DNA of 64,000 bases from Niabella ginsenosidivorans. Lineage in GTDB: Bacteria; Bacteroidota; Bacteroidia; Chitinophagales; Chitinophagaceae. The DNA is taken from assembly GCF_001654455.1 (NCBI RefSeq), contig NZ_CP015772.1, forward strand, positions 5,208,001-5,272,000. The letters are read 5' to 3'. Of this stretch, positions 1 to 64,000 are shown piece after piece (position 1 is the stretch's first letter; every line of letters begins with the position of its first letter). The notes beneath the pieces are model-generated. The model was not told where the DNA came from and made no database searches. It saw nothing but the letters and a program-made list of their open reading frames with translations. A program made the translations under genes and the position numbers.

Positions 1-1
1 G

Positions 2-505
2 GGAAGCCTGGGAACAACAGCCATTCTGGGCAATCATGATTATGGGAAACACTGGAAGAACAGCACCCTGGCCAATCAGATTGTGGCTGTTTTAAGAACG
101 GTAAACATCCCGGTTTTGCGAAACGGGCAGCAAATGATCTCCGGCCTGAATTTTATAGGCATCGATGATAAATGGGGCACTAATTTTCATCCTAAGAAGG
201 TGATGCAGCAATGGGATGCGTCTTTGGCAAATGTAGTCTTATGTCATAATCCGGATGTAATGGATCTGGATGTATGGAATGGTTACGATGGCTGGGTCCT
301 ATGCGGGCATACGCATGGCGGTCAGTGCAAGCCCCCTTTTTTGCCGCCACCGTTGCTGCCCGTGAAGAACAAACGCTATACATCCGGGAAGTTTAATTTT
401 GATGACGGCCGCACCATGTATATTAACCGCGCCCTGGGATTCACCTGGCAGGTGCGTTTTAATGTACGGCCGGAGATCACCATCTATCAGTTACAGCAGG
501 CCTGA
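2..505 (+). CDS. Metallophosphoesterase, C-terminal part (5' end outside window)
   Basis: The frame is open from base 2, so the gene starts before the window. The visible 167 residues belong to the calcineurin-like metallophosphoesterase family. A GNHDYG motif (residues 10-15 of the visible part) supplies metal ligands, and CGHTHGGQ near residue 102 supplies the C-terminal GHxH metal site. The arrangement and the 'LCHNPDVMDL' stretch resemble the YkuE/YaeI-type phosphodiesterases, which usually carry an N-terminal membrane anchor; that part is not visible. Substrate is unknown. It is followed after 37 bp by a convergent HAD phosphatase gene. An upstream GTG at 83 lies inside the domain, after the GNHD motif, and is not the true start. 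Confidence 0.85.
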   Translation, partial: GSLGTTAILGNHDYGKHWKNSTLANQIVAVLRTVNIPVLRNGQQMISGLNFIGIDDKWGTNFHPKKVMQQWDASLANVVLCHNPDVMDLDVWNGYDGWVLCGHTHGGQCKPPFLPPPLLPVKNKRYTSGKFNFDDGRTMYINRALGFTWQVRFNVRPEITIYQLQQA

Positions 506-542
506 CCAAGGCTACCCTGCAGGCGGCCTATGGCTTTCCGGA

Positions 543-1238
543 TCAGAAAATATGTTCCAGCTCCTTTAAAGAATATACCGTGTAGGTAGCCTTAAACTCC
601 GGTGCTTTATTTACATGGTTAATATAAACCTGGTCCAGGCCGGCGTTTGCAGCACCAATAATATCCGCCTCCAGGTCATCGCCCAGCATAATACTTTCTT
701 CTTTTTTAGCGCCGGTTGCATTCAATGCAAAATCAAAAATTGCCTTGTGCGGCTTCAGGCTGTTGGAGCCCTCGGAAGTGATCACCTTATTAAAATAGTG
801 ATTGATTTTTGAGTGGCTGATCTTATGATGCTGTACTTCCTCAAACCCGTTGGTGATCAGGTGCAGTTGGTAATTTTTTGCGGTAAGGTAATCCAGTATT
901 TCCTTAGCATAAGGAAACAGGGTGTTACGTGTGGGAAGCATTTCCAGAAAGAGCCTGCTCATCTCCTGTGCCAGTTGTTCATCGCCGATTTTAAAGTCCA
1001 GCAGAGATAATTGCATTCTTTTAACGCGCAGCTCCGCCTGTTTTATAAAGCCATTGCGGTAGCGCTCCCATAGTTTCATATTATGCTGCAGGTATTGACG
1101 GTAAAAACGTTCAAAATCATCTATTCCCCGTTCTTCCAAGTCAAGTGTTTTGTAAAGCGTCTGTAAAGTCAGCTTCGCATTCGTATCAAAATCCCACAGG
1201 GTATGATCCAGGTCAAAAAAAAGATGCTTGTATTTCAT
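543..1238 (-). CDS. HAD-superfamily noncanonical nucleotide phosphatase, YjjG-like
   Basis: A 231-residue HAD hydrolase. Motif I is FFDLDHTLWDFD close to the N-terminus, where the two Asp residues are nucleophile and acid/base. Motif II is the LITNG stretch, the motif III Lys lies in SLKPHKAIF, and motif IV is MLGDDLEADI. Length and the 'DLDHTLWDFDTN' signature match the YjjG family (TIGR02254), which removes phosphate from noncanonical pyrimidine nucleotides; the substrate here is inferred. An ATG at 1238 starts directly before the motif I strand. The frame runs open further upstream to 1331, but that segment is low-complexity spacer sequence and is unlikely to be translated. Confidence 0.85.
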   Translation of the reverse strand: MKYKHLFFDLDHTLWDFDTNAKLTLQTLYKTLDLEERGIDDFERFYRQYLQHNMKLWERYRNGFIKQAELRVKRMQLSLLDFKIGDEQLAQEMSRLFLEMLPTRNTLFPYAKEILDYLTAKNYQLHLITNGFEEVQHHKISHSKINHYFNKVITSEGSNSLKPHKAIFDFALNATGAKKEESIMLGDDLEADIIGAANAGLDQVYINHVNKAPEFKATYTVYSLKELEHIF

Positions 1239-1281
1239 GAGCTGCAAAATACGAAAAGCAGGTATGATTTCACGGAAAGGT

Positions 1282-1322
1282 GAACAGTAAGCAGAGAATA
1301 GCGAGTAGCGAGTAGGTAGCAG
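1282..1322. repeat. Short tandem repeat (TAGCGAG units)
   Basis: Upstream of the HAD gene the sequence reads AGAATAGCGAGTAGCGAG followed by TAGGTAGCAG, i.e. two exact 7-base TAGCGAG units and a degenerate third. It is noncoding. A similar run of 7-base units (ATCTCAG) occurs inside leuS near 56376. Confidence 0.55.
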
Positions 1323-1504
1323 GGCACTCAATGCTGAATGCTAAAAGCTGTTCTCTATTGCCCATTCACAGATCAACACTTCCTCATTCCTTATTTTAAA
1401 TTTATTATTTTTTATTCCTCCATGAGGCCATCGGTAATATAATTATAACATTCCGGTAATACGGGCGCAACATTCATTTAGGAATTTTGATAAACACATT
1501 TTAA

Positions 1505-2380
1505 ATGTCTCAGCGCCGTGTTGAAATAGCTGTTGTATCAGATCTTCACCTGGGCACTTATGCCAGCCGCGCCAGGGAGTTTACTGCTTACCTCAAAAGC
1601 ATTGACCCACGCATATTAATCTTAAACGGGGATATTATAGATGGGTGGCAGTTTAATAAGCGTTATTTTCCGCCGGATCATATTGCCGCTATTAAGGAGA
1701 TTTTCAGCAAGCTTACCTGGGGCACAAGGGTTATTTATATAACCGGTAATCATGATGACTGTATGCGCCGGTATTCAGACCTGGAGGTGGGGGGCTTTCT
1801 GCTCACGGATAAAATTGTTATTGAGATCAATGGCAGGAAAGTATGGATCTTCCATGGAGATGTATTTGATCATACCACAACCCGGCAGGCAAAATTCTGG
1901 GGAAAGCTGGGTAGCAATGGCTACGCCATTCTGTTGGGGTTTAATAAATGGGTCAATGCCGTTTCTCATTTCTTTGGAAAGGAAAAGCTATCGCTTTCAA
2001 AAAAGGTCATGGAGCAGTTTAACAAACGAATCGTAAACATTGATGCTTTTGAAAATAAAATAGCAGCACTGGCCATTGAAAAAAAGTTTGACACGGTGAT
2101 CTGTGGGCATATTCACCAACCTCAGAAAAAGGAAGTGGTTACGGAAAAGGGAAAGGTTGATTACCTGAATTCCGGTGACTGGATGGAACACCTGACTGCG
2201 CTGGAATATTATGATAACGACTGGCATTTATACGCCTATAATGAAAAAGAAATGAAAACAGAACGCGCAGTTAAAGAGCGGCCCAATGCCTCTGTAATGA
2301 CCAGCGAAATCGCTTTTTATCTGCACGCACTTTCAAATACCAGTAATGAAGATTTTTTACGCCATTCAGGCCACCGGTAA
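1505..2380 (+). CDS. UDP-2,3-diacylglucosamine diphosphatase-like metallophosphoesterase (LpxH family)
   Basis: A 291-residue cytoplasmic metallophosphoesterase. Motifs in order: SDLHLG (residues 12-17), NGDIIDGW (about 40), GNHDD (about 85), FHGDVFD (about 117) and CGHIHQP (about 200). Together these give the two-metal site of the LpxH branch. LpxH cleaves UDP-2,3-diacylglucosamine to lipid X in lipid A synthesis; many Bacteroidota encode this longer form. Which homologue supplies LpxH activity in this cell cannot be told from one window. The last 35 bp overlap the following glycosyltransferase gene, so the two are almost certainly co-translated. The ATG at 1505 lies a few residues before the first motif. 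Confidence 0.85.
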   Translation: MSQRRVEIAVVSDLHLGTYASRAREFTAYLKSIDPRILILNGDIIDGWQFNKRYFPPDHIAAIKEIFSKLTWGTRVIYITGNHDDCMRRYSDLEVGGFLLTDKIVIEINGRKVWIFHGDVFDHTTTRQAKFWGKLGSNGYAILLGFNKWVNAVSHFFGKEKLSLSKKVMEQFNKRIVNIDAFENKIAALAIEKKFDTVICGHIHQPQKKEVVTEKGKVDYLNSGDWMEHLTALEYYDNDWHLYAYNEKEMKTERAVKERPNASVMTSEIAFYLHALSNTSNEDFLRHSGHR

Positions 2381-3329
2381 CGGTCATATCAGCCGCGCTA
2401 TGGAGCTGCTGCCTTATTTAAAGGAGTATGGAGAGGTAGATATTTTTTTAAGTGGCAATAACAGCAACCTGAAGCTGGATGCACCTGTAAAATACAGGAG
2501 CAGAGGGTTAAGCCTGTATTATACCTGCAATGGCGGACTGAATTACTGGCAGATCGCAAAACAGGTAAACCCTATTTCATTGAGAAAGGAAATAAGGGAA
2601 TTGCCGTTAGAGAACTATGATTTTATTATTAATGATTATGAATACCTTACTTCGGCTGCCTGCGGACAAAGGAATCTGAGCTCTGTAAACTTTGGCCACC
2701 AGGCAAGTTTTCAGAGCAATAAAGTGCCGAGGCCTGCTGTCATTAGCAGATCCGGGGAGTGGCTGCTAAAGCATTATTCCAGGAGCAAGCGCTACCTGGG
2801 ATTGCATTTCCGGCAATATGATGATTTTATCCTTACCCCTGTTATAAAAAAAGAGATTCTTGAAGCAGACCCGAAGGATAAAGGATACATTACTGTTTAT
2901 CTGCCTTCTTACTGCGATAAGGAGCTGACTGATGTTTTTTCTAAATTTAAAGAGCACCGTTTTGAAATTTTCAGCAGGCAGGCTGCGGGGATCAGGGAAG
3001 CGGGTAATATCCGCTTTCTTCCGGTTAATAAACAATTGTTCAATAAAAGCCTGATCCATTGCACGGAGATCATTACCGGTGCCGGGTTTGAGACACCTGC
3101 TGAAGCATTGCATCTTGGTAAAAAAATTATGGCCATTCCCATACGCGGGCAATATGAGCAATGTTGCAATGCCGCAGCCTTAGAGGAAATGGGTGTAATG
3201 ACGCTTTCCCGGATTGATGACAATTTTGAACAGCAGTTTGAAAAATGGCAGCAGGAATACAAGCCTATAAAAATGGATTACAGCCAAACCATTCCGCAAA
3301 GTATGGAGCGGTTGTTCGCATCCGTCTAA
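2346..3329 (+). CDS. Glycosyltransferase, GT-B fold (Glyco_trans_1_3 type)
   Basis: A 327-residue protein beginning MKIFYAIQATGNGHISRA, the N-terminal 'GxGHxxR' loop of the family often annotated as glycosyltransferase or Glyco_trans_1_3 (PF13528) and related to MurG/UGT-type GT-B enzymes. The C-terminal half carries ITGAGFETPAEAL and PIRGQYEQCCNA (residues about 240-275), the usual nucleotide-sugar binding region with the Glu-rich loop. Acceptor and sugar are unknown. The start codon lies 35 bp inside the upstream LpxH-like gene, which argues for a shared role in envelope lipid or glycolipid metabolism; that is inference from context. Confidence 0.8.
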   Translation: MKIFYAIQATGNGHISRAMELLPYLKEYGEVDIFLSGNNSNLKLDAPVKYRSRGLSLYYTCNGGLNYWQIAKQVNPISLRKEIRELPLENYDFIINDYEYLTSAACGQRNLSSVNFGHQASFQSNKVPRPAVISRSGEWLLKHYSRSKRYLGLHFRQYDDFILTPVIKKEILEADPKDKGYITVYLPSYCDKELTDVFSKFKEHRFEIFSRQAAGIREAGNIRFLPVNKQLFNKSLIHCTEIITGAGFETPAEALHLGKKIMAIPIRGQYEQCCNAAALEEMGVMTLSRIDDNFEQQFEKWQQEYKPIKMDYSQTIPQSMERLFASV

Positions 3330-3343
3330 AAGCCCACGGAAGC

Positions 3344-3362
3344 TACTGATAAAAGATCAGTA
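3344..3362 (+). terminator. Probable terminator after glycosyltransferase gene
   Basis: A 7-bp inverted repeat TACTGAT/ATCAGTA around an AAAAG loop is followed by ATTTATTTT. It lies 15 bp past the glycosyltransferase stop and also ends just before the tail of the fic remnant read on the other strand. Confidence 0.5.
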
Positions 3363-3364
3363 AT

Positions 3365-3721
3365 TTATTTTACCTTACGGTATACGGTTGTTGTTTTATC
3401 CCCTGATTTTTTTAGCAGTCCATTGTCCGCGGCAGCTTACTGATCCCTGCTGGCTGAGGCGGTTGACAGGTCTTTGAAATGTTGTAAATAATCTTTACGG
3501 GAAAACGGGCTTTTTACCTGTTCCAGGAAAAGCTGTATGCGCTGTACCTGGGTTAACCGCTTAGAAGTCGCTTGCAGCAAATCATCAAGGACTTTATCAA
3601 TGATGCTTAGCATGTATTCAATAAATCGTGTAGACTTTCCTTCTTTATCAGAGGCGGTTAGCCAGTACCAGGCAATGTGCATTTGCAGCCCCTGTCTTTT
3701 CTGATATAGCGGCAACAAGTG
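3365..3721 (-). pseudogene. Fic-family protein remnant, C-terminal winged-helix part with internal stop
   Basis: Read on the minus strand, this encodes only the end of a Fic (AMP-transferase) protein. SDKEGKSTRFIEYML corresponds to the family's late helical stretch, and SRKDYLQHFKDLSTASASRD to the C-terminal winged helix. A TAA stop at 3437-3439 follows, but the same frame continues for 23 more residues with GLLKKSGDKTTTVYRK, the normal family ending, before the next stop at 3365-3367. So one nonsense codon interrupts the tail. Upstream the frame closes at 3722-3724, and the HPFxDGNGR catalytic loop is absent from the next several hundred bases. The gene is therefore truncated at the 5' end and dead. 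Confidence 0.8.
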
Positions 3722-3839
3722 CTAATATACGGGGAGTTATTTCGTAAGGAGGTTTCAATTTGATACTATCAAAATTAAAATGTTTACAGCATACACAGAT
3801 AGGCAGAAGCGCTGTTGATGAATATGGCGCTCCGGCCTG

Positions 3840-4349
3840 TTAACTTTTATTCCTGTAATAGCAGTAATGATCATTTTTGCTCAATAAAGCAGTTCCTGCC
3901 CCTGCTTCTGCAAATTCCTTTAGTATACGGTTCCGTTCCATTAAAAACCGGGTAAGATAGCGCCTCATTACGGATGCATCAACCAGCTTTCCCAAAATAC
4001 CGAATGGTGATTGAAAACGGAACACATCTTTCATCAGCGTTCCCTCAGCTACAGTGCTGAAAAAATGATCGTGTTTTATGAATTTAAACGCTCCTTTTAC
4101 CTGCTCATCCCTGAAATGGAACGGCCTTTCATAAGCTGTAATTGCCGAAGTTAATTTTTGCCGCACTCCAAAATGAGTAGCCTGCCAGGTTACTGTTTCC
4201 CCTGCTCCGATGAGGCCTTCGGTCCTGCCCGCAACGGCTTTTTCTTTTGTTCCGGCAGTGGACAGGGTGTGCAGGTCAATGCTCCGCGACAGATCAAAGC
4301 AGGTGAATATATCTGCTTTGATAACTATTTCCAGCTCAATAACAGGCAT
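3840..4349 (-). CDS. SRPBCC (START/Bet v1-like) family protein
   Basis: A 169-residue protein. The pattern 'IKADIFTCFDLSRSIDLH', 'GETVTWQATHFGVRQKLTS', 'RPFHFRDEQVKGAFKFIKHDHFF' and 'LMKDVFRFQSPFGILGKLVD' is that of the SRPBCC ligand-binding fold. In Bacteroidota such proteins are often labelled 'cell division protein' without evidence. No signal peptide is visible, so it should be cytoplasmic. Ligand is unknown. It is convergent with nothing nearby and flanked by the fic wreck and a noncoding stretch of about 200 bp that is AT-rich at 4355-4390. Confidence 0.75.
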   Translation of the reverse strand: MPVIELEIVIKADIFTCFDLSRSIDLHTLSTAGTKEKAVAGRTEGLIGAGETVTWQATHFGVRQKLTSAITAYERPFHFRDEQVKGAFKFIKHDHFFSTVAEGTLMKDVFRFQSPFGILGKLVDASVMRRYLTRFLMERNRILKEFAEAGAGTALLSKNDHYCYYRNKS

Positions 4350-4552
4350 ACGGTTTTAAAAATAGATAATATTTATAATATATTAAAGATGCCAATAGGG
4401 CATGACACTTTTATAGCCTGTAAGCGCCCGGTTTATGCGCCATGAGTCGAAAAAATGTTATACATCCGGTACAAACTTAATGATCCGTCCAGCTTTCACG
4501 AAAAATATCATAAAAACCTGTAACATTCTTTTAGTTTTTGCGTGTAACAGGT

Positions 4553-7378
4553 ATGCAAACCATAAATAGACCCTTGCTAAAGTGCTTAAGGCTGATTGTT
4601 ATAGTGATGATTTGTACTGTGGGTGGTGTACATGCACAGGGTGTTGTAACCGGCAAACTGATTGATTCTGCTACACAAAAGCCATTGTATATGGCTACTA
4701 TTACTGTTTTTAAGGCAGCTGATACCACAGTGGTTACTTATCGTTTGAGTGGTCAAGACGGTGCGTTCCGCATTCCGGGGCTTTCTGAAGGAGTACGCTA
4801 CCGGGCCATTGTTTCCTTTACGGGTTATGGGGTGTACCGCCAGGAATTTCAGCTGGCAAATGGCCAGGCCACTCATGATATGGGCACCATCCTGATGCAG
4901 CCGGATGCCAAAGACCTGGATGAGGTGCTGGTGGTGGCGGAACGCCCGCCAATGGTTATCCGCAAAGATACCGTAGAGTTTAATGCTAATGCCTTTAAAA
5001 CGTTGCCGAATGCGCTGGTGGAAGACCTGCTGAAAAAATTGCCGGGTGTACAGGTAGATAAGGACGGGAATATTACAGTAAACGGCAAGCGGGTGAACCG
5101 CATACTGGTAGACGGAAAAAACTTTTTTGGAAGCGACCCCAAGATGGCATCAAGGAATTTACCTTCAAACGTCATTGATAAGGTTCAGGTTACGGATGAT
5201 AAGGACGAGCTGCTGCAAAACGGGGATGATAACCTGAACAATGTAGGCAAGGTGATCAATCTTACCTTTAAAAAAGGGGTAAAGAAAGGGCTTTTCGGAA
5301 AAGCCTATGCCGGCGGGGGCGGCGGTGAAAATGGCGGGCGCTTTGAGGCAGGTGCTATTGCCAATATGTTCCGGGACACCTTACAGGTAAGCCTTTTGGG
5401 CTATAGTAATAACCTGAACCGGCCGGGCTTTGGCTGGACAGACCTGATGCAGACAGGTGGTTTGCAGCGCAACCGGGATGTAAGCGGAGGTGGCAATAAC
5501 AGCAGTAATAACAGCAATTTTGGCTCCAACATTATGATCAACGGCATCAATTTTGGTGGTATGTCGCGTCTGGGAGGTGTTACCACCAGTAACGGGCTGG
5601 GCTTTAACCTGAATCATTCGCCCAATACCAAAAAATCCTTTTTTGTACAATATTATTATGGCCGTGTGCACACCGATGTGGAAACAGATAACAGCACAAA
5701 AATAATAACGGGAGATACGCTTGTTACCAACACATCCCGCTACAATACCCTGCTAAAAGGAAATACACATACAATTGGTGCCGGTATGAACCTGAAACCG
5801 GATTCTGTAACGGCTATAACGGCTACGGTTACCTATATTACGGCAGGCGAAGATAACAACAGTACCAATGCCCAAACAGGAGTCAATAATTTCCTGGGCG
5901 ACCTGAATAGCGGTAATGTACTTACAAACGGGTTTACTGATAATCATATATTGCGGGAGAATTTTTCGCTGACAAAGCAATCACGAACAAAAAAAGGGCG
6001 CCGTATTTCTGTTGCGCAGGGTATTAACTGGAACAAAAAGACCACGGATACCTATACAGACGGATTGATCCGTTATTTCCAGCCGTATCAACGCGACAGC
6101 CTTACCAATCAGCTAAGGCAGGAACCCGTTCCTGCCTGGTTTGCTTATGCAGGTGCCAATTACCGGGAACCGCTGGGTAATATTTTCTTTCTGCGGGCGG
6201 GGGTTCGTTATGAGTACGAGAACCTTAAAAATAACGTCGGTACCTTTGACAGGGAAAAGGCAGATCAGAAAGTAGACACCCTTAGCGGTGCCTTTTCCCG
6301 CACTGCTAACCGTTACATAGCCAATGCTGGTATTGAGTTTAAAAAGGGGAATCTGAGCATTACTCCCGGAATCAGGTACCAGTATCAGCAATTTGAAAAC
6401 ACGGTGTCCTATGTACCGGACCCCTCAGTGCAGAAATTAAGCAACTTTTTACCGCAACTGGAAATTGTGTATAAAAAACTGAACGTGACCTTACAGCGGA
6501 ATGTACTATTGCCGGACTATAGTTACCTGATCCCTGTAAGGAATAATACCAGCATATATATAACCAATCTGGGCAATATTAATTTACTGCCGGCTACGCA
6601 AAACAGCATCAATGTGAACCTGAACACCTTTAACCCTAAAAACAACCTGAACGTTTGGAGCTGGGCAGAAGCTTCTGCTACAGATAATGATGTGGTGCAA
6701 AGCATTACCATGGACAATGGCATTCAGACCATTTTACCTGTTAACGCCAATGGAAGCCGCCGTATTGCCGCAAACTTCGGGCTGAACCAGGACTTTAAAA
6801 ACAAAAAAAGCTTTACTTTTTCCTGGAACTTCGGAACCTGGACGCAATACCTGGTCAATAAATTCTTTTACAATCAACAGCTCAGTACACAAAAGCGGCT
6901 GAACAGCAATATATGGAGCAATCTGGGCTTTAACTGGAACGATAAGCTGGAGATCAATCCCGCTTATTCCTTCTCCTATATGAATGTAAAAAACACCAAC
7001 CCCCTGTTTACCCCGCAAAGCAGTTTTGACCAGACAATCGGTACAGAGCTCATTTTCCGGTATATTAAGCATATTATTTTTGAAACAGAGGGGCGCTATC
7101 TGAATAACAATGCTTTTGCCAACCCGGAATACCGCAGCATGTTCATGTGGAACGCCGGCATCAACTTTACATTTTTTGCTGATGAGCGTGCCGTACTGCG
7201 CTTATATGCCAATGATATCCTGAACCAGACACGCAATACGGACATTGTGCCTTATCAGAATATGGTGCGCACCACATACAGTAATATCATCGGGCAATAT
7301 TTTCTGGCAACTTTTACGTATAACCTGCGTCCGGCAGGTGCCAAGAAAAAAGTAGGTGGCGGCTGGTCTTTATGGTAG
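4553..7378 (+). CDS. Outer-membrane beta-barrel protein with carboxypeptidase-regulatory-like and plug-like domains
   Basis: A 941-residue exported protein. The signal peptide ends near VGGVHAQG. Residues about 30-115 form a CarboxypepD_reg-like beta-sandwich (GKLIDSATQKPLYMATITV). Residues about 135-240 are plug-like ('LPGVQVDKDGNITVNGKRV' and 'ILVDGKNFFGSDPKM'). The remainder is a barrel rich in aromatic alternation, matching the OMP_b-brl family. These proteins resemble TonB-dependent receptors, but no SusD partner and no TonB box are evident, so the substrate is unknown. The ATG at 4553 gives a clean signal peptide; a TTG at 4538 is also in frame. A short AT-rich hairpin (7383-7399, GTTTATT/AATAAAC) followed by a T-rich run may terminate it. 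Confidence 0.85.
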   Translation: MQTINRPLLKCLRLIVIVMICTVGGVHAQGVVTGKLIDSATQKPLYMATITVFKAADTTVVTYRLSGQDGAFRIPGLSEGVRYRAIVSFTGYGVYRQEFQLANGQATHDMGTILMQPDAKDLDEVLVVAERPPMVIRKDTVEFNANAFKTLPNALVEDLLKKLPGVQVDKDGNITVNGKRVNRILVDGKNFFGSDPKMASRNLPSNVIDKVQVTDDKDELLQNGDDNLNNVGKVINLTFKKGVKKGLFGKAYAGGGGGENGGRFEAGAIANMFRDTLQVSLLGYSNNLNRPGFGWTDLMQTGGLQRNRDVSGGGNNSSNNSNFGSNIMINGINFGGMSRLGGVTTSNGLGFNLNHSPNTKKSFFVQYYYGRVHTDVETDNSTKIITGDTLVTNTSRYNTLLKGNTHTIGAGMNLKPDSVTAITATVTYITAGEDNNSTNAQTGVNNFLGDLNSGNVLTNGFTDNHILRENFSLTKQSRTKKGRRISVAQGINWNKKTTDTYTDGLIRYFQPYQRDSLTNQLRQEPVPAWFAYAGANYREPLGNIFFLRAGVRYEYENLKNNVGTFDREKADQKVDTLSGAFSRTANRYIANAGIEFKKGNLSITPGIRYQYQQFENTVSYVPDPSVQKLSNFLPQLEIVYKKLNVTLQRNVLLPDYSYLIPVRNNTSIYITNLGNINLLPATQNSINVNLNTFNPKNNLNVWSWAEASATDNDVVQSITMDNGIQTILPVNANGSRRIAANFGLNQDFKNKKSFTFSWNFGTWTQYLVNKFFYNQQLSTQKRLNSNIWSNLGFNWNDKLEINPAYSFSYMNVKNTNPLFTPQSSFDQTIGTELIFRYIKHIIFETEGRYLNNNAFANPEYRSMFMWNAGINFTFFADERAVLRLYANDILNQTRNTDIVPYQNMVRTTYSNIIGQYFLATFTYNLRPAGAKKKVGGGWSLW

Positions 7379-7630
7379 CTGGGTTTATTACTAATAAACA
7401 GTAAGCTTTTATTTTTTACCGGTTGGCCTGTAAACGCATTTATCATGTTATGGTGCGCCTTCCAACAATAACCGGCACCGGCCGTTGTTATCAGGAGTAG
7501 TTGAACAGGGAGGGCTTACATTTCTTAAGCAATGCCCGTTCTTGTCTTCCCTTATACCGGGGAGCCGTTCAAGTAACCGATCTCCACTGCAAAGGCCGGG
7601 AAAGAGAAGGGATTTCAGCCAGCTTCCCTT

Positions 7631-7638
7631 TATTTTTG
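7631..7638 (+). promoter_or_regulatory. Possible -7 promoter element (TATTTTTG) next to start codon
   Basis: The sequence matches the Bacteroidota TAnnTTTG element and lies 4 bp before ATG 7643. If it is used, transcription would begin at about the start codon. No convincing -33 TTG is present, so support is moderate. Confidence 0.4.
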
Positions 7639-7642
7639 CAGG

Positions 7643-8344
7643 ATGGAATCCAAAATGGTTTTAGACAGTGATAATGAATTGAGGGAAACAATAGACCGGC
7701 AGCCAAAGGCCCAAAAGGTTATTGCAACCTTGCTGTCTTATATTTTTCACCCGGTTTTTATACCTGTTTATATTATCTGTTTCCTGCTTTTTACTGAGCC
7801 TTTTCTTTTTGTGGCGCTCCCGGTGAGCACAGAGGAAGTGGTGATCCGTGCTAAAATGCGCATCCTGCTGCAGGGATTGATCAATTATACCTTCTTTCCG
7901 TTAGTGACCGTTCTGCTGCTCAAGGGGGTTGGTTTCATCAGTTCTATAAAACTAAAGGAACGGAAGGACCGCATTATTCCCTTTATTGCCTGCAATATCT
8001 GGTATTTCTGGATCTGGTATGTGTGGCGCGGCCTGGATGACATACCCCGGGAGTTGGTTGTTCTGGCTATGGCTGTCTTTATGGCTTCCTCTATAGGGCT
8101 GCTTTTCAATATTTATATGAAAATAAGCATGCACGGTATAGCGTTGGGCACAGCAGTTGCGTTTTTGTGTTACCTCGGCTTTGAATATGGCCAGGGTATG
8201 GGCTTTTATATTATTATAGCTTTGCTGATCTCCGGGCTGGTTTGCACTGCCCGCCTTTTATTATCGGATCATACCGCCAGGGAAGTGTACTGGGGCTTAG
8301 CCGTGGGAGTAATGGGCTTACTGATTGCGAATTTTGTGGTGTAA
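7643..8344 (+). CDS. Polytopic membrane protein, PAP2-like
   Basis: A 233-residue protein with about six hydrophobic segments. It carries a degenerate PAP2 phosphatase pattern: KERKDRIIPF (residues about 103-112), KISMHG (about 160-165), and a late DHTAREVYWGLAVG resembling the RxxxxxHxxxDVxxG block. It may act on a lipid phosphate at the inner membrane, but key residues differ from canonical PAP2 enzymes, so activity is uncertain. An alternative start is the ATG at 7655 (MVLDSDN). It stands alone between the outer-membrane protein gene and recA, with about 200 bp on each side. Confidence 0.65.
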   Translation: MESKMVLDSDNELRETIDRQPKAQKVIATLLSYIFHPVFIPVYIICFLLFTEPFLFVALPVSTEEVVIRAKMRILLQGLINYTFFPLVTVLLLKGVGFISSIKLKERKDRIIPFIACNIWYFWIWYVWRGLDDIPRELVVLAMAVFMASSIGLLFNIYMKISMHGIALGTAVAFLCYLGFEYGQGMGFYIIIALLISGLVCTARLLLSDHTAREVYWGLAVGVMGLLIANFVV

Positions 8345-8480
8345 TCTTTTATCTTTTCTCAGTTGTCCGCAGGAAGTTTATATATTGCCGGTTTTGCTTT
8401 AAAAAATACCGGTATTTTCCAGTACCTCCCTGCCAGCATAAAAAAATCCAATATTTTTAGTTTTATATTGCTAAATTTAT

Positions 8481-8488
8481 TAGCTTTG
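8481..8488 (+). promoter_or_regulatory. recA promoter -7 element (TAGCTTTG)
   Basis: An exact TAnnTTTG match lies 50 bp upstream of the recA start. A TTTTAG about 20 bp further upstream could act as the -33 element. I see no obvious LexA-type operator near it. Confidence 0.5.
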
Positions 8489-8538
8489 CGTGTTAATAAG
8501 TTAATCGGGTTGGATTTAATGAAATTGTAATTTTGGTT

Positions 8539-9567
8539 ATGGCTAAGACAGAAAAAACTACAGAAATGGACACAAACAATGAAAAGTTAAAGGCGCTTCG
8601 CCTTACAATGGATAAAATTGACAAGGATTACGGTAAGGGCAGTGTGATGATGATGAATGAGAAGACCGAAGTAAACCAGGAGGTGATCTCTACCGGGTCT
8701 ATCGGGCTGGATACAGCTCTTGGTATTGGCGGCCTGCCCCGTGGCCGTGTTATTGAAATCTATGGCCCTGAATCCTCTGGTAAAACAACCATTGCCACTC
8801 ATGTGATTGCGGAGGCACAGAAAAAGGGCGGTATGTGCGCCATTATTGACGCGGAGCATGCTTTTGACAGCAATTATGCAAAAAAATTAGGTGTAAATGT
8901 TGATAACCTGCTGATCTCCCAGCCGGATTATGGAGAACAGGCATTAGAAATCGCAGACCGCCTGATTCTTTCCGGTGCCCTGGACGTGGTAGTGATAGAC
9001 TCCGTGGCGGCGCTGGTTCCTAAAAGTGAGCTGGAGGGTGAAATGGGCGACAGTAAAATGGGCTTGCATGCCCGGCTGATGAGCCAGGCTTTAAGAAAGC
9101 TTACAGCAACTATTTCCAAAACCAACACGGTTTGTATTTTTATTAACCAGTTACGAGAGAAAATAGGTATCATGTTTGGCAATCCGGAAACCACAACCGG
9201 AGGTAATGCATTGAAATTCTATGCATCGGTACGTTTGGATATTCGCCGGTCTGCACAGATTAAGGATGGCGACAGCGCAATTGGTAACCGTGTAAAGGTA
9301 AAAGTGGTAAAAAATAAAGTGGCCCCTCCTTTCCGCTCAGCCGAGTTCGATATCATTTTTGGAGAAGGTATTTCCAAAACCGGGGAGATCATTGATATGG
9401 GCGTGGAACTGGCAATTCTTCAAAAAAGCGGTTCCTGGTACAGTTATAATAATGATAAATTAGGCCAGGGACGCGATGCCGTAAAATCATTGCTCTTAGA
9501 TAATCCTGAATTAGCGGCTGATATTGAAGCCCAGATCCGGGAAAAAATCCGGGAAATACAGGGATAA
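8539..9567 (+). CDS. recA: Recombinase RecA
   Basis: A 342-residue protein, the usual RecA length. Walker A is GPESSGKTT (residues about 75-83), Walker B is in [11 protein letters not shown], loop L1 has [25 protein letters not shown], and loop L2 has [20 protein letters not shown] followed by [15 protein letters not shown]. RecA forms filaments on single-stranded DNA, drives strand exchange, and activates SOS self-cleavage reactions. The ATG at 8539 is chosen over an in-frame TTG six bases upstream; a further Met at residue 11 is possible. The gene is monocistronic, with a clear terminator 24 bp after the stop. Confidence 0.97.
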
Positions 9568-9590
9568 GTTTTTAAGATGGGTTAGTAAGT

Positions 9591-9626
9591 AAAGCGCTGT
9601 ACATACAAGTACGGCGCTTTTATTTT
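9591..9626 (+). terminator. Intrinsic terminator of recA
   Basis: A 12-bp stem (AAAGCGCTGTAC pairing with GTACGGCGCTTT, one G-T wobble) encloses a 6-base loop ATACAA and is followed by TATTTT. Confidence 0.85.
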
Positions 9627-9701
9627 CCGCATTGCGCAAATTATTTTCCCTTTTTTGAAAATAGTTGCTGACCATCCGGGGATATTTTTGAAAAAAAGCC
9701 C

Positions 9702-10031
9702 ATGTGTACTTTTAAAACACTCTATTACGAAGAAGACGGCTACCTGATCTTTTGCAGCGAGTGCATGCATTTTCAACTGGCCTTTCAGACATCACTGCTT
9801 ACATTAGCTGCAAGAGACCTGCATATATTGCACGCCCTGGTGAAAGAAAACTATGAATACCACTGCTTCGAACCGGTCCCTTACCGGAAAAACATTTATA
9901 TTCCTACTCCGTTGGAGGGGTATGGAATGATCCTGGATCAGGCAGAGCTTGCACAATTGTTCCATTTATTGGAAACAGCAGAGGTCAATTATAAAGCAGA
10001 AAGCCTGCTGGAACTGTTTAAAACGGCATAA
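9702..10031 (+). CDS. Small conserved Bacteroidota protein, DUF6686-like
   Basis: A 109-residue protein starting MCTFKTLYYEEDGYLIFCSEC. Paired cysteines at 'FCSECMHFQLAF' suggest a small metal-binding or structural site. The 'TLYxxxxGYxxxCxxCxHxQLAF' pattern is what I remember of the DUF6686 family, found mainly in Bacteroidota and without known function. No signal peptide or membrane segment. It sits between recA and a PLP enzyme on the same strand, 63 bp before the latter, so they could be co-transcribed. Confidence 0.6.
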   Translation: MCTFKTLYYEEDGYLIFCSECMHFQLAFQTSLLTLAARDLHILHALVKENYEYHCFEPVPYRKNIYIPTPLEGYGMILDQAELAQLFHLLETAEVNYKAESLLELFKTA

Positions 10032-10094
10032 CCGCACCATAGCATCCGCTTCCGTTTTTTGTTATTCGTTACCTTTAGCAAAAGTTGATCGATA

Positions 10095-11327
10095 ATGAGT
10101 AACCATACCCCGCAATATTTTGAAGATTTTTGTTCTGCTGCCATACACAGCATCCATGATGAAGGAAGCCTGCACAGTCACTCCATCCCGGTTTACGCAA
10201 CATCCACTTTTGTGTTTGACAGCGCAGAGCAGGGCATGAACCGCTTTGCCGGAAAAGAGCCGGGTTATATTTATTCGCGTTTTGCAAACCCTACCACTGC
10301 TGCAGCAGAAAAACTGATTGCTTCGCTGGAGGCCTTTGGTTTAAAGAACCAGGATGGACAGCCGCTTCAGCTAAAGGCCCTGCTGCATGCCAGCGGGCAG
10401 GGGGCGCTTGCTACCTTATGCTTCTCCTTACTGAAGGCAGGAGATGCGGTGCTAACCAATACAGCGCTTTATGGCGGTACGCATGAATTCTTTTCCTACC
10501 TTTTAGCAAAAGCCGGCATACAGACTTTATTTATAGACCTTACAGATAATGACGCGGTTGCTCTTGCTTTAAAACAGCACAATACGATAAAGCTGATCCA
10601 TATTGAGTCTCCTGCCAACCCTACCATGGAGTGTACCGATATTGAAGCTATTTGTAAGCTGGCTGCTCCATATGGGATAAAAGTAAGCATTGACAATACT
10701 TTTGCCACACCTTATTTACAACAGCCCTTTGCTTTTGGGGTGGACTTTGTGTACCATTCTGCTACCAAATTTTTGAACGGGCATGGCACCGCCATTGGTG
10801 GCGCTTTGGTAGGCAGGGATATTGATCTTATGCAGTCCACCGCCCTGAAAACGTTTAAACTGCTTGGCGCCAACAGCAATCCCTTTGATGCATTCCTGCT
10901 TATTAATGGTATCAAAACACTGCCCCTGAGAATGCGGCAGCACAGTGAAAATGCCCGCAAGGTGGCTGAATGGCTGAGCAAACACCCCGCTGTAAAAAAA
11001 GTAAACTATAACGGGCTGGCTACCCACCCCCATTACGCCTTAAGCAAAAAACAAATGCGTTATCCCGGCGCAGTAATGAGCTTTGAACTGAAAAACGGGC
11101 TGGAAGCCGGTAAACGATTCATCAACCGGCTGCAAATGTGTACCCGTGCCGTTTCCCTGGGAACGGTTGATACGCTTATTTCTCACCCGGCGTCCATGTC
11201 GCACGCAATTATGCAGCCGGAGGAGCGCCTCAAAGCCGGTGTTACAGACGGGCTCATCAGGATGAGCGTGGGCATTGAAGCGGTTGAGGATATTTTAAAA
11301 GATCTGGAACAGGCGCTGGCACTGTAA
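10095..11327 (+). CDS. Cys/Met metabolism PLP-dependent enzyme (trans-sulfuration family)
   Basis: A 410-residue fold-type I PLP enzyme. Signatures: PGYIYSRFANPTTAAAEK (residues about 54-71), ASGQGALATL with the cofactor phosphate loop, NTALYGGTHEFF, SPANPTMECTDI, the Asp/Thr of 'SIDNTFATPYLQ', the Schiff-base Lys in SATKFLNGHGTAIGG (about 217-231), and a C-terminal 'SLGTVDTLISHPASMSHA'. The family contains cystathionine gamma-synthase, cystathionine lyases, O-acetylhomoserine sulfhydrylase and methionine gamma-lyase. The SHPASMSHA ending occurs in several of these, so the exact reaction cannot be fixed from sequence alone. It is cytoplasmic. Confidence 0.85.
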   Translation: MSNHTPQYFEDFCSAAIHSIHDEGSLHSHSIPVYATSTFVFDSAEQGMNRFAGKEPGYIYSRFANPTTAAAEKLIASLEAFGLKNQDGQPLQLKALLHASGQGALATLCFSLLKAGDAVLTNTALYGGTHEFFSYLLAKAGIQTLFIDLTDNDAVALALKQHNTIKLIHIESPANPTMECTDIEAICKLAAPYGIKVSIDNTFATPYLQQPFAFGVDFVYHSATKFLNGHGTAIGGALVGRDIDLMQSTALKTFKLLGANSNPFDAFLLINGIKTLPLRMRQHSENARKVAEWLSKHPAVKKVNYNGLATHPHYALSKKQMRYPGAVMSFELKNGLEAGKRFINRLQMCTRAVSLGTVDTLISHPASMSHAIMQPEERLKAGVTDGLIRMSVGIEAVEDILKDLEQALAL

Positions 11328-11492
11328 TGACATGGCATGTTTGTTGCGTTTGTAAATATCTGTATTTCAACAGACCATGAATGTAACGCTCAGATTTCAC
11401 AAGGAGATCAGGGCATACGCACATTCTCCGTTTTTTAGGGGATAGTGGTTAACTTTATAGCTGTTTGGCTATTGACCTTTATTTACAAGAAT

Positions 11493-12176
11493 ATGAAGAT
11501 TTCTAAACCCGTTGATGATATAGTAGTACGCATGCGTGAGTTTTTTACGGGCGATTCCACTCCGGAGTTTTTAAAAGAAGAGCCGTTCCGCTTAGAATTA
11601 TACAGCTATGATCAAATGAAACAGCACGGGGCAGCTGTTGCAAAATCGCATGTTGTGGTTCAGGATCACCCGTCTGATAAGGTATTGGCCAGGCTTGCGG
11701 ATAATGAAGAGGTCATAGGAAAAGTGCATGAGCTGCTGGCAGATGCGGTAAGCGCCAAGTTGCCGATTGTTCCGGCCAGTGAATGGTTCCTGGACAATTA
11801 TTACCTTATAAAAGAGCAGATTGCGCTGGGCAGAACGCATCTTCCCAAAGGATACAGCGAAACATTGCCCATACTGGCAAAAGGAAAATCAGCAGGCTTT
11901 CCACGGGTGTATGATATTGCCCTGGAACTGATCGCGCATAGCGACGGCCATATCAGCCTTCCAAGCCTTTCTGCATTTATAGAATCCTACCAGACTGTTA
12001 CTAAATTAACACTGGGCGAGCTGTGGGCCATACCCATTATGCTGCGCCTGGCAATCATTGAAAATATCCGGCGGATAGGATCACGCCTGGCACTGGACCG
12101 GCTGGATAAGAACGTAGCTATTTACTGGGCAGACCAACTGCTGGAAACGGCGCAAAAAAACCCAAGGACATCATAA
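11493..12176 (+). CDS. NdvB-type cyclic beta-1,2-glucan synthase, N-terminal fragment before a frameshift
   Basis: A 227-residue reading frame that matches the beginning of NdvB/ChvB-type giant synthases: 'FRLELYSYDQMKQHG', 'PASEWFLDNYYLIKEQI', 'GYSETLPILAKGKSAGFPRVYDIALELIAHSDG', and 'LTLGELWAIPIMLRLAIIENIRRI'. In the family this segment is continuous with the rest of the enzyme. Here it ends ...AQKNPRTS at TAA 12174, just after an A7 run (12154-12160). Moving to the -1 frame in that run joins it to the next gene without a stop ('AQKK-PKDIIIVIAEMAKSHL'). The start ATG 11493 is chosen because upstream in-frame codons encode an unrelated hydrophobic stretch. It may be a broken gene, a phase-variable or frameshifted one, or a sequencing error. 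Confidence 0.8.
   Translation: MKISKPVDDIVVRMREFFTGDSTPEFLKEEPFRLELYSYDQMKQHGAAVAKSHVVVQDHPSDKVLARLADNEEVIGKVHELLADAVSAKLPIVPASEWFLDNYYLIKEQIALGRTHLPKGYSETLPILAKGKSAGFPRVYDIALELIAHSDGHISLPSLSAFIESYQTVTKLTLGELWAIPIMLRLAIIENIRRIGSRLALDRLDKNVAIYWADQLLETAQKNPRTS
12154..12161 (+). other. A7 tract with -1 slippery heptamer joining the two NdvB reading frames
   Basis: In the upstream frame the codons read CAA AAA AAC, giving an exact A AAA AAC heptamer at 12155-12161. A -1 shift here enters the frame of the downstream 2660-residue gene, and the zero-frame stop follows 13 bp later. I see no strong downstream stimulatory hairpin, only a weak GACA/TGTC pair. Confidence 0.7.
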
Positions 12177-12190
12177 TTGTCATTGCGGAA

Positions 12191-15100
12191 ATGGCAAAGT
12201 CCCATCTGAACCTGGATAGTGCCTTTGTTGCGGAATTTATACGTCGCCTGCAGGGAAAAGGGCAGGGGCTGGGAATGCCTTTAACATGGCTGGAAGACCG
12301 GTTGGTGGAAGCCGGAACTTCTTCTATTGAACTGGTCAGTATTGAAAACCAGAAACAAGCTTCTGACCAGGTTTCCATAAGGAACTCCGTTGAAAGCATC
12401 CGTCTTATAAAAAGTACCGACTGGCGGAAATTTGTTGAAAGTGTCAGCGCCGTGGAAAAAATCCTCCGTACAGATATTGACGGAATATATGAACAAATGG
12501 ATTTTACCACAAGAGACCGCTACCGGCATGTTGTTGAGTGGATCGGTAAGTACAGCCGCTATGAGGAATACCAGGTAGCGCAGATGGCCATTGACCTTGC
12601 AAAAGAAAGCGCTGAAAAGAACGAAGCGCCCCGGAAACATCATGTAGGCTATTACCTTGTTCATGAGAGCGGGCAGAAAGTGCTGATAAAAAAATCGGAG
12701 ATGCGCATAACTGCCAGTCACCGGTTTAAGAAGATCTTAAAATATAACCGCCTGTTATCTTATGTGGGCTCGGCCATTATCATTACCCTTTTGCTGAACA
12801 GTTGGGTTGGCATACACGCCTGGCAGCATGGGGCACATTCCTGGTGGGCTGCTGCTTTGGGAGCGGCCGGTTTTATTGCTTTAAGCCAGGCTATCATTAT
12901 CCTGGTCAACTGGATCTCTACCATAATTGTACACCCCAGGCCATTGCCTAAAATGGATTTTTCTGAAGGCATCCCGGAGTCGTACAGTACATTGATAGCG
13001 GTACCCAGCATGCTTACCAATATACATGGCATTGATGAACTGGTGGAAGAGCTGGAGGTCCGTTACCTGGCAAATCTTGAAGACAACCTGTATTTTGCCC
13101 TTGTAACCGATTTTTCAGATGCGCCGCAGGAACATATGCCACAGGACGAGCAGTTGGTAACCCATGCAAAAAAACTGATAGAAGACCTGAATGCGCGTTA
13201 TGTAAGGGAAGCCGGTACAGGCAGTAAATTTTTTCTGTTTCACCGCCCAAGAAAATGGAACGCAGGTGAAAATGTATGGATGGGACTGGAAAGGAAACGG
13301 GGCAAGCTGGCAGAGCTCAATAGCTTTTTAAGGAAAACAGGCCACGATGATTTTTCAGAAATTGTTGGCGACACTTCTTCTTTGAATAATATCAAATATA
13401 TTATTACACTGGATGCTGACACCCAGCTTCCGAGGGAAGCTGCCTGGAAACTGATCGCCGCCATGGCGCATCCTTTAAACCAGCCGGTAATCAGCAAACA
13501 CGGCACAAGGGTTATTGACGGGTACGGAATTTTACAACCCCGGGCTTCGGTAACCATTCCCAAAACCAACAGCAGCTACTATGCTAAAATGCATAGCAAT
13601 GATTCAGGGCTGGACCCTTATACCCAACTGGTTTCAGATGTTTACCAGGATCTTTTTTCCGAAGGCTCTTTTGTAGGAAAAGGCATTTATGATATCGATG
13701 TTTTTGAACAGGTGCTGGGCAATGCATTTCCGCCCAACCGCATCTTAAGCCACGACCTGCTGGAAGGTTCTTATGTGCGCTCCGGTCTCCTGACAGATGT
13801 GGAGTTGTTTGAAGATTACCCCGAAACCTACTGGGCAGACATCAGCCGGCGCCACCGCTGGATAAGAGGCGACTGGCAGATCGCCAGTTGGGGCACGCCG
13901 ATAGTGCCGGGAAGAGAGAATAAGCTTAAACGGAACTTTATTTCCAGCCTTTCGCGCTGGAAGATATGGGACAACCTGCGCAGGAGCCTGGTACAGCCCG
14001 CAACAGTGCTGTTCCTGATCATCGGGTGGGCATTTGTGCCACAACCTCAGCTATGGACACTTTTACTGGTTGCCGCATGGCTACTTCCTCTGGCAGCAAC
14101 AACCTTATGGCAACTATTGCACCGCCCGGAAAGCATGAGTTACAGAGCTCACCTCGGTGAAGTAAAAGATCATATAACATCGGGGTTAATACATCTTATT
14201 TTTAGTGTTGCCTGTCTCCCGTTTGAGGCAGTGAAAAACCTGGATGCCATCCTGCGTTCCAACTGGCGCATGCTTTTATCACACCGGAAATTACTGCAGT
14301 GGACCCCTTCAAAAGTATCCGGTAAAAAGAAAAAGAACCTGGCCGAAGCCTATCTTTATATGTGGCCCTCTGTACTTATTCCGGGGGGAATCATCGTTCT
14401 GCTGTTCTTTTTTAAGGTACATGCACTTGCGGTTGCCGCGCCGATCCTGGTTTTATGGCTGTTTGGCCCTGCTATTGCGTGGTGGGTAAGCAAGCCTGCT
14501 GAACGGAAAATAACAGAGCTTTCTTTAAAGAATCGCACCACCCTGCGCTTTTATGCCCGTAAAACCTGGGCTTATTTTGAAGACTTTGTTATAGCCGCAG
14601 ATAACTGGCTGCCGCCGGACAACTATCAGGAGCAGCCAATAACATCTCTGGCCCACAGGACCTCACCAACAAATATAGGACTGGCGTTATTGTCCAATTT
14701 ATCTGCATACGATTTTGGCTATTTATCACCGCAGAAATTAATAGAAAGAACCGGGAACACATTTAAGACCCTTGCGTTAATGGAGCGTTACAGAGGGCAT
14801 TTTTATAACTGGTACGATACGATGTCATTGGTGCCCCTGTATCCCAAATACATTTCTATGGTAGACAGTGGCAATTTTGTAGCCGGCCTGATAGTATTAA
14901 AGCAGGGATTGGACGAATTACAAAATGAAAAAATCCTTACGGTACAACATATGGCAGGCTTACAGGATACGCTGTCCGTTATCAAAAGCACGGTCGATAA
15001 AAAGAATGTGCCTTCCATAGAGGAAATGGAGTCCATCATCTATCCTTTGCAGGAACAGGCAGCCTTTTCGATTCCAAAAGTTTTTACGGCGTTCAGGCAA

Positions 15101-18100
15101 CTTGCCGAGAAGACCAGGGCGCTCCAAACAGCAAAAGACATCAGCGAAAGCACAGAAGCCACAGAATGGGTCAATCGTTTTGAGAACCAGCTGCAGGACC
15201 TTCGGGATTGTATGGAACAATTTTGCGGGTGGGCGCACCAGTTGCCGCTTCCGGATAAATTCAGCATGCTAAGGGTGCTTGAAACCTTTCCGTCATTTAA
15301 GGAACTGCTGAACTATGAAAGAACAATCCCGCAGCTGATCAGTGAATACACGGGACTGACGAATGAAGAACAGGAGCTCCTGAACCCCTTGTTGGAGGCG
15401 GTACAAACAGCTGCAGCCAATGCAAAAGCATTCTTGTCTGTAGTTGTGCAGCAGCAGAATGACTGTCAGGAATTTGCTGCTATTGATTATAGTTTCCTTT
15501 ACAATAAAACGCAAAACCTGTTTCATATTGGCTATAATGTTAGCGAAGATGTAGCAGATAAGAGCTTTTACGATATGCTGGCTTCAGAAGCAAGACTGGG
15601 CATTTATGCTGCCATTGCGCAGGGAAAGATCCCTCAGGCTGCATGGTTTTCTCTGGGCCGGCTGGTAACCAACCTGGGCAGTGATCCTGTATTGCTTTCC
15701 TGGAGCGGCTCCATGTTTGAATACCTGATGCCGCAGATGCTGATGCCGGTATATGAAAACACCCTGCTGGAACGCACCAGTAAAGGTGCTGTACGCAACC
15801 AGATCAGTTACGGCAATAAGAATAATGTGCCCTGGGGCATTTCAGAGTCGGGTTATAACCTGGTAGATACCAGCCTGCATTACCAGTATCAATCCTTTGG
15901 TGTACCAGGGTTGGGATTGAAAAGAGGCCTGGCCAATGACCTGGTCATTGCGCCGTATGCAACGGCAATGGCCTTAATGGTAGATCCGTCTGTTGCATTC
16001 GACAACCTGAGAACGCTTTCCCAGAAAGGGTTTGAAGGAAAGTACGGCTTTTATGAAGCCATTGACTATACGCCTTCAAGAATGCCCCGCGGCCAGTCGC
16101 ATGCTATAATAAAATCATTTATGGTGCATCACCTGGGCATGAGCTTCCTTTCCTTTGCCTATGTGCTGCTCGATAAAAAAATGCAGGAGCGTTTTCAGCG
16201 GGATCCGCAGTTCCAGTCGGCGCTCCTCCTGCTACAGGAAAAAGCGCCGCGCACCACTAATTTCTATTCCCATACAGAAGAAGAGGGCGACCGTCAAACG
16301 ATCTCTCATGAATCGCATATGAGAGTATTGACAACGCCAAACACCCCGGTGCCTGAGGTACAACTATTATCCAACGGCAGGTACTGTCTGGTGATATCCA
16401 ATAGCGGCGGTGGATACAGCCGGTGGAAGAATATTGCCTTATACCGGTGGAGAGAGGATAGCACGCTGGACAACTGGGGCGTTTTTTGCTATATTAAAGA
16501 TCTGCAGACCGGTGAGTTCTGGTCAAATACCTATCAGCCCACGCTGAAAAAGAGTAAAACATATGAGACCATTTTCTCACAGGGGCATGTGGAATTCCGC
16601 CGCACTGATGGGCCTATTGAAACAAAAACAGACGTGGTGGTATCTCCGGAAGATGACGTGGAGATCCGGCGCATAACCATTGCCAACCGCTCCTCTTCTG
16701 TAAAAACAATTGAAGTCACCAGCTATTGTGAGGTAGTGATCACGGATCAGGCAGCCGATGAAGCCCACCCGGCATTCAGCAACCTGTTTGTACAAACCGC
16801 TATAGAGGAAAATCAGAACGCCATCCTTTGTTCACGCAGGCCAAGAGCAAAGAACGAAACGCCTCCATGGATGTTCCATACTTTGATCTTACAGGGCACA
16901 AAATCCGAGGAGATCTCTTATGAAACCGACCGGATGCGGTTTATCGGCCGCGGCCAATCGATAGCTAATCCTGCAGCACTGCAGCAAAACGGCGTTTTAT
17001 CCGGCACACAGGGCTCCGTTCTGGACCCTATTGCATCCGTACGCTATAAGATCACTTTAAAGCCCAGGCAATACGTTACGGTTGACCTGATGCTGGGCAT
17101 TGCAGAATCAAAAGAGCAATGTGCCGGCCTGCTGATGAAATACCAGGATCGTTATATCCGTAACCGCGTATTTGAACTGGCATGGACGCATAGCCAGGTT
17201 TTGCTGCATCAGATCAATGCCACAGAGGTAGAGGCGCAATTGTACAACTCCATTGCAGGCTCTATTATTTATGCCAATAGTAATTTCCGTGCAGCTCCTT
17301 CTGTAATAGAAAGCAACCTGAAAGGGCAATCCGGGTTATGGAGTTATGCTATATCAGGAGACCTGCCCATTGTATTAGTGCGCGTAAAGGATAGTGATAA
17401 TATTGATTTGGTAAAACAATTGATAAAAGCGCATTCCTATTGGGCTTTAAAAGGTTTAAAGGTGGATCTTGTTATCTGGAACGACGATTTTGGCTCTTAT
17501 CGCCAGGTCTTCCACGATCAGATCATTGGTTTTATTACTGCCACAAGCGGCGGTGTGTTAGACCAGCCCGGCGGTATCTTTGTCCGTGCCGGAGACCAGA
17601 TCTCCAATGAAGACCGCATCCTGTTCCAAACCGTGGCCCGCTTAATCTTTGACGATGAGAAAGGTACATTGGCAGAACAGGTGCTGAAGAAGAAATCGCC
17701 CAAAGGACTGCCGGCAGCATTTACAGCCCAGCCACAGGATTTTGAAACTGATCCTTCAAAAACCGTCACCCTTCCGGATGGCTTATTGTTCAATAATGGT
17801 ACCGGCGGGTTTACACAGGATGGAAAAGAATATATTTTAATAACAGACCAGCAAAGAAAATCTCCGGCCCCGTGGTGCAATATCATCGCAAACAGGGAGG
17901 TAGGCTCCATGCTCTCAGAAAGCGGATCTGCCTATACCTGGGTAGAGAATGCCCAGTCCTTTCGGTTAACGCCCTGGCAAAACGATCCGGTATCTGATAA
18001 ATGTGGCGAGGCCTGGTATATCCGCGACGAAGAATCGGGCACATTCTGGTCTCCCACACCATTGCCCAAACCGGGAAGAAATGCTTATATAACAAGGCAT

Positions 18101-20173
18101 GGCTTTGGGTATTCTGTTTATGAGCATATCAACAACGACATATTTTCCCAGCTGTGGGTCTATGCAGATGTGGAGCTGCCCGTAAAATATGTGGTATTAA
18201 AACTCCGTAACCTTGGCAGTCATCACAGGAAGCTATCTGCCACAGGCTATGTAGAATGGGTTTTGGGAGACGCGGTTCAAAAGAATAAGCTATTTGTAGT
18301 GGCAGACAAAGATCCGGTTACCAGTGTGCTTTTTGTCAGGAACCGCTATAATACTGCTTTTGCCGACAGGGTTGTTTTTTTTGATGTAGATGGTAATGAA
18401 AAAAGCCTGACTTGTGATCGTGTGGAATTTATCGGCAGGAACGGTTCCCTTGCCAATCCGGATGCAATGCTGCGCAAGCAGTTGTCCGGCAGAACCGGTG
18501 CGGGCCTTGATCCCTGCACTGCCTTACAGGTAATTGTAAACCTTCCTCCGGAGGAAGAACGGGAAGTGATCTTCAGGATCGGTGCCGGGAAGAATGAAGA
18601 AGAAACCAGAGCATTGGTTGAAAAAATAAAAGGTAGTGTTTTTGCTCATGAGGCACAATCAAAAGTACACAATCAATGGAATCATATTTTAAGTGCCGTT
18701 ACTGTTAAAACCCCGGATGATGCCATGAATGTGATCACCAATGGCTGGCTGGTATACCAGGCCCTTGCCTGCCGTGTTTGGGGAAGAAGCGGTTTTTACC
18801 AATCTGGTGGAGCCTTTGGTTTCCGCGATCAGTTACAGGATGTATTAGCATTGATGCATACAACGCCCCAGGTTACAAGGGAACAGATCGTACTGGCTGC
18901 TTCAAGACAGTTCCGGGAAGGTGATGTGCAGCACTGGTGGCACCCGCCTACAGGCCGCGGTGTGCGCACCCGGTGTTCTGATGACTACCTGTGGCTGCCT
19001 TATGTAACCGCCCGGTACATTACAGCAACGGGAGATACGGAAGTGCTGAACCAATATATTTCCTTTATTGACGGCCGTCCTCTGCGCCCGGATGAAGAAT
19101 CCTATTATGATTTACCTGTGTTCCTGAATCACTGGGAAACACTGTACAACCACTGCAAATATTCTATCCGTAACGGGCTCAGGTTCGGTGCAAACGGGTT
19201 GCCGCTGATTGGTTCCGGCGACTGGAATGATGGTATGGACAAAGTAGGTGCGGAGGGCAAGGGGGAAAGCGTTTGGCTGGCTTTTTTCCTGTATGATGTG
19301 CTCATCCATTTTGAAACGATTGCCAGGAACTATGGAGACAATGATTTCAGTGAACAATGCCGGACAGAAGCTGAAAAACTCAAAGAAAATATTCATAAAA
19401 ATGCATGGGATGGTGACTGGTACCGCCGGGCTTATTTTGATGACGGCACCCCGTTGGGCTCAAAGATCAACGAGGAATGCAAGATCGACGCCATTTCCCA
19501 AAGCTGGTCAGTATTGTCCGGCGGCGGCGAAGCGGAGAGAAGCGGGCAGGGTATGCGTTCCTTAAATGAATACCTGATTGACCGTAAGAACGGGGTCATC
19601 AAACTGCTCACGCCTCCCTTTGATCAATCAGATCTGTATCCCGGCTATATAAAAGGCTATGTGCCAGGAGTGCGTGAAAACGGAGGGCAATATACTCACG
19701 CGGCTATCTGGACCATTATGGCCTTTGCTGCTATGAAAGACAAAGCGCGTGTTTGGGAATTGTTCTCAATGGTGAACCCGGTGAATCATGCTTTGAATCC
19801 GGAACAGGTACAGCAATATAAAGTGGAACCTTATGTAATGGCTGCAGATGTGTATGGGGCTCCGCCCCACGAAGGCCGGGGAGGGTGGACCTGGTATACG
19901 GGTTCTGCGGGATGGACCTACCAGTTGGCTATTGGCTCCATTTTAGGCATTCAGCGTGTTAACGATCAACTGTACCTCAATCCCTGTATCCCTGATGAAT
20001 GGGCCGGCTATGAGCTCCGGTACCGTTTTGGCAATACGTTTTATCATCTGCACATAAAAAATATAAAAAAAGACGGAACTGTTCACTTTATTCAAAACGG
20101 AAATGCAGTGGCAGAAGCATTTATTAAACTGATAGATGACGGGCAGGAGCATCATGTAGAGGTAGAGATCTGA
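12191..20173 (+). CDS. ndvB: Cyclic beta-1,2-glucan synthase homologue (GT84 / glucoamylase-like / GH94), main part
   Basis: A 2660-residue inner-membrane enzyme. Residues about 1-170 continue the NdvB N-terminal region. Hydrophobic segments lie at about 190-245, 600-650 and 720-767. The GT84 catalytic part has DADTQLP (about 406), SHDLLEGSYVRSG (about 519) and RRHRWIRGDWQ (about 552). A middle domain of the PF10091 glucoamylase-like type, now associated with cyclisation, contains WSGSMFEYLMPQ (about 1170) and MPRGQSHAIIKSF (about 1297). Two GH94 supersandwich modules start near 1395 and 1897. The GH94 catalytic domain has GSGDWNDGMD (about 2340-2350). The family polymerises UDP-glucose into beta-1,2-glucan, trims it, and makes osmoregulated periplasmic glucans. 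The ATG 12191 is probably internal to the original protein. See the frameshift entry. Confidence 0.88.
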   Translation: MAKSHLNLDSAFVAEFIRRLQGKGQGLGMPLTWLEDRLVEAGTSSIELVSIENQKQASDQVSIRNSVESIRLIKSTDWRKFVESVSAVEKILRTDIDGIYEQMDFTTRDRYRHVVEWIGKYSRYEEYQVAQMAIDLAKESAEKNEAPRKHHVGYYLVHESGQKVLIKKSEMRITASHRFKKILKYNRLLSYVGSAIIITLLLNSWVGIHAWQHGAHSWWAAALGAAGFIALSQAIIILVNWISTIIVHPRPLPKMDFSEGIPESYSTLIAVPSMLTNIHGIDELVEELEVRYLANLEDNLYFALVTDFSDAPQEHMPQDEQLVTHAKKLIEDLNARYVREAGTGSKFFLFHRPRKWNAGENVWMGLERKRGKLAELNSFLRKTGHDDFSEIVGDTSSLNNIKYIITLDADTQLPREAAWKLIAAMAHPLNQPVISKHGTRVIDGYGILQPRASVTIPKTNSSYYAKMHSNDSGLDPYTQLVSDVYQDLFSEGSFVGKGIYDIDVFEQVLGNAFPPNRILSHDLLEGSYVRSGLLTDVELFEDYPETYWADISRRHRWIRGDWQIASWGTPIVPGRENKLKRNFISSLSRWKIWDNLRRSLVQPATVLFLIIGWAFVPQPQLWTLLLVAAWLLPLAATTLWQLLHRPESMSYRAHLGEVKDHITSGLIHLIFSVACLPFEAVKNLDAILRSNWRMLLSHRKLLQWTPSKVSGKKKKNLAEAYLYMWPSVLIPGGIIVLLFFFKVHALAVAAPILVLWLFGPAIAWWVSKPAERKITELSLKNRTTLRFYARKTWAYFEDFVIAADNWLPPDNYQEQPITSLAHRTSPTNIGLALLSNLSAYDFGYLSPQKLIERTGNTFKTLALMERYRGHFYNWYDTMSLVPLYPKYISMVDSGNFVAGLIVLKQGLDELQNEKILTVQHMAGLQDTLSVIKSTVDKKNVPSIEEMESIIYPLQEQAAFSIPKVFTAFRQLAEKTRALQTAKDISESTEATEWVNRFENQLQDLRDCMEQFCGWAHQLPLPDKFSMLRVLETFPSFKELLNYERTIPQLISEYTGLTNEEQELLNPLLEAVQTAAANAKAFLSVVVQQQNDCQEFAAIDYSFLYNKTQNLFHIGYNVSEDVADKSFYDMLASEARLGIYAAIAQGKIPQAAWFSLGRLVTNLGSDPVLLSWSGSMFEYLMPQMLMPVYENTLLERTSKGAVRNQISYGNKNNVPWGISESGYNLVDTSLHYQYQSFGVPGLGLKRGLANDLVIAPYATAMALMVDPSVAFDNLRTLSQKGFEGKYGFYEAIDYTPSRMPRGQSHAIIKSFMVHHLGMSFLSFAYVLLDKKMQERFQRDPQFQSALLLLQEKAPRTTNFYSHTEEEGDRQTISHESHMRVLTTPNTPVPEVQLLSNGRYCLVISNSGGGYSRWKNIALYRWREDSTLDNWGVFCYIKDLQTGEFWSNTYQPTLKKSKTYETIFSQGHVEFRRTDGPIETKTDVVVSPEDDVEIRRITIANRSSSVKTIEVTSYCEVVITDQAADEAHPAFSNLFVQTAIEENQNAILCSRRPRAKNETPPWMFHTLILQGTKSEEISYETDRMRFIGRGQSIANPAALQQNGVLSGTQGSVLDPIASVRYKITLKPRQYVTVDLMLGIAESKEQCAGLLMKYQDRYIRNRVFELAWTHSQVLLHQINATEVEAQLYNSIAGSIIYANSNFRAAPSVIESNLKGQSGLWSYAISGDLPIVLVRVKDSDNIDLVKQLIKAHSYWALKGLKVDLVIWNDDFGSYRQVFHDQIIGFITATSGGVLDQPGGIFVRAGDQISNEDRILFQTVARLIFDDEKGTLAEQVLKKKSPKGLPAAFTAQPQDFETDPSKTVTLPDGLLFNNGTGGFTQDGKEYILITDQQRKSPAPWCNIIANREVGSMLSESGSAYTWVENAQSFRLTPWQNDPVSDKCGEAWYIRDEESGTFWSPTPLPKPGRNAYITRHGFGYSVYEHINNDIFSQLWVYADVELPVKYVVLKLRNLGSHHRKLSATGYVEWVLGDAVQKNKLFVVADKDPVTSVLFVRNRYNTAFADRVVFFDVDGNEKSLTCDRVEFIGRNGSLANPDAMLRKQLSGRTGAGLDPCTALQVIVNLPPEEEREVIFRIGAGKNEEETRALVEKIKGSVFAHEAQSKVHNQWNHILSAVTVKTPDDAMNVITNGWLVYQALACRVWGRSGFYQSGGAFGFRDQLQDVLALMHTTPQVTREQIVLAASRQFREGDVQHWWHPPTGRGVRTRCSDDYLWLPYVTARYITATGDTEVLNQYISFIDGRPLRPDEESYYDLPVFLNHWETLYNHCKYSIRNGLRFGANGLPLIGSGDWNDGMDKVGAEGKGESVWLAFFLYDVLIHFETIARNYGDNDFSEQCRTEAEKLKENIHKNAWDGDWYRRAYFDDGTPLGSKINEECKIDAISQSWSVLSGGGEAERSGQGMRSLNEYLIDRKNGVIKLLTPPFDQSDLYPGYIKGYVPGVRENGGQYTHAAIWTIMAFAAMKDKARVWELFSMVNPVNHALNPEQVQQYKVEPYVMAADVYGAPPHEGRGGWTWYTGSAGWTYQLAIGSILGIQRVNDQLYLNPCIPDEWAGYELRYRFGNTFYHLHIKNIKKDGTVHFIQNGNAVAEAFIKLIDDGQEHHVEVEI

Positions 20174-20320
20174 TGGTAGTGTGTAAAGCAGTGCCGGCTC
20201 CGGCAGACAATATCCTTTCCTGTGGGGTATTATGATGTTTGCCCTGCAATTTGTCTGTTAGCGATTTTATACCGGCTTGCTAAAGAGGCTGAATAGTCAG
20301 GATAATTTAAGAGGGATAAG

Positions 20321-20328
20321 TATTTTCG
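20321..20328 (+). promoter_or_regulatory. Possible -7 element (TATTTTCG) of the alpha-galactosidase gene
   Basis: TATTTTCG is close to the TAnnTTTG consensus and lies 28 bp upstream of ATG 20357. No clear -33 TTG is visible. Confidence 0.35.
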
Positions 20329-20356
20329 TATAATAAGGCTTTTAAAAAATAAGAGT

Positions 20357-22564
20357 ATGTACTACCTAGGAACAATAATGACGGTTGCCCTGCTTTTTTT
20401 CTTTGCTATAACGCGCACCAATGCCCAGAAAACCACGATCCCTGTAGAAACAGAACATGTGGCAGTTGTATTGCAAACTGATAAAGACCATCATCTGAAA
20501 ATCATTCATACCGGCAAAACGCTGGCTGCAAAAACAGAGTATGAGCTGGCTGCTTCGGCCTATCATTTATCCGGGCCGGGGATCGGCTCCAATAATAATG
20601 CCTTTACAGCCGCCGGAACGGATAATAATTTTGTAGAACCGGCTATTGCTGTGGTACACGCAGACGGAAATAACTCCCTGGATCTCCGTTATGAAAAAAA
20701 TACGGTAACCACTACCCCCGATGGTGCCACACTGACCACCGTTACGTTAAAAGATGCTGTTTATCCTTTTTATGTAGACCTGTTCTTTAAAGCCTGGAAA
20801 AAAGAAGACGTTATTGAACAATGGAGTGGCATCCGTCATACAGAAAAAGGCAATGTGCTGTTAAATAAATATGCATCCGCCAATCTGTACTTTTTTGGGA
20901 AGGATTATTACCTCACCAGCTATAACGGGGAGTGGGCAAAAGAAATGCAGCCGGAACTGACACAGCTAAAACAGGGCATGCATACCATTGAATCAAGACT
21001 GGGAACCAGAGAAAACCTCATAGGCTCTCCCAATTTTATGCTGGCGATGGACCATCCGGCTACCGAAACAACCGGAACCGTCTTATTGGGGCAATTAGCC
21101 TGGAATGGTAATTATTCCATCCAGCTGGAAACGGATGCGCATAAAAAGATGCACCTGGTAGCCGGCATCAATCCTTACCAGTCTGCTTACCAGTTAAAGC
21201 CCGGCACTCCTTTTGAAACACCCCGTTTTGTTTATACCCTTTCCTTCAACGGTACCGGCACCGGTAGCCGCAACCTGCAAAGCTGGTTAAGAGATCATCA
21301 GTTGCTGGATGGTAAAGGAGAGCGCTTTACTTTATTAAATAACTGGGAAGCCACTTATTTTGATTTTGACCAGGAAAAACTGGCAGGCCTATTTAAAGGA
21401 GCCAAAGACCTGGGCGTGGATCTGTTCCTTTTAGATGATGGCTGGTTTGGCAATAAGTATCCGAGAAATAATGATAAGGCCGGATTGGGTGACTGGCAGG
21501 AGAATAAAAAGAAACTGCCGGATGGGATTCCCTACCTGGTAGAAGAAGCTGGTAAGCAAGGCGTGAAATTTGGTATCTGGATCGAGCCGGAGATGGTGAA
21601 CCCCAAAAGCGAGTTATATGAAAAGCACCTGGATTGGGTATTGCGTGAGGAACAGCGGCCGGAGATCTATTTCCGTAACCAACTGGTGCTGGATCTGACC
21701 AACCCGGAAGTACAGGATTTTGTTTTCGGCATTGTTGACAATTTGTTTAAGAAGAACCCGAAGCTCGCTTTTATAAAATGGGATTGTAATTCGCCCGTTT
21801 TTAACGGACATTCCAGATACCTGGAGAAAAACAAAATACCCCAATCGCATTTATGGGTAGAGTATACCCGCGGACTGGAAAAAGTACTACAGCGCATCCG
21901 TGCCAAATATCCGAAAGTGCCCATGATGCTTTGCTCCGGCGGTGGTGGCAGAACCGATTATGGCCTGCTGAAATATTTTACGGAATTCTGGCTAAGCGAT
22001 GACACCGATCCGCTGGAACGCGTATTTATCCAATGGAATTATTCCTATTATTATCCTGCCATTACCATGTGCAATCACGTAACCGAATGGGGCAAGCAAC
22101 CGCTGAAATACAGGGTAGACGTAGCTTCTATGGGGAAACTGGGTTTTGATATCAAAGCCAATGAGCTAAAACCGGAAGATATGGCTTTCTGCAAAGAAGC
22201 CATTAAAAACTACAACGGGTTTAAGGATATTGTATGGCATGGAGACCTGTACCGGTTAAAAGATCCCTATGAAACAGACATTGCTTCCCTGCTGTTTTTG
22301 AACAGGGAGCAGACAAAAGGCATCGTTTTTAATTATTTAACCAACTGGCGGTATGTTGGTGATCCTGCTCTGGATCCGGTAAAATTCCAGGGACTGGATC
22401 CCAATAAGCAATACCGCATAAAAGAACTGAATCTTTACGGCGGTCAGAAATCCACTATTGATACCAAAAAAACCTACAGTGGCGACTATTTAATGAACAT
22501 AGGCTTTAACCCGAATGTATCGCTGCGCCGGTCCAGTGTAGTGTTAAGCATTGAAGCGATTTAG
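20357..22564 (+). CDS. Alpha-galactosidase, glycoside hydrolase family 36, exported
   Basis: A 735-residue protein with a signal peptide ending near TRTNAQ. The N-terminal beta-supersandwich (about 25-310) precedes a TIM barrel. Family 36 landmarks are LLDDGWFGNKYP (about 360), GIWIEPEMVNP (about 395), FIKWDCNSP with the nucleophile Asp (about 476), MLCSGGGGRTDYG (about 517) and WLSDDTDPLER with the acid/base Asp (about 548). GH36 enzymes remove terminal alpha-1,6-galactose from raffinose-type sugars and galactomannan. Export suggests action in the periplasm. It follows the beta-glucan synthase on the same strand after a 183-bp spacer with a separate promoter candidate, so it is likely an independent unit. 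Confidence 0.92.
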   Translation: MYYLGTIMTVALLFFFAITRTNAQKTTIPVETEHVAVVLQTDKDHHLKIIHTGKTLAAKTEYELAASAYHLSGPGIGSNNNAFTAAGTDNNFVEPAIAVVHADGNNSLDLRYEKNTVTTTPDGATLTTVTLKDAVYPFYVDLFFKAWKKEDVIEQWSGIRHTEKGNVLLNKYASANLYFFGKDYYLTSYNGEWAKEMQPELTQLKQGMHTIESRLGTRENLIGSPNFMLAMDHPATETTGTVLLGQLAWNGNYSIQLETDAHKKMHLVAGINPYQSAYQLKPGTPFETPRFVYTLSFNGTGTGSRNLQSWLRDHQLLDGKGERFTLLNNWEATYFDFDQEKLAGLFKGAKDLGVDLFLLDDGWFGNKYPRNNDKAGLGDWQENKKKLPDGIPYLVEEAGKQGVKFGIWIEPEMVNPKSELYEKHLDWVLREEQRPEIYFRNQLVLDLTNPEVQDFVFGIVDNLFKKNPKLAFIKWDCNSPVFNGHSRYLEKNKIPQSHLWVEYTRGLEKVLQRIRAKYPKVPMMLCSGGGGRTDYGLLKYFTEFWLSDDTDPLERVFIQWNYSYYYPAITMCNHVTEWGKQPLKYRVDVASMGKLGFDIKANELKPEDMAFCKEAIKNYNGFKDIVWHGDLYRLKDPYETDIASLLFLNREQTKGIVFNYLTNWRYVGDPALDPVKFQGLDPNKQYRIKELNLYGGQKSTIDTKKTYSGDYLMNIGFNPNVSLRRSSVVLSIEAI

Positions 22565-22935
22565 CGGGAAGCTATAAGTAAAAACTAAAAGTTGAGCACA
22601 AGAAATTTATTTCAATAAGCAATGCCGTGCTGAGCTTGCCAAAGCATGGGTCCATTGTAAAATCACTCTTCGTCATGCTGCCAATGACAGATGTGTTATT
22701 GTATTGAAAATCAATGCTTCTTATTGTTATACCGTTCCGATAGTTCGGAATTGTTTTGGCATCTATCTATCACTCCCTGGACCCTGAACAGGAGTAGACC
22801 CTGAAATACCCCGAACATTCGGGGCAGGGTGACCATAAGCGTATTTGTCATCACCTCATCCGAACTTTCGGATGATTAGGCCCCTATAGAAAACTCAGAG
22901 TGACATTATTTTTGGACCGTTCCGTGCTTTCACTG
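22565..22935. repeat. Noncoding spacer with fragments of dispersed palindromic repeats
   Basis: No credible gene. It contains three related inverted repeats: TTCCGA-TAGT-TCGGAA (22735-22750), CCCCGAA-CA-TTCGGGG (22809-22824) and TCATCCGAA-CT-TTCGGATGA (22856-22875), all sharing a CCGAA/TTCGG-like core. It also has pieces of the type GTCATGCTG... (22674), GTGCTGAGCTTG... (22626) and CTCAGAGTGACATT (22894 onward), which look like decayed copies of Bacteroidota intergenic REP-like elements. The spacer runs on without a gene to 23147, and nothing else is evident. Confidence 0.6.
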
Positions 22936-23147
22936 ACGTGGTTTGTGTTCGTACAAACCCAATCAACGCTGTATTATATATTATAGTTACCGTAAAACAG
23001 GCAAAAAATACCGTACTCTTACGGTACTTTTCAGCCGGAGCATTGCTGTACTTTGTACAGGAAATAAAAAAGGCCCCGGCCTCCCTGAACAATCATAATC
23101 ATCAATGGTACCGGGGCAATACCTGTAAAATAGATAAATCAGCCATC

Positions 23148-23279
23148 ATGTCTGTTAAGAACGAATTACAGCTTAAGCATAGAAAGAACGGATACCTGCA
23201 ATTCCTGGGAATCTTTTTCATCTGCGGCGTTGGGATCACCGTATTGCTTTTTATTTATATGCTGTTGCAGCTGGTATAA
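23148..23279 (+). CDS. Small single-span membrane protein, hypothetical
   Basis: A 43-residue reading frame: a basic N-terminus (MSVKNELQLKHRKNGYLQ) followed by one hydrophobic segment (FLGIFFICGVGITVLLFIYM). That is the expected layout for a small inner-membrane protein with the N-terminus inside. The frame is open further upstream, but that part reads through an inverted repeat (GGCCCCGG at 23073, CCGGGGC at 23111) and looks untranslated. No family recognised. It lies 11 bp before the convergent SgcJ/EcaC gene. Confidence 0.5.
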   Translation: MSVKNELQLKHRKNGYLQFLGIFFICGVGITVLLFIYMLLQLV

Positions 23280-23290
23280 ATAAGATCGGG

Positions 23291-23767
23291 TCAGGTATTT
23301 TTAAACTGCCCGTAATTCACGGCGGTTACACGCCCATCCGGGGTCCTTACAAAGGTTTCCATACCATCCAATACCTCTGTATTTTGCGCCGCATGGCACA
23401 TCCAGCGGTCGCCCTCTTTTTTTACCACAAACAGGAAAAGCGTCTTCCTTGTTTGTGGTTGCAGACCGCTATTCAGAGGTGTTTGATCCGTCAGCCGCAT
23501 ACGGGCATGCACAAAAGCAATCGATTCACTAAGGTAATGTACCTTTGTGCTTGTCAGCTCCAGGTGCGATCGGTTAAAGATCACTTTCAGCCCATAATCA
23601 TGCGCCTTAAAAATCGCCTCCCTGCTATGCCACCAAAGACCGGTCACGTTTATAAATTCAGCATCTTTAACAAACAGTTCCGCCAGCTTTCCTGCATCAT
23701 ACCGGTTCCAGGCTGCTGCAAACAATTGCGGTACGCTTCCGGGTTGGCTTAAATCAATTGCATCCAT
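23291..23767 (-). CDS. SgcJ/EcaC-family (SnoaL/NTF2-like) protein
   Basis: A 158-residue protein of the NTF2-like fold: 'VPQLFAAAWNRYDAGKLAELFVKDAEFINVTGLWWHSREAIFKAH' is the characteristic N-terminus and 'SIAFVHARMRLT...RKTLFLFVVKKEGDRWMCHAAQNTEV' the sheet region of the SgcJ/EcaC group. Members are usually small cytoplasmic proteins of unknown substrate, sometimes isomerase-like or ligand-binding. No signal peptide. It is divergent from the S9 peptidase gene with about 75 bp between the starts. Confidence 0.78.
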   Translation of the reverse strand: MDAIDLSQPGSVPQLFAAAWNRYDAGKLAELFVKDAEFINVTGLWWHSREAIFKAHDYGLKVIFNRSHLELTSTKVHYLSESIAFVHARMRLTDQTPLNSGLQPQTRKTLFLFVVKKEGDRWMCHAAQNTEVLDGMETFVRTPDGRVTAVNYGQFKNT

Positions 23768-23807
23768 GATACGTGCTTTTTTATAATGACTTTCCCCGGA
23801 AATTTAC

Positions 23808-23815
23808 TACATTCG
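23808..23815 (+). promoter_or_regulatory. Possible -7 element (TACATTCG) of the S9 peptidase gene
   Basis: TACATTCG is near TAnnTTTG and lies 27 bp upstream of ATG 23843. There is no clear -33 TTG. Confidence 0.35.
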
Positions 23816-23842
23816 GCACAGTCATACCAAAATCTCCCAAAA

Positions 23843-26242
23843 ATGAACAAAAGCTTATTCTTCTTTTTCTTTTCCTTTTGCATTTTTACCAAAATAACCG
23901 CCCAGGACAATATCCCCTACCAGAAGCCCCCCGCTGTTATTGAAAAATTATTACTCGCCACCTTCAATCCCGGTGTCAGTTTTAACGACGATGGTTCCTG
24001 GATGGTCCTCATGCAGCGCAGCGCCGGTCCCACTGTGGAAGACCTCGCGCAGCCGGAGCTCCGGATCGCCGGGCTGCGTATTAATCCCGCCAATTTCAGT
24101 CCCAGCAGGGGCAGCTATTATACCGGCCTCACGTTAAAAAATGTGGGCACCGGAAAAGAAGTTGCCATTAGCGGACTACCGGAGCCATTAAGAGCCTCCT
24201 CTGTTTCCTGGAACCGCGCGGGTGATAAACTGGCCTTCCTGCAGGAAACGCGAACCGCCATCGACCTTTACGTGGTAGACGTAAAAACTGCGAAGGCGGT
24301 TAAAATAAACCGCACGCCGCTCAACACGGCCACCGGCAATGATTTCAGCTGGTGGGACAATGACCGGCTGCTCTATCAGGCAACCACGGCCGCTCCCTCG
24401 GCCATGCCCCAAAAGCCCGCTGCACCGGACGGACCGGTGATCCAGCAGAACCTGGGTAAAGTGGCCGCCTCCCGCACCTACCAGGATCTCATCAAAAACA
24501 AATATGATGAAGCCCTGTTCCGCTTTTTCGCCACATCACAACTCTTGCTCAACAACGGCGGTATGGAAACGCCCATCGGAAAGCCGGACCTGTATGCTTC
24601 TATCCAGCTTTCGCCTGATAAAAATTATTTACTGGTAGAGCGCCTCACCGGTGATCTTTCTTATCTGGTGCCTTATTATGGCTTTGCCTCCACCATTGAA
24701 GTGTGGGACGCCCAAGGCACACTGGTAAAAACCATCGCAAAAATTCCTTCCTCGGAGCTTGCACCCAGTGGCTTTGATAATGTACTGAACGCACCGCGCG
24801 CTCATAACTGGATCGCTACAAAACCCGCCACGCTGGGCTGGATAGAGCCGCTGGACAGTGGCTTTATCAAACACAATGTGCCCAATCACGATCAGTATGT
24901 AACCCTCGATGCGCCTTTTACCGCCACGCCGCAAACCGTCGTGGCCACGCCCATGCGCCTGTACAATGTCAGCTTTGTTAATAAGGATATGGCACTGGTA
25001 ACCCAGGGCTCTTTTGCACAGCAAAAACGCATCTGGCAGCGGCTGGATCTGCAAACCAGAACGCTCACCATTCTTGACGATCGCAGCACCAATGATGCCT
25101 ATAATAACCCTGGCACACCATTCACCGTAAGGAACGAATACGGGCGCCTGGTACCGCTCATCTACCAGAAAACAAAATTCATCATGAACGCGCAGGGCGC
25201 TTCGCCCAAAGGCGATTATCCCTTCGTAGGCACTTTTGATTTTACATCTTTAAAAAAGGAAAAACTGTGGCAGGCAAAAGACCCGTATTATGAAGTGCCG
25301 GTAAAACTGCTGCCACAACACAAAGGACTGGCCTTTGTGACCAGCCGCCAGAGCAATACCCAGCCGCCCAATTATTTTATTATAACCGGTAAAAAAGAAA
25401 CGCCCCTTACCAGCTTCCCGGATCCGCAACCGGAGCTGCGCGATCTTAAAAAAGAAAAAGTCACCTATACCCGCAGGGATGGCATTCAGCTTACGGCCAA
25501 TGTATATGTGTCAAAAAACTACGATCCGGCAAAGGATGGCAAGCTGCCGGTGATTATTGTGGCCTACCCGCGTGAGTATAAACAGGCTTCCGATGCGGCC
25601 CAGGTGCGCGGCAGCAAAAACACGTTCACACAAATCAACTACGGCAGCTTTGTGTTCTTTGCACTGGAAGGGTATGCCATTATGGACAATGCCGAGTTTC
25701 CCATTGTGGGCGAGGGTAGCAAGTACCCCAACGATAATTTTGTAGAGCAACTGGCGTGGAACGCCAAAGCCGCCATCGACAAAATTGCTTCCATGGGCAT
25801 TGGAGATAGTACGCGCGTGGCCGTTGCAGGCCATAGTTATGGTGCGTTTATGACGGCCAATTTACTGGCACATACCCACCTGTTTAAAGCAGGCATTGCG
25901 CGCAGCGGGGCCTACAACCGCACCCTTACCCCGTTTGGGTTTCAGAACGAGGAGCGTACCTACTGGCAGGCGCCACAGGTGTACAACCGTATGAGCCCCT
26001 TTAGCTATGCAGATAAAATAAAAACGCCGCTGTTGCTCATCCACGGCGAAGCGGATAACAATCCCGGCACCTTCCCCATCCAGAGCGAGCGGCTCTTTAA
26101 CGCCATTAAGGGGCACGGCGGCACCGTACGTTTTGTGCAATTGCCCTTTGAAGCGCACGGCTATGCCGCCAAAGAAAATCTCCTGCACCTGCTTTGGGAG
26201 GAATACCAGTGGCTGGAAAAATATGTAAAAAAAGAAAAATAA
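23843..26242 (+). CDS. S9-family serine peptidase, glutamyl-endopeptidase-like, exported
   Basis: A 799-residue exported peptidase. The start ATG 23843 gives MNKSLFFFFFSFCIFTKITAQ, a signal peptide. An N-terminal beta-propeller-like region (to about 520) is followed by an alpha/beta-hydrolase domain: VAYPREYKQASD (about 575), nucleophile GHSYGAF (about 664), acid GEADNNPG (about 735) and EAHGYAAK with the His (about 770). The YPREY and NGE/D-rich pattern fits the S9D group of glutamyl endopeptidases. The likely role is peptide breakdown in the periplasm. The gene uses many more C- and G-ending codons than its neighbours, visible for example around 24000-24250 and 25880-26160. Confidence 0.85.
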   Translation: MNKSLFFFFFSFCIFTKITAQDNIPYQKPPAVIEKLLLATFNPGVSFNDDGSWMVLMQRSAGPTVEDLAQPELRIAGLRINPANFSPSRGSYYTGLTLKNVGTGKEVAISGLPEPLRASSVSWNRAGDKLAFLQETRTAIDLYVVDVKTAKAVKINRTPLNTATGNDFSWWDNDRLLYQATTAAPSAMPQKPAAPDGPVIQQNLGKVAASRTYQDLIKNKYDEALFRFFATSQLLLNNGGMETPIGKPDLYASIQLSPDKNYLLVERLTGDLSYLVPYYGFASTIEVWDAQGTLVKTIAKIPSSELAPSGFDNVLNAPRAHNWIATKPATLGWIEPLDSGFIKHNVPNHDQYVTLDAPFTATPQTVVATPMRLYNVSFVNKDMALVTQGSFAQQKRIWQRLDLQTRTLTILDDRSTNDAYNNPGTPFTVRNEYGRLVPLIYQKTKFIMNAQGASPKGDYPFVGTFDFTSLKKEKLWQAKDPYYEVPVKLLPQHKGLAFVTSRQSNTQPPNYFIITGKKETPLTSFPDPQPELRDLKKEKVTYTRRDGIQLTANVYVSKNYDPAKDGKLPVIIVAYPREYKQASDAAQVRGSKNTFTQINYGSFVFFALEGYAIMDNAEFPIVGEGSKYPNDNFVEQLAWNAKAAIDKIASMGIGDSTRVAVAGHSYGAFMTANLLAHTHLFKAGIARSGAYNRTLTPFGFQNEERTYWQAPQVYNRMSPFSYADKIKTPLLLIHGEADNNPGTFPIQSERLFNAIKGHGGTVRFVQLPFEAHGYAAKENLLHLLWEEYQWLEKYVKKEK

Positions 26243-26251
26243 TTTTTTGGG

Positions 26252-26340
26252 GCTGTCGGCTGTAGTGCCCGTGGCATCAGCAGTTCCGGCTGCCCATCGG
26301 CTACGGGCCATAAAACCTTCGCTACAGACAGCTTTTGTTT
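26252..26340 (+). terminator. Long nested stem-loop after the S9 peptidase gene
   Basis: An outer stem GCTGTC/GACAGC (26252-26257 with 26327-26332), a second pairing TGTAG/CTACA, and an inner pair GCCCGT/ACGGGC (26267-26272 with 26303-26308) are followed by TTTTGTTT. It begins 10 bp after the peptidase stop. Function as a terminator is likely. Confidence 0.6.
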
Positions 26341-26375
26341 CATTCGCAAGCGTTTATAAATGCCTGTATCTTTTT

Positions 26376-26690
26376 TTAATTTCCCACTATAATCTCACGC
26401 CAAAAACCAAACTCAGCCGTTCCGTCAAGAAACTGCTCCGCCGTCTTTAGAAACGTTTGCATGTGCGGTGTCTGCATGTGCGGACCCGTAAAAATAGCTG
26501 CGCTATCCCAGTACTCAATAATTAACAATCGTTGCGGGTTCTTTGGATCGTCATGCACACGTATGCCGTGGCAGGCAGGTTCTTTATACATTACCATTTT
26601 GATGTTCTCTTCAAGCGCCTGCCTGGCCATATCAACTTTACCGGGTTGAATGGAGCATGTAATTACAACAGTAACCGGGTTGTTATTCAT
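26376..26690 (-). CDS. Antibiotic-biosynthesis-monooxygenase (ABM) domain protein, putative quinol monooxygenase
   Basis: A 104-residue ferredoxin-like ABM protein: 'VTVVITCSIQPGKVDMARQALEENIKMVMYKEPACHGIRVHDDP' and 'RLLIIEYWDSAAIFTGPHMQTPHMQTFLKTAEQFL' match the family, including the conserved EYW and the late H-x-x-T-x-H stretch. Members such as YgiN oxidise quinols without a cofactor; the substrate here is not known. It is followed upstream by the dihydrofolate-reductase-like gene on the same strand after 65 bp, a plausible operon. Confidence 0.8.
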   Translation of the reverse strand: MNNNPVTVVITCSIQPGKVDMARQALEENIKMVMYKEPACHGIRVHDDPKNPQRLLIIEYWDSAAIFTGPHMQTPHMQTFLKTAEQFLDGTAEFGFWREIIVGN

Positions 26691-26755
26691 ACTATTGCTA
26701 AAATTAAATTGTTAAGTGGCATCAATAAGATGAATTTGCTTCGTATAAAAACCAG

Positions 26756-27277
26756 TTACGATGGCCTTACTATTTCGTAATGCAGCTGAACAGTATGATC
26801 GTTTAGTTTTTTTACCTCCAGCAGTTTGAGTTTTACCTCAGCTTCAACCCCTTTTAACAAAGGCAGGCCACTGCCAAAAAGCACAGGCTCCATTACAAAG
26901 TAAATATCATCTACTACGCCTGCCTTTACAAACGCGCTTATAGTAGCAGTACCGCCAATAATAACGGCATGGGTGTGGCCCCTTTCTGTAAGCAACTGAA
27001 CAATCTCAGCAGGATCGGCTTTTGTAAAAACCACCGTTGAATTGTCGGACCTTGCCGCTTCGTTGTTCGTTAACACAACCGTCGTACCTTCATGGGTAAG
27101 CGGCAGGTAATCGGGCGCCAGTATATCATAAGTAACCCGGCCCATGATCACGGCTTTGTAGTTTTGACAAATAGCCATCATACCCGCACCATATTCGGGC
27201 GACAGCCAATCAGGCACATTTCTTGTATTAGAGATCAACCCGTTTGCAGCCGCGGCTATGTAGATACTAATTTTCAT
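26756..27277 (-). CDS. Dihydrofolate-reductase-family (RibD C-terminal-like) protein
   Basis: A 173-residue protein starting MKISIYIAAAANGLI, the YwjB/RibD-C type fold. It has NVPDWLSPEYG, VIMGRVTYDIL (the NADPH-binding MGRxTY motif), TVVLTNNEAA, and 'AVIIGGTATISAFVKAGVVDDIYFVMEPVLFGSGLPLL', the conserved GGxxT and PxxxGxGxPLF blocks. Members are NADPH-dependent reductases of uncertain substrate and often sit beside HxlR-type regulators, as here. ATG 27277 is chosen because it begins the first beta strand; the frame continues upstream into the divergent regulatory region. Confidence 0.82.
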   Translation of the reverse strand: MKISIYIAAAANGLISNTRNVPDWLSPEYGAGMMAICQNYKAVIMGRVTYDILAPDYLPLTHEGTTVVLTNNEAARSDNSTVVFTKADPAEIVQLLTERGHTHAVIIGGTATISAFVKAGVVDDIYFVMEPVLFGSGLPLLKGVEAEVKLKLLEVKKLNDHTVQLHYEIVRPS

Positions 27278-27327
27278 ATTTTGTATTTTTGACCGAAGTT
27301 CTTTATTCATCCTTTTATAAACAATGA

Positions 27328-27343
27328 CTAACAAAATTGTTAG
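27328..27343. promoter_or_regulatory. Inverted repeat CTAACA-AAAT-TGTTAG, likely HxlR operator
   Basis: A 6-bp perfect inverted repeat lies in the 82-bp divergent space between the reductase gene (start 27277) and the HxlR-type gene (start 27360). HxlR/MarR-like winged-helix dimers bind sites of this size, so control of both genes by the regulator is plausible; this is inference. Confidence 0.5.
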
Positions 27344-27359
27344 CCTTCATTTTCCAGTT

Positions 27360-27746
27360 ATGAGAAAAAAGCAATCTTCCAATTATATCAACGAGCAATT
27401 TTTGTTTGAGACCTGTGAGCGCAACTCTGCTATCAGCATCGTAAGTGGCCGGTGGAAGTCACAAATTATCTATTATATTTCCCAGGGCAACAACCGCTTT
27501 CATCTTTTAAAGCAAAAGCTGCCGGCTATTTCTGAAACAGTACTGGCAAGACAATTAAAAGAGCTGGAATCACACGCCATTTTGGTAAAACGGGAAATGG
27601 CGGATACCGTTCCAACCGGCGTAAAATATTTGCTAACCAATAAGGGACTGGATCTGGTCCCGATTTTGGACAGCTTATGTAACTGGGGAAAGACTTATGC
27701 AGAAGGAAAGGAAATTTTTGTTCCTGCTGATTCAAACTTGACTTAA
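27360..27746 (+). CDS. HxlR-family winged-helix transcriptional regulator
   Basis: A 128-residue DNA-binding protein. The pattern is typical of HxlR: 'CERNSAISIVSGRWKSQIIYYISQGNNRFHLLKQKLPAISETVLARQLKELESHAILVKREM' holds the winged helix, and 'VKYLLTNKGLDLVPILDSLCNWGKTY' the C-terminal dimer helix. One Cys (in FETCERNS) stands at the position that is redox-sensitive in some relatives. ATG 27360 is preferred over ATG 27324 because the earlier one would overlap the operator-like repeat and adds a stretch not seen in the family. Divergent from a reductase-like gene, it probably controls that gene and itself. Confidence 0.85.
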   Translation: MRKKQSSNYINEQFLFETCERNSAISIVSGRWKSQIIYYISQGNNRFHLLKQKLPAISETVLARQLKELESHAILVKREMADTVPTGVKYLLTNKGLDLVPILDSLCNWGKTYAEGKEIFVPADSNLT

Positions 27747-27833
27747 AGGAATGGGATGTAGATGCTGACTATCGCCCCATTGTCTTTGTTGCGCAAAAAA
27801 AAATTCAGGATGACGATATTTTATGGGTCGTCA

Positions 27834-28316
27834 TCAGCCCAGTTTATAAATAAACTCTTCTATTTCCGCCTGCCGCGCATTGGCAAAACCTTTGTCCTTA
27901 CCGATCTTTATAAAACCGCATTTCTCCAGAACCCTTTGGGAACCGAAATTGTCAAATGCCACCCGCCCGAGGATAGGCCGCGCCTTTTCAAGCCCCAGGA
28001 ACTGTTTCAACGCAGTGGTACCGATCCCTTTGCCCCAGAAATTGCGGTCGATCCAGTAGGTGATCTCTGCATCACCTTCCAGTTCAAATTTTGAAATACT
28101 GCCGGCGATAATATTGTTCACCAGTATGGTGCGCATATGTACGGTAGGCTCCCTCAGTAATTTTGTATACTTATTTAAGTAGGCTGCTTTATCTGTTGGA
28201 TCTTTAGGGGTAAAGGCCGCCAGGTGGATCGCTTCTTTATCCAGCTGGAAAATAAAGAACCGTTCCAGGTCAGCAATCACCGTTGGCTGCAATCCTATTT
28301 TAGTATCGTTTATCAT
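27834..28316 (-). CDS. GNAT-family N-acetyltransferase
   Basis: A 160-residue GNAT protein. The core is 'VNNIIAGSISKFELEGDAEITYWIDRNFWGKGIGTTALKQFL' with the acetyl-CoA loop (FWGKGIGT, a variant of Q/RxxGxG/A), followed by 'RVAFDNFGSQRVLEKCGFIKIG', the usual N-x-x-S-x-R-V-L-E-K-x-G-F block. It resembles the RimJ/RimL-like subgroup that acts on proteins or small amines; the substrate is unknown. No operon partner: the neighbours are convergent HxlR and divergent nucleoid protein genes. Confidence 0.85.
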   Translation of the reverse strand: MINDTKIGLQPTVIADLERFFIFQLDKEAIHLAAFTPKDPTDKAAYLNKYTKLLREPTVHMRTILVNNIIAGSISKFELEGDAEITYWIDRNFWGKGIGTTALKQFLGLEKARPILGRVAFDNFGSQRVLEKCGFIKIGKDKGFANARQAEIEEFIYKLG

Positions 28317-28529
28317 TTATTAGGTTTTTTGCGGTTTATGTCCCAACCGTACTTGTTGTAACTTTTCCGGCACGTTTGTAATTGGCGAAGATAACATCAA
28401 CTTATTGCACAATATGTTATTTCCAACCCGATAAACTGGAAGGAAGACCGGTTTCATCAATGATCGACTACAAATCTCCGGTTTCCCGCGTTTTGCATTA
28501 CTTTGCAGCCGTTTTAAAAGAACAGCAGT

Positions 28530-29567
28530 ATGCAGTATTTTGAGGGATCGGCTATTACCCACATTGCCGTGCATAAAGTGGGCAACCAATCGGAAGACGA
28601 GTACCTGACGCTTTCCAAAAAGGAACTGGCGGTGGACCCGGAGGTAAAGGATCTGATGACCCGCTATTTCCTGAACCCCTTTAAGTCAGAAGAATATTTC
28701 CAGTTTTACGCCGAGGGGCATATCAGCACCAACGAGGCCTGGAACTATGTTTCCGCCATTTTTGAAAAACCGGAACAAACCCTGGCCCAATCCAAAAACC
28801 TGGCCCAGCACCTGTACAACCAGGGAACACATCCTGGCATCAAAGGGGGTGAATTTTATGTAGTGTATTTTAAAGAAGGGTTACTGAACGGAGAAACGGT
28901 GGATGCCATCGGGCTGTTCAAATCGGAAAACAAAGAGCCCTTTTTGAAAGTATTTCCCGTGGAAGATGCTTTTGAGGTGGAAAGCGAGGAGGGCATCAAC
29001 ATCAACAAACTGGATAAGGGCTGCATGATCTTTAATACCGACAAAGAGAACGGTTATATTATTTCCATCGTAGATACGAAGAATAAATCGCCGGAAGCCC
29101 GCTACTGGACGGATAGTTTCCTGCGGATCCGGCAGCGGCAGGACCAGTATTTTAATACCGAAAGCACCATGGCCCTGTACAAATCCTATGTAGTAGACCA
29201 TTTACCAGAACAGTACAACGTGACCAAGGCCGACCAGGCCGACCTGCTGAACCGGAGCCTCCAGTTTTTTAAGGAGAAACAGCATTTTGACCAGGAAACC
29301 TTTAACAACGAGGTGCTGCACCATAAAGAATACGTGGAAAGCTTTGACCGCTATAAGCAACACTATTCCGCCGAACGGGATATTGAAATAGCAGATAATT
29401 TCTCCATCTCCCCTGCAGCCGTAAAGCGGCAGAACCGGGCCTACAAAAGCGTAATTAAACTGGATAAGAATTTCCATATCTATATCCATGGCGACCGGAA
29501 CATGATCGAGCATGGCGAGGACGATAAAGGCCGGTTTTACAAGTTGTATTTCCACAATGAAGAATAG
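28530..29567 (+). CDS. Nucleoid-associated protein, NdpA/YejK-like
   Basis: A 345-residue protein of the 37-kDa nucleoid-associated family (PF04245). The family pattern is visible from the start (ITHIAVHKVGNQSEDEYLTLSKKEL) through the central part ('GGEFYVVYFKEGLLNGETVDAIGLFKSENKEPFLKV') and late basic segments. Members in gamma-proteobacteria bind the nucleoid; the Bacteroidota ones are uncharacterised. It is cytoplasmic and monocistronic, with a bidirectional-looking terminator 120 bp downstream. Confidence 0.82.
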   Translation: MQYFEGSAITHIAVHKVGNQSEDEYLTLSKKELAVDPEVKDLMTRYFLNPFKSEEYFQFYAEGHISTNEAWNYVSAIFEKPEQTLAQSKNLAQHLYNQGTHPGIKGGEFYVVYFKEGLLNGETVDAIGLFKSENKEPFLKVFPVEDAFEVESEEGININKLDKGCMIFNTDKENGYIISIVDTKNKSPEARYWTDSFLRIRQRQDQYFNTESTMALYKSYVVDHLPEQYNVTKADQADLLNRSLQFFKEKQHFDQETFNNEVLHHKEYVESFDRYKQHYSAERDIEIADNFSISPAAVKRQNRAYKSVIKLDKNFHIYIHGDRNMIEHGEDDKGRFYKLYFHNEE

Positions 29568-29686
29568 CTTTAAAAAATTGCTTAAAAGCTAAAACGGCAA
29601 GAGCGGTTTGCAAGCGAAAAGAAAACCCAAACGGAACAAAGCCTGTACAGGAACGTGAGTAACAGGCAGGTTTGTTTGTATGTTTT

Positions 29687-29717
29687 AAAAGCGATCGCCC
29701 CGGTGATTGCTTTTTTT
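29687..29717 (+). terminator. Intrinsic terminator after nucleoid-protein gene
   Basis: A 10-bp stem AAAAGCGATC pairing with GATTGCTTTT (one G-T wobble) around an 8-base loop is followed by a T run to 29717. Confidence 0.8.
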
Positions 29718-29967
29718 AATATATATTATTGGTTATTATCTGATAATTACAGGAATAAAGACGCCTGAAAGGGCTTTATCTCTTTTTTTGCTGGCTCCGT
29801 CTTAAAATTCAGGCAGTTCATCGAATAAATCTTAATATGATTTTTAAGGGCGCTAATTTTACAGCGGTTTAGAGGGCTTAAGAGTGGGCTACCGGATCTT
29901 TCTAGGTCATAGTATGCCCCTCTTATTTTTTTATACATAACTGATATTGAAATGATTACTTGCATAG
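29718..29967. other. Noncoding spacer between nucleoid-protein terminator and pdxA terminator
   Basis: No gene is supported. A 72-codon open frame on the minus strand (29747-29965) has no recognisable family and no clear start context. A 7-bp inverted repeat (GCCTGAA near 29763, TTCAGGC near 29810) is the only structure seen. Confidence 0.5.
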
Positions 29968-30000
29968 AATAAAAAATCCTGCTGTAAAAACCAGCAGGAT
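29968..30000 (-). terminator. Intrinsic terminator of pdxA
   Basis: On the minus strand a perfect 9-bp stem (ATCCTGCTG with CAGCAGGAT, loop 7) is followed by TTTTTTATTC. It ends 24 bp past the pdxA stop codon. Confidence 0.85.
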
Positions 30001-30023
30001 CACTTTCTTCAGACTCCCAGGAA

Positions 30024-31109
30024 TTATTCTTCTATTTTTTCATCTTCCAGTCTGGAAACAACATCCGGCGCTACCTTTCTCATAGGATTCTGGCGCTGCT
30101 CACTATATTCTTTCCGTTGGCTGATAATGTCTGCACAAGAGTAAACGGCCTGTAAAAAAGAACCGGCATCTGCCTGATCTTTTCCTGCAATGTCAAATGC
30201 CACGCCATGATCCGGGGAAGTACGAACAATGTCCAGCCCTGCTGTATAGTTCACTCCCTCACCCTGGGCCAGTGATTTAAAGGGAATCAGCCCCTGGTCG
30301 TGATACATTGCCAGCACCGCATCAAATTTTGAATACTGGCCACGTGCAAAAAAGGCATCTGCGCTATAAGGTCCAAAAGCAAGGATTCCATTGTTTTTAG
30401 CCTGCCTGATTGCCGGCCCGATGATCGTTTGCTCTTCATTGCCTACAAGCCCTTCATCCCCCGCATGCGGGTTCAGCCCCAATACGGCTATGCGGGGTTT
30501 GCTGATGCCAAAATCCTTTTGCAGGCTGCTGTTTATGATCGCCAGCTTGCTTAAAATGGCTTCGCTGGTGATGTGCCGGGCAACTTCGCTTATGGGCACA
30601 TGCTCGGTAACCAATGCAACGCGCATGTTATCCGCACAGAGCATCATTACAACATCCCTGGCCTGAAAGCTATCCCTTAAAAAAGGTGTATGGCCGGTGT
30701 AGGAAAAGCGCTCGCATTGAACATTTGCTTTATGAATGGGAGCCGTAACCAGCCCTTCTATCTTTTTTTCCTTTAAGGCCCCCACTGCTGCCTGAAGGGA
30801 GGACACTGCATACCGGCCTCCGGTTTCATTTAAGGTTCCGGGGGTAATATTTACTTCTTCGTCCCAGCAATTAAAGATAGTTACCTGTTTGGGGTTGATC
30901 TTATCCAGCTCTTTGGTATGGTAAAAGCTGAAATTACTTTCGTGAACGGTTTTACGGTAAAAGTTTACTACTTTATTGCTGGCAAAGACCACAGGTGTGC
31001 AAATATCCAGTAATCGCTGATCAGAAAAAGCCTTGATGATCAGTTCAATACCAATGCCATTAATATCCCCGCTGCTAATGCCAATAACGGGTTTTTGTTT
31101 ATGTGTCAT
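30024..31109 (-). CDS. pdxA: 4-hydroxythreonine-4-phosphate dehydrogenase PdxA
   Basis: A 361-residue enzyme of pyridoxal 5'-phosphate synthesis (DXP-dependent route). It oxidises 4-phosphohydroxy-L-threonine with NAD. Recognisable blocks are PVIGISSGDINGIGIELIIKA, TAPIHKANVQ, YTGHTPFLRD with a metal-binding His, LNPHAGDEGLVGNEE, and AMYHDQGLIPFKSLAQGEGVNYTAGLDIVRTSPDHGVAFDIAG. The metal-ligand histidines are all visible. It is longer at the C-terminus than Escherichia coli PdxA by about 30 charged residues. It lies downstream of carB on the same strand, separated by 361 bp, and ends at a strong terminator. Confidence 0.95.
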   Translation of the reverse strand: MTHKQKPVIGISSGDINGIGIELIIKAFSDQRLLDICTPVVFASNKVVNFYRKTVHESNFSFYHTKELDKINPKQVTIFNCWDEEVNITPGTLNETGGRYAVSSLQAAVGALKEKKIEGLVTAPIHKANVQCERFSYTGHTPFLRDSFQARDVVMMLCADNMRVALVTEHVPISEVARHITSEAILSKLAIINSSLQKDFGISKPRIAVLGLNPHAGDEGLVGNEEQTIIGPAIRQAKNNGILAFGPYSADAFFARGQYSKFDAVLAMYHDQGLIPFKSLAQGEGVNYTAGLDIVRTSPDHGVAFDIAGKDQADAGSFLQAVYSCADIISQRKEYSEQRQNPMRKVAPDVVSRLEDEKIEE

Positions 31110-31470
31110 AGAATTTATGCTGATAAATTAAGGTGTGAAATTACGATAAAATTACGGGACAAAGGCACCGGCAGCCAAAGGACGGGTAAAAGCGGTTTTA
31201 TAAAGACCAACAACGACAGATTTCCATAAGGGCCGGTATAAAAACAAAAAGAACCACAGCATTGGATTGCGAGCATTTTTGAATTATCCAGGAAAATGGC
31301 TGTTTTAGATGGATCCAAGATTATCCAGATCATCAAGGTCTTATACCTGCCTGCTTTTCTTTTTGCCTCAATAAGGTTGTTTTATGAATAGCCCCGTTTT
31401 AGATGCTGAAATAAATTCAGCACGATAAAAAGGGCTTTTAGGCCACCCCCACAAATGGCATATGTTGATA
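31110..31470. other. 361-bp spacer between carB and pdxA with one compound hairpin
   Basis: No gene is supported. At 31390-31436 the pairs AGCCC/GGGCT, GTTTT/AAAA and GCTGAA/TTCAGC (loop ATAAA) nest in order and are followed on the plus strand by TTTTA. On the minus strand, the direction of both flanking genes, there is no T run, so it may be a structured leader or processing site instead of a terminator. Confidence 0.5.
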
Positions 31471-34329
31471 CTACTTACTCAGGAACATGCTTCTGTCTTT
31501 ATACAACTGGCGGAAGTAAGGATCCTTCAGGTCCCTGACAAAGCGAATGGCCTCGCCGGTGCTTTTCATTTCAGGTCCCAGTTCCTTATTCACTCCCGGG
31601 AACTTGTTGAAGCTGAACACCGGTTCTTTTATGGCATAACCATTCAGTTTTTTCTCTATTTTGAAATCGGTTAACTTATTGGCACCGATCATTACCTTAG
31701 TGGCAATGTTCAGGTAAGGGATCTGGTAGGCTTTTGCAATGAAAGGGGTGGTACGTGATGCACGAGGATTGGCCTCAATTACATAAACCGTTCCGTCCTT
31801 AATCGCAAACTGGATGTTGATCAGCCCGCGGATATTTAAAGCCTTTGCAATTTTTTCAGCATAATGCTCCATGGTAGTTACTTCCAGAGGTGAAAGGTTG
31901 AAAGCGGGCAATACCGCGTTACTGTCCCCACTGTGAATACCGGCCGGCTCAATATGCTCCATTACGCCCATTACGTGAAAGTTTTCCCCGTCATAAATGG
32001 CATCTACTTCTGCTTCCTGGCAACGGTCCAGGAAATGGTCAATCAGTATCTTATTACCGGGAATATGCTTTAATAAACTTACCACTGCCCTTTCTACCTC
32101 ATCATCATTCAGCACAATACGCATACGCTGGCCACCCAGAACATAGGAAGGGCGCACCAGTACCGGGTAACCCACCCGGTTGGCGATCTGAACGGCTTCA
32201 TCAACCGTCCATGCAGAGCCATATTCAGGATAAGGAATTTTCAGCTCTTTCAGCATATCGCTGAAACGGCCGCGATCTTCCGCAATATCCATATTATCAA
32301 AGCTGGTGCCCATGATTCTTACGCCCATGTCTGCGATCTTTTCTGCCAGCTTCAACGCTGTTTGTCCGCCCAGTTGTACAATAACGCCCTCCGGCTTTTC
32401 ATATTCGATCAGTTCCCGCACGTGCTCCCAGAATACCGGTTCAAAGTAGAGCTTATCCGCCATATCAAAGTCGGTGCTGACGGTTTCGGGGTTACAGTTC
32501 ATCATAATGGCTTCATAACCTGCCTCTTTAATGGCCAGTAAGCCGTGCACGCAGCAGTAGTCAAATTCAATGCCCTGGCCGATCCGGTTGGGACCGCTGC
32601 CCAGCACAATGATTTTCTTTTTGTCAGTAACCTTTGATTCATTATGCACCAGGTTCCCGTTATCATATTGTATGGTAGCAGGCGCATCAAAGGTGGAATA
32701 GAAATAAGGTGTTTTTGCCTCAAACTCTGCGCTGCAGGTGTCCACCATTTTATAGACACGGTGAATGCCCAGTTCCTTTCTTTTTGCATATACGGCATCT
32801 TCCGTATTACCGTGGCCCATGATCTCGGCGATCTGGGCATCGCTGAAGCCATTGACTTTTGCGTCCCGCAGTAATTCCGCCGGAAGTGTATCTAAATTGT
32901 ACTCGGCAATTTGTTTTTCCAGCACACAAAGCTTTTGTATTTCTGACAGGAACCAGCGATCGATTCCGTTGGTGGCTTTTGAAATAGTACCTACGGAAAT
33001 GCCCGCCATCAATGCATCTTTAATGCGGAAGATCCGATCCCATTTGGGTGTTTTTATATATTCCAGCAGCTCTTCTGCGCGCATCAGGCTTTTTCCGTAA
33101 TATCCCAGCCCGATTGCATTGTTCTCAAGGCTCTGGCAGGCTTTCTGAATGGCTTCATTAAAGCTGCGGCCAATGGCCATTACCTCACCAACACTTTTCA
33201 TCTGTAAGCCCAATGTGTCGTTAGCACCTTTAAATTTGTCAAAGTTCCAGCGGGGGATCTTTACGATCACATAATCCAGTGCAGGCTCAAAATAGGCGGA
33301 AGTAGTTTGGGTGATCTGGTTTTCCAGCTCATCCAGGTTGTAGCCAATGGCCAGTTTAGCGGCTATTTTTGCAATAGGATAACCCGTAGCCTTTGAAGCC
33401 AGGGCTGAAGAACGGCTCACACGGGGATTGATCTCAATGGCGATGATCTCCTCGGTTTCGGGGTTCATGGCAAACTGTACGTTACAACCGCCTGCAAAAT
33501 TTCCCAGGTCGCGCATCATACGGATAGCCGTGTTGCGCATCAGTTGCATTCCGGTATCGCTGAGCGTCATGGAAGGTGCTACAGTAATAGAATCACCTGT
33601 GTGAACCCCCATCGGGTCAAAGTTTTCAACTGTACAGATGATACAAACATTATTGGCAGAATCTCTCAGTAGCTCCAGCTCAAATTCCTTCCAGCCCAGT
33701 ACTGCTTTTTCTACCAGCACTTCATGTATTGGGGAGGCCTGCAAACCTCGGTTCAGTGCTTCATCCAGTTCATCTTTGTCATGCACAAAGCCGCCACCGG
33801 TTCCTCCCAGGGTAAAAGAAGGACGGATCACCAGCGGAAACCCGATCTCCTGCGCAAATTCTTTTCCTTCAAGGAAAGAGTTGGCTGTTTTGGCGGTGGC
33901 TACCTGCACACCCAACGCTATCATCCATTGCCGGAACAGTTCCCGGTCTTCTGCTTTATCAATGGCCTTGATATCCACACCAATCAGCCGTACATTGTAT
34001 TGTTTCCAGATGCCCAGTTCCTCCGCTTCCTTACAAAGATTAAGCGCTGTTTGCCCGCCCATGGTAGGCAATACGGCATCAATCTCGTTTTCCTGCAAGA
34101 TCTGCTCAATACTTTCTGTGGTCAGCGGCAATAAATACACGCGGTCGGCCATCATGGGGTCGGTCATAATAGTGGCCGGGTTACTGTTGATCAGGATCAC
34201 TTTTATTCCTTCTTCACGCAGGCTTCGGGCCGCCTGGGTACCGGAATAATCAAATTCACAAGCCTGGCCGATTACAATGGGACCAGAACCAATAATTAAC
34301 ACAGATTTGATGGAAGGATCTTTAGGCAT
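31471..34329 (-). CDS. carB: Carbamoyl-phosphate synthase large subunit CarB, without MGS domain
   Basis: A 952-residue enzyme making carbamoyl phosphate for arginine and pyrimidines with the CarA subunit. Two homologous ATP-grasp halves are seen: LIIGSGPIVIGQACEFDYSG (residues about 10-29) with 'GEVMAIGRSFNEAIQKACQS', and VLGSGPNRIGQGIEFDYCCV (about 575) with 'YVLGGQRMRIVLNDDEVERAV' and 'VIEANPRASRTTPFIAKAY'. It ends shortly after 'GEAIRFVRDLKDPYFRQLYKDRSMFLSK'. Proteobacterial CarB is about 1070 residues, so the C-terminal MGS-like regulatory domain that binds UMP and ornithine is missing, as in many Bacteroidota. No carA is in the window. Confidence 0.95.
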   Translation of the reverse strand: MPKDPSIKSVLIIGSGPIVIGQACEFDYSGTQAARSLREEGIKVILINSNPATIMTDPMMADRVYLLPLTTESIEQILQENEIDAVLPTMGGQTALNLCKEAEELGIWKQYNVRLIGVDIKAIDKAEDRELFRQWMIALGVQVATAKTANSFLEGKEFAQEIGFPLVIRPSFTLGGTGGGFVHDKDELDEALNRGLQASPIHEVLVEKAVLGWKEFELELLRDSANNVCIICTVENFDPMGVHTGDSITVAPSMTLSDTGMQLMRNTAIRMMRDLGNFAGGCNVQFAMNPETEEIIAIEINPRVSRSSALASKATGYPIAKIAAKLAIGYNLDELENQITQTTSAYFEPALDYVIVKIPRWNFDKFKGANDTLGLQMKSVGEVMAIGRSFNEAIQKACQSLENNAIGLGYYGKSLMRAEELLEYIKTPKWDRIFRIKDALMAGISVGTISKATNGIDRWFLSEIQKLCVLEKQIAEYNLDTLPAELLRDAKVNGFSDAQIAEIMGHGNTEDAVYAKRKELGIHRVYKMVDTCSAEFEAKTPYFYSTFDAPATIQYDNGNLVHNESKVTDKKKIIVLGSGPNRIGQGIEFDYCCVHGLLAIKEAGYEAIMMNCNPETVSTDFDMADKLYFEPVFWEHVRELIEYEKPEGVIVQLGGQTALKLAEKIADMGVRIMGTSFDNMDIAEDRGRFSDMLKELKIPYPEYGSAWTVDEAVQIANRVGYPVLVRPSYVLGGQRMRIVLNDDEVERAVVSLLKHIPGNKILIDHFLDRCQEAEVDAIYDGENFHVMGVMEHIEPAGIHSGDSNAVLPAFNLSPLEVTTMEHYAEKIAKALNIRGLINIQFAIKDGTVYVIEANPRASRTTPFIAKAYQIPYLNIATKVMIGANKLTDFKIEKKLNGYAIKEPVFSFNKFPGVNKELGPEMKSTGEAIRFVRDLKDPYFRQLYKDRSMFLSK

Positions 34330-34460
34330 TCTATTGTTTTCTTTAAAAAAAATAAATTGCGCAAAGGTAGCTTTTTATAGCAGAAAATTCCTGATTAATT
34401 TCAGTGAATTTTGAACACCCGGAAAAGTTTTTATAACGAACGGTAGTAAAAAAATACGGG

Positions 34461-36047
34461 TCATTTGGATAACTCCATTGCCATCTTTACAGCCCCGGCC
34501 GCATTTACGATCTTTCCGGAATTGCACAGTTCCGGGAGCATTACTTTTTCATTAGTTCCGGGTTTTATAACGGGCACATCAATCGCTGTTCCCGATTTTT
34601 TAAGTATGGATACAATTTCAGGTGCCTTCAATGATGGGAAATAGGAGCGTAACAGGGCCGCAATGCCTGCTACCATGGGGCTTGCCAGGCTGGTGCCGCT
34701 GGCCCTTTGTGTGTGGGTGCCTGTAATAGCACAGTTAATCTCCACCCCGGGGGCAAATACATCTACAGTTCTTTTACCATAATTGCTGAAAGAGGCAATA
34801 ATGCCACCTACACTGGTATCCCCGCTGGCCCCTACCTGTATAAGATTGGGCAATGGCGTGCCATCAATGGCTGATGAGCTTGGGTAATTGTCAGCTGCAT
34901 CATTGTCGGAGGCATCATTTCCTGCTGCATGCACCAGCACCACATCTTTTGACAGGGCATATTGAATGGCATCATCCACCCATTGTTTATCCGGCGATAT
35001 ATATTTCCCAAAGCTCATATTGATCACTTTGGCGCCATGATCTACTGCGTATCTTATAGATAGCGCTACATCCTTATCAAATTCATCTTTTCCCAGGATG
35101 CCCCGGATCATCATGATCTTTACATTATCAGCAATGCCATCGATGCCGATGCCGTTATTGCGCAAAGCGCCAATAATGCTGCTTACACTGGTGCCATGAT
35201 AACCGCTTACACCTGTAAGATTGCTATTACCGTATTTTGTTTTGGTAATATCATAATCATCATCTTTCAGCAGCTCACCGCGCTCATCTTTGGGAGCCGT
35301 GGTCAGCTTGATCAGATTATCTTCCTGCTCTTTTTTAAAATCGCTGAATTCTTTTAAGAAGCTGGTGTTATTGATCTCCCTGCCTGCAAAGATCCCTTTC
35401 CACATATTGATCAGTTGTTGATTAGCAGTGGTTACAGGAAGGCTGTCCAGGTCTTTTGCGGTAAACTCCTCTTTCTTTAGCATTTCTTTCAGGATATTGT
35501 TCGACCGGTTGGCGATGTCCCAGTTTGTCCTGAGGTTGTCAATGATTTTAGAGGCGCTATCATAGGAATCGATCAGCTTTTGATGCGCACGCTTCCATTC
35601 CCGGTAGTGCCATTGCTGGTCTTTGGGAATCTGCGCACTGTTCTTTCCTTCAAATTGTGTTTTAAAGCGATGATAGGTTCTCCAGTCATCACTGATACTC
35701 ACAGAAAGATTGCTGCCATCCGGCGCGCCCAGGTAGTTCCAGCCATAATAGTCATCTTTTAAGCCATTGCCATCATCGTCCTTCCCGTTGCCGGGAATTT
35801 CTCCGGGATTGTGCCATAAAGGAATGTCCGGGTGCAGGGTATCAATACCGCTATCGATCACCGCAACAATAACAGGCTCACTTTTTCTGCCTTTCAAAAG
35901 TGCATAGGCCTGGTTCAGGCTGATGCCATAATAACCATCTTCCTTATAATCCAGATAATGCCAGTTTTTCCTTGGTTTCAGGGATTGGGCCTGTACCAGG
36001 TTCATTACCAGAATGCATATACCTATCCCCGCCAGATATTTTTTCAT
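34461..36047 (-). CDS. S8-family (subtilisin-like) serine peptidase, exported
   Basis: A 528-residue exported peptidase. ATG 36047 gives MKKYLAGIGICILVMNLVQAQ, a signal peptide; a GTG 21 bp upstream is less likely. The catalytic triad is Asp in AVIDSGIDTLHPD (about 70), His in GYHGTSVSSIIG (about 280), and Ser in GTSLASPMVAGIAALL (about 455). The oxyanion Asn is in HAAGNDASDND. The Asp-His distance of about 210 residues is much longer than in subtilisin (about 32) because of an alpha-helical, charged insertion (about 100-270). There is no C-terminal sorting domain, so the enzyme is probably periplasmic. It is divergent from the M23 gene, with 60 bp between starts. Confidence 0.88.
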   Translation of the reverse strand: MKKYLAGIGICILVMNLVQAQSLKPRKNWHYLDYKEDGYYGISLNQAYALLKGRKSEPVIVAVIDSGIDTLHPDIPLWHNPGEIPGNGKDDDGNGLKDDYYGWNYLGAPDGSNLSVSISDDWRTYHRFKTQFEGKNSAQIPKDQQWHYREWKRAHQKLIDSYDSASKIIDNLRTNWDIANRSNNILKEMLKKEEFTAKDLDSLPVTTANQQLINMWKGIFAGREINNTSFLKEFSDFKKEQEDNLIKLTTAPKDERGELLKDDDYDITKTKYGNSNLTGVSGYHGTSVSSIIGALRNNGIGIDGIADNVKIMMIRGILGKDEFDKDVALSIRYAVDHGAKVINMSFGKYISPDKQWVDDAIQYALSKDVVLVHAAGNDASDNDAADNYPSSSAIDGTPLPNLIQVGASGDTSVGGIIASFSNYGKRTVDVFAPGVEINCAITGTHTQRASGTSLASPMVAGIAALLRSYFPSLKAPEIVSILKKSGTAIDVPVIKPGTNEKVMLPELCNSGKIVNAAGAVKMAMELSK

Positions 36048-36094
36048 GATCTTGTGAAATAAGACCATGAAAATAGTTCTTATTTGTGATTTAC

Positions 36095-36102
36095 TATATT
36101 TG
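36095..36102 (+). promoter_or_regulatory. -7 element (TATATTTG) directly before the M23 peptidase start
   Basis: An exact TAnnTTTG match ends 5 bp before ATG 36108. Transcription would begin at about the ATG, i.e. a leaderless or nearly leaderless mRNA. No later Met keeps the signal peptide. Confidence 0.45.
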
Positions 36103-36107
36103 GCCCG

Positions 36108-37982
36108 ATGGCAAAGTATTTATTTTTATCCGTATTCCTGCTCCTGGGTGGGGTTGTAGATGGCCAGTTGTATAAAAAACCAGATTATGAGCAGGACTAT
36201 TTCCGGTGGCCGACTTTATTAAAACCGGACATTGTGGCCAATATGGGAGAGCTCAGGCCCAATCACTGGCATATGGGTTTGGATGTGCGTACCAACCAGG
36301 TGGTGAACCAGCGGGTGGTTGCAACTGCAGACGGTTATATTGCTTTTGTGGGAATTGAACCGCTGAGCTGGGGCCGGTGGATCATCATTGATCACCCGAA
36401 TGGCTGGTCCACCTTGTACGGGCATTTAAATGATTTCCGGCCGGATCTTGAAAAATATGTAAAAGAGCACCAGTACAGGAATGAATCCTGGGAAACGCAT
36501 TTGACCATCCCTCCTGGAAAGTTTCCTGTTAAAAAAGGAGATTTTATTGCTTTTAGCGGAACCACTGGCGGATCTCAGGGCCCGCATGTGCACTGGGAGA
36601 TTATTGATACCCGGTCCGGCAAGCGCCTGAACCCGGACCTGTTTGGGACGCCGCTTACGGATCATACTGCACCTACCATTACAAAACTGGTCCTGTACAA
36701 CCGGACCAACAGCACGTATGATCAGTATCCGTCAATTTATTCGGTAAACGGATCCGGTACTGCCTGTACCGTTCATGGCGGCAGCATCAGTACTGCTTTG
36801 AACAACCTGAGTTTTGCCATCCAGGCCTATGATACCTGGGGCCGGCCCGGCAGCAGGATCGGCATCTACAGCGCCCGTGTATTTTTTGATGATAAGGAGA
36901 TCAGCAGCTTTTATATTGATAGCATCAGCTACAACGATACCCGGTATATGAACGCCCAGGTAGATTATAAAATGAAAGCGACCGGTGGCGCCTGGGTGCA
37001 GCATACCTCCAAATTACCCGGCGACAGGGGGGGCGTGTATTATGACCTGGGCTGGAACAACAATACCATCCGTTTAAAAGATACGGCAGCACATGCTATA
37101 CGCATTCTGGTAAGCGATACGCGGGGCAATACCGCTACCCTTTCATTCCGTTTAAAAAATAATGGCGCCGCACCTCCTGCTGCAAAACAGTATGACTGGT
37201 TGCCGAACCGGCTGAACCGAATTTTTAAAGAAGATTTTGAAGCATATATACCGATGTTTGCCTTATATGATAAAATGAATCCCGGCTATTCAAAATACCC
37301 GTCTTCCGGAGGAAGCAGCATTTCGGCAAAACATAGGCTGGGAGCATCCTATATACCTGTTCAGAGTGATTTTGAAATTCGCATAAAACCGGAAACAACA
37401 ATTGCACCCGAAGACCGCGACAGGATTATTATAAAAAGAACGGCCGGAAGTGCCACTACTATAAAAAAAGCTGTATGGTATGGGAACTGGATCACCGCAC
37501 CCTTCAGGGATTTCGGAACCTATGAGGCATTTATTGATAAAACGCCACCAACAATAAATGATCCCGCTAACTTAAACCGTGCCTCCGGAATCGCATTCAC
37601 TCCGCATGACAATTCCGGCATAGCCGGTTTCCGTGCAGAAGTAGACGGTAAATGGATCCGGTTTACAAATGACAAGGGAAAGACTTATCTTTACTCCTTT
37701 GATGAAAAAGTGCCGGCTGGCGAACATACGCTTAAGGTAACCGTTACAGATGTTGCGGGTAATAAAACGATAAAGAGCTGGAGCTTCAGGAGAGGAGCAC
37801 CCTTTACGGAAAAAGAACCGGTGCAGCAGAAAAGTGGCGGAGCAAAGCGTAGTTTAAAGACAACCGGTAAACAAAGCAACCATAAAACAAGTACTTCTAA
37901 ATCAAAAAACGGATCCAGGCATTCTGCCGGCAAAAAAGCTCCTGCAAAATCAGCCCACACAGGCAGCAAAAAGAAAAAGTAG
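36108..37982 (+). CDS. M23-family metallopeptidase with Lys/Ser-rich basic tail, exported
   Basis: A 624-residue exported protein. Signal peptide MAKYLFLSVFLLLGGVVDGQ. The LytM/M23 peptidase part carries HMGLD (about 50, zinc His/Asp), STLYGHL (about 102) and GPHVHWEI (about 162), the full zinc site. A long beta-rich middle follows, with Ig-like repeats. The last 60 residues, from 'EKEPVQQKSGGAKRSLK' on, are low complexity with Lys, Ser, Gly, His and no hydrophobic residue. M23 enzymes cut peptidoglycan cross-bridges or act as activators. The tail might bind anionic envelope polymers; that is inference. No outer-membrane lipobox is seen. Confidence 0.88.
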   Translation: MAKYLFLSVFLLLGGVVDGQLYKKPDYEQDYFRWPTLLKPDIVANMGELRPNHWHMGLDVRTNQVVNQRVVATADGYIAFVGIEPLSWGRWIIIDHPNGWSTLYGHLNDFRPDLEKYVKEHQYRNESWETHLTIPPGKFPVKKGDFIAFSGTTGGSQGPHVHWEIIDTRSGKRLNPDLFGTPLTDHTAPTITKLVLYNRTNSTYDQYPSIYSVNGSGTACTVHGGSISTALNNLSFAIQAYDTWGRPGSRIGIYSARVFFDDKEISSFYIDSISYNDTRYMNAQVDYKMKATGGAWVQHTSKLPGDRGGVYYDLGWNNNTIRLKDTAAHAIRILVSDTRGNTATLSFRLKNNGAAPPAAKQYDWLPNRLNRIFKEDFEAYIPMFALYDKMNPGYSKYPSSGGSSISAKHRLGASYIPVQSDFEIRIKPETTIAPEDRDRIIIKRTAGSATTIKKAVWYGNWITAPFRDFGTYEAFIDKTPPTINDPANLNRASGIAFTPHDNSGIAGFRAEVDGKWIRFTNDKGKTYLYSFDEKVPAGEHTLKVTVTDVAGNKTIKSWSFRRGAPFTEKEPVQQKSGGAKRSLKTTGKQSNHKTSTSKSKNGSRHSAGKKAPAKSAHTGSKKKK

Positions 37983-38004
37983 GATGGATGAAACTCTTTA
38001 AACT

Positions 38005-38475
38005 ATGGCAACTCATTTGAAAGAAGGAGATAAAGCTCCTGTATTTAGCGGTGTTGATCAGGATGGCAATAAAATAGCGCTGAAAGACTTTAAAGGTCAA
38101 AAAGTAGTACTCTATTTTTACCCGGAAGACGGAACGCCTACCTGCACCATCCAGGCCTGTAACCTGCGTGACCATTATGCCTTATTAAAAAAAGAAGGTC
38201 TGGTGGTCATTGGCGTCAGCCCGGATGAAGTGGCAAAACATAAAAAATTCGAACAAAAATTTTCACTACCCTTTCCGTTGATCGCAGATCCCAAACACAC
38301 CATCATTGACAAATACGGAGTATGGGGGGAGAAGAAGCTGTTTGGCCATAAATACATGGGGCTGCACCGCACCACCTTTGTTATTGATGAAAATGGCGTG
38401 ATCAAAAAGATTTTCCTGAAGCCCAAAAGCGCCAAACATGCAGAGGAAATTATAAAAAGCCTGAATGAGGTATGA
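38005..38475 (+). CDS. bcp: Thioredoxin-dependent thiol peroxidase (bacterioferritin comigratory protein)
   Basis: A 156-residue peroxiredoxin of the BCP/PrxQ group. The peroxidatic Cys lies in YPEDGTPTCTIQACNLRDHY (about residue 45) and the resolving Cys five residues later, the pattern of the atypical BCP type. It reduces hydroperoxides in the cytoplasm using thioredoxin. It follows the M23 gene after 22 bp on the same strand and could be read from the same transcript, but the functions are unrelated. Confidence 0.93.
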   Translation: MATHLKEGDKAPVFSGVDQDGNKIALKDFKGQKVVLYFYPEDGTPTCTIQACNLRDHYALLKKEGLVVIGVSPDEVAKHKKFEQKFSLPFPLIADPKHTIIDKYGVWGEKKLFGHKYMGLHRTTFVIDENGVIKKIFLKPKSAKHAEEIIKSLNEV

Positions 38476-38485
38476 TAAAAGGTAT

Positions 38486-39085
38486 TCAGCTAAAGAGCTT
38501 TGTACCTTCATAAATTTCTTTTAACGGGATGGCTTCATTGATTGCGTTAATCAACAGGAGCGCTTCCGGTGTTTTATACTCCTCCAGTTCCCAATGCCCG
38601 GTAGCATTAATGCTAAAGGCTTCAATGTTTACGCTTTCCGAGTCTATGAGCAAATATTCCTTCAATGAAGGAATATCCCGGTAAAGCTTGAACTTGCCGC
38701 CGCGGTCATAGTTCCTGGTAGAAGGTGATAAAATTTCAATGAGTATTGCCGGTTCAATAATGGTATCCTCATCTTCAGGAGAAGGGATAAGGTCGTTACA
38801 GATAATGGAAATATCGGGATAAGTGAACAATGTGTTTTGAGGAATATGGATGCGCATATCACTGCCAAAAGGCTGACAGGGTTTGCCCCGAAGCCGCATA
38901 AATAAATGCCCCATCATATTTTTGAAAATAATGTTATGCCGGGTACCCGCTCCGGACATTGCAAAAATTTCCCCACGGTAATATTCATGCTTTTGCAAAG
39001 AAGCTTTTTCCATTTCCAGGTACTCTGCTACTGAATAGAATGCCTTTTGATAAAGCGGCGCGGGTTCGTTTACAATGTCTTCCAT
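38486..39085 (-). CDS. Uma2-family endonuclease-like protein (DUF820)
   Basis: A 199-residue protein of the Uma2/DUF820 family with the PD-(D/E)XK nuclease fold: '[25 protein letters not shown]', '[27 protein letters not shown]', '[36 protein letters not shown]'. The Asp in TYPDIS, Glu in LIEIL and the Lys in GGKFK are the metal-site set. Such proteins are common in cyanobacteria and Chitinophagaceae in many copies and no cellular role is established; some are thought to be mobile-element relics. Its coding sequence starts 66 bp from the divergent DUF4157-type gene. Confidence 0.85.
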
Positions 39086-39125
39086 TTTTGCAATTTACAA
39101 CTTTTCTTAAAGATGGCTTTTTATG

Positions 39126-39133
39126 TATTTTTG
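39126..39133 (+). promoter_or_regulatory. -7 element (TATTTTTG) of the DUF4157-type gene
   Basis: An exact TAnnTTTG match. A start at ATG 39151 would leave a leader of about 10 bases; ATG 39136 would lie at or before the expected transcription start. Confidence 0.45.
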
Positions 39134-39150
39134 AGATGTGTGCCCTGCGT

Positions 39151-39504
39151 ATGAACTATTTCCGCATAAAAGAGAACTCATTCCTTGCCCGGCTGGCCGC
39201 GGGTAAACTGAAATCAAAAACGGTAGCGATGGTCATTGGCCGTACGGTTCATTTATACGGAGCTACGAAAGCAGAATTCCTGGCCAATAAAAGCTGGATG
39301 CGGCATGAGCTGAAGCATGTGGAGCAATACCAGCAGTACGGAGTACTGAAGTTTTTATACAAATACCTGGTACAGACTGCAAAATACGGCTATTATAACT
39401 GCCCGATAGAAAAAGAGGCCCGGGCGGCAGAAAATGATCCATTTATTCTGGCCAGGTTTCAATTGCAAGACCGCCGGAAACGTTTGAAAAGCACTGATCT
39501 GTAA
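39151..39504 (+). CDS. DUF4157-like protein with HExxH motif
   Basis: A 117-residue protein. The motif HELKHVEQY (residues about 51-59) is a zincin HExxH and is followed by a conserved 'EKEARAAE', which may give the third ligand region. The N-terminal 'RIKENSFLARLAAGKLKSKTVAMVIGRTVHLYG' matches proteins of the DUF4157 type in Bacteroidota. Whether it is an active peptidase is not known. There is no signal peptide. An alternative start at ATG 39136 adds five residues; I chose 39151 from the position of the -7 element. Confidence 0.72.
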   Translation: MNYFRIKENSFLARLAAGKLKSKTVAMVIGRTVHLYGATKAEFLANKSWMRHELKHVEQYQQYGVLKFLYKYLVQTAKYGYYNCPIEKEARAAENDPFILARFQLQDRRKRLKSTDL

Positions 39505-39553
39505 AAGATCATTCTTTAATTTTTGACTATTTTTCAATTGATACAGACCGGCA

Positions 39554-40324
39554 TTATGGAACCAGCCAGCTCAGCGCCCCGTGCTCATAAAACGGTGCAG
39601 GCGCTCCTTCGAGCTGCAGTTTCCCATCCCGGGTCACACCAAGCACTTTTGCCTCAAAGACCATATCACCGTCAGCAAATTTGACTACCTCGCCTTTGCG
39701 AAACAGGAACCGGTTGTATTGTTCCAGGTTGTCAGCAGCATACTGGTCACAACCGGCATCTGGTTTTGCCAGCCCATGCAGGATGCTTTCAGCCAGCCCG
39801 GCAGCTAACTCTACGCAGTTATAAGACAAATCAGTAATCTGGTGCAATGAAACAGCCTTGTTCAGGTCGCCGGAAAAATGCGCCTGGTTAATATTCAGCC
39901 CTATTCCAATCACCGCCCATTTCCAGTTTTGTCCGCTCAGGATGTTTTCAATGAGGATTCCTCCTGCCTTTCTGTCTTGAAAATACAGATCGTTCGGCCA
40001 TTTGATCCACCAGTTTCCCGGAGCTTTTTCATGCAGAAATTCCCGGGTTTTTACCGCTACCAATGCGCTTAGAGCAAACAAATCGGACAAAACCAGCGGT
40101 TTAGGTTCAATGATAAGGCTTAAATGAATGTTCTGCCCCGGTTCTGTTACCCATTTTTTGCCTCTTTGCCCCTTACCTGCCAGCTGTTCATGGGCAAAAA
40201 TAGCCAGCCCGTGATATGCCAAACCTTCACGTATCTGCCCAAGGGCATAGTTATTGGTGCTATCAACCTGTGAAAGTTCAATTATAGCAGGAATTTGGCG
40301 ATTATCTCCCTTATTTTGAATCAA
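39554..40324 (-). CDS. birA: Biotin--[acetyl-CoA-carboxylase] ligase BirA, monofunctional
   Basis: A 256-residue biotin protein ligase. ELSQVDSTNNYA (about 15-26), AHEQLAGKGQRGKKW (GxGRxGR-like biotinyl-AMP loop, about 48), IKWPNDLYFQDRKAGGILIE (KWPND and KxxGILxE motifs, about 108-127) and IGIGLNIN (about 140) are all present. No N-terminal helix-turn-helix, so it should not act as a repressor. The start appears to be TTG 40324; no ATG lies near. The divergent rsfS gene also starts with TTG, 94 bp away. Confidence 0.92.
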   Translation of the reverse strand: MIQNKGDNRQIPAIIELSQVDSTNNYALGQIREGLAYHGLAIFAHEQLAGKGQRGKKWVTEPGQNIHLSLIIEPKPLVLSDLFALSALVAVKTREFLHEKAPGNWWIKWPNDLYFQDRKAGGILIENILSGQNWKWAVIGIGLNINQAHFSGDLNKAVSLHQITDLSYNCVELAAGLAESILHGLAKPDAGCDQYAADNLEQYNRFLFRKGEVVKFADGDMVFEAKVLGVTRDGKLQLEGAPAPFYEHGALSWLVP

Positions 40325-40418
40325 TATTCGCTATTTTTGAGCAAAGTAAAATAAGTTTACGGATTCGGCGTTTTTTAAAAACGCTATTCCTTTTAAATTA
40401 AAATATAAATTACTCTAT

Positions 40419-40823
40419 TTGGAACCATTAGCATCGCTAACAAAACGTAAAATTTCAGGTGCAGCCCGGCTTACAAGAAATTCAAAGATCTTTAAGACCA
40501 TTATTTCCGCCATTCATGAAAAAAAAGGTGAAAATATCATTTCCTTAGATCTCCGGCAGATACCAGAAGCCGTATCCGATTTTTTCATTATATGTGAAGC
40601 CTCTAACTCCCCGCAGATAAAATCAATTGCAGATAATGTTGAGTACCGGGTAAAACAGGAAACCGGCGAAAATGTATACCAGCGGGAAGGAATGCAAACC
40701 CTTCAATGGGTGCTGATGGATTTTGTGAATGTTGTAGTCCATATCCTATTACCAGAACAACGCAAATTCTATAATCTTGAAGAAATGTGGAGCGATGCTA
40801 CCGCAAAAGAGCACAAAGAATAA
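40419..40823 (+). CDS. rsfS: Ribosome silencing factor RsfS
   Basis: A 134-residue member of the RsfS/Iojap family: 'KIFKTIISAIHEKKGENIISLDLRQIPEAVSDFFIICEASNSPQIKSIADNVEYRVKQE' and 'LQWVLMDFVNVVVHILLPEQRKFYNLEEMWSDA' are the family core. RsfS binds ribosomal protein L14 (uL14) and blocks subunit joining in stationary phase. The first codon is TTG 40419; the residues that follow (EPLASLTKRK) resemble homologues as I remember them. It precedes ftsH by 73 bp on the same strand, a neighbourhood common in Bacteroidota. Confidence 0.92.
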   Translation: MEPLASLTKRKISGAARLTRNSKIFKTIISAIHEKKGENIISLDLRQIPEAVSDFFIICEASNSPQIKSIADNVEYRVKQETGENVYQREGMQTLQWVLMDFVNVVVHILLPEQRKFYNLEEMWSDATAKEHKE

Positions 40824-40896
40824 TATTTACAATTATATATAGATTAACAATAAACCTTTAAGCAGATTTTGCTTTATAGTATCATAATCAGAAAAT

Positions 40897-42999
40897 ATGC
40901 CTCAAAATAATTATAACAAGCAGGAAAAGCCGCGGAACAACCCGTTCTCTCCAAGAACAGGCAACGGAGGCGGCAATGAACCCAAAAAAGTGAAGTTTGG
41001 AAGCTATTGGGCATTTATCATCATACTGGCCATTATGCTGGGGCTGCAGTTCCTGAACCCTTTTGGTTCCAGCACTGCATCAACTACTTTTACTGACTTT
41101 AAGAGAATGGTGGAAAATGGTGATGTTCAGAAATATGTAGTCATTAATAACCGGAACATTGTTCGCGTATGGCTGAACAGGGACAGTATTCAGAAATACC
41201 CTGACCTGGCCAAGAACCTGCCTCCAAAATCGACCCTGGTAACCTCCAATGAACCACAATTGTATTTTAAAGTGACCAGCGGAGATAATTTCCAGGAGCA
41301 AATGTCGGACTTTTTCAAAGCGCACCCCGGTTTAAAACAGCCTTCCGCTGATGTGGATGAGGACAGTGATTTCCTGGGAAGATCCTTAAGCATTGTGCTG
41401 CCCATTCTGTTGTTCTTTGGTGCATGGCTGTTGCTGATGCGTAAAATGAGCGGCGGTGCCGGTGGTGGTGCAGGGCCCGGTGGTATCTTTAATATTGGTA
41501 AGTCAAAAGCAACTTTATTTGATAAAGGAACCCGCGTAAACATCACATTTGCAGATGTAGCAGGGCTTGATGAAGCAAAGGTGGAGGTAATGGAGATCGT
41601 TGATTTTCTTAGAAACCCTAAAAAATACACCAGCCTCGGCGGTAAAATTCCGAAAGGGGCATTGCTGGTTGGCCCTCCGGGAACCGGTAAAACCCTTTTG
41701 GCAAAGGCTATGGCAGGTGAAGCGCAGGTACCCTTTTTTAGCCTGAGCGGCTCTGATTTTGTGGAGATGTTTGTAGGTGTGGGAGCCAGCCGTGTAAGGG
41801 ATTTGTTTAAACAGGCCCGTGAAAAAGCACCCTGTATCATCTTTATTGATGAAATTGATGCTATTGGCCGTGCCCGTGGTAAAAATGCCATGATGAGCAA
41901 TGATGAGCGTGAAAGCACCCTGAACCAGATGCTGGTGGAAATGGACGGTTTTGGAACGGATACCGGAATTATTGTACTGGCAGCTACCAACCGTCCGGAT
42001 GTGCTGGATTCAGCACTGTTGCGCCCGGGCCGGTTCGACCGGCAGATCTCTATAGATAAACCGGATCTGTCTGGCCGTGAAGCTATCTTTAAAGTTCATT
42101 TAAAAGATATTAAGACTTCAGAGTCGCTGGATATTCATAAACTGGCGGAGCAAACACCCGGTTTTGCCGGTGCTGATATTGCCAATGTTTGTAATGAGGC
42201 TGCATTGATAGCAGCCCGCAAAAATAAGAACGGGGTGGATATGCAGGATTTCCAGGATGCCGTTGACCGTGTGATAGGTGGGCTGGAAAAGAAAAACAAG
42301 ATCATTTCCCCGGAAGAAAAGAAAATCATTGCTTACCACGAAGCCGGCCACGCTATTTGCGGGTGGTTTCTGGAGCATGCGTATCCGTTGCTGAAGGTAA
42401 CAATTGTTCCAAGAGGTACCGCCGCATTGGGTTATGCACAGTACACTCCCAAAGAGCAGTACCTGTATAATACCGATCAGTTGTCGGATCAGATATGCAT
42501 GACGCTGGGAGGCCGTGCCAGTGAAGAGATCTTCTTTGGAAAAATATCAACCGGTGCCCAAAATGACTTGCAACAGGTAACACGTACCGCTTACTCTATG
42601 GTAACTATTTATGGTATGAATGATAAAGTAGGGAACGTAAGCTTCTATGATCCGCACCAGGAAAATTCCTTTACCAAACCTTATAGCGAGGAAACATCCA
42701 AGCTCATTGACGAGGAAGTGCGGAGTCTTATTGAAAATTCCTATAAGCGTACACTGGAACTGTTAACAGAAAAAAAAGAGCAGGTGGCAAAGCTGGCAGA
42801 AGCGCTGCTGCAACGTGAGGTGCTGTTCCAGGCCGATGTGGAGGCCCTGATAGGGAAACGGCCTTACGAGGAAAAGAAACTGTTACAACCGGATCCTGCA
42901 ACACCCACCGGAGAGATCTCTGCAGGAGTGCCGCCTTACGACAGTGATGTTACCAACCAATCTTTACCGGCATCACAACAGGAAACGGAAAGTCTTTAA
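40897..42999 (+). CDS. ftsH: ATP-dependent zinc metalloprotease FtsH
   Basis: A 700-residue inner-membrane protease. The first transmembrane segment is at about 35-52 and the second at about 165-182, with a periplasmic domain between. The AAA core has GPPGTGKT (about 258), Walker B IIFIDEIDAIGR, and the arginine finger region RPGRFDRQI. The protease has HEAGHAICGWF (about 481) with the third ligand Asp further down in GAQNDLQQ. A pore motif of the FVG type lies in VEMFVGVGASRVRD. FtsH degrades membrane and regulatory proteins. A strong terminator follows at 43021. Confidence 0.97.
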   Translation: MPQNNYNKQEKPRNNPFSPRTGNGGGNEPKKVKFGSYWAFIIILAIMLGLQFLNPFGSSTASTTFTDFKRMVENGDVQKYVVINNRNIVRVWLNRDSIQKYPDLAKNLPPKSTLVTSNEPQLYFKVTSGDNFQEQMSDFFKAHPGLKQPSADVDEDSDFLGRSLSIVLPILLFFGAWLLLMRKMSGGAGGGAGPGGIFNIGKSKATLFDKGTRVNITFADVAGLDEAKVEVMEIVDFLRNPKKYTSLGGKIPKGALLVGPPGTGKTLLAKAMAGEAQVPFFSLSGSDFVEMFVGVGASRVRDLFKQAREKAPCIIFIDEIDAIGRARGKNAMMSNDERESTLNQMLVEMDGFGTDTGIIVLAATNRPDVLDSALLRPGRFDRQISIDKPDLSGREAIFKVHLKDIKTSESLDIHKLAEQTPGFAGADIANVCNEAALIAARKNKNGVDMQDFQDAVDRVIGGLEKKNKIISPEEKKIIAYHEAGHAICGWFLEHAYPLLKVTIVPRGTAALGYAQYTPKEQYLYNTDQLSDQICMTLGGRASEEIFFGKISTGAQNDLQQVTRTAYSMVTIYGMNDKVGNVSFYDPHQENSFTKPYSEETSKLIDEEVRSLIENSYKRTLELLTEKKEQVAKLAEALLQREVLFQADVEALIGKRPYEEKKLLQPDPATPTGEISAGVPPYDSDVTNQSLPASQQETESL

Positions 43000-43020
43000 A
43001 AAAGAAGTAAATTTTTTTAT

Positions 43021-43053
43021 AAAGAGATACGTATTTTACGTATCTCTTTTTTT
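43021..43053 (+). terminator. Intrinsic terminator of ftsH
   Basis: A perfect 13-bp stem AAAGAGATACGTA/TACGTATCTCTTT with a TTT loop is followed by more T residues. It begins 22 bp after the ftsH stop. Confidence 0.9.
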
Positions 43054-43115
43054 ATCCGGTAAAATAGTAAATACCAAACTTTCGTAAACGTTCCCTAATA
43101 TCTTAATTTCGCAGG

Positions 43116-43754
43116 GTGATCCCGTCTTCAAAAGATAATATACTCAAAAAGATCAGAGAGGCTTTGATCCAGCCAACACAGATCCCCTTTCCCAAAAGCG
43201 AGGGGCAGTCGCTGGTGTATCAGCCATTACAGCAGGAACTGGAAGTAGAGTTTGCGGAGCGGTTAACCGCATTGCAGGGCAGGTTTGCCTATTGCCTGAG
43301 CAAAAAAGAATTTACCGGCCAGATCAATGCATTGCTTTTTAAAAGCGGATGGGAAAAAATATATTGCCAGGAACCGGAATTAAAGGAGATGATGGGGCAG
43401 CACCTCAACATTAGCAGTAATCAGGGAGATTTGGCTGGCTGCGATGTGGCCGTGACCGGCTGTGAATACCTTGTGGCACGTACCGGCAGTATTGTTATGA
43501 GTGCGGCACAGCTGAGTGGCCGCAAAACCAGCGTATACGCTCCTGTTCATATATGCGTTGCTTATACCAGCCAGCTGGTTTTTGATATAAAAGACGCGTT
43601 GGAAGGGATCAAAGAACGGTACCAGAACAAGCTCCCCTCGCTTATTACTTTTGCTACGGGCCCCAGCCGTACCGCAGATATTGAAAAAACACTGGTTGTA
43701 GGGGTCCATGGCCCTAAAGAAGTGTATGTATTTTTAATTGATGATACTGAATAG
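43116..43754 (+). CDS. LUD-domain protein (LutC/YkgG-like)
   Basis: A 212-residue protein of the LUD family. It has 'SSNQGDLAGCDVAVTGCEYLVARTGSIVMSAAQLSGR', 'YAPVHICVAYTSQLVFDIKDAL' and 'LITFATGPSRTADIEKTLVVGVHGPKEVYVFLIDD', the characteristic T-G-S and 'GPSRTADIExxLVxGVHGP' signatures. LutC takes part in L-lactate oxidation as one of three subunits; lutA and lutB are not in the window, so the function here is open. The start is GTG 43116; a TAATTTCG element just upstream (43104-43111) suggests a very short leader. It is followed by the GGCT gene after 5 bp, probably one operon. Confidence 0.82.
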   Translation: MIPSSKDNILKKIREALIQPTQIPFPKSEGQSLVYQPLQQELEVEFAERLTALQGRFAYCLSKKEFTGQINALLFKSGWEKIYCQEPELKEMMGQHLNISSNQGDLAGCDVAVTGCEYLVARTGSIVMSAAQLSGRKTSVYAPVHICVAYTSQLVFDIKDALEGIKERYQNKLPSLITFATGPSRTADIEKTLVVGVHGPKEVYVFLIDDTE

Positions 43755-43759
43755 CTAAC

Positions 43760-44185
43760 ATGATGCAAAGCAATTATCTTTTTGTGTACGGTTCCCTTTT
43801 AAGTGGTTTTAGGAACCCGGCCTATGAATACATTACCCGGTATTTTGAGTTTATCGGACCGGCTACGGCCAATGGCACCCTGTACGACCTGGGCGATTAT
43901 CCCGCTGCAATGCCTGATGAGAGTGGCCGTAAGATTATTGGTGAGCTTTATAAAATCCGCAATGATCACCAGCTTTCTTATGCCATTGCCCAACTGGATG
44001 GTTATGAGGGCTTAAGCCCCGAAGCTGGTGAAATGTCCGATTACAAAAGAGCACTTTCCAGCATCAGTTGCAATAATGAACAGTTTAAGGCGTGGGTTTA
44101 CTGGTTCAGTCATGATATAGCCCACTATCCGGTGATAGCGTCCGGAGATGTACTGGAGTACCTCCGGTCAAAAGGGCATTTCTGA
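43760..44185 (+). CDS. Gamma-glutamylcyclotransferase-family (AIG2-like) protein
   Basis: A 141-residue protein with the GGCT fold: YLFVYGSLLSGFRN (about 5-18) is the family's YGSL substrate-binding loop, followed by 'GTLYDLGDYPAAMPDESGRKIIGELYKI' and 'LDGYEGL'. The expected catalytic Glu may be in KIIGELYK. Members cyclise gamma-glutamyl amines or similar; the substrate is unknown. It starts 5 bp after the LUD gene and is followed by a weak hairpin and by the convergent OmpA-type gene. Confidence 0.8.
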   Translation: MMQSNYLFVYGSLLSGFRNPAYEYITRYFEFIGPATANGTLYDLGDYPAAMPDESGRKIIGELYKIRNDHQLSYAIAQLDGYEGLSPEAGEMSDYKRALSSISCNNEQFKAWVYWFSHDIAHYPVIASGDVLEYLRSKGHF

Positions 44186-44274
44186 ACAAGGCCCTGGTTA
44201 TCCTGTTTTTTGTAATCTGTCCTGTATTCAGCTATGCTGGGAAAGCAGCTTTTTTACCCAGGCATGTAAACATA

Positions 44275-44307
44275 ACAAAAAAGGCCGCTCCCAAACCGGA
44301 GCAGCCT
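44275..44307 (-). terminator. Intrinsic terminator of the DUF937-OmpA gene
   Basis: On the minus strand, AGGCTGCTCC and GGAGCGGCCT pair over 10 positions with one mismatch around a 6-base loop, followed by TTTTTTGTT. It begins about 24 bp beyond the stop of the OmpA-type gene. Confidence 0.8.
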
Positions 44308-44330
44308 GTATTTAGGGTTCAAATAGCGAA

Positions 44331-45650
44331 TTATTTTTCGGTAATACGGAGATCCACCCTTCTGTTTTGTGCTTTACACTCAGGTGTATCGTTGGCGGCA
44401 CAAATGGGATGGTCAGGGCCATATCCCTCAGATGCAATATTAGCAGCAGGAATCCCCAGTTTTACAATTTCATTGGCTGCTGCCTTTGCCCGTTCTCCGG
44501 AGAGTTTTTTATTTACGTCTGCTGAGCCGGTGTTATCTGTATAGCCTCCAAACTTTACATGGGCACTCGGGAAGTTTTTGAGGATCGTTGCAATATTTTT
44601 CAATTGTTTTTGAGACTCGGCAGTCAATACCGCCTTGCCTGTTTCAAAATATACACGGTCCAGGGTAATCCAGCCCTTTGTTTTATCTGCTGTGTCCACT
44701 GTTTCGTTGGTCAGAAAATCGTATAATTTGGCTTCTGTACTGTTGGCTCCTACCGTAAGTGTGGTACCATCGGCCAGTTTGATTTCTTTATCGGCGCCTA
44801 CATCATAAATATAGTTTCCGCTAACGGAGTCGTATTTGCCGGTTACAGTAGTGGTAGGAGCCGGAACAGGAGGGGCTGTGGCTGTGGTATCAATAGTAGT
44901 TGTAGTTGTAGAATCTGAGGTTGCTGTTGCCGTGTGGTTACAACCTTTACCAAGGAAGTACCAGAGGGCAAGCGCTATAACTGCCAGCAATAAAAGCGGA
45001 AGCAGCCATTTAGCACCGCCGCCGGCTTTTTGAGCAGCGTTTTCCGCATAGTTATAAGTAGATGTTGCAGTATCCTGAACATTGGAAACCGTCTGGCGTA
45101 AACCGTCTGAGATAGTGTTTAAACCCAAAAGTCCGCTGAGAGAGCTTAGTCCCGAAGGGAGCGCACTTGTAATGTTATTTTTCTGTTCACCCAGGAAATT
45201 AGCCAGGCCGGAGGCACCCAGGTTGTTATCTGCTGCATGCTTACCCAGTAATCCGAGGATCAGTGGGGTGATCATGCTGATCAAAGAACCAGATGAGGAT
45301 GATTTAATGCCTGCAAAGCCGGCTATAGTATCAATAACAGCGTTGGCCTTATCCCCAAGGATACCTTTAAAAAAGCTGGTTCCTTTTGCCAGAAGATCAG
45401 CATTGCCAAAAAGGGAACTGGAATTGTTTAAAACACCGCTGTTATAAATGCCTTTGGCGGTGTCCAGAACCTCTGCAGCGCCCTGTTCGCTGCCGGTAGC
45501 CTTAGAAGCTACAGTACCCAGCAGGGCAGGGATGATACCGGAAACTGCGTTGGAAACATTTCCTTCGCTTTCATTCAAAAATGAGCCGGCCTTTGCAATT
45601 AAGTCCGGCGAAACATAGTTTTTTATAAGCTCTACAATGTTGACTGACAT
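44331..45650 (-). CDS. DUF937 / OmpA-domain fusion protein
   Basis: A 439-residue protein. Residues 1-about 210 form an alpha-helical DUF937-like region ('ELIKNYVSPDLIAKAGSFLNESEGNVSNAVSGIIPALLGTV', 'LISMITPLILGLLGKH'). One transmembrane segment (about 213-232, WLLPLLLLAVIALALWYFLG) is followed by a Thr/Pro-rich linker (about 237-268). The C-terminal OmpA domain (about 325-439) has the peptidoglycan-binding pattern 'GGYTDNTGSADVNKKLSGERAKAAANEIVKLGI' with the conserved Asp/Arg. With no N-terminal signal peptide, the DUF937 part would stay in the cytoplasm and the OmpA domain reach the wall. A 9-bp hairpin lies in its upstream region. Confidence 0.88.
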   Translation of the reverse strand: MSVNIVELIKNYVSPDLIAKAGSFLNESEGNVSNAVSGIIPALLGTVASKATGSEQGAAEVLDTAKGIYNSGVLNNSSSLFGNADLLAKGTSFFKGILGDKANAVIDTIAGFAGIKSSSSGSLISMITPLILGLLGKHAADNNLGASGLANFLGEQKNNITSALPSGLSSLSGLLGLNTISDGLRQTVSNVQDTATSTYNYAENAAQKAGGGAKWLLPLLLLAVIALALWYFLGKGCNHTATATSDSTTTTTIDTTATAPPVPAPTTTVTGKYDSVSGNYIYDVGADKEIKLADGTTLTVGANSTEAKLYDFLTNETVDTADKTKGWITLDRVYFETGKAVLTAESQKQLKNIATILKNFPSAHVKFGGYTDNTGSADVNKKLSGERAKAAANEIVKLGIPAANIASEGYGPDHPICAANDTPECKAQNRRVDLRITEK

Positions 45651-45685
45651 AATTTGAGTTTTAAGTTTGTTTATTAGGAAAATGA

Positions 45686-45707
45686 AGTACCTCTTTAGAG
45701 AGGTACT
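45686..45707 (-). other. Stem-loop in the upstream region of the DUF937-OmpA gene
   Basis: AGTACCTCT and AGAGGTACT pair perfectly over 9 bp with a TTAG loop, 36 bp upstream of the start codon. It may be a 5' leader structure. The remaining spacer up to 46008 shows nothing else. Confidence 0.55.
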
Positions 45708-46008
45708 CTTAAAATATATCTAAAAATATGCCATTTTCCTTAATTCTTTTAAAATGAACCGTCTAAGGAACAAATAACAGGCATACACTTCCTTTTGCCT
45801 GTCTGTATAATCTGCTCTTTCCTGAATGTACAGGGAAATTAAAGATTGCCTGCCATTCATATAATTGCTTACAGCCTCATTTTTATAGGTTTATATTTTT
45901 TAAAAAGGTCCTTTTTGTAAAAGAAGCTCCGTACCCTGACCGTTGAAATAATAGGCTGCAAAAAATTGTAAAGAATCGCTTACCTTCCCGTTTAAAATCT
46001 TTTACAGA

Positions 46009-46782
46009 ATGAAAAAAATAGTTTTGCTTGCAATGGCCTTTTCTGTTTACCACGCTGGCTTTTCCCAAAAACCGGAAGATACAGAAGTATATAAACCGGT
46101 ACCGCCCAAGGTAACACCGGGAGCAGAATGCGGAGCGGCTCCTTCTGATGCTGTTATTTTGTTTGACGGGAAAAACCTGGATCAGTGGGTGCTTACCGGC
46201 GATACTACTAAGGCTGCTGATTGGATTGTTGCAGACAATGTGCTGACGGTTAACAAAAAATCGGGCAATATCCAAACCCGGCAGCGGTTCAATAATTTTC
46301 AGCTGCACATTGAATGGAAAGAGCCTGTAGATATAGATGGAACCGGGCAGGGACGGGGAAACAGCGGCGTTTTCCTTGCTTCCATAGGAAAAGGCGATGC
46401 CGGATACGAGCTTCAGGTGCTGGATTCTTATGAAAATACCACCTATACCAATGGCCAGGCAGGAGCCATTTACAAACAGGGCATTCCGTTGGTAAACCCG
46501 GCACGCAAACCCGGAGAATGGCAATCTTATGATGTTATCTGGACGGCGCCGGTCTTTGACGCCTCCGGTAAGCTGCAAAAGCCGGCATACGTTACTGTTT
46601 TGTTTAACGGCGTTCTGGTACAGGATCATTTTGAATTAAAAGGGCCTACCCAATATATTGGTCAGCCATCTTATAACATACCGCATGGTGCTTCACCCAT
46701 CAAATTGCAGGCGCATGGGGATAAAAGCAAACCCATCAGCTACCGTAATATCTGGGCAAGAGAAATTGTGCAACCGCAATAA
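46009..46782 (+). CDS. DUF1080 protein (3-keto-disaccharide hydrolase-like), exported
   Basis: A 257-residue exported beta-sandwich protein. Signal peptide MKKIVLLAMAFSVYHAGFSQ. The DUF1080 signature is clear: VILFDGKNLDQWV (about 50-62), WIVADNVLTVN, FQLHIEWKEP, GNSGVFLASIGKGDAGYELQVLDSYEN and 'GEWQSYDVIWTAPVFDASG', then 'PIKLQAHGDKSKPISYRNIWAREI'. Members act on 3-keto-glucosides or related sugars in Bacteroidota; some are only carbohydrate-binding. It stands alone, with a terminator 31 bp downstream. Confidence 0.88.
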   Translation: MKKIVLLAMAFSVYHAGFSQKPEDTEVYKPVPPKVTPGAECGAAPSDAVILFDGKNLDQWVLTGDTTKAADWIVADNVLTVNKKSGNIQTRQRFNNFQLHIEWKEPVDIDGTGQGRGNSGVFLASIGKGDAGYELQVLDSYENTTYTNGQAGAIYKQGIPLVNPARKPGEWQSYDVIWTAPVFDASGKLQKPAYVTVLFNGVLVQDHFELKGPTQYIGQPSYNIPHGASPIKLQAHGDKSKPISYRNIWAREIVQPQ

Positions 46783-46812
46783 AGGCGGCCAAAGGAGATA
46801 TGGAAATTTCTG

Positions 46813-46846
46813 AAACAGTACTCTTAATGGTGCTGTTTTATTTTTT
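46813..46846 (+). terminator. Intrinsic terminator of the DUF1080 gene
   Basis: AAACAGTAC pairs with GTGCTGTTT over 9 bp (one wobble) around an 8-base loop and is followed by TTATTTTTT. Confidence 0.75.
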
Positions 46847-46964
46847 GATACAGAAATTGTTTAGACTTTAGCGTTAATAACAAACAGGCCGCTCCTATGG
46901 AGCTCTTATTTTAAGAGTTTTGTTTTTTTACCAGGATTTTTGTCCCTGTCCGAACGACATTCAG

Positions 46965-46999
46965 CCGGGCGGGCCTACGGGGCAGTCCGCCCAGGGCGG
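46965..46999. repeat. GC-rich inverted-repeat element
   Basis: GGGCGG and CCGCCC pair around an 18-base centre, and a second overlap CCGCCC-A-GGGCGG follows directly. The GC content is clearly above the surrounding AT-rich spacer. It is probably a fragment of a dispersed repeat. Confidence 0.4.
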
Positions 47000-47053
47000 A
47001 GCGACCTGTAAAAAAGTTTAAACAACGCTACATTTATAACCCGCAAAATACCC

Positions 47054-47458
47054 ATGAGCAACAAACGCAACATCCTCCTCTTTTTGTTAGGTGCATTTTT
47101 ATTGATCATCTGTTCTTTTGCTCCAAAGCCGGAGAACCGGTTAACCGGTATCTGGGAGCTGCAAATGGAGGGCGCTTCCACCGGACTTTTAAAAATCTTT
47201 AATAAAGACGGGTCTTTTACCAATATTGGCCTGGGCGATAATGGCTTTGGTATTTCAGCAGCAGGTACTTATGAGCTGCAATCAGCAAACAGCTACCTGG
47301 AAAAAATAACCGTTTCTTCCTATAAGGATCAGCAAGGTACACAAAAGGAGGTCCGGTTTCAGATAACCGGGGATAGTACGCTGCATATTGCCTATACTAT
47401 TTCCGGTACCACTTACAACGAAGACTATAAACGGCTAACTTTAATTAAGGGGCAATAG
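47054..47458 (+). CDS. Exported lipocalin-like protein, DUF4488-like
   Basis: A 134-residue exported protein with an N-terminal hydrophobic signal (residues 7-23). The remainder is a small beta-barrel: 'LTGIWELQMEGASTGLLKIFNKDGSFTNI', 'SAAGTYELQSANSYLEKITVSS', 'KEVRFQITGDSTLHIAYTISG' and 'YNEDYKRLTL'. The GIW-x-L and 'YEDYKRL' ends match DUF4488-type lipocalin folds of Bacteroidota. There is no Cys after the signal, so it is not a lipoprotein. Ligand unknown. Confidence 0.68.
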   Translation: MSNKRNILLFLLGAFLLIICSFAPKPENRLTGIWELQMEGASTGLLKIFNKDGSFTNIGLGDNGFGISAAGTYELQSANSYLEKITVSSYKDQQGTQKEVRFQITGDSTLHIAYTISGTTYNEDYKRLTLIKGQ

Positions 47459-47468
47459 CAATACAATG

Positions 47469-48086
47469 CTACCGGTAAGGATAACTATTGTTATTGCCCT
47501 TAAGCGCGCCATCAATATGCGTGGTTTCCCTTACATCAATTAAATGTGCGGCTTCTGTTAGTTTTGCCAGGTAACAATAAAGAGTCAGCACATCCGGTGT
47601 CAGGCGCGTGGGTTTTGCGGAAAGGGCTGCCTTTACTATCCTGTGCCAACTTCTCAGCCATTGTTTTAAGGGCTGGTATTTAAAAAAAGCAGCAAAGGCC
47701 CGGTAGGGGGTGCGGTATTCTTTTCTGGAAAGAAACCTTGGCAAATCTGTCCATACACTGGCGCTCTTATAACCGCTGCAATAGAATTTTTTGTTCAGCA
47801 GGTTGTCTTCCTCCGCCACTATGGGGTTACGCTCTATTGCGGATAACGCATAGGCCGCAATAATGGTGGAGCGGATCATCCGTGCATACAGCCACACATC
47901 GTCAGGTGGTTTTCCTTTATAGGTTTTTGCGGAGCCGGCATGTTGCAGCAGCTTTTTTATAAAATGGCGGTAGCTGCACAGCCCTGCAAATAGGAACAGT
48001 TCTGCAAATACCTGCCGCGGGTCTGTAACAGCCCCGCCCTGCCAGCGGGTGGTTTTAAACGGGTCTTTGAGGATTTTGTATTTCAT
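47469..48086 (-). CDS. Uncharacterised protein, family X copy 1
   Basis: A 205-residue protein of no family I recognise. It is predicted mostly alpha-helical and basic, with no signal peptide. It shares blocks in the same order with the gene at 50067-50636: 'DPRQVFAELFLFAG' versus 'DPLSVLADLFAFSP', 'LPRFLSRKEYRTPY' versus 'LPMPLTAAEYQQPQ', 'AFFKYQPLKQWLRSW' versus 'QFFGYAPLRKWKAMI', 'VKAALS' versus 'VNAVS', and 'LYCYLAKLTEAAHLI' versus 'FSHYIKKLVYAVYRV'. The two are therefore paralogues, now separated by an IS110 element. The start ATG is at 48086, just before the IS region. Confidence 0.7.
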   Translation of the reverse strand: MKYKILKDPFKTTRWQGGAVTDPRQVFAELFLFAGLCSYRHFIKKLLQHAGSAKTYKGKPPDDVWLYARMIRSTIIAAYALSAIERNPIVAEEDNLLNKKFYCSGYKSASVWTDLPRFLSRKEYRTPYRAFAAFFKYQPLKQWLRSWHRIVKAALSAKPTRLTPDVLTLYCYLAKLTEAAHLIDVRETTHIDGALKGNNNSYPYR

Positions 48087-48182
48087 ATGCTTTTTATTTT
48101 GGAGTTTATCATTTTTACGTCATGCTGAGTAAACTATTGGTGGCCCAAATCAATGAGGCGATGACATGTAATAACTTTGAAG

Positions 48183-48346
48183 AAGCAGGCTACAGCAGTG
48201 TAGCAGTAATAAACTTAGTGTCTTAGTACCTGACCCTGAGCATTGCTTCAAAGAATGGTCCATCAATGTTTGGTGATACTGTATCAGGCAGTATTCCCGT
48301 TTGGCAGCTTGCCTTTTTAAGAACCTCTTTGGGCTGTAGCCTGCTT
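48183..48346 (+). ncRNA. Candidate IS110 bridge RNA region
   Basis: This non-coding end lies directly upstream of the transposase gene. AAGCAGGCTACAGC at 48183-48196 is perfectly complementary to GCTGTAGCCTGCTT at 48333-48346, closing a 164-nt segment. Inside are a local CTACA-GCAG-TGTAG hairpin and a GGCA/TGCC hairpin followed by TTTTT. IS110-family elements encode a bridge RNA of about 150-200 nt in the non-coding end, so the size and place fit. I cannot define the target and donor loops. Confidence 0.4.
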
Positions 48347-48370
48347 TTTATTAACTCTTAAAAAGTTGTT

Positions 48371-49684
48371 ATGTCAAAGGTAATTGAGTTTGAGCAACAA
48401 AATCCAGATGCAGCAGCCATAGATATCGGCTCCAAAAAGATTTTCGTTTCCACTGACGGGGTTACGGTAAAAAGCTATGATACATTTACGACTGGCTATC
48501 GGCAATGCATTGAAGCGCTCCTGCAACAGAAAATAAAACGGGTTTGTATGGAAGCAACGGGTATTTACTGGATAGCCTTACACCAGATGCTGGAGGAAGC
48601 AGGCATGGAAGTCTGCCTTGTAAATCCTAAAGAAGTAAAACAGGTAAAGGGTAGAAAAACCGATGTAAAAGATGCGTGCTGGATGCAAAAAATGTTTAGT
48701 GCAGGCCTGGTACGGCAAAGCTATATACCCTCAGGAAAGTTAAAGGAGTTGCGCATGATGATCCGGGAGCGGGAAGATCTTATTAGTATGGGAAGTACCT
48801 ATGTAAATAAGATGCAAAAAGCATTGGAGTTAATGAATATAAAACTCACAGAAGTGATTTGTCAGATAAATGGGACAAGCGGGATCCGGATGATCGAAGC
48901 CATCTTAAACGGAGAACGCAATAAAGAAAAGCTGCTGTCTCTGTGTCACGTAAGCATCCGTGAAAAGAAAGCACAGCAGGTAATCAATGCGCTGGAAGGC
49001 CATTATAATGAAAGCTGGTTGTTTCTATTAGAACAAAGCTTAAATCTTTGGAAGGTTCATCAGCAACAACTGTTGCTTATTGATAAACATATCGAAGGCT
49101 TGTTGTGTAATCTTGAGCATGGCAAACAGTTCATTACAAGTGAACACAAAGCCAAGCCAATACGGCATCACAAGCCCATGATAACCGGCCTGCATCAGAA
49201 ATTACTAAATATTTATGGTGCAGATGCCAATTGTATTCCTGGTATCACCGATTATACACTGCTGAAATTGTTGGGAGAAGTGGGAGCAGACATGAGCCGA
49301 TTCCCAACGGCAAAACATTTTGTAAGTTGGTGTGGCCTTTGTCCGGGCCATAACCAAAGTGGTTTAAAAAGCAGAAAATCGAAAATGAACAATCATTCTA
49401 ATGCCGGTCAGACCTTCCGGGAAATAGCCCAGGCATTACTCAATAGTAAGTATGTGGCAATAGGAGCTTTTATCAGAAAACTTAAGAGTAGAAAGAATGC
49501 ACGAATAGCGATCAAAGCAGGTGCCAGAAAAATAGCGGAAGCCTTTTATAACCTGCTAACAAAGGGAACGCAATACGTGGAACAGGGTATTGCAAAATAT
49601 GAACAGCAATTAAAACAGCGTGAACAAAACTATTTACAAAAACTGGCTTTAAAACACGGATTAAAGATCATTGAAATACAATGA
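48371..49684 (+). CDS. IS110-family transposase (DEDD recombinase)
   Basis: A 437-residue transposase. The N-terminal RuvC-like DEDD domain has AAIDIGSKKIFV (Asp about 18), VCMEATGIYW (Glu about 60) and GRKTDVKDACWMQ (Asp residues about 95-99). A central helical region follows, then the C-terminal Tnp_20 domain with IPGITDYTLLKLLGEVGADMSRFPTAKHFVSWCGLCPGHNQ, including the conserved serine region. Such enzymes move DNA with a bridge RNA and a serine nucleophile. All motifs are intact, so it may be active. It reads opposite to both flanking family X genes. Confidence 0.92.
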   Translation: MSKVIEFEQQNPDAAAIDIGSKKIFVSTDGVTVKSYDTFTTGYRQCIEALLQQKIKRVCMEATGIYWIALHQMLEEAGMEVCLVNPKEVKQVKGRKTDVKDACWMQKMFSAGLVRQSYIPSGKLKELRMMIREREDLISMGSTYVNKMQKALELMNIKLTEVICQINGTSGIRMIEAILNGERNKEKLLSLCHVSIREKKAQQVINALEGHYNESWLFLLEQSLNLWKVHQQQLLLIDKHIEGLLCNLEHGKQFITSEHKAKPIRHHKPMITGLHQKLLNIYGADANCIPGITDYTLLKLLGEVGADMSRFPTAKHFVSWCGLCPGHNQSGLKSRKSKMNNHSNAGQTFREIAQALLNSKYVAIGAFIRKLKSRKNARIAIKAGARKIAEAFYNLLTKGTQYVEQGIAKYEQQLKQREQNYLQKLALKHGLKIIEIQ

Positions 49685-49694
49685 ATTAAATAAT

Positions 49695-50006
49695 ATGTCA
49701 TTGGCAGCGGAGTGTAACGCAGCCGAAGCATCTCTTACAAATCAGGAGAGACCCTTCGGCTGCACTGTGTTGCGCTCAGGTGACAATTCCGATGGTGCCC
49801 TCATATTGAACCTGTATATGCCAGACATACCCTCTTTCACACAGTTGCATTAGTAAATTTTCTTTCTGATCCTTTTTGCTTGCCCAAAAAGGATCGCAAA
49901 AAGGGCAGCCGGAATCAATTACGGCCTGATTCCGGCGGGCACTACTATCAGCTTTAGAATATAGTGGTGTGTCCCGCCACAATTGACCAACCCGGGAGGG
50001 CGGGAC
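49695..50006. repeat. Stack of four inverted repeats downstream of the IS110 gene
   Basis: (a) GCAGCCGAA...TTCGGCTGC (49719-49727 / 49755-49763) enclosing TCTCT/AGAGA, within a GTCAT...GTGAC dispersed-repeat frame (49697-49783). (b) GATCCTTTTT/AAAAAGGATC, loop GCTTGCCC (49868-49895). (c) GCCGGAATC/GATTCCGGC (49908-49936). (d) GTCCCGCC/GGCGGGAC (49971-49978 / 49999-50006). No gene is supported in this 382-bp spacer. Confidence 0.7.
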
Positions 50007-50066
50007 GCTCGGCTTCAGAATTACTATGTTTAAGACAATGCATATTCTCTTTGCCAGATAGGCCCG

Positions 50067-50636
50067 CTACTGCAACTCAATCCCTTTTAGCACCGCTACG
50101 CGGTAAACGGCGTAAACCAGTTTTTTTATATAATGGCTAAAGGCCAGCGGCGTGGCACCGGACAGCTCATCCGCTACTGATTCATTACTTACCGCGTTTA
50201 CCGTAAATGCGGCAATCATCGCTTTCCACTTACGCAGTGGGGCATACCCAAAAAACTGTTGCAGGTACAACTGTGGCTGCTGGTACTCTGCTGCGGTAAG
50301 TGGCATGGGCAATTCGTGTACCGTTGGCGGTGCGCGGTGTTGCGGCTTTTTATTGTCAGCACCCTTTTTATACAGCAGCCACGCCACTTCTACCAGCAGC
50401 TCCAGCTCCCGGCCACAGTCAATAGCATTAGCCGGGCTGCCCTCCTGCCAGGTATAGGAATTAGTAAGGGCGGCGGTGCAAAGCCGCTCCAGGCAAAACA
50501 CCTGCTCCTGCGGGGGAGAAAAAGCAAACAGGTCCGCCAGCACGCTAAGCGGGTCTATGGCAATGGGGTGGCGCCGGTATTTCAGCGCCAGCACGTTTAA
50601 AAAACAATAGGTGTGGTGTTTGGGTGTTTTTGACAT
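50067..50636 (-). CDS. Uncharacterised protein, family X copy 2
   Basis: A 189-residue protein, distant paralogue of the gene at 47469-48086 (shared blocks listed there). It is largely helical, without signal peptide or transmembrane span. The start ATG 50636 (MSKTPKHHTYCF) is chosen over an in-frame ATG at 50720, because the extra N-terminal part would run through a pair of AGACCT palindromes. It lies 67 bp downstream of the nuclease-toxin-like gene and is probably transcribed with it. Function unknown; a partner or immunity role is only a guess from position. Confidence 0.65.
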   Translation of the reverse strand: MSKTPKHHTYCFLNVLALKYRRHPIAIDPLSVLADLFAFSPPQEQVFCLERLCTAALTNSYTWQEGSPANAIDCGRELELLVEVAWLLYKKGADNKKPQHRAPPTVHELPMPLTAAEYQQPQLYLQQFFGYAPLRKWKAMIAAFTVNAVSNESVADELSGATPLAFSHYIKKLVYAVYRVAVLKGIELQ

Positions 50637-50667
50637 GGGTATTGTTTTTTTGGTGTAAGAAGATAGT

Positions 50668-50713
50668 AGACCTATGAGGTCTTTACCCGGCGTAGAACAG
50701 ACCTCATAGGTCT
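50668..50713. repeat. Pair of palindromes between two accessory genes
   Basis: AGACCT-ATG-AGGTCT (50668-50682) and AGACCT-CAT-AGGTCT (50699-50713) are each palindromic and are also exact reverse complements of one another, so they can form either two small hairpins or one 15-bp stem. The second overlaps the stop codon of the upstream gene. Confidence 0.75.
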
Positions 50714-51240
50714 TGCTCATGCTGCGGCTGCATAGTACCGGGGAAAGCCGTAATAATTTCCCCGCTGGTGCTGCTAATTACCGTAATGGTGGTTACAGTA
50801 TTACCTGCGGGGTCATAACCCACGGGCATGCCCGCATCCCATACCCGTTGCAGGTGGCGGCTGCGCGGCACAGCAATAGGTTGCTGCGTTCCTGCTTCTT
50901 TTATGCAAGCTACTATTTGCGGTATAGGTATGGTAAACCTGCCGGCAAGCGGAACTTGTGTGTCTCCATCCTCCGGCGGAACTTGCCCGCCAGCCAGCGG
51001 GTGGGGTGGCACTGTACAGTAATGCCGCTCTAAAATATGTGCCAGCGCTTTGGCGCTCAGGTACCAGCCCTGGCGCAGCAGCTTTTTACGGCGCTTTACG
51101 GGCAGCTGCCATATAAGCGCCTCCTGCAAATGCTGCAGCCAGCCTTGCGCCTCTGCCAGCAAAAACAGGGCCTGCAGCCATTGGGTTTCATTAAAATGGG
51201 GGTTGGTGTTTTGTACAGGTGTAGTAACGGCGTTGTCCAT
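50704..51240 (-). CDS. Uncharacterised protein with nuclease-toxin-like C-terminal pattern
   Basis: A 178-residue protein. The N-terminal 60 residues are helical and basic. Residues 65-73 (LAHILERHY) give an H-x-x-x-R-H motif, then 'FTIPIPQIVACIKEAG' (102-117) and 'VWDAGMPVGYDPAGNTVTTITVIS' followed by 'SGEIITAFPG' (to 168). This order (HxxxRH, hydrophobic helix, G-x-x-x-G-Y-D, strand, TAFPG ending) resembles BECR-fold RNase toxins of polymorphic toxin systems, but I could not assign a family, so this is inference. No secretion domain is present. A structured RNA with its own promoter and terminator lies directly upstream, and family X copy 2 directly downstream. Confidence 0.6.
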   Translation of the reverse strand: MDNAVTTPVQNTNPHFNETQWLQALFLLAEAQGWLQHLQEALIWQLPVKRRKKLLRQGWYLSAKALAHILERHYCTVPPHPLAGGQVPPEDGDTQVPLAGRFTIPIPQIVACIKEAGTQQPIAVPRSRHLQRVWDAGMPVGYDPAGNTVTTITVISSTSGEIITAFPGTMQPQHEQDL

Positions 51241-51271
51241 AACAAAAAAGTTTTAGGCCGGGCACCCGCAC

Positions 51272-51446
51272 AAAAAAGGCGTGGTGCTCAACTTACCGCA
51301 TTAGAGGTACTGGTATACCCATGCAACGGATAAGAGAGCCCACGCCCAGGTCGTGAGCCATTCTGCTTATCATCTCGTTGCACTTAAAAGTTACCAGTTT
51401 TCTAATGCGAGATTCAAAGCGAATGCTTCAAATAATTTTATGAAGT
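51272..51446 (-). ncRNA. Predicted structured RNA upstream of the toxin-like gene
   Basis: On the minus strand a promoter (TTG at 51480-51482, 20-bp spacer, TATTTTTG at 51452-51459) precedes a long hairpin. Its pairings: CGCATTAGA/TCTAATGCG (51401-51409 with 51297-51305), ACTGGTA/TACCAGT, GCAACG/CGTTGC and GATAAG/CTTATC (51366-51381 with 51323-51334). Its apical loop contains GGCGTGGGCTC (51336-51346), which pairs with GAGCACCACGCC (51278-51289) outside the hairpin, giving a pseudoknot or an alternative terminator stem, followed by TTTTTT. The length of about 175 nt and the fold match no class I know. Confidence 0.65.
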
Positions 51447-51451
51447 AATCG

Positions 51452-51482
51452 CAAAAATATTATTCGATACAAATATAGGCAA
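51452..51482 (-). promoter_or_regulatory. Promoter of the structured RNA (TTG-N20-TATTTTTG)
   Basis: The minus strand shows ATTG, a 20-bp spacer and an exact TAnnTTTG element, the Bacteroidota sigma-ABfr pattern. The expected start is near 51446. Confidence 0.6.
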
Positions 51483-51494
51483 TTTTATCATTTT

Positions 51495-51510
51495 GCGGAC
51501 AGGTGTCCGC
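51495..51510. promoter_or_regulatory. Palindrome GCGGACA-GG-TGTCCGC upstream of the HTH gene
   Basis: A 7-bp perfect inverted repeat is followed by TTTATTTTTTT. It sits between the divergent RNA promoter and the small HTH gene (start 51544). It could be an operator for that protein or a terminator; position favours an operator that also touches the RNA promoter. Confidence 0.5.
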
Positions 51511-51543
51511 TTTATTTTTTTCCACAAAGTTTTTATTTGTTAG

Positions 51544-51774
51544 ATGCAGGATTTATATGCTACTATAAATGATTTTATTTCTCGGGAATGGATCGGCCCA
51601 AGCGAAGAATCTGCCCGTGCATTTGCAACCAATCACGATATTGATGAAAAAACTGTAAGACGAATAAAAGGTTGGAAAGATGCCTCTTACCAAATTACAA
51701 TATATACTCTTGAAAAAATTTGCACTGCAAGGGATTTAACGCTAGAGGAGTTTTTTAAGTTGATAAAGCGGTGA
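51544..51774 (+). CDS. Small helix-turn-helix protein
   Basis: A 76-residue protein. 'SARAFATNHDIDEKTVRRIKGWKDASYQITIYTLEKICTARDLTLEEFFKLI' has the spacing of an XRE-type helix-turn-helix, with the recognition helix at about 36-46 and the closing 'LEEFF' of many Cro/C1 regulators. It probably binds DNA as a dimer. It is divergent from the structured RNA and toxin-like gene, with a perfect palindrome between, so control of that unit is likely but not shown. Confidence 0.7.
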   Translation: MQDLYATINDFISREWIGPSEESARAFATNHDIDEKTVRRIKGWKDASYQITIYTLEKICTARDLTLEEFFKLIKR

Positions 51775-52033
51775 GCTGCGCTCTTTCTTCATCATTGTGA
51801 GGACGGGTGGGACTTGTGGGACAGGGGTATCATAGCTATTCTTTTGAAAGTAGAACAATTATGTGTTGCCCTGGTCGACCAGGGCAATAAAAGCAACCAT
51901 ACCCTGGAAATTACTAAATGTCGCACCAGTCGACCAGGTCTCCGAAAACAACCAGCTGCCCTATATTGAGCTGCTGAAGAGTGCGACGCAACACCGCTGC
52001 CACCTGCACCACAGCCGGGACAATAAAAACTAC
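51775..52033. other. Spacer between HTH and Abi genes with GTCGAC palindromes
   Basis: No gene is supported. At 51866-51887 TTGCCCTGGTC and GACCAGGGCAA form a perfect 22-bp palindrome with no loop. A second, imperfect one (ACCAGTCGACCAGGT) lies at 51925-51939. Both centre on GTCGAC. Confidence 0.6.
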
Positions 52034-52936
52034 TCACATTGTCCACAATGCTTCACCTTCCCAATTAGGTTTAAATCCTAAAGCATTAGGATCTACCGAT
52101 GGGTACTTTTTTAATAACTCCTGTAGTTTTTTTGAAAATGAGTTTTCAGGAGCTATTATATTTAACAAATAGCGCATAATGCAAAAATGGAGATACAGTT
52201 TTTGTGTATCTTTTGGAACATCATTAACCCATAAATGTGGTGGTTTTGACAGAAGCTTTGGAGTGCCTGGTAAATTTTTATTCCACAGGCGGCTATGATG
52301 TGCACAGTAATTACGTATTTGCGCAATAGATTGCAGCCAACTGGGTAAATACGTATGATTGACAGCGCCTAATTCTACGGCAATAATATCTTTGGATTTT
52401 ACCGTATTGTTTAAATTTCCGTACAATTTGGATAAAGAGCCGAAACTGGTTAGCTCCAATGTTTTCCATGCCGGGGGAAAACGCAGATCTTCTTTGTATT
52501 TTCTTTTATGCTCTTTTATAAAGATGTCTTTAGAGCGGTTTACTTCTTCCTGAATTGACGCCAACGTTTCAACTAATGCAGAGGTGTCATTAAAAATTGC
52601 GGTATTTTGAAACCACCAGGGATCAAATTCATGCGATAAATGATAAATCAGTTTAGTTCGCAGACTGATTTCAATTTTTTCAATAACATCAAATAATAAA
52701 ACCCTTAGCTCTCTGTCAAAATTGTAGAGGTGTATAACGTCTTCAAACCGACTGTTGGGTTTGAATAAGTGCGCTTCCTTATCGGCCTGCATAGGCCACC
52801 AATAACCTGCAAGCCGGTAGTAGCTAACCTGTGAAAGATAATGTGTGGCCAGTGCATCATCGTCAATTTGTAAGCCACGCTGTTGCAGTTGTTTTATTTG
52901 ATCACTTATAGTATATGGTTGTTTATTATATAACAT
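52034..52936 (-). CDS. Abi_2 (AbiD/AbiF-family) HEPN abortive-infection protein
   Basis: A 300-residue protein of the Abi_2 family. The N-terminal pattern 'PYTISDQIKQLQQRGLQIDDDALATHYLSQVSYYRLAGYWWPMQ' is diagnostic, followed by 'LYNFDRELRVLLFDVIEKIEISLRTKLIYHLS'. The HEPN RNase motif R-x4-H appears as IRNYCAHHSRLWN (about 210-220). Such proteins stop phage growth by cutting RNA. The start ATG 52936 (MLYNKQPYT) is chosen over GTG 52963, because the earlier codon lies inside the terminator of the upstream RNA. The gene ends convergently to the HTH gene. The RNA upstream makes this a candidate two-part RNA-protein defence unit. Confidence 0.88.
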   Translation of the reverse strand: MLYNKQPYTISDQIKQLQQRGLQIDDDALATHYLSQVSYYRLAGYWWPMQADKEAHLFKPNSRFEDVIHLYNFDRELRVLLFDVIEKIEISLRTKLIYHLSHEFDPWWFQNTAIFNDTSALVETLASIQEEVNRSKDIFIKEHKRKYKEDLRFPPAWKTLELTSFGSLSKLYGNLNNTVKSKDIIAVELGAVNHTYLPSWLQSIAQIRNYCAHHSRLWNKNLPGTPKLLSKPPHLWVNDVPKDTQKLYLHFCIMRYLLNIIAPENSFSKKLQELLKKYPSVDPNALGFKPNWEGEALWTM

Positions 52937-52950
52937 TGGATAGCATTCAT

Positions 52951-53068
52951 AAAAAAACCGCACAGATAATTACGATGTAATACCTATACGGAACTGTAAT
53001 ATTTTATTCTTAAAAGCAAAAGACTCGCCCTGGTACGCTGTTCTGTGGGTAGCGTGGCGAGTACTGTT
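52951..53068 (-). ncRNA. Predicted abiF-type small RNA upstream of the HEPN gene
   Basis: On the minus strand a TATCTTCG element (53073-53080) is followed by a hairpin ACTCGCC-ACGCT...AGCGT-ACCAG-GGCGAGT (53023-53062, stems of 7 and 5 bp). Then come an A/T-rich linker and a terminator: CCGTATAG/CTGTGCGG (52984-52991 with 52958-52965, two wobbles) enclosing ATTAC-ATC-GTAAT and followed by T7 (52951-52957). The transcript would be about 115 nt and end 15 bp before the HEPN start codon. Structured RNAs of this kind upstream of AbiF-type proteins are known from earlier RNA-motif searches. Confidence 0.7.
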
Positions 53069-53072
53069 AATA

Positions 53073-53080
53073 CGAAGATA
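53073..53080 (-). promoter_or_regulatory. -7 element (TATCTTCG) of the abiF-type RNA
   Basis: One mismatch to TAnnTTTG, placed 10 bases before the hairpin of the RNA. There is no clear -33 TTG. Confidence 0.45.
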
Positions 53081-53101
53081 CTTATTTTTTACACAGTGAG
53101 T

Positions 53102-53188
53102 AGTATTTTTCTTGGAATAGTTGGGCTGGTTGCCGGATTTAAGGCGTTCATCATCCAGCGTAAATCCTTTTATTAAATATTCCTTCAC
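53102..53188 (-). pseudogene. RhuM-family (virulence protein) remnant
   Basis: From ATG 53188 the minus strand encodes KEYLIKGFTLDDERLKSGN and a few more residues (QPNY), the 'KGFxxDDERLK' segment typical of RhuM-family proteins, then drifts into unrelated sequence. RhuM-type proteins are over 300 residues, so only about 25 are left. It abuts the promoter of the abiF-type RNA, and probably marks older defence-island content. Confidence 0.65.
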
Positions 53189-53205
53189 AATTTAAAACAA
53201 CCGTT

Positions 53206-53712
53206 ATGACAAATGCAACCTTTAACCGTGTGGATGCCACACTAACGCCCGAAGCTGTAAAAACTGTAAAAGACCACATTACCGCCATTGAGCAAACCCT
53301 GCCCTTTTTAGTGGGCCTTACCGGTACGGAGCGCGTGGCCCTGCCAAAAGTAAATGTAAACAACAAAGTGTTTACGGAAGATGCTATACAGGTGGCGGTA
53401 AATAATGCTACCCTGCTGCCTGCTTTTGTAAACGTGGAGGGTATGAAAAAAGACCTGGCCCTTTATCATGCGCTGGATGAGCTGGTGCTGCTGGTGCAGC
53501 AACTGGCAGAAAAACTGTCGAACACGCAATTGCTGGCGGGCAGTGAGGCCTATACCAGCGCCCTGGCCATTTACAAAATTTTTGGCGCCGCCAGTGAAGC
53601 GGGTGTACAGGGCACTAAAACCCTGCATGAGCAGCTAAGGCAACGGTTTGGTGGCCAGGGTAAAAGCACGGCACCCCTACCGGAAGGCACGGGTACCGTA
53701 CCAAATACCTAA
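53206..53712 (+). CDS. Uncharacterised Bacteroidota protein, family Z
   Basis: A 168-residue, helical, cytoplasmic protein: 'TLTPEAVKTVKDHITAIEQTLPFLVGLTGTERVALPKV', 'FVNVEGMKKDLALYHALDELVLLVQQLAEKLSNTQLLAGSEAYTSALAIYKIFGAA', and a Gly/Pro/Thr-rich tail (from about 148). I recall similar orphan proteins in many Bacteroidota genomes, usually in accessory regions, without known function. It is followed by a strong terminator at 53793. It starts 18 bp from the end of the RhuM remnant, on the opposite strand. Confidence 0.72.
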   Translation: MTNATFNRVDATLTPEAVKTVKDHITAIEQTLPFLVGLTGTERVALPKVNVNNKVFTEDAIQVAVNNATLLPAFVNVEGMKKDLALYHALDELVLLVQQLAEKLSNTQLLAGSEAYTSALAIYKIFGAASEAGVQGTKTLHEQLRQRFGGQGKSTAPLPEGTGTVPNT

Positions 53713-54099
53713 ACTATTGCGGAAAAAACCTAAACCGGTTCAGCAAAAAGCTAAACCAGCCCACCTGAAAGCCCGCCTGACCGGACGGGCAGGCTTCGCG
53801 TGCGAAGCTTTTTTTATACCCCGGGGTACCCTTTATCCTTCGGTGGCGAAGGTTAAAGGGTGGCCACCCCCACCTGTGCAGGTAGGCTGCCGGGGAAAGA
53901 AGCTTCAACAATTTAGGTTTTTGCTGCGCGCGCGCAGGTAAAAGCTTCGCGCGCCTGGTTTTTGGGTACCGGGGGCTACCTTAGAGGTGGGGGCTGGTAC
54001 TTTTTTTCTCGTTATTCCGGAGTGGAGGAATGTCTTACTCGTAAAGAGACGGCTCCGCCCTCCCGTTTGTGGTGGGAGCAAGATGACGGAGCACCGTAC
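53713..54099. repeat. Hairpin-rich, GC-rich noncoding block
   Basis: Apart from the terminator at 53793-53815, this 387-bp block contains an 11-bp inverted repeat at its two sides (AAAAACCTAAA near 53725, TTTAGGTTTTT near 53911), and a hairpin ACCCTTTA-t-CCTTCG-gtgg-CGAAGG-t-TAAAGGGT (53828-53861). It also has the small hairpin ACCTG-TG-CAGGT near 53872 and GC-alternating stretches (53930-53939, 53946-53952). No gene is supported. Confidence 0.6.
53793..53815 (+). terminator. Intrinsic terminator after family Z gene
   Basis: GCTTCGC-GT-GCGAAGC is a perfect 7-bp stem with a 2-base loop and is followed by T7. Confidence 0.8.
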
Positions 54100-56928
54100 T
54101 TATACCACAATATTCACCATCTTATTTTTTACATAGATGATCTTCTTAGGCGTTTTACCATCTACCCATTTTTGAACAACCTCGTTGGCCAGCACCAGTT
54201 GCTCTACCTCCTGTTGAGAGGCTTCCAAAGAAAGGATCATTGTAGTACGCATTTTTCCGTTAATGGAAATGGGGTATTCTTTGTCTGACTCCTTAATGTA
54301 TTTTTCTTCAAACTTTGGAAATGCTGCGTCCAGTACGCTGGAAGTATTGCCCAGGGCATGCCACAGCTCTTCCGCAATATGCGGCGCATAGGAAGAAAGC
54401 ATGATCAGCACCGGCTCCAGTATTTGTTTTTTGTGCGATTTAAGATCGGTTAACTCGTTAACCAGGATCATAAAGGCGCTTACACCGGTATTAAAGCTGA
54501 AGCGTTCTGTATCGTCTTCAATTTTTTTAATGCTCTTATGCAGCACTTTCAGCTCGGCAGCGGTGGGCGCCTCATCTGTCCATAAGGCGGTGCTTTGCTG
54601 CGCCGTTCCGGGAACAGCATCTTTATAGAACAGGCGCCACAGTTTTTTAAGAAAGCGATGCACCCCTTCAATGCCCTTGGTATCCCAGGGCTTGCTCATT
54701 TCCACAGGGCCCAGGAACATTTCATACATACGGAAGGTATCCGCTCCGTATTTACTCACCAGATCGTCCGGGTTTACAGTGTTGAATTTTGTTTTGGACA
54801 TTTTTTCTGTTTCTGTTCCGCACAAATATTTGCCGTTCTCCAATACAAAGGTGGCATTGGCAAATTCATTGTTCTTCCATTTCTTAAAGGCTTCAATATC
54901 CAGTTCTGTACCATCTACAAAGTTTACATCCACATGAATTTTGTCCAGCATTTTTCCCTGGTACGTGCCATCACCGGCAATGAGCCCGTGAGAAACGAAT
55001 TCATTGGTGCCGTTAATACGATATACGAACCGGCTGCTTCCCTGTATCATTCCCTGGTTTACCAGCCGTTTAAAAGGCTCATCAAAGCTCAGGTATCCTA
55101 AATCATGCAGCACTTTTGTCCACATACGGCTATATAACAAATGCCCGACGGCATGCTCCGTACCGCCAATATACAGGTCTACCTGGTTCCAGTAATCGGT
55201 GGCCTGCCTGCCAGCGAATTCTTTGTCGTTCTTAGGATCCATATACCGCAGAAAATACCAGCTGGAGCCCGCATAACCGGGCATGGTGTTGGTTTCCAGC
55301 TCCTGTGCCACCCACTCCGGTATATTGGCCAGGGGGCCTTCTCCTTCCGGCCCCGGTTTATAGCTGTCTACCTTTGGTAGTTCAAGGGGTAATGCATCCG
55401 CGCTTAGCGGGTAGGCGGTTCCATTCTTCCATTTTACAGGAAAAGGTTCGCCCCAGTAACGCTGACGGCTGAAGGCCGCATCACGCATTTTATAATTCAC
55501 CTTGCGTTTACCAATACCTTTTTCTTCAATAGCTTTGATCACGGTTTCCATTGCTTCCCGCATCGGAGTTCCGTTTAAGAAGCCCGAATTTTCTAAAACG
55601 GCGTCTTTGGTGGCGTTGGCTTCTTCCCCGTTAAAATGATTGCCGATAATATTGGTAATGGGAATATTAAAGTGTTTTGCAAATTTAAAATCGCGCTCAT
55701 CCCCACAGGGCACGGCCATAATAGCCCCGGTTCCGTAACCGGCCAGCACATATTCGCTGATCCAGATGGGAATTTCGCGGCCATCAAACGGATTAATGGC
55801 ATAAGCCCCGGTAAATACACCGCTGATCTTTTTTTCTGCCATCCGCTCCCGCTCGCTCCTGCTTTTTACATAAGCAATATAATCATCTACCGCTTTTGCC
55901 TGGTCCTGACTTTTTATGCGGTCTACCAGGTCCAGCTCCGGGGCAATGACCATAAAGTCTACTCCCATAATAGTATCGGGCCGGGTTGTATATACCCTCA
56001 GGTTTTCATCAGCTTCTTTAATCTTAAAATCAATTTCGGCACCGCTGCTTTTCCCGATCCAGTTGGTCTGCATTTCTTTCATAGCTTCGCTGAAATCCAC
56101 ACGCTGTAAGCCTTCCAGCAAACGGTCGGCATATTCTGTAATGCGCAGGTACCACTGGCGCAGCTTCTTTTTTACAACCGGGTAGCCGCCCCGCTCGCTC
56201 ACACCATTTACCACCTCGTCATTCGCCAGCACGGTTCCCAGCGCCTCGCACCAGTTCACTTCTCCATAGCCACAATAGGCCAGGCGGTATTCCATCAGTA
56301 TCGCCTGCTGAGTGGTTTCATCAAACGAATTCCATTCTTCTGCTGTGAAGATTTGAGTCCCGTTAGCTGTCGGGATGAGATCTGAGATCTGAGATTTTTC
56401 ATTTGGAACAGGGTGGTTGCTGTTGCCCTCCTGTTGAAACAGCGCTACCAGCTGCTGAATATTTTCTGCTTTTTGTGTTTTGCGGTTGAACCAGCTTTCA
56501 AACAATTGCAGGAAGATCCACTGCGTCCATTTATAATAATGCGGGTCGCTGGTACGCACTTCCCGGCTCCAGTCAAAACAAAAACCAATATTATCCAGCT
56601 GTTTTCTAAAGGTCGCAATGTTCTTTTCTGTTGAAACAGCAGGATGAATGCCGTTTTCAATCGCATATTGTTCCGCAGGCAATCCAAATGCATCATACCC
56701 CATAGGGTGCAATACATTAAAGCCCTTCAGCCTTTTATAGCGCGCATAAATATCGCTGGCAATATAGCCGAGCGGGTGCCCTACATGCAGTCCTGCCCCA
56801 CTTGGGTAAGGGAACATGTCCAGCACATAATATTTTGGCTTGCTGCTGTTGTTAGAAACGGTGTAGGTCTGGTTCTCTGTCCACGCCTTTTGCCACTTTT
56901 TCTCTATTTCATTAAAGTTATATTCCAT
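54100..56928 (-). CDS. leuS: Leucyl-tRNA synthetase
   Basis: A 942-residue class I aminoacyl-tRNA synthetase. The HIGH region reads FPYPSGAGLHVGHPLGY (about 39-55), and the KMSKS loop reads EKMSKTKFN (about 711). The editing domain has YTTRPDTIMGVDF (about 295). 'VNWCEALGTVLANDEV' belongs to the zinc-binding module. A stretch at about residues 177-192 (NEKSQISDLIPTANGT) is encoded by a tandem repeat plus a palindrome and looks like an in-frame repeat insertion. The gene is monocistronic and reads toward the hairpin-rich block. Confidence 0.96.
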   Translation of the reverse strand: MEYNFNEIEKKWQKAWTENQTYTVSNNSSKPKYYVLDMFPYPSGAGLHVGHPLGYIASDIYARYKRLKGFNVLHPMGYDAFGLPAEQYAIENGIHPAVSTEKNIATFRKQLDNIGFCFDWSREVRTSDPHYYKWTQWIFLQLFESWFNRKTQKAENIQQLVALFQQEGNSNHPVPNEKSQISDLIPTANGTQIFTAEEWNSFDETTQQAILMEYRLAYCGYGEVNWCEALGTVLANDEVVNGVSERGGYPVVKKKLRQWYLRITEYADRLLEGLQRVDFSEAMKEMQTNWIGKSSGAEIDFKIKEADENLRVYTTRPDTIMGVDFMVIAPELDLVDRIKSQDQAKAVDDYIAYVKSRSERERMAEKKISGVFTGAYAINPFDGREIPIWISEYVLAGYGTGAIMAVPCGDERDFKFAKHFNIPITNIIGNHFNGEEANATKDAVLENSGFLNGTPMREAMETVIKAIEEKGIGKRKVNYKMRDAAFSRQRYWGEPFPVKWKNGTAYPLSADALPLELPKVDSYKPGPEGEGPLANIPEWVAQELETNTMPGYAGSSWYFLRYMDPKNDKEFAGRQATDYWNQVDLYIGGTEHAVGHLLYSRMWTKVLHDLGYLSFDEPFKRLVNQGMIQGSSRFVYRINGTNEFVSHGLIAGDGTYQGKMLDKIHVDVNFVDGTELDIEAFKKWKNNEFANATFVLENGKYLCGTETEKMSKTKFNTVNPDDLVSKYGADTFRMYEMFLGPVEMSKPWDTKGIEGVHRFLKKLWRLFYKDAVPGTAQQSTALWTDEAPTAAELKVLHKSIKKIEDDTERFSFNTGVSAFMILVNELTDLKSHKKQILEPVLIMLSSYAPHIAEELWHALGNTSSVLDAAFPKFEEKYIKESDKEYPISINGKMRTTMILSLEASQQEVEQLVLANEVVQKWVDGKTPKKIIYVKNKMVNIVV
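56358..56395. repeat. Repeat element inside leuS (palindrome plus 7-base tandem units)
   Basis: On the coding strand three ATCTCA(G) units (56376-56395) adjoin TCCCG-ACAGCTAA-CGGGA (56358-56375), a variant of the CCCGATAGCTATCGGG-type palindrome common in Bacteroidota spacers. The reading frame stays open through it. Confidence 0.65.
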
Positions 56929-57185
56929 GATCCTGATATTCTGCGGGTTACCCTTAACAATATGCCCAATACAGGCATTTCTGGTTAATGATCAATAAAA
57001 GGAAAAGGAAACCCATTGTGGGCGGCAAATTTAAGCAATGTGCCCCTGAAACAGTGCTTTTATAAGGAGGAAAACAGTGTTTCAGTTCAAAAACTCCTAA
57101 AAAAGCATTAAATGCGCTGTATTTATAGAAATCAAAAAGCCGTTAAGATCAATTTATAGTATATTGCGCTTTCAAAATTTTAAAA

Positions 57186-57458
57186 ATGGCGACAACTGTT
57201 AAAAGTGCAACCACAGCAGTAAAGGATGCACCTTCAATGTTTGGCAAACAGAACTATCTGTTTATGCTGGTGGGCGCAATTGTAATAGCAGCCGGCATGT
57301 TTTTAATGGCTGGTGGTAAAAGTGATAACCCCGCCGTATTTAACAAAGACGAAGTGTACAGTGCGCGCCGTATTACCGTGGCACCTATCATTATTATACT
57401 AGGGCTGGCTATTGAAGGCATTGCCATCTTCAGAAAATCTCCGCAGGAAAAAAAATAA
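57186..57458 (+). CDS. DUF3098 membrane protein
   Basis: A 90-residue protein with two transmembrane segments (about 23-43 and 60-80): 'YLFMLVGAIVIAAGMFLMAGGKSDNPAVFNKDEVYSARRITVAPIIIILGLAIEGIAIF' is the DUF3098 signature. Members lie between ftsX and uppP in many Bacteroidota and may serve the cell envelope. Here the uppP neighbour is conserved and ftsX is absent from the upstream side (leuS instead). A terminator-like hairpin lies between it and uppP. Confidence 0.85.
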   Translation: MATTVKSATTAVKDAPSMFGKQNYLFMLVGAIVIAAGMFLMAGGKSDNPAVFNKDEVYSARRITVAPIIIILGLAIEGIAIFRKSPQEKK

Positions 57459-57480
57459 CCAATAACAGATAAAGGAATTT

Positions 57481-57514
57481 ATAAGGCGGCTACTTTTGTG
57501 TCGCCTTATTTTTT
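57481..57514 (+). terminator. Terminator-like hairpin between DUF3098 gene and uppP
   Basis: ATAAGGCG pairs with CGCCTTAT over 8 bp (57481-57488 with 57502-57509), followed by six T residues. uppP starts 12 bp later, so it may be only partly effective. Confidence 0.6.
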
Positions 57515-57525
57515 AAAATCAATTT

Positions 57526-58362
57526 ATGAGCATCATTCAGGCTATTATTATTGCAATTATAGAAGGGATTACCGAGTACCTGCCTATTTCTTCCACGGGA
57601 CATATGATTATTGCCAGTTCCTTTATGGGCATCGAAAAACAGGAATTTACAAAATTGTTTGAAGTGGCTATTCAACTGGGCGCTATCCTTGCCGTGGTGG
57701 TATTATACTGGCGTAAATTCTTTCCTACCCGGGCGGAAGGTGGCATTAACTGGAAGTTTTATCTGAAGCTGATTATTGGGGTAATCCCCGCCCTGGTGCT
57801 GGGCTACCTGTTCTCTGATAAGATTGATGCCTTGCTGGAAAGCCCTACAACAGTAGCGGTTTCCTTATTTGCAGGCGGTTTTGTGTTGTTGTTTATAGAC
57901 CGGCTGTTTAACCACCCTACGGTAAAGACGGTGGACCAGATCTCTTATCCAAAAGCTTTTATAACCGGTATCTGGCAGGTAATCGCCATGATTCCCGGGG
58001 TAAGCCGGAGTGCGGCTTCTATTATTGGCGGTATGCAGCAGAAAATGACGCGTGAAATAGCTGCTGAGTTTTCATTTTTCCTGGCAGTGCCTACTATGGC
58101 TGCAGCCACCTTATATTCATTATTCCTGAAAAAATGGACACAGAGCGGTATTGAACAAAAGGGTTACCAGATCATACTGGCGTCCAAAGAAAATACCATC
58201 GCTTTTGCAATCGGTAATATAGTGGCGTTTGTAGTGGCCATCATTGCTATCAAATTCTTTATTGATTATTTGAAGAAATACGGATTCAAAGCTTTTGGCT
58301 GGTACCGGATTATTGTTGGAGGGGTATTGTTATTGCTGGTTTATAAAGGGGTGATTTCGTAG
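57526..58362 (+). CDS. uppP: Undecaprenyl-diphosphate phosphatase UppP (BacA)
   Basis: A 278-residue polytopic membrane enzyme that recycles undecaprenyl diphosphate for wall synthesis. The catalytic blocks are EGITEYLPISSTGHMI (about 13-28) and IPGVSRSAASIIGGM (about 163-177), with about eight hydrophobic segments. Length is typical of the BacA family. It follows the DUF3098 gene. Confidence 0.95.
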   Translation: MSIIQAIIIAIIEGITEYLPISSTGHMIIASSFMGIEKQEFTKLFEVAIQLGAILAVVVLYWRKFFPTRAEGGINWKFYLKLIIGVIPALVLGYLFSDKIDALLESPTTVAVSLFAGGFVLLFIDRLFNHPTVKTVDQISYPKAFITGIWQVIAMIPGVSRSAASIIGGMQQKMTREIAAEFSFFLAVPTMAAATLYSLFLKKWTQSGIEQKGYQIILASKENTIAFAIGNIVAFVVAIIAIKFFIDYLKKYGFKAFGWYRIIVGGVLLLLVYKGVIS

Positions 58363-58446
58363 GAATAGATACCGGGTGATTGTTAAGGACATATCTAAAG
58401 AAATCCTTTATTTAATTATAATTCAACCTGTTTTGGAATGCAATAG

Positions 58447-58475
58447 TTGTGCCCTGATCAAAAGTATTAACTTTG
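58447..58475 (+). promoter_or_regulatory. Promoter of the MNT/HEPN pair (TTG-N18-TAACTTTG)
   Basis: TTG at 58447-58449, an 18-bp spacer and an exact TAnnTTTG at 58468-58475 give a full Bacteroidota promoter. The ATG follows 4 bp later, so the transcript would be leaderless. Confidence 0.65.
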
Positions 58476-58479
58476 CATA

Positions 58480-58800
58480 ATGCAGTCGGATTCTAAAATA
58501 TTTTTTCAAATAATACGAGCCGTTCAACAACTGATTCCTGATGCAGAAGTGCATTTGTTTGGCAGCCGGCTTAATCATACTGCTACTGATGAAAGTGACT
58601 GGGATATTTTGATACTATTAAATGAAAAACCATCAAAGCAATTAAAACAAAAAATTCATGATGCGGTATTCCCGATCAGTATAGCGGCAAATGCATTTAT
58701 TAATACCCTTATTGCCAGCAAAAATGACTGGAACAACAATCCATCTTATTATTCGATCCATCAGTCTATCCGGAATAATGATTTGTCAGTTGCAAAATGA
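58480..58800 (+). CDS. Minimal nucleotidyltransferase (MNT) domain protein, antitoxin of MNT/HEPN pair
   Basis: A 106-residue nucleotidyltransferase of the MNT group. The GSR motif is in VHLFGSRLNHTATDESDWDILILL (about 25-48), with the D-x-D metal pair in SDWDIL. In MntA/HepT-like pairs the MNT protein AMPylates and blocks the HEPN RNase. The following gene overlaps by 4 bp (ATGA), a typical coupled TA layout. It has its own promoter. Confidence 0.85.
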   Translation: MQSDSKIFFQIIRAVQQLIPDAEVHLFGSRLNHTATDESDWDILILLNEKPSKQLKQKIHDAVFPISIAANAFINTLIASKNDWNNNPSYYSIHQSIRNNDLSVAK

Positions 58801-59201
58801 GCAGTGTTAAACATTTATCCGTTCAACAAAAATTACGTAAAGCACATGCGTTGTTTAATGAAGTTGAAACCCTCATTCAGTTCGGGTATTATACAACTGC
58901 CGTTAACCGTCTGTATTATGCGTGTTTTCACGCGGTAAAAGCATTATTGCTTACAAAGGATCTTATTCCTAAAACGCATAGCGGTACGGTTGCCTTGTTG
59001 CATAAACACTTTGTACAGGCGCAATTGTTTGATATACAACAAGCTTCTTTTTACAGCAGGATCATGCAAGAGCGTATTGACGATGATTATAATGATTTTA
59101 TACTAACTGATAAAGATGAAGTGAACAGCTTTGTTTCGCCGGCTAAAGAACTAATTGCATATATTGAACGCTTAATAGATATAACCAGTAATGAGTATTG
59201 A
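58797..59201 (+). CDS. HEPN-domain protein, toxin of MNT/HEPN pair
   Basis: A 134-residue HEPN protein (PF05168-like). The N-terminal helix holds NRLYYACFHAVKALL (about 41-55), with R-x6-H as the putative active motif, and 'KTHSGTVALLHKHFV' (about 64-78), the usual second block. HEPN members of this type may act as RNases; with the MNT partner it forms a TA or defence module. Its last 11 bp overlap the hemL start, so hemL translation is tied to it. Confidence 0.82.
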   Translation: MSSVKHLSVQQKLRKAHALFNEVETLIQFGYYTTAVNRLYYACFHAVKALLLTKDLIPKTHSGTVALLHKHFVQAQLFDIQQASFYSRIMQERIDDDYNDFILTDKDEVNSFVSPAKELIAYIERLIDITSNEY

Positions 59202-60489
59202 TAAAAATACAACTCTTTTTTCCCGCGCCCAGCAAAGCATTCCCGGCGGGGTAAACTCCCCCGTACGAGCCTTTAAAAGTGTAGGCGGAACTCCTGTTTT
59301 TTTTGAAAAAGCCAAAGGCGCTTATTTGTATGATGTGCAGGGGCAGCAATATATTGACTATATCGCTTCCTGGGGGCCAATGATCCTGGGGCATGGATAT
59401 GAGCCGGTTGTAAAAGCCATACAGCAGCAGGTAGAAAAAGCCACTTCCTTTGGAGCACCTACTGAACTGGAGATTGAAATGGCCGAGCTCATTAAGTCTA
59501 TGGTACCGAACGTAGACCTGATCCGTATGGTCAATAGCGGAACCGAAGCCTGTATGAGCGCTTTGCGGGTAGCGCGCGGTTATACAGGGAGAAATAAATT
59601 CATCAAATTTGAAGGTTGCTATCATGGCCATGCCGACCCGTTCCTGGTAAAGGCGGGCAGCGGGGTGGCTACTTTTAATATCCAGACCGTACCCGGAGTT
59701 ACGGCCGGCGCGGCTAGTGATACATTAACCTGCGCTTATAATGATCTGGACGCGGTTGAAAAACTGGCAACAGATAATAAAGGAGAAATAGCCGCAATCA
59801 TTGTAGAACCGGTGGCCGGTAATATGGGCTGCATCCTTCCAAAACCAGGCTTTCTGGAAGGCCTGCGCAGGATCTGTGATGAAGAGGGGATGGTGCTGAT
59901 CTTTGATGAAGTGATGAACGGGTTTCGGCTGGCTTTGGGCGGGGCGCAGGAGCGGCTGGGTATTGATGCGGACCTGGTAACCTACGGTAAAGTAATAGGA
60001 GCCGGCATGCCGGTTGGTGCTTTTGGTGGCAAAAAGCAGATTATGGAAGTAGTGGCCCCGTTGGGGAACGTGTACCAGGCAGGTACGCTAAGCGGTAACC
60101 CGGTAGCCATGATCGCGGGGTTAACCTTATTAAAAGCGCTGAAAGCAACCCCCGAGTTATTAATGGAGTTAGATGATAAAACACAATATTTAAAAGACGG
60201 ACTGGAAGAGGTATTAAAAGCCTGGGGGCAACCCTATGTTATCAATCATTTTGGCAGCATGCTCAGTATTCACTTCAGCAATCAGCCGGTAATTGATTTT
60301 GCAACAGCTGCTGCTTCAGATACAGTACTGTTTAAAAAATTCTTCCATGCCTTATTAAAACGTGGCATCTACCTGCCGCCTTCGGCTTTTGAAAGCTGGT
60401 TTTTGAACAATGCATTAACGGTAGATGATCTGGATAAAACGATACGGGCAGTAAAAGAGAGCCTGGAAGAGATCAGCAAACGGGATTAA
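59191..60489 (+). CDS. hemL: Glutamate-1-semialdehyde 2,1-aminomutase
   Basis: A 432-residue PLP enzyme of heme synthesis, converting glutamate-1-semialdehyde to 5-aminolevulinate. It begins SIDKNTTLFSRAQQSIPGGVNSPVRAF, has DYIASWGPMILGHG, NSGTEACMSALRVARGYTGR, FEGCYHGHADPFL and the Schiff-base Lys in TYGKVIGAGMPVGAFGG (about 270). The ATG 59191 lies inside the preceding HEPN gene. HemA and HemC are not in the window. Confidence 0.96.
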   Translation: MSIDKNTTLFSRAQQSIPGGVNSPVRAFKSVGGTPVFFEKAKGAYLYDVQGQQYIDYIASWGPMILGHGYEPVVKAIQQQVEKATSFGAPTELEIEMAELIKSMVPNVDLIRMVNSGTEACMSALRVARGYTGRNKFIKFEGCYHGHADPFLVKAGSGVATFNIQTVPGVTAGAASDTLTCAYNDLDAVEKLATDNKGEIAAIIVEPVAGNMGCILPKPGFLEGLRRICDEEGMVLIFDEVMNGFRLALGGAQERLGIDADLVTYGKVIGAGMPVGAFGGKKQIMEVVAPLGNVYQAGTLSGNPVAMIAGLTLLKALKATPELLMELDDKTQYLKDGLEEVLKAWGQPYVINHFGSMLSIHFSNQPVIDFATAAASDTVLFKKFFHALLKRGIYLPPSAFESWFLNNALTVDDLDKTIRAVKESLEEISKRD

Positions 60490-60541
60490 AGTTCTAATAG
60501 TTACCTGTATTGATCTTATATCCTATAGTTGATGACCTGTT

Positions 60542-61783
60542 ATGTCAAAAAAGTTTTTATTTTTTATCCTTTTCCCGGCACTGCTGCATCCGTTTGCAGG
60601 CAGTGCTCAACGTGTACAGCCTGGCATCTGGCAGGGCGTGTTGCAGCGGCCGGATGGACAGCGCATCATTTTTAATTTTGAATCGGCCATACTGAAAGGA
60701 AAACCGGTGCTTTATGTGATTAACGCCGGGGAGCGCCTGCTGGTAGACGACCTGAAGCAAAAGGGCGATTCGCTCTGGATCCGGATGCCATTTTTTTCCT
60801 CCGGCTTTACATTGCGGATAGAACGAAATGGCAACCTGAAAGGAGTGTATGTAAAGGATTATGGTGCCCGGAAAGAAGAAATGCCCTTTTATGCGGTACA
60901 GGGAGTAGCCGGGCGGTATCCTATTGGCAAACCGGCCGCAGTGAACATTAGCGGGCGCTGGGCAGTGACTTTTGGCAGAAATGGAAAAATCGAACAGGCC
61001 ATTGGTGAATTTGCACAGGAAGCCGGCGGCCGGATCACAGGTACCTTTTTGACCGCTACGGGCGATTACCGCTATCTTGAAGGAGCTGTAAACGGAGATT
61101 CCCTGCATCTTTCCGGTTTTGACGGCGGACATGCATTTGTGTTTACTGCATTATTGAACAATAAAGACAGTATCCGTGAAGCTGCAGTATACTCCGGTCT
61201 GCGGCCTCCACTGCAATGGACGGCGGTGCGCAACGATACAGCACAACTGCCGGATGAGTATACCTATACCAAATTAAGAGACGGGGAAAGCCGGCTGAAT
61301 TTCCGGTTCCGGTCCACCTCCGGTGAATGGATTTCTATTAATGATGCCCGGTATAAAAATAAAGTGGTCATTATACAGATCCTGGGCTCGTGGTGCCCTA
61401 ATTGTATGGACGAAACTGCCTTTTTGAGCGATTATTATACCCGCAATAAAGCGCGCGGTGTGGAGATCATCGGGCTGGCTTATGAGCGTACCGGCGATTT
61501 TGAAGCCTCGCGCAAAGCCCTGATCCCTTTTCAGAAACGGTACCATGTAACCTATCCGTTCCTGGTAACCGGTGTTTCCGTTTCCGATGAGCAGCGCACA
61601 GAAAAAACACTGCCCCAGCTGGAAAGCATTAAGGCTTTTCCAACATCGATTGTGATTGATAAAAAAGGGAATGTACGGAAAATTCATTCTGGGTTTAATG
61701 GTCCCGGTACGGGGAAGCATTACGAAGAGTTCAAAACAGCATTTGAATCCTTAATAGACGAGCTGCTGAAAGAGCCTTCCTAA
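60542..61783 (+). CDS. TlpA-like thioredoxin-fold protein, exported
   Basis: A 413-residue exported protein. Signal peptide MSKKFLFFILFPALLHPFAGSAQ. The first two thirds are beta-rich and unassigned. The last 130 residues form a TlpA/AhpC-TSA domain with the redox motif WCPNC (about 284) in ILGSWCPNCMDE, and 'FPTSIVIDKKGNVRKIHSGFNG'. The protein probably reduces or isomerises disulfides in the periplasm. Its stop codon overlaps the stop of the convergent dehydrogenase gene. Confidence 0.85.
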   Translation: MSKKFLFFILFPALLHPFAGSAQRVQPGIWQGVLQRPDGQRIIFNFESAILKGKPVLYVINAGERLLVDDLKQKGDSLWIRMPFFSSGFTLRIERNGNLKGVYVKDYGARKEEMPFYAVQGVAGRYPIGKPAAVNISGRWAVTFGRNGKIEQAIGEFAQEAGGRITGTFLTATGDYRYLEGAVNGDSLHLSGFDGGHAFVFTALLNNKDSIREAAVYSGLRPPLQWTAVRNDTAQLPDEYTYTKLRDGESRLNFRFRSTSGEWISINDARYKNKVVIIQILGSWCPNCMDETAFLSDYYTRNKARGVEIIGLAYERTGDFEASRKALIPFQKRYHVTYPFLVTGVSVSDEQRTEKTLPQLESIKAFPTSIVIDKKGNVRKIHSGFNGPGTGKHYEEFKTAFESLIDELLKEPS

Positions 61784-62793
61784 AAATGTACCATTGCCTT
61801 GATCACTCCTGTAGCAGGGTTGAGCCAGGAGGCAAATTGCCCGGGTACTTCATCAAAACCAACCGTATGTGTAATATAGGTCTGTGGCCGGATACTGCCT
61901 TGCTTCATACTTCGGATTACCTGCTCAAAATCTTCTTTTACGGCATTGCGGCTGCTCATTAAGGTACTTTCCCTTTTATGAAATTCAGGATGACTGAAGG
62001 AAAAGGCTTCTTTCTGCAAACCGATCAATACATAGCGGCCGCCGTGTGCCAGGTATTGAATGCCATTGTTGATCGCTCCAAGGTTACCAGTGGCATCGAT
62101 AACCACGGTCGGAAAATCACCATTGGTGATGGCTTTTACCTGTTCAACGGCATCTTTATCGGTTCCGTTCACTACAGCATGTACCCCGAGGTGCTCTTTG
62201 CAAAAACGCAGCCGGTCGGCATTAATATCCAGGGCAATTACCCGGGCGCCGGCAATACGCGCCAGTTCCATGGTGCCCAAACCAATGGGGCCGGCACCGG
62301 TCACCAGTACATACTCGCCGGGTTGCACACCCGCCCTGCGCACTCCGTGGGCGCCGATCGCCAATGGTTCTACCAATGCCAGTTCATCAGCGTTGAGACC
62401 CTGGCCATGCAGCAGGCTGCCGGCTGGCACAATGATCTCTTCCCGCATACCACCGTCTACATGCACACCAAATACTTGTATGCTCACACAACAATTGGGT
62501 TTACCTGCCCGGCATGCAATGCAGGTACCACAACTGAAATAGGGTATGATGGTTACGCTTTCGCCCGCTTCAAAGCCTCCGGCTCCGCCGGTATCGGTCA
62601 GCTCGCCGGATAGCTCATGCCCCAGGATACGGGGATAGCTGAAGAAAGGCTGGGTCCCCTCAAAAGCATGGAGGTCTGTACCGCAGATGCCTACCCGCTT
62701 CAGGCGGATTCGGGCCATACCGATACCGGCTTCCGGAAGCGCATCTTCGCGGAAGGCAAAATGCCCAGGGGCTGTGCAAACAAGAGTTTTCAT
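61780..62793 (-). CDS. Zinc-dependent MDR-family sugar/alcohol dehydrogenase
   Basis: A 337-residue medium-chain dehydrogenase. The catalytic zinc site is CGTDLHAFEG (about 37) with GHELSG (about 58); the structural zinc site has four Cys in CGTCIACRAGKPNCC (about 88-102). The NAD loop is VTGAGPIGLG (about 164). Members oxidise polyols or sugar acids such as L-idonate or L-fuconate-pathway intermediates. The aldo/keto reductase gene is upstream on the same strand, so a sugar-breakdown operon running in from the right edge is likely; L-fucose or a similar sugar is a guess. Confidence 0.85.
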   Translation of the reverse strand: MKTLVCTAPGHFAFREDALPEAGIGMARIRLKRVGICGTDLHAFEGTQPFFSYPRILGHELSGELTDTGGAGGFEAGESVTIIPYFSCGTCIACRAGKPNCCVSIQVFGVHVDGGMREEIIVPAGSLLHGQGLNADELALVEPLAIGAHGVRRAGVQPGEYVLVTGAGPIGLGTMELARIAGARVIALDINADRLRFCKEHLGVHAVVNGTDKDAVEQVKAITNGDFPTVVIDATGNLGAINNGIQYLAHGGRYVLIGLQKEAFSFSHPEFHKRESTLMSSRNAVKEDFEQVIRSMKQGSIRPQTYITHTVGFDEVPGQFASWLNPATGVIKAMVHF

Positions 62794-62936
62794 AATGCGA
62801 AATTAATTGTTATTTTGACAATTGATAACTCTTTTATAGGCTGCTATGGCCCTTTAACGGGACAGGCATACTAATCTCCCAGGTCATTAAAGCCTGAACT
62901 ATTGACTGTTATATTGTATACGCTTAAAAACACGGC

Positions 62937-63956
62937 TCACAGATACGGATAGTCTTCCGCGATCAGCTCTTCTTCTTTCAATCGATTCCAGAAATCAACG
63001 GGGATTTTAATATGCCCCATTTCCACATTCTTACGCATACGGGCGGGGTTGCTGCTGTTCAGGGCAATGCTTTCCACCCCCGGTACATGAAGCCCAAAGT
63101 AAATAGCTGCCGCCGCGGGTTCGATCTTAAACTCGCGGCAGATCTCATAATACCGGTCGCGCCAGTGGTAATAATGCGCATGCTCCGGATTGTTGCGGTT
63201 CAGCAGGATATAATTAAAATAATCACTGCCTGTCAGAAAGCCGCCGTGAAATACCGCGGAATTGATGATGGCAATACCCTGCCGGTACAAACTGTCCATA
63301 AAAGCGATCAGATCTTTGGGATGGTGGTATATGGTAAAGCTGTTGGCGATCATCACCCAGTCCAGCTTTATATCGGTTGCAATTTTCTCAATAGCCCTCC
63401 AGTCCTTTGCCCCTATGCCTATACCGGCTACTTCTCCCTTTTCTTTTAGTTCGGTAAGCGCCCCGTAGGCGCCCAGTATATCGTCGTACCGTTTCTGGTA
63501 ACCGGTTTCATCTTTGGCAGCAGCCAGGTATTCATCCGGATCATGCACAGAAACCAATTGTGGTATATAACCGCCCAATAATTCATTTCCCTGCCGGAAA
63601 CATTCCAGGATTCCTTCGTAGCTGATCTTTTGTTCGGCATCATTTTTCAGACCATGCCAGATCCCCTTTTCAAAAGTCGGTTCGGGCGTTGTAAGGGGTT
63701 TTTGTACCCAGGCAAGTTTATTGCTGATCAGAACTTCGTTTTTGGCAATGCCAAGGTCCTGCAGACATTTGCCCAATTCCTCCAGGGCCAGCCCGGCGCC
63801 GTATTTCCCCGCGGAGTCAAACAGGGGGGTATCCCCGGCCGGCGTGGCGGCAATATATTCTTTTACAATGGCAAGCTTTTCATTATATGGCAATTCCCGG
63901 TACAGGTTGCCCAAAAGGCTGGTGCCGGAACACACAACAGGTAACTTTATTTGCAT
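62937..63956 (-). CDS. Aldo/keto reductase family protein
   Basis: A 339-residue protein. The catalytic tetrad region shows 'TPLFDSAGKYGAGLALEELGKCL' (Asp/Tyr), SNKLAW (Lys, about 80) and 'QLVSVHDPDEYL' (His in the fourth position, about 133). This resembles the L-fucose or D-threo-aldose 1-dehydrogenase subgroup. It starts at ATG 63956, close to the window end, and precedes the MDR dehydrogenase gene by 143 bp in the same direction. Function by context is sugar oxidation. Confidence 0.82.
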   Translation of the reverse strand: MQIKLPVVCSGTSLLGNLYRELPYNEKLAIVKEYIAATPAGDTPLFDSAGKYGAGLALEELGKCLQDLGIAKNEVLISNKLAWVQKPLTTPEPTFEKGIWHGLKNDAEQKISYEGILECFRQGNELLGGYIPQLVSVHDPDEYLAAAKDETGYQKRYDDILGAYGALTELKEKGEVAGIGIGAKDWRAIEKIATDIKLDWVMIANSFTIYHHPKDLIAFMDSLYRQGIAIINSAVFHGGFLTGSDYFNYILLNRNNPEHAHYYHWRDRYYEICREFKIEPAAAAIYFGLHVPGVESIALNSSNPARMRKNVEMGHIKIPVDFWNRLKEEELIAEDYPYL

Positions 63957-64000
63957 AGGTCAAAATTATCTGAAATGACGAATAATAAACATTCAATATT

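What the first reader, a model, noticed from the sequence alone, without database searches (positions are those of the whole stretch)
52034..53080. AbiF-type HEPN protein with its own small structured RNA: a two-part RNA/protein defence unit
The Abi_2 protein carries an R-x4-H HEPN motif (RNYCAH). Upstream on the same strand there is a -7 box, a 40-nt two-part hairpin, and an 8-bp terminator stem with an inner hairpin and T7, all before the start codon. So an RNA of about 115 nt is predicted to end 15 bp before the gene. From memory, a structured RNA class upstream of abiF-like genes has been described, and AbiF-type HEPN/RNA pairs have been proposed as toxin-antitoxins ancestral to Cas13. Whether this Bacteroidota copy belongs to the same RNA class is my inference; the sequences around the hairpin may be a divergent variant.
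Basis: partly seen in the sequence, partly recalled or inferred. Interest (0 to 1): 0.88.

Follow-up and report, generated by a model that had tools for sequence, protein, structure and literature searches.

The report
AbiF toxin with its RNA antidote
A bacterium carries an RNA-cutting suicide-type enzyme preceded by a small RNA that probably holds it in check, and many bacterial viruses turn out to carry that small RNA alone, often beside their tRNA genes, which suggests they use it as a decoy to disarm the enzyme.

Summary
Window 52034-52936 (minus) encodes an AbiF (Abi_2/HEPN) protein whose one solved relative is PbAbiF bound to its ncRNA (8vz6). Upstream lie a -7-like box, a 40-nt two-part hairpin and a terminator. 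The hairpin domain precedes AbiF in 79 of 79 readable relatives, with compensatory changes in the outer stem. It is a Bacteroidota variant of the abiF RNA: architecture of Rfam RF03085, different sequence, missed by Rfam, bridged by a locus both models detect. Most likely a type-III-like toxin/RNA-antitoxin pair.

Following the RNA led further. The same RNA sits without AbiF in viral contigs (0 of 94 loci with AbiF) and its stems covary. RF03085-type solo copies occur in isolated phages of Synechococcus, Acinetobacter, Aeromonas, Mycobacterium and others (0 of 15 genomes with Abi_2). Both kinds lie beside tRNA genes more often than chance: 25 of 79 (random mean 0.5; 8 of 30 context clusters) and 42 of 95 (random mean 2.1; 5 of 38 clusters). 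I propose phage-borne decoy antitoxins, an RNA-based anti-AbiF counter-defence. In the held library only one such copy (cyanophage S-CREM1) was found, without a mechanism. Function is untested.

The parts
53073..53080 (-). -7-like promoter box TATCTTCG of the RNA (Bacteroidota consensus TAnnTTTG, recalled)
   Evidence: position; TAnnTTTG in 73 of 80 aligned loci, 72 of them at the same 4-nt spacing; the window's own box is one of the 7 that depart
52951..53068 (-). predicted ~118-nt RNA: conserved antitoxin domain, linker and terminator
   Evidence: 5' end inferred from the conserved AACAG 4 nt after the -7 box; 3' end from the T7 run; not shown by RNA-seq
53023..53062 (-). two-part hairpin: outer stem 53062-53056 / 53029-53023, inner stem 53055-53051 / 53039-53035, loop 53050-53040, 3' bulge ACCAG 53034-53030
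   Evidence: fold; outer stem 100% paired in 69 distinct sequences, compensatory changes at 2 outer and 1 inner pair
53013..53022 (-). conserved tail CTTTTGCTTT after the hairpin
   Evidence: alignment A1, columns 63-67 identical in 79 or 80 of 80 rows, columns 68-70 in 67-76 of 80
52951..52991 (-). intrinsic terminator: stem 52991-52958 and T7
   Evidence: fold z = -5.6, 0 of 200 shuffles as stable
52034..52936 (-). AbiF (Abi_2 / AbiD-F) HEPN protein, 300 aa
   Evidence: Pfam PF07751 E 4.5e-56; PADLOC AbiD 9.6e-82; PDB 8vz6 phmmer E 3.4e-62; AlphaFold model pLDDT 94, Foldseek TM 0.89 to 8vz6, the only hit with E <= 0.001
52298..52315 (-). HEPN catalytic motif R208-N-Y-C-A-H213
   Evidence: R[NDH]xxxH in 79 of 81 proteins; the two misses (L048, L079) are reading frames cut short by a stop in my translation; R208, N209, H213, H214 invariant in 30 aligned

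Best explanation
The window holds a type-III-like toxin/RNA-antitoxin pair of the AbiF kind. Transcription makes the short structured RNA and mostly stops at the terminator; occasional read-through makes AbiF mRNA. The RNA's hairpin, with its conserved loop, 3' bulge and U-rich tail, binds the AbiF dimer and blocks the HEPN RNase. When infection upsets RNA supply, AbiF is freed, cuts RNA and stops growth. Shown here: gene, catalytic motif, fold match to the solved PbAbiF-ncRNA complex, promoter-like box, RNA structure with covariation, and pairing of RNA and gene in 79 of 79 readable close relatives. Inferred from characterised relatives: neutralisation by direct binding, RNase toxicity, abortive infection. 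Trigger and RNA target are unknown. An extension follows from the relatives: the same RNA domain is carried alone by many phages, most plausibly as a decoy antitoxin.
For: Protein. RNA in 79 of 79 relatives with readable upstream DNA; outer stem 100% paired in 69 distinct sequences, 57 double-change cells against 16.2 in shuffles, slid controls <= 55% paired. Presence in 5 of 17 genomes of the genus, own included, and a block of nucleotide similarity to L002/L084 that spans 52023-53149, i.e. RNA plus gene (a second similar block, 50993-51777, lies beside it), fit a mobile accessory unit. Characterised relatives: AbiF of C. difficile is toxic and its RNA neutralises it in cis and in trans by direct binding; stem-breaking changes abolish and compensatory changes keep the activity (PMC12373285, passages). 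PbAbiF: nucleotides of a bulge in its RNA inhibit the RNase (review PMC12737573, passages).
Against: No expression, binding or toxicity data for this copy. In one search two of five covariation measures do not beat the shuffles (3 pairs with a double change, reached by 45 of 500; 6 further pair types, reached by 494 of 500), because most pairs are invariant. In 296 Bacteroidota genomes 20 of 46 R1 places have no Abi_2 domain within 400 nt and 17 of 43 Abi_2 places have no R1 upstream, so the coupling is not absolute across the phylum. Of 79 AbiF genes in viral contigs with readable upstream DNA only 13 show a core that my simple patterns recognise.
Confidence: 0.88

Rival explanations
1. The RNA is only a cis-acting leader (attenuator): it controls transcription of abiF through the terminator and does not bind the protein.
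For: A strong terminator lies between RNA and gene in the window, and premature termination is part of the C. difficile system (PMC12373285 passages).
Against: Some relatives have only 11-18 nt between the conserved RNA domain and the aligned start, too little for a terminator, while the hairpin is there. The same domain occurs away from any AbiF in viruses with loop and bulge kept. The RNA acts in trans in C. difficile.
Confidence: 0.07
2. The RNA is a guide: AbiF is a Cas13-like nuclease directed to targets by the RNA.
For: AbiF is the proposed ancestor of Cas13 (PMC12165695 and PMC12737573, passages).
Against: No part of the conserved domain varies freely as a spacer would; in most rows only a few loop positions and two stem pairs vary, and only some rows have longer loop inserts.
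Confidence: 0.03
3. The solo viral copies are not counter-defence but a phage housekeeping RNA (for instance a tRNA-array processing spacer or regulator) from which the AbiF antitoxin was recruited.
For: They are conserved in tRNA arrays of unrelated phages, and I did not show that the hosts of these phages carry AbiF.
Against: Nucleotides kept in the solo copies are the ones kept in the AbiF-paired RNAs (loop, CCAG bulge, AGUA lead), and other solo copies sit outside tRNA arrays (T7-like Aeromonas phages between connector and scaffold genes; between genes in L149 and L150).
Confidence: 0.2
4. The solo viral copies are decayed remnants of AbiF modules.
For: AbiF-bearing viral contigs exist (105 found), and short AbiF fragments follow some bacterial RNAs (L092, L117).
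Against: 98.6% of stem cells paired and 6 of 7 outer pairs with compensatory changes in 52 distinct viral RNAs: the structure is under selection. No AbiF remnant by tblastn in 94 loci.
Confidence: 0.03

Closest known systems
PbAbiF-PbAbiFr (Prevotellaceae; PDB 8vz6; the Cell 2025 paper was not read, known here through PMC12737573 and PMC12373285 passages)
   Same: Protein homologous over its whole length, same fold (TM 0.89), HEPN motif, upstream ncRNA
   Different: About 36% identical protein; the RNA here is a sequence variant not detected by Rfam RF03085.
AbiFCd-RCd22 of Clostridioides difficile prophages (PMC12373285, passages)
   Same: AbiF gene preceded by promoter, structured RNA, terminator; abiF-type hairpins
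   Different: RCd22 has two abiF motifs, this RNA has one; different sequence variant
Rfam RF03085 abiF RNA
   Same: Outer stem ending CC, unpaired or weakly paired A, short inner stem with GC, ~11-nt loop, 5-6 nt 3' bulge, GG.. stem
   Different: Loop ACCCAUnnGAnCA and bulge CCCAG/ACCAG instead of CUCUCAACGAU and CAAAUC; no abiF match in the window at the gathering score or in 52900-53250 at E <= 10
Pseudo-ToxI of phage PhiTE (PMC3475682, passages)
   Same: Phage-borne RNA that mimics a type III antitoxin to suppress abortive infection
   Different: A different toxin family; became active by expansion of repeats, not a conserved single copy in a tRNA array
Racrs, RNA anti-CRISPRs (PMC10651486, start of abstract in listing)
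   Same: Solitary copies in viral genomes of the RNA partner of a host defence nuclease
   Different: Mimic CRISPR repeats, not AbiF antitoxins

Membership tests
AbiF (Abi_2 / AbiD-F) toxin | Abi_2 domain and full-length similarity to a solved AbiF | tested here: met
AbiF (Abi_2 / AbiD-F) toxin | HEPN catalytic motif R-N/H/D-x3-H | tested here: met
   R208-N-Y-C-A-H213
AbiF (Abi_2 / AbiD-F) toxin | RNase toxicity neutralised by the RNA | not testable with these tools
   no wet experiment
Rfam RF03085 abiF RNA | score at or above the gathering cut-off of 37 bits | tested here: not met
   no match in the window, none up to E 10 in 52900-53250, none at the gathering score in 18 of the 80 relatives' loci
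Rfam RF03085 abiF RNA | architecture: outer stem / A / inner stem / loop / 3' bulge / outer stem, upstream of abiF | tested here: met
   L083 detected by both models. Verdict: works like the class and shares its architecture, but is not a member of the family as Rfam defines it
Type III toxin-antitoxin | RNA antitoxin encoded upstream of the toxin, terminator between them, direct RNA-protein inhibition | tested here: inconclusive
   genetic layout met in the window; direct inhibition not testable; no room for a terminator in some relatives
Type III toxin-antitoxin | tandem repeats in the antitoxin (classical ToxIN; recalled) | tested here: not met
   one R1 match in the whole genome
RNA-based phage counter-defence (pseudo-ToxI-like) | phage carries the antitoxin RNA without the toxin | tested here: met
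   0 of 94 viral loci with AbiF by tblastn; Abi_2 in 1 of 97 whole records examined
RNA-based phage counter-defence (pseudo-ToxI-like) | the phage RNA relieves the defence | not testable with these tools
   needs an efficiency-of-plating assay

The most novel reading that the evidence does not exclude
AbiF RNA antitoxins are a widespread phage counter-defence. Phages of very different hosts carry solo copies of the AbiF antitoxin RNA, in at least two sequence variants, the same ones that accompany AbiF genes. Many copies are slotted into tRNA arrays, so that tRNA-processing enzymes could release them. During infection the phage RNA keeps AbiF silent when the host's own antitoxin supply fails.
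Probability: 0.6. Interest if true: 0.88.

Novelty: new variant of a known kind. Interest (0 to 1): 0.72.

Why it matters
AbiF is the proposed ancestor of Cas13. The window adds an RNA variant that the public RNA library does not see, although it precedes AbiF in all 79 readable close relatives examined. Its solo copies in phages would be a natural class of RNA inhibitors of a Cas13-related nuclease, and would explain a set of mostly unannotated RNAs in phage tRNA arrays. The idea is directly testable because isolated phages with complete genomes carry RF03085-type copies.

Tried and rejected
Rfam at gathering and permissive thresholds found no RF03085 in the window (the two snoRNA hits below threshold are chance). 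A close-relative AbiF search in viral contigs found none; a profile search found 105, so AbiF-bearing viral contigs do exist. The window RNA and L155's RNA have no match in isolated phages by blastn: the Bacteroidota variant is so far seen only in uncultured viruses. Chance for the viral pattern hits: the loop pattern read backwards gives 0 stretches against 104. L162 and L210 look like chance matches and were dropped; 13 further weak loci (L168, L172, L181, L190, L192, L195, L199, L202, L208, L211, L217, L230, L241) were also left out of the 79 used; with only L162 and L210 dropped the adjacency is 25 of 92. Decay as the origin of solo copies was rejected because of covariation, although one of its five measures (6 pairs with a double change) is reached by 84 of 500 shuffles. 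A guide role was rejected because nothing in the domain varies like a spacer. In the set the outer stem pairs 6 of 6 in 71 of 95, against 23.8 on average when arms are swapped between loci; the 80 loci were not scored with a covariance model, so that set is weaker evidence. It forms 38 context clusters, the largest of 38 contigs, and only 5 clusters show tRNA adjacency. The search for a partner of other RNA subtypes beside non-Abi_2 genes (L100, L113-L116) gave no clear answer. The 2017 paper that described the abiF motif is not held, so I could not check what it says on phages.

Full report
What is there. The minus-strand ORF 52034-52936 encodes a 300-aa AbiF protein (Abi_2 E 4.5e-56; PADLOC AbiD 9.6e-82). 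Its only solved relative by sequence at E <= 0.01 is 8vz6 (phmmer E 3.4e-62). The AlphaFold model (pLDDT 94) matches 8vz6, 'PbAbiF dimer bound to ncRNA', at TM 0.89; no other PDB chain has E <= 0.001. The HEPN motif RNYCAH is R208-H213. The window lies in a 5.63-Mb single-contig genome with one match to the protein; 5 of 17 genomes of the genus, own included, have one.

The RNA. Upstream, in order: box TATCTTCG (53080-53073), AACAG at 53068, a two-part hairpin 53062-53023, a U-rich tail, a terminator (stem 52991-52958, T7 to 52951), then ATG 52936. Of 115 relatives found in genome contigs the best 80 were kept. All 79 with readable upstream DNA carry the same domain, 5'-AACAGUAC-stem-ACGCU-loop-AGCGU-[C/A]CCAG-stem-GUCUUUU, with small variations. 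TAnnTTTG lies 4 nt before it in 72 of 80 rows and 5 nt before it in one more. In 69 distinct sequences the outer stem is always paired; two outer pairs and one inner pair show changes on both sides. Two of the five covariation measures of that call do not beat shuffles, since most pairs never vary.

Relation to the known RNA. Rfam finds no abiF RNA in the window, nor at the gathering score in 18 of the 80 relatives' loci. In 296 Bacteroidota genomes RF03085 has matches in 2, one over the cut-off, whereas model R1, built from our 80 sequences, has 46 places in 36 genomes, 26 of them followed by an Abi_2 domain within 400 nt. The RF03085 hits show the same architecture with a different loop and bulge. 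L083 is found by both models (34.0 bits RF03085; 25.4 bits R1), and a same-genus AbiF of 36% identity (L087) carries an RF03085-like RNA at 29.7 bits, below the cut-off. So I read the two as variants of one class.

How it works. C. difficile AbiF is toxic; its RNA neutralises it in cis and in trans by direct binding; stem-breaking mutations abolish and compensatory ones keep this (PMC12373285, passages). In PbAbiF, nucleotides of a single-stranded bulge inhibit the RNase (PMC12737573, passages). Four of the five bulge positions of our RNA are identical in 79 or 80 of 80 rows. I infer the same mechanism.

Where the evidence led: solo copies in viruses. A scan of IMG/VR with a pattern on the 3' part of the RNA gave 17 stretches; R1 confirms 16, L162 looks like chance. 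A second scan with a pattern on the apical loop gave 104 stretches, 80 listed, 77 of them new. The backwards pattern gives none. R1 scores 63 of these 77 at 45 bits or more. tblastn finds AbiF in 0 of the 94 loci of both scans, with 15 queries and again with 95, and in 0 of 23 further second-scan loci that were held but not listed. Whole records: Abi_2 in 0 of 17 and 0 of 50 of the 77. Each pattern fixes only part of the RNA, and the part it does not fix is conserved too: the loop in the first set, and the bulge (C 52, C 51, A 49, G 51 of 52), lead and tail in an alignment of 52 that comes mostly from the second set. In these 52 distinct viral RNAs 98.6% of stem cells pair and 6 of 7 outer pairs have compensatory changes, with 79 double-change cells against 18.4 in shuffles; the number of pairs with a double change alone is reached by 84 of 500 shuffles. 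I take this as selection on the RNA structure in the absence of AbiF. Of 10 proteins from 8 of these loci, 5 match a phage family of named function: terminase (L155), tape measure (L148, weak), helicase (L221), ribonucleotide reductase (L150), primase/helicase (L209).

tRNA arrays. Of 79 strong viral RNAs (30 context clusters) 25 (8 clusters) begin within -3 to 10 nt of a tRNA 3' end on the same strand; random placement gives 0.52 on average, at most 4 in 2000 trials. In the unlisted set it is 5 of 23. In L158 the RNA fills the gap between tRNA-Thr (ends 6418) and tRNA-Val (starts 6473). The nine identical RNAs of L152 and its kin follow a tRNA-like 3' end that ARAGORN did not call (my reading of the sequence), so the count is probably conservative.

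The same in isolated phages with the RF03085 variant. The RF03085 consensus matches 74 phage records at E <= 10: 53 Mycobacterium, 5 Synechococcus, 4 Aeromonas, 3 Rhizobium, 2 each of Acinetobacter, Salicola and Arthrobacter, 3 others. The weakest (Rhizobium, Escherichia) may be chance, and some records are duplicates of one phage. I fetched 15 of the 74: 14 exceed the Rfam cut-off of 37 bits (38.4-58.0); Arthrobacter phage Mimi does not (33.0). Abi_2 is absent from all 15 records. Seven lie within 12 nt of a tRNA: S-SZBM1, S-CREM1, S-SRM01, Bromden, MrMagoo, Lolly9 and Mimi. Eight do not, among them the T7-like Aeromonas phages, where the RNA lies between connector and scaffold genes, and Acj61, where it lies about 1.9 kb past the tRNA cluster. 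L278, with RNA followed by AbiF, serves as positive control for the AbiF search.

What is in print. Searches over the held library found one report of a solo phage abiF RNA, cyanophage S-CREM1, whose section 3.5 (read) calls it probably functional and proposes no mechanism; it says that three other phage genomes are in the Rfam family. A later review repeats this (passage). Precedents for the idea are pseudo-ToxI (PMC3475682, passages) and Racrs (PMC10651486, start of abstract). The 2017 motif paper is not held; the Cell 2025 AbiF/Cas13 paper did not turn up in one search and was not looked up by id, so part of this may be known there.

Limits. No expression, binding or plating data. Hosts of the uncultured viruses are unknown, and I did not test whether hosts of the isolated phages carry AbiF. 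Contigs may be fragments. Viral scans list at most 80 stretches. Many AbiF genes have no RNA that my patterns recognise (recognised in 13 of 79 in viral contigs). In bacteria too, 20 of 46 R1 places lack a detected Abi_2 domain, some with AbiF fragments (L092 is counted as paired, L117 as not), some perhaps solo.

Noticed in passing
window 58480-59198 (+): A nucleotidyltransferase (PF01909) and HEPN (PF05168) gene pair, a MNT-HEPN toxin-antitoxin-like module 5.4 kb from the AbiF unit.
   Followed up: no
window 48371-49681 (+): IS110-family transposase (PF01548, PF02371), a family known for bridge RNAs (recalled); flanks not examined.
   Followed up: no
window 50993-51777: Block 81% identical to the Niabella MAG L002/L084 beside the shared AbiF unit, with no similarity reported for the 245 nt between.
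   Followed up: partly
L090 1501-1562 (-): An R1 RNA (78.4 bits) with a promoter-like box and terminator-like sequence in a bacterial genome without an Abi_2 hit at E <= 0.001, next to an HsdR gene of a type I restriction system.
   Followed up: partly
L100, L114, L115, L116 around 1501-1562: A related RNA subtype (AACAUGC..CCGCUUCCCnUAAGAnCAGCGCGCUCAG..) without AbiF beside it by tblastn; partner unknown.
   Followed up: partly
L106 844-904 and 1424-1484; L102 1501-1562 and 2662-2722: Two RNAs upstream of one AbiF (L106), and two AbiF units facing away from each other (L102).
   Followed up: no
L172, L181, L192, L195, L199, L202, L230, L241: A second viral subtype whose hairpin sits inside a larger shared context (..GUCGUAGUUCCUCUC..GAGAGCUAGAUCGUAAGCUAG..), scoring 25-30 bits with R1.
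   Followed up: no
L283 3381-3462 (+), Mycobacterium phage Thibault: Sub-threshold match (42.9 bits, cut-off 60.7) to DUF3800-IV RNA just before a tRNA-Tyr gene: other structured RNAs may also hide in phage tRNA regions.
   Followed up: no
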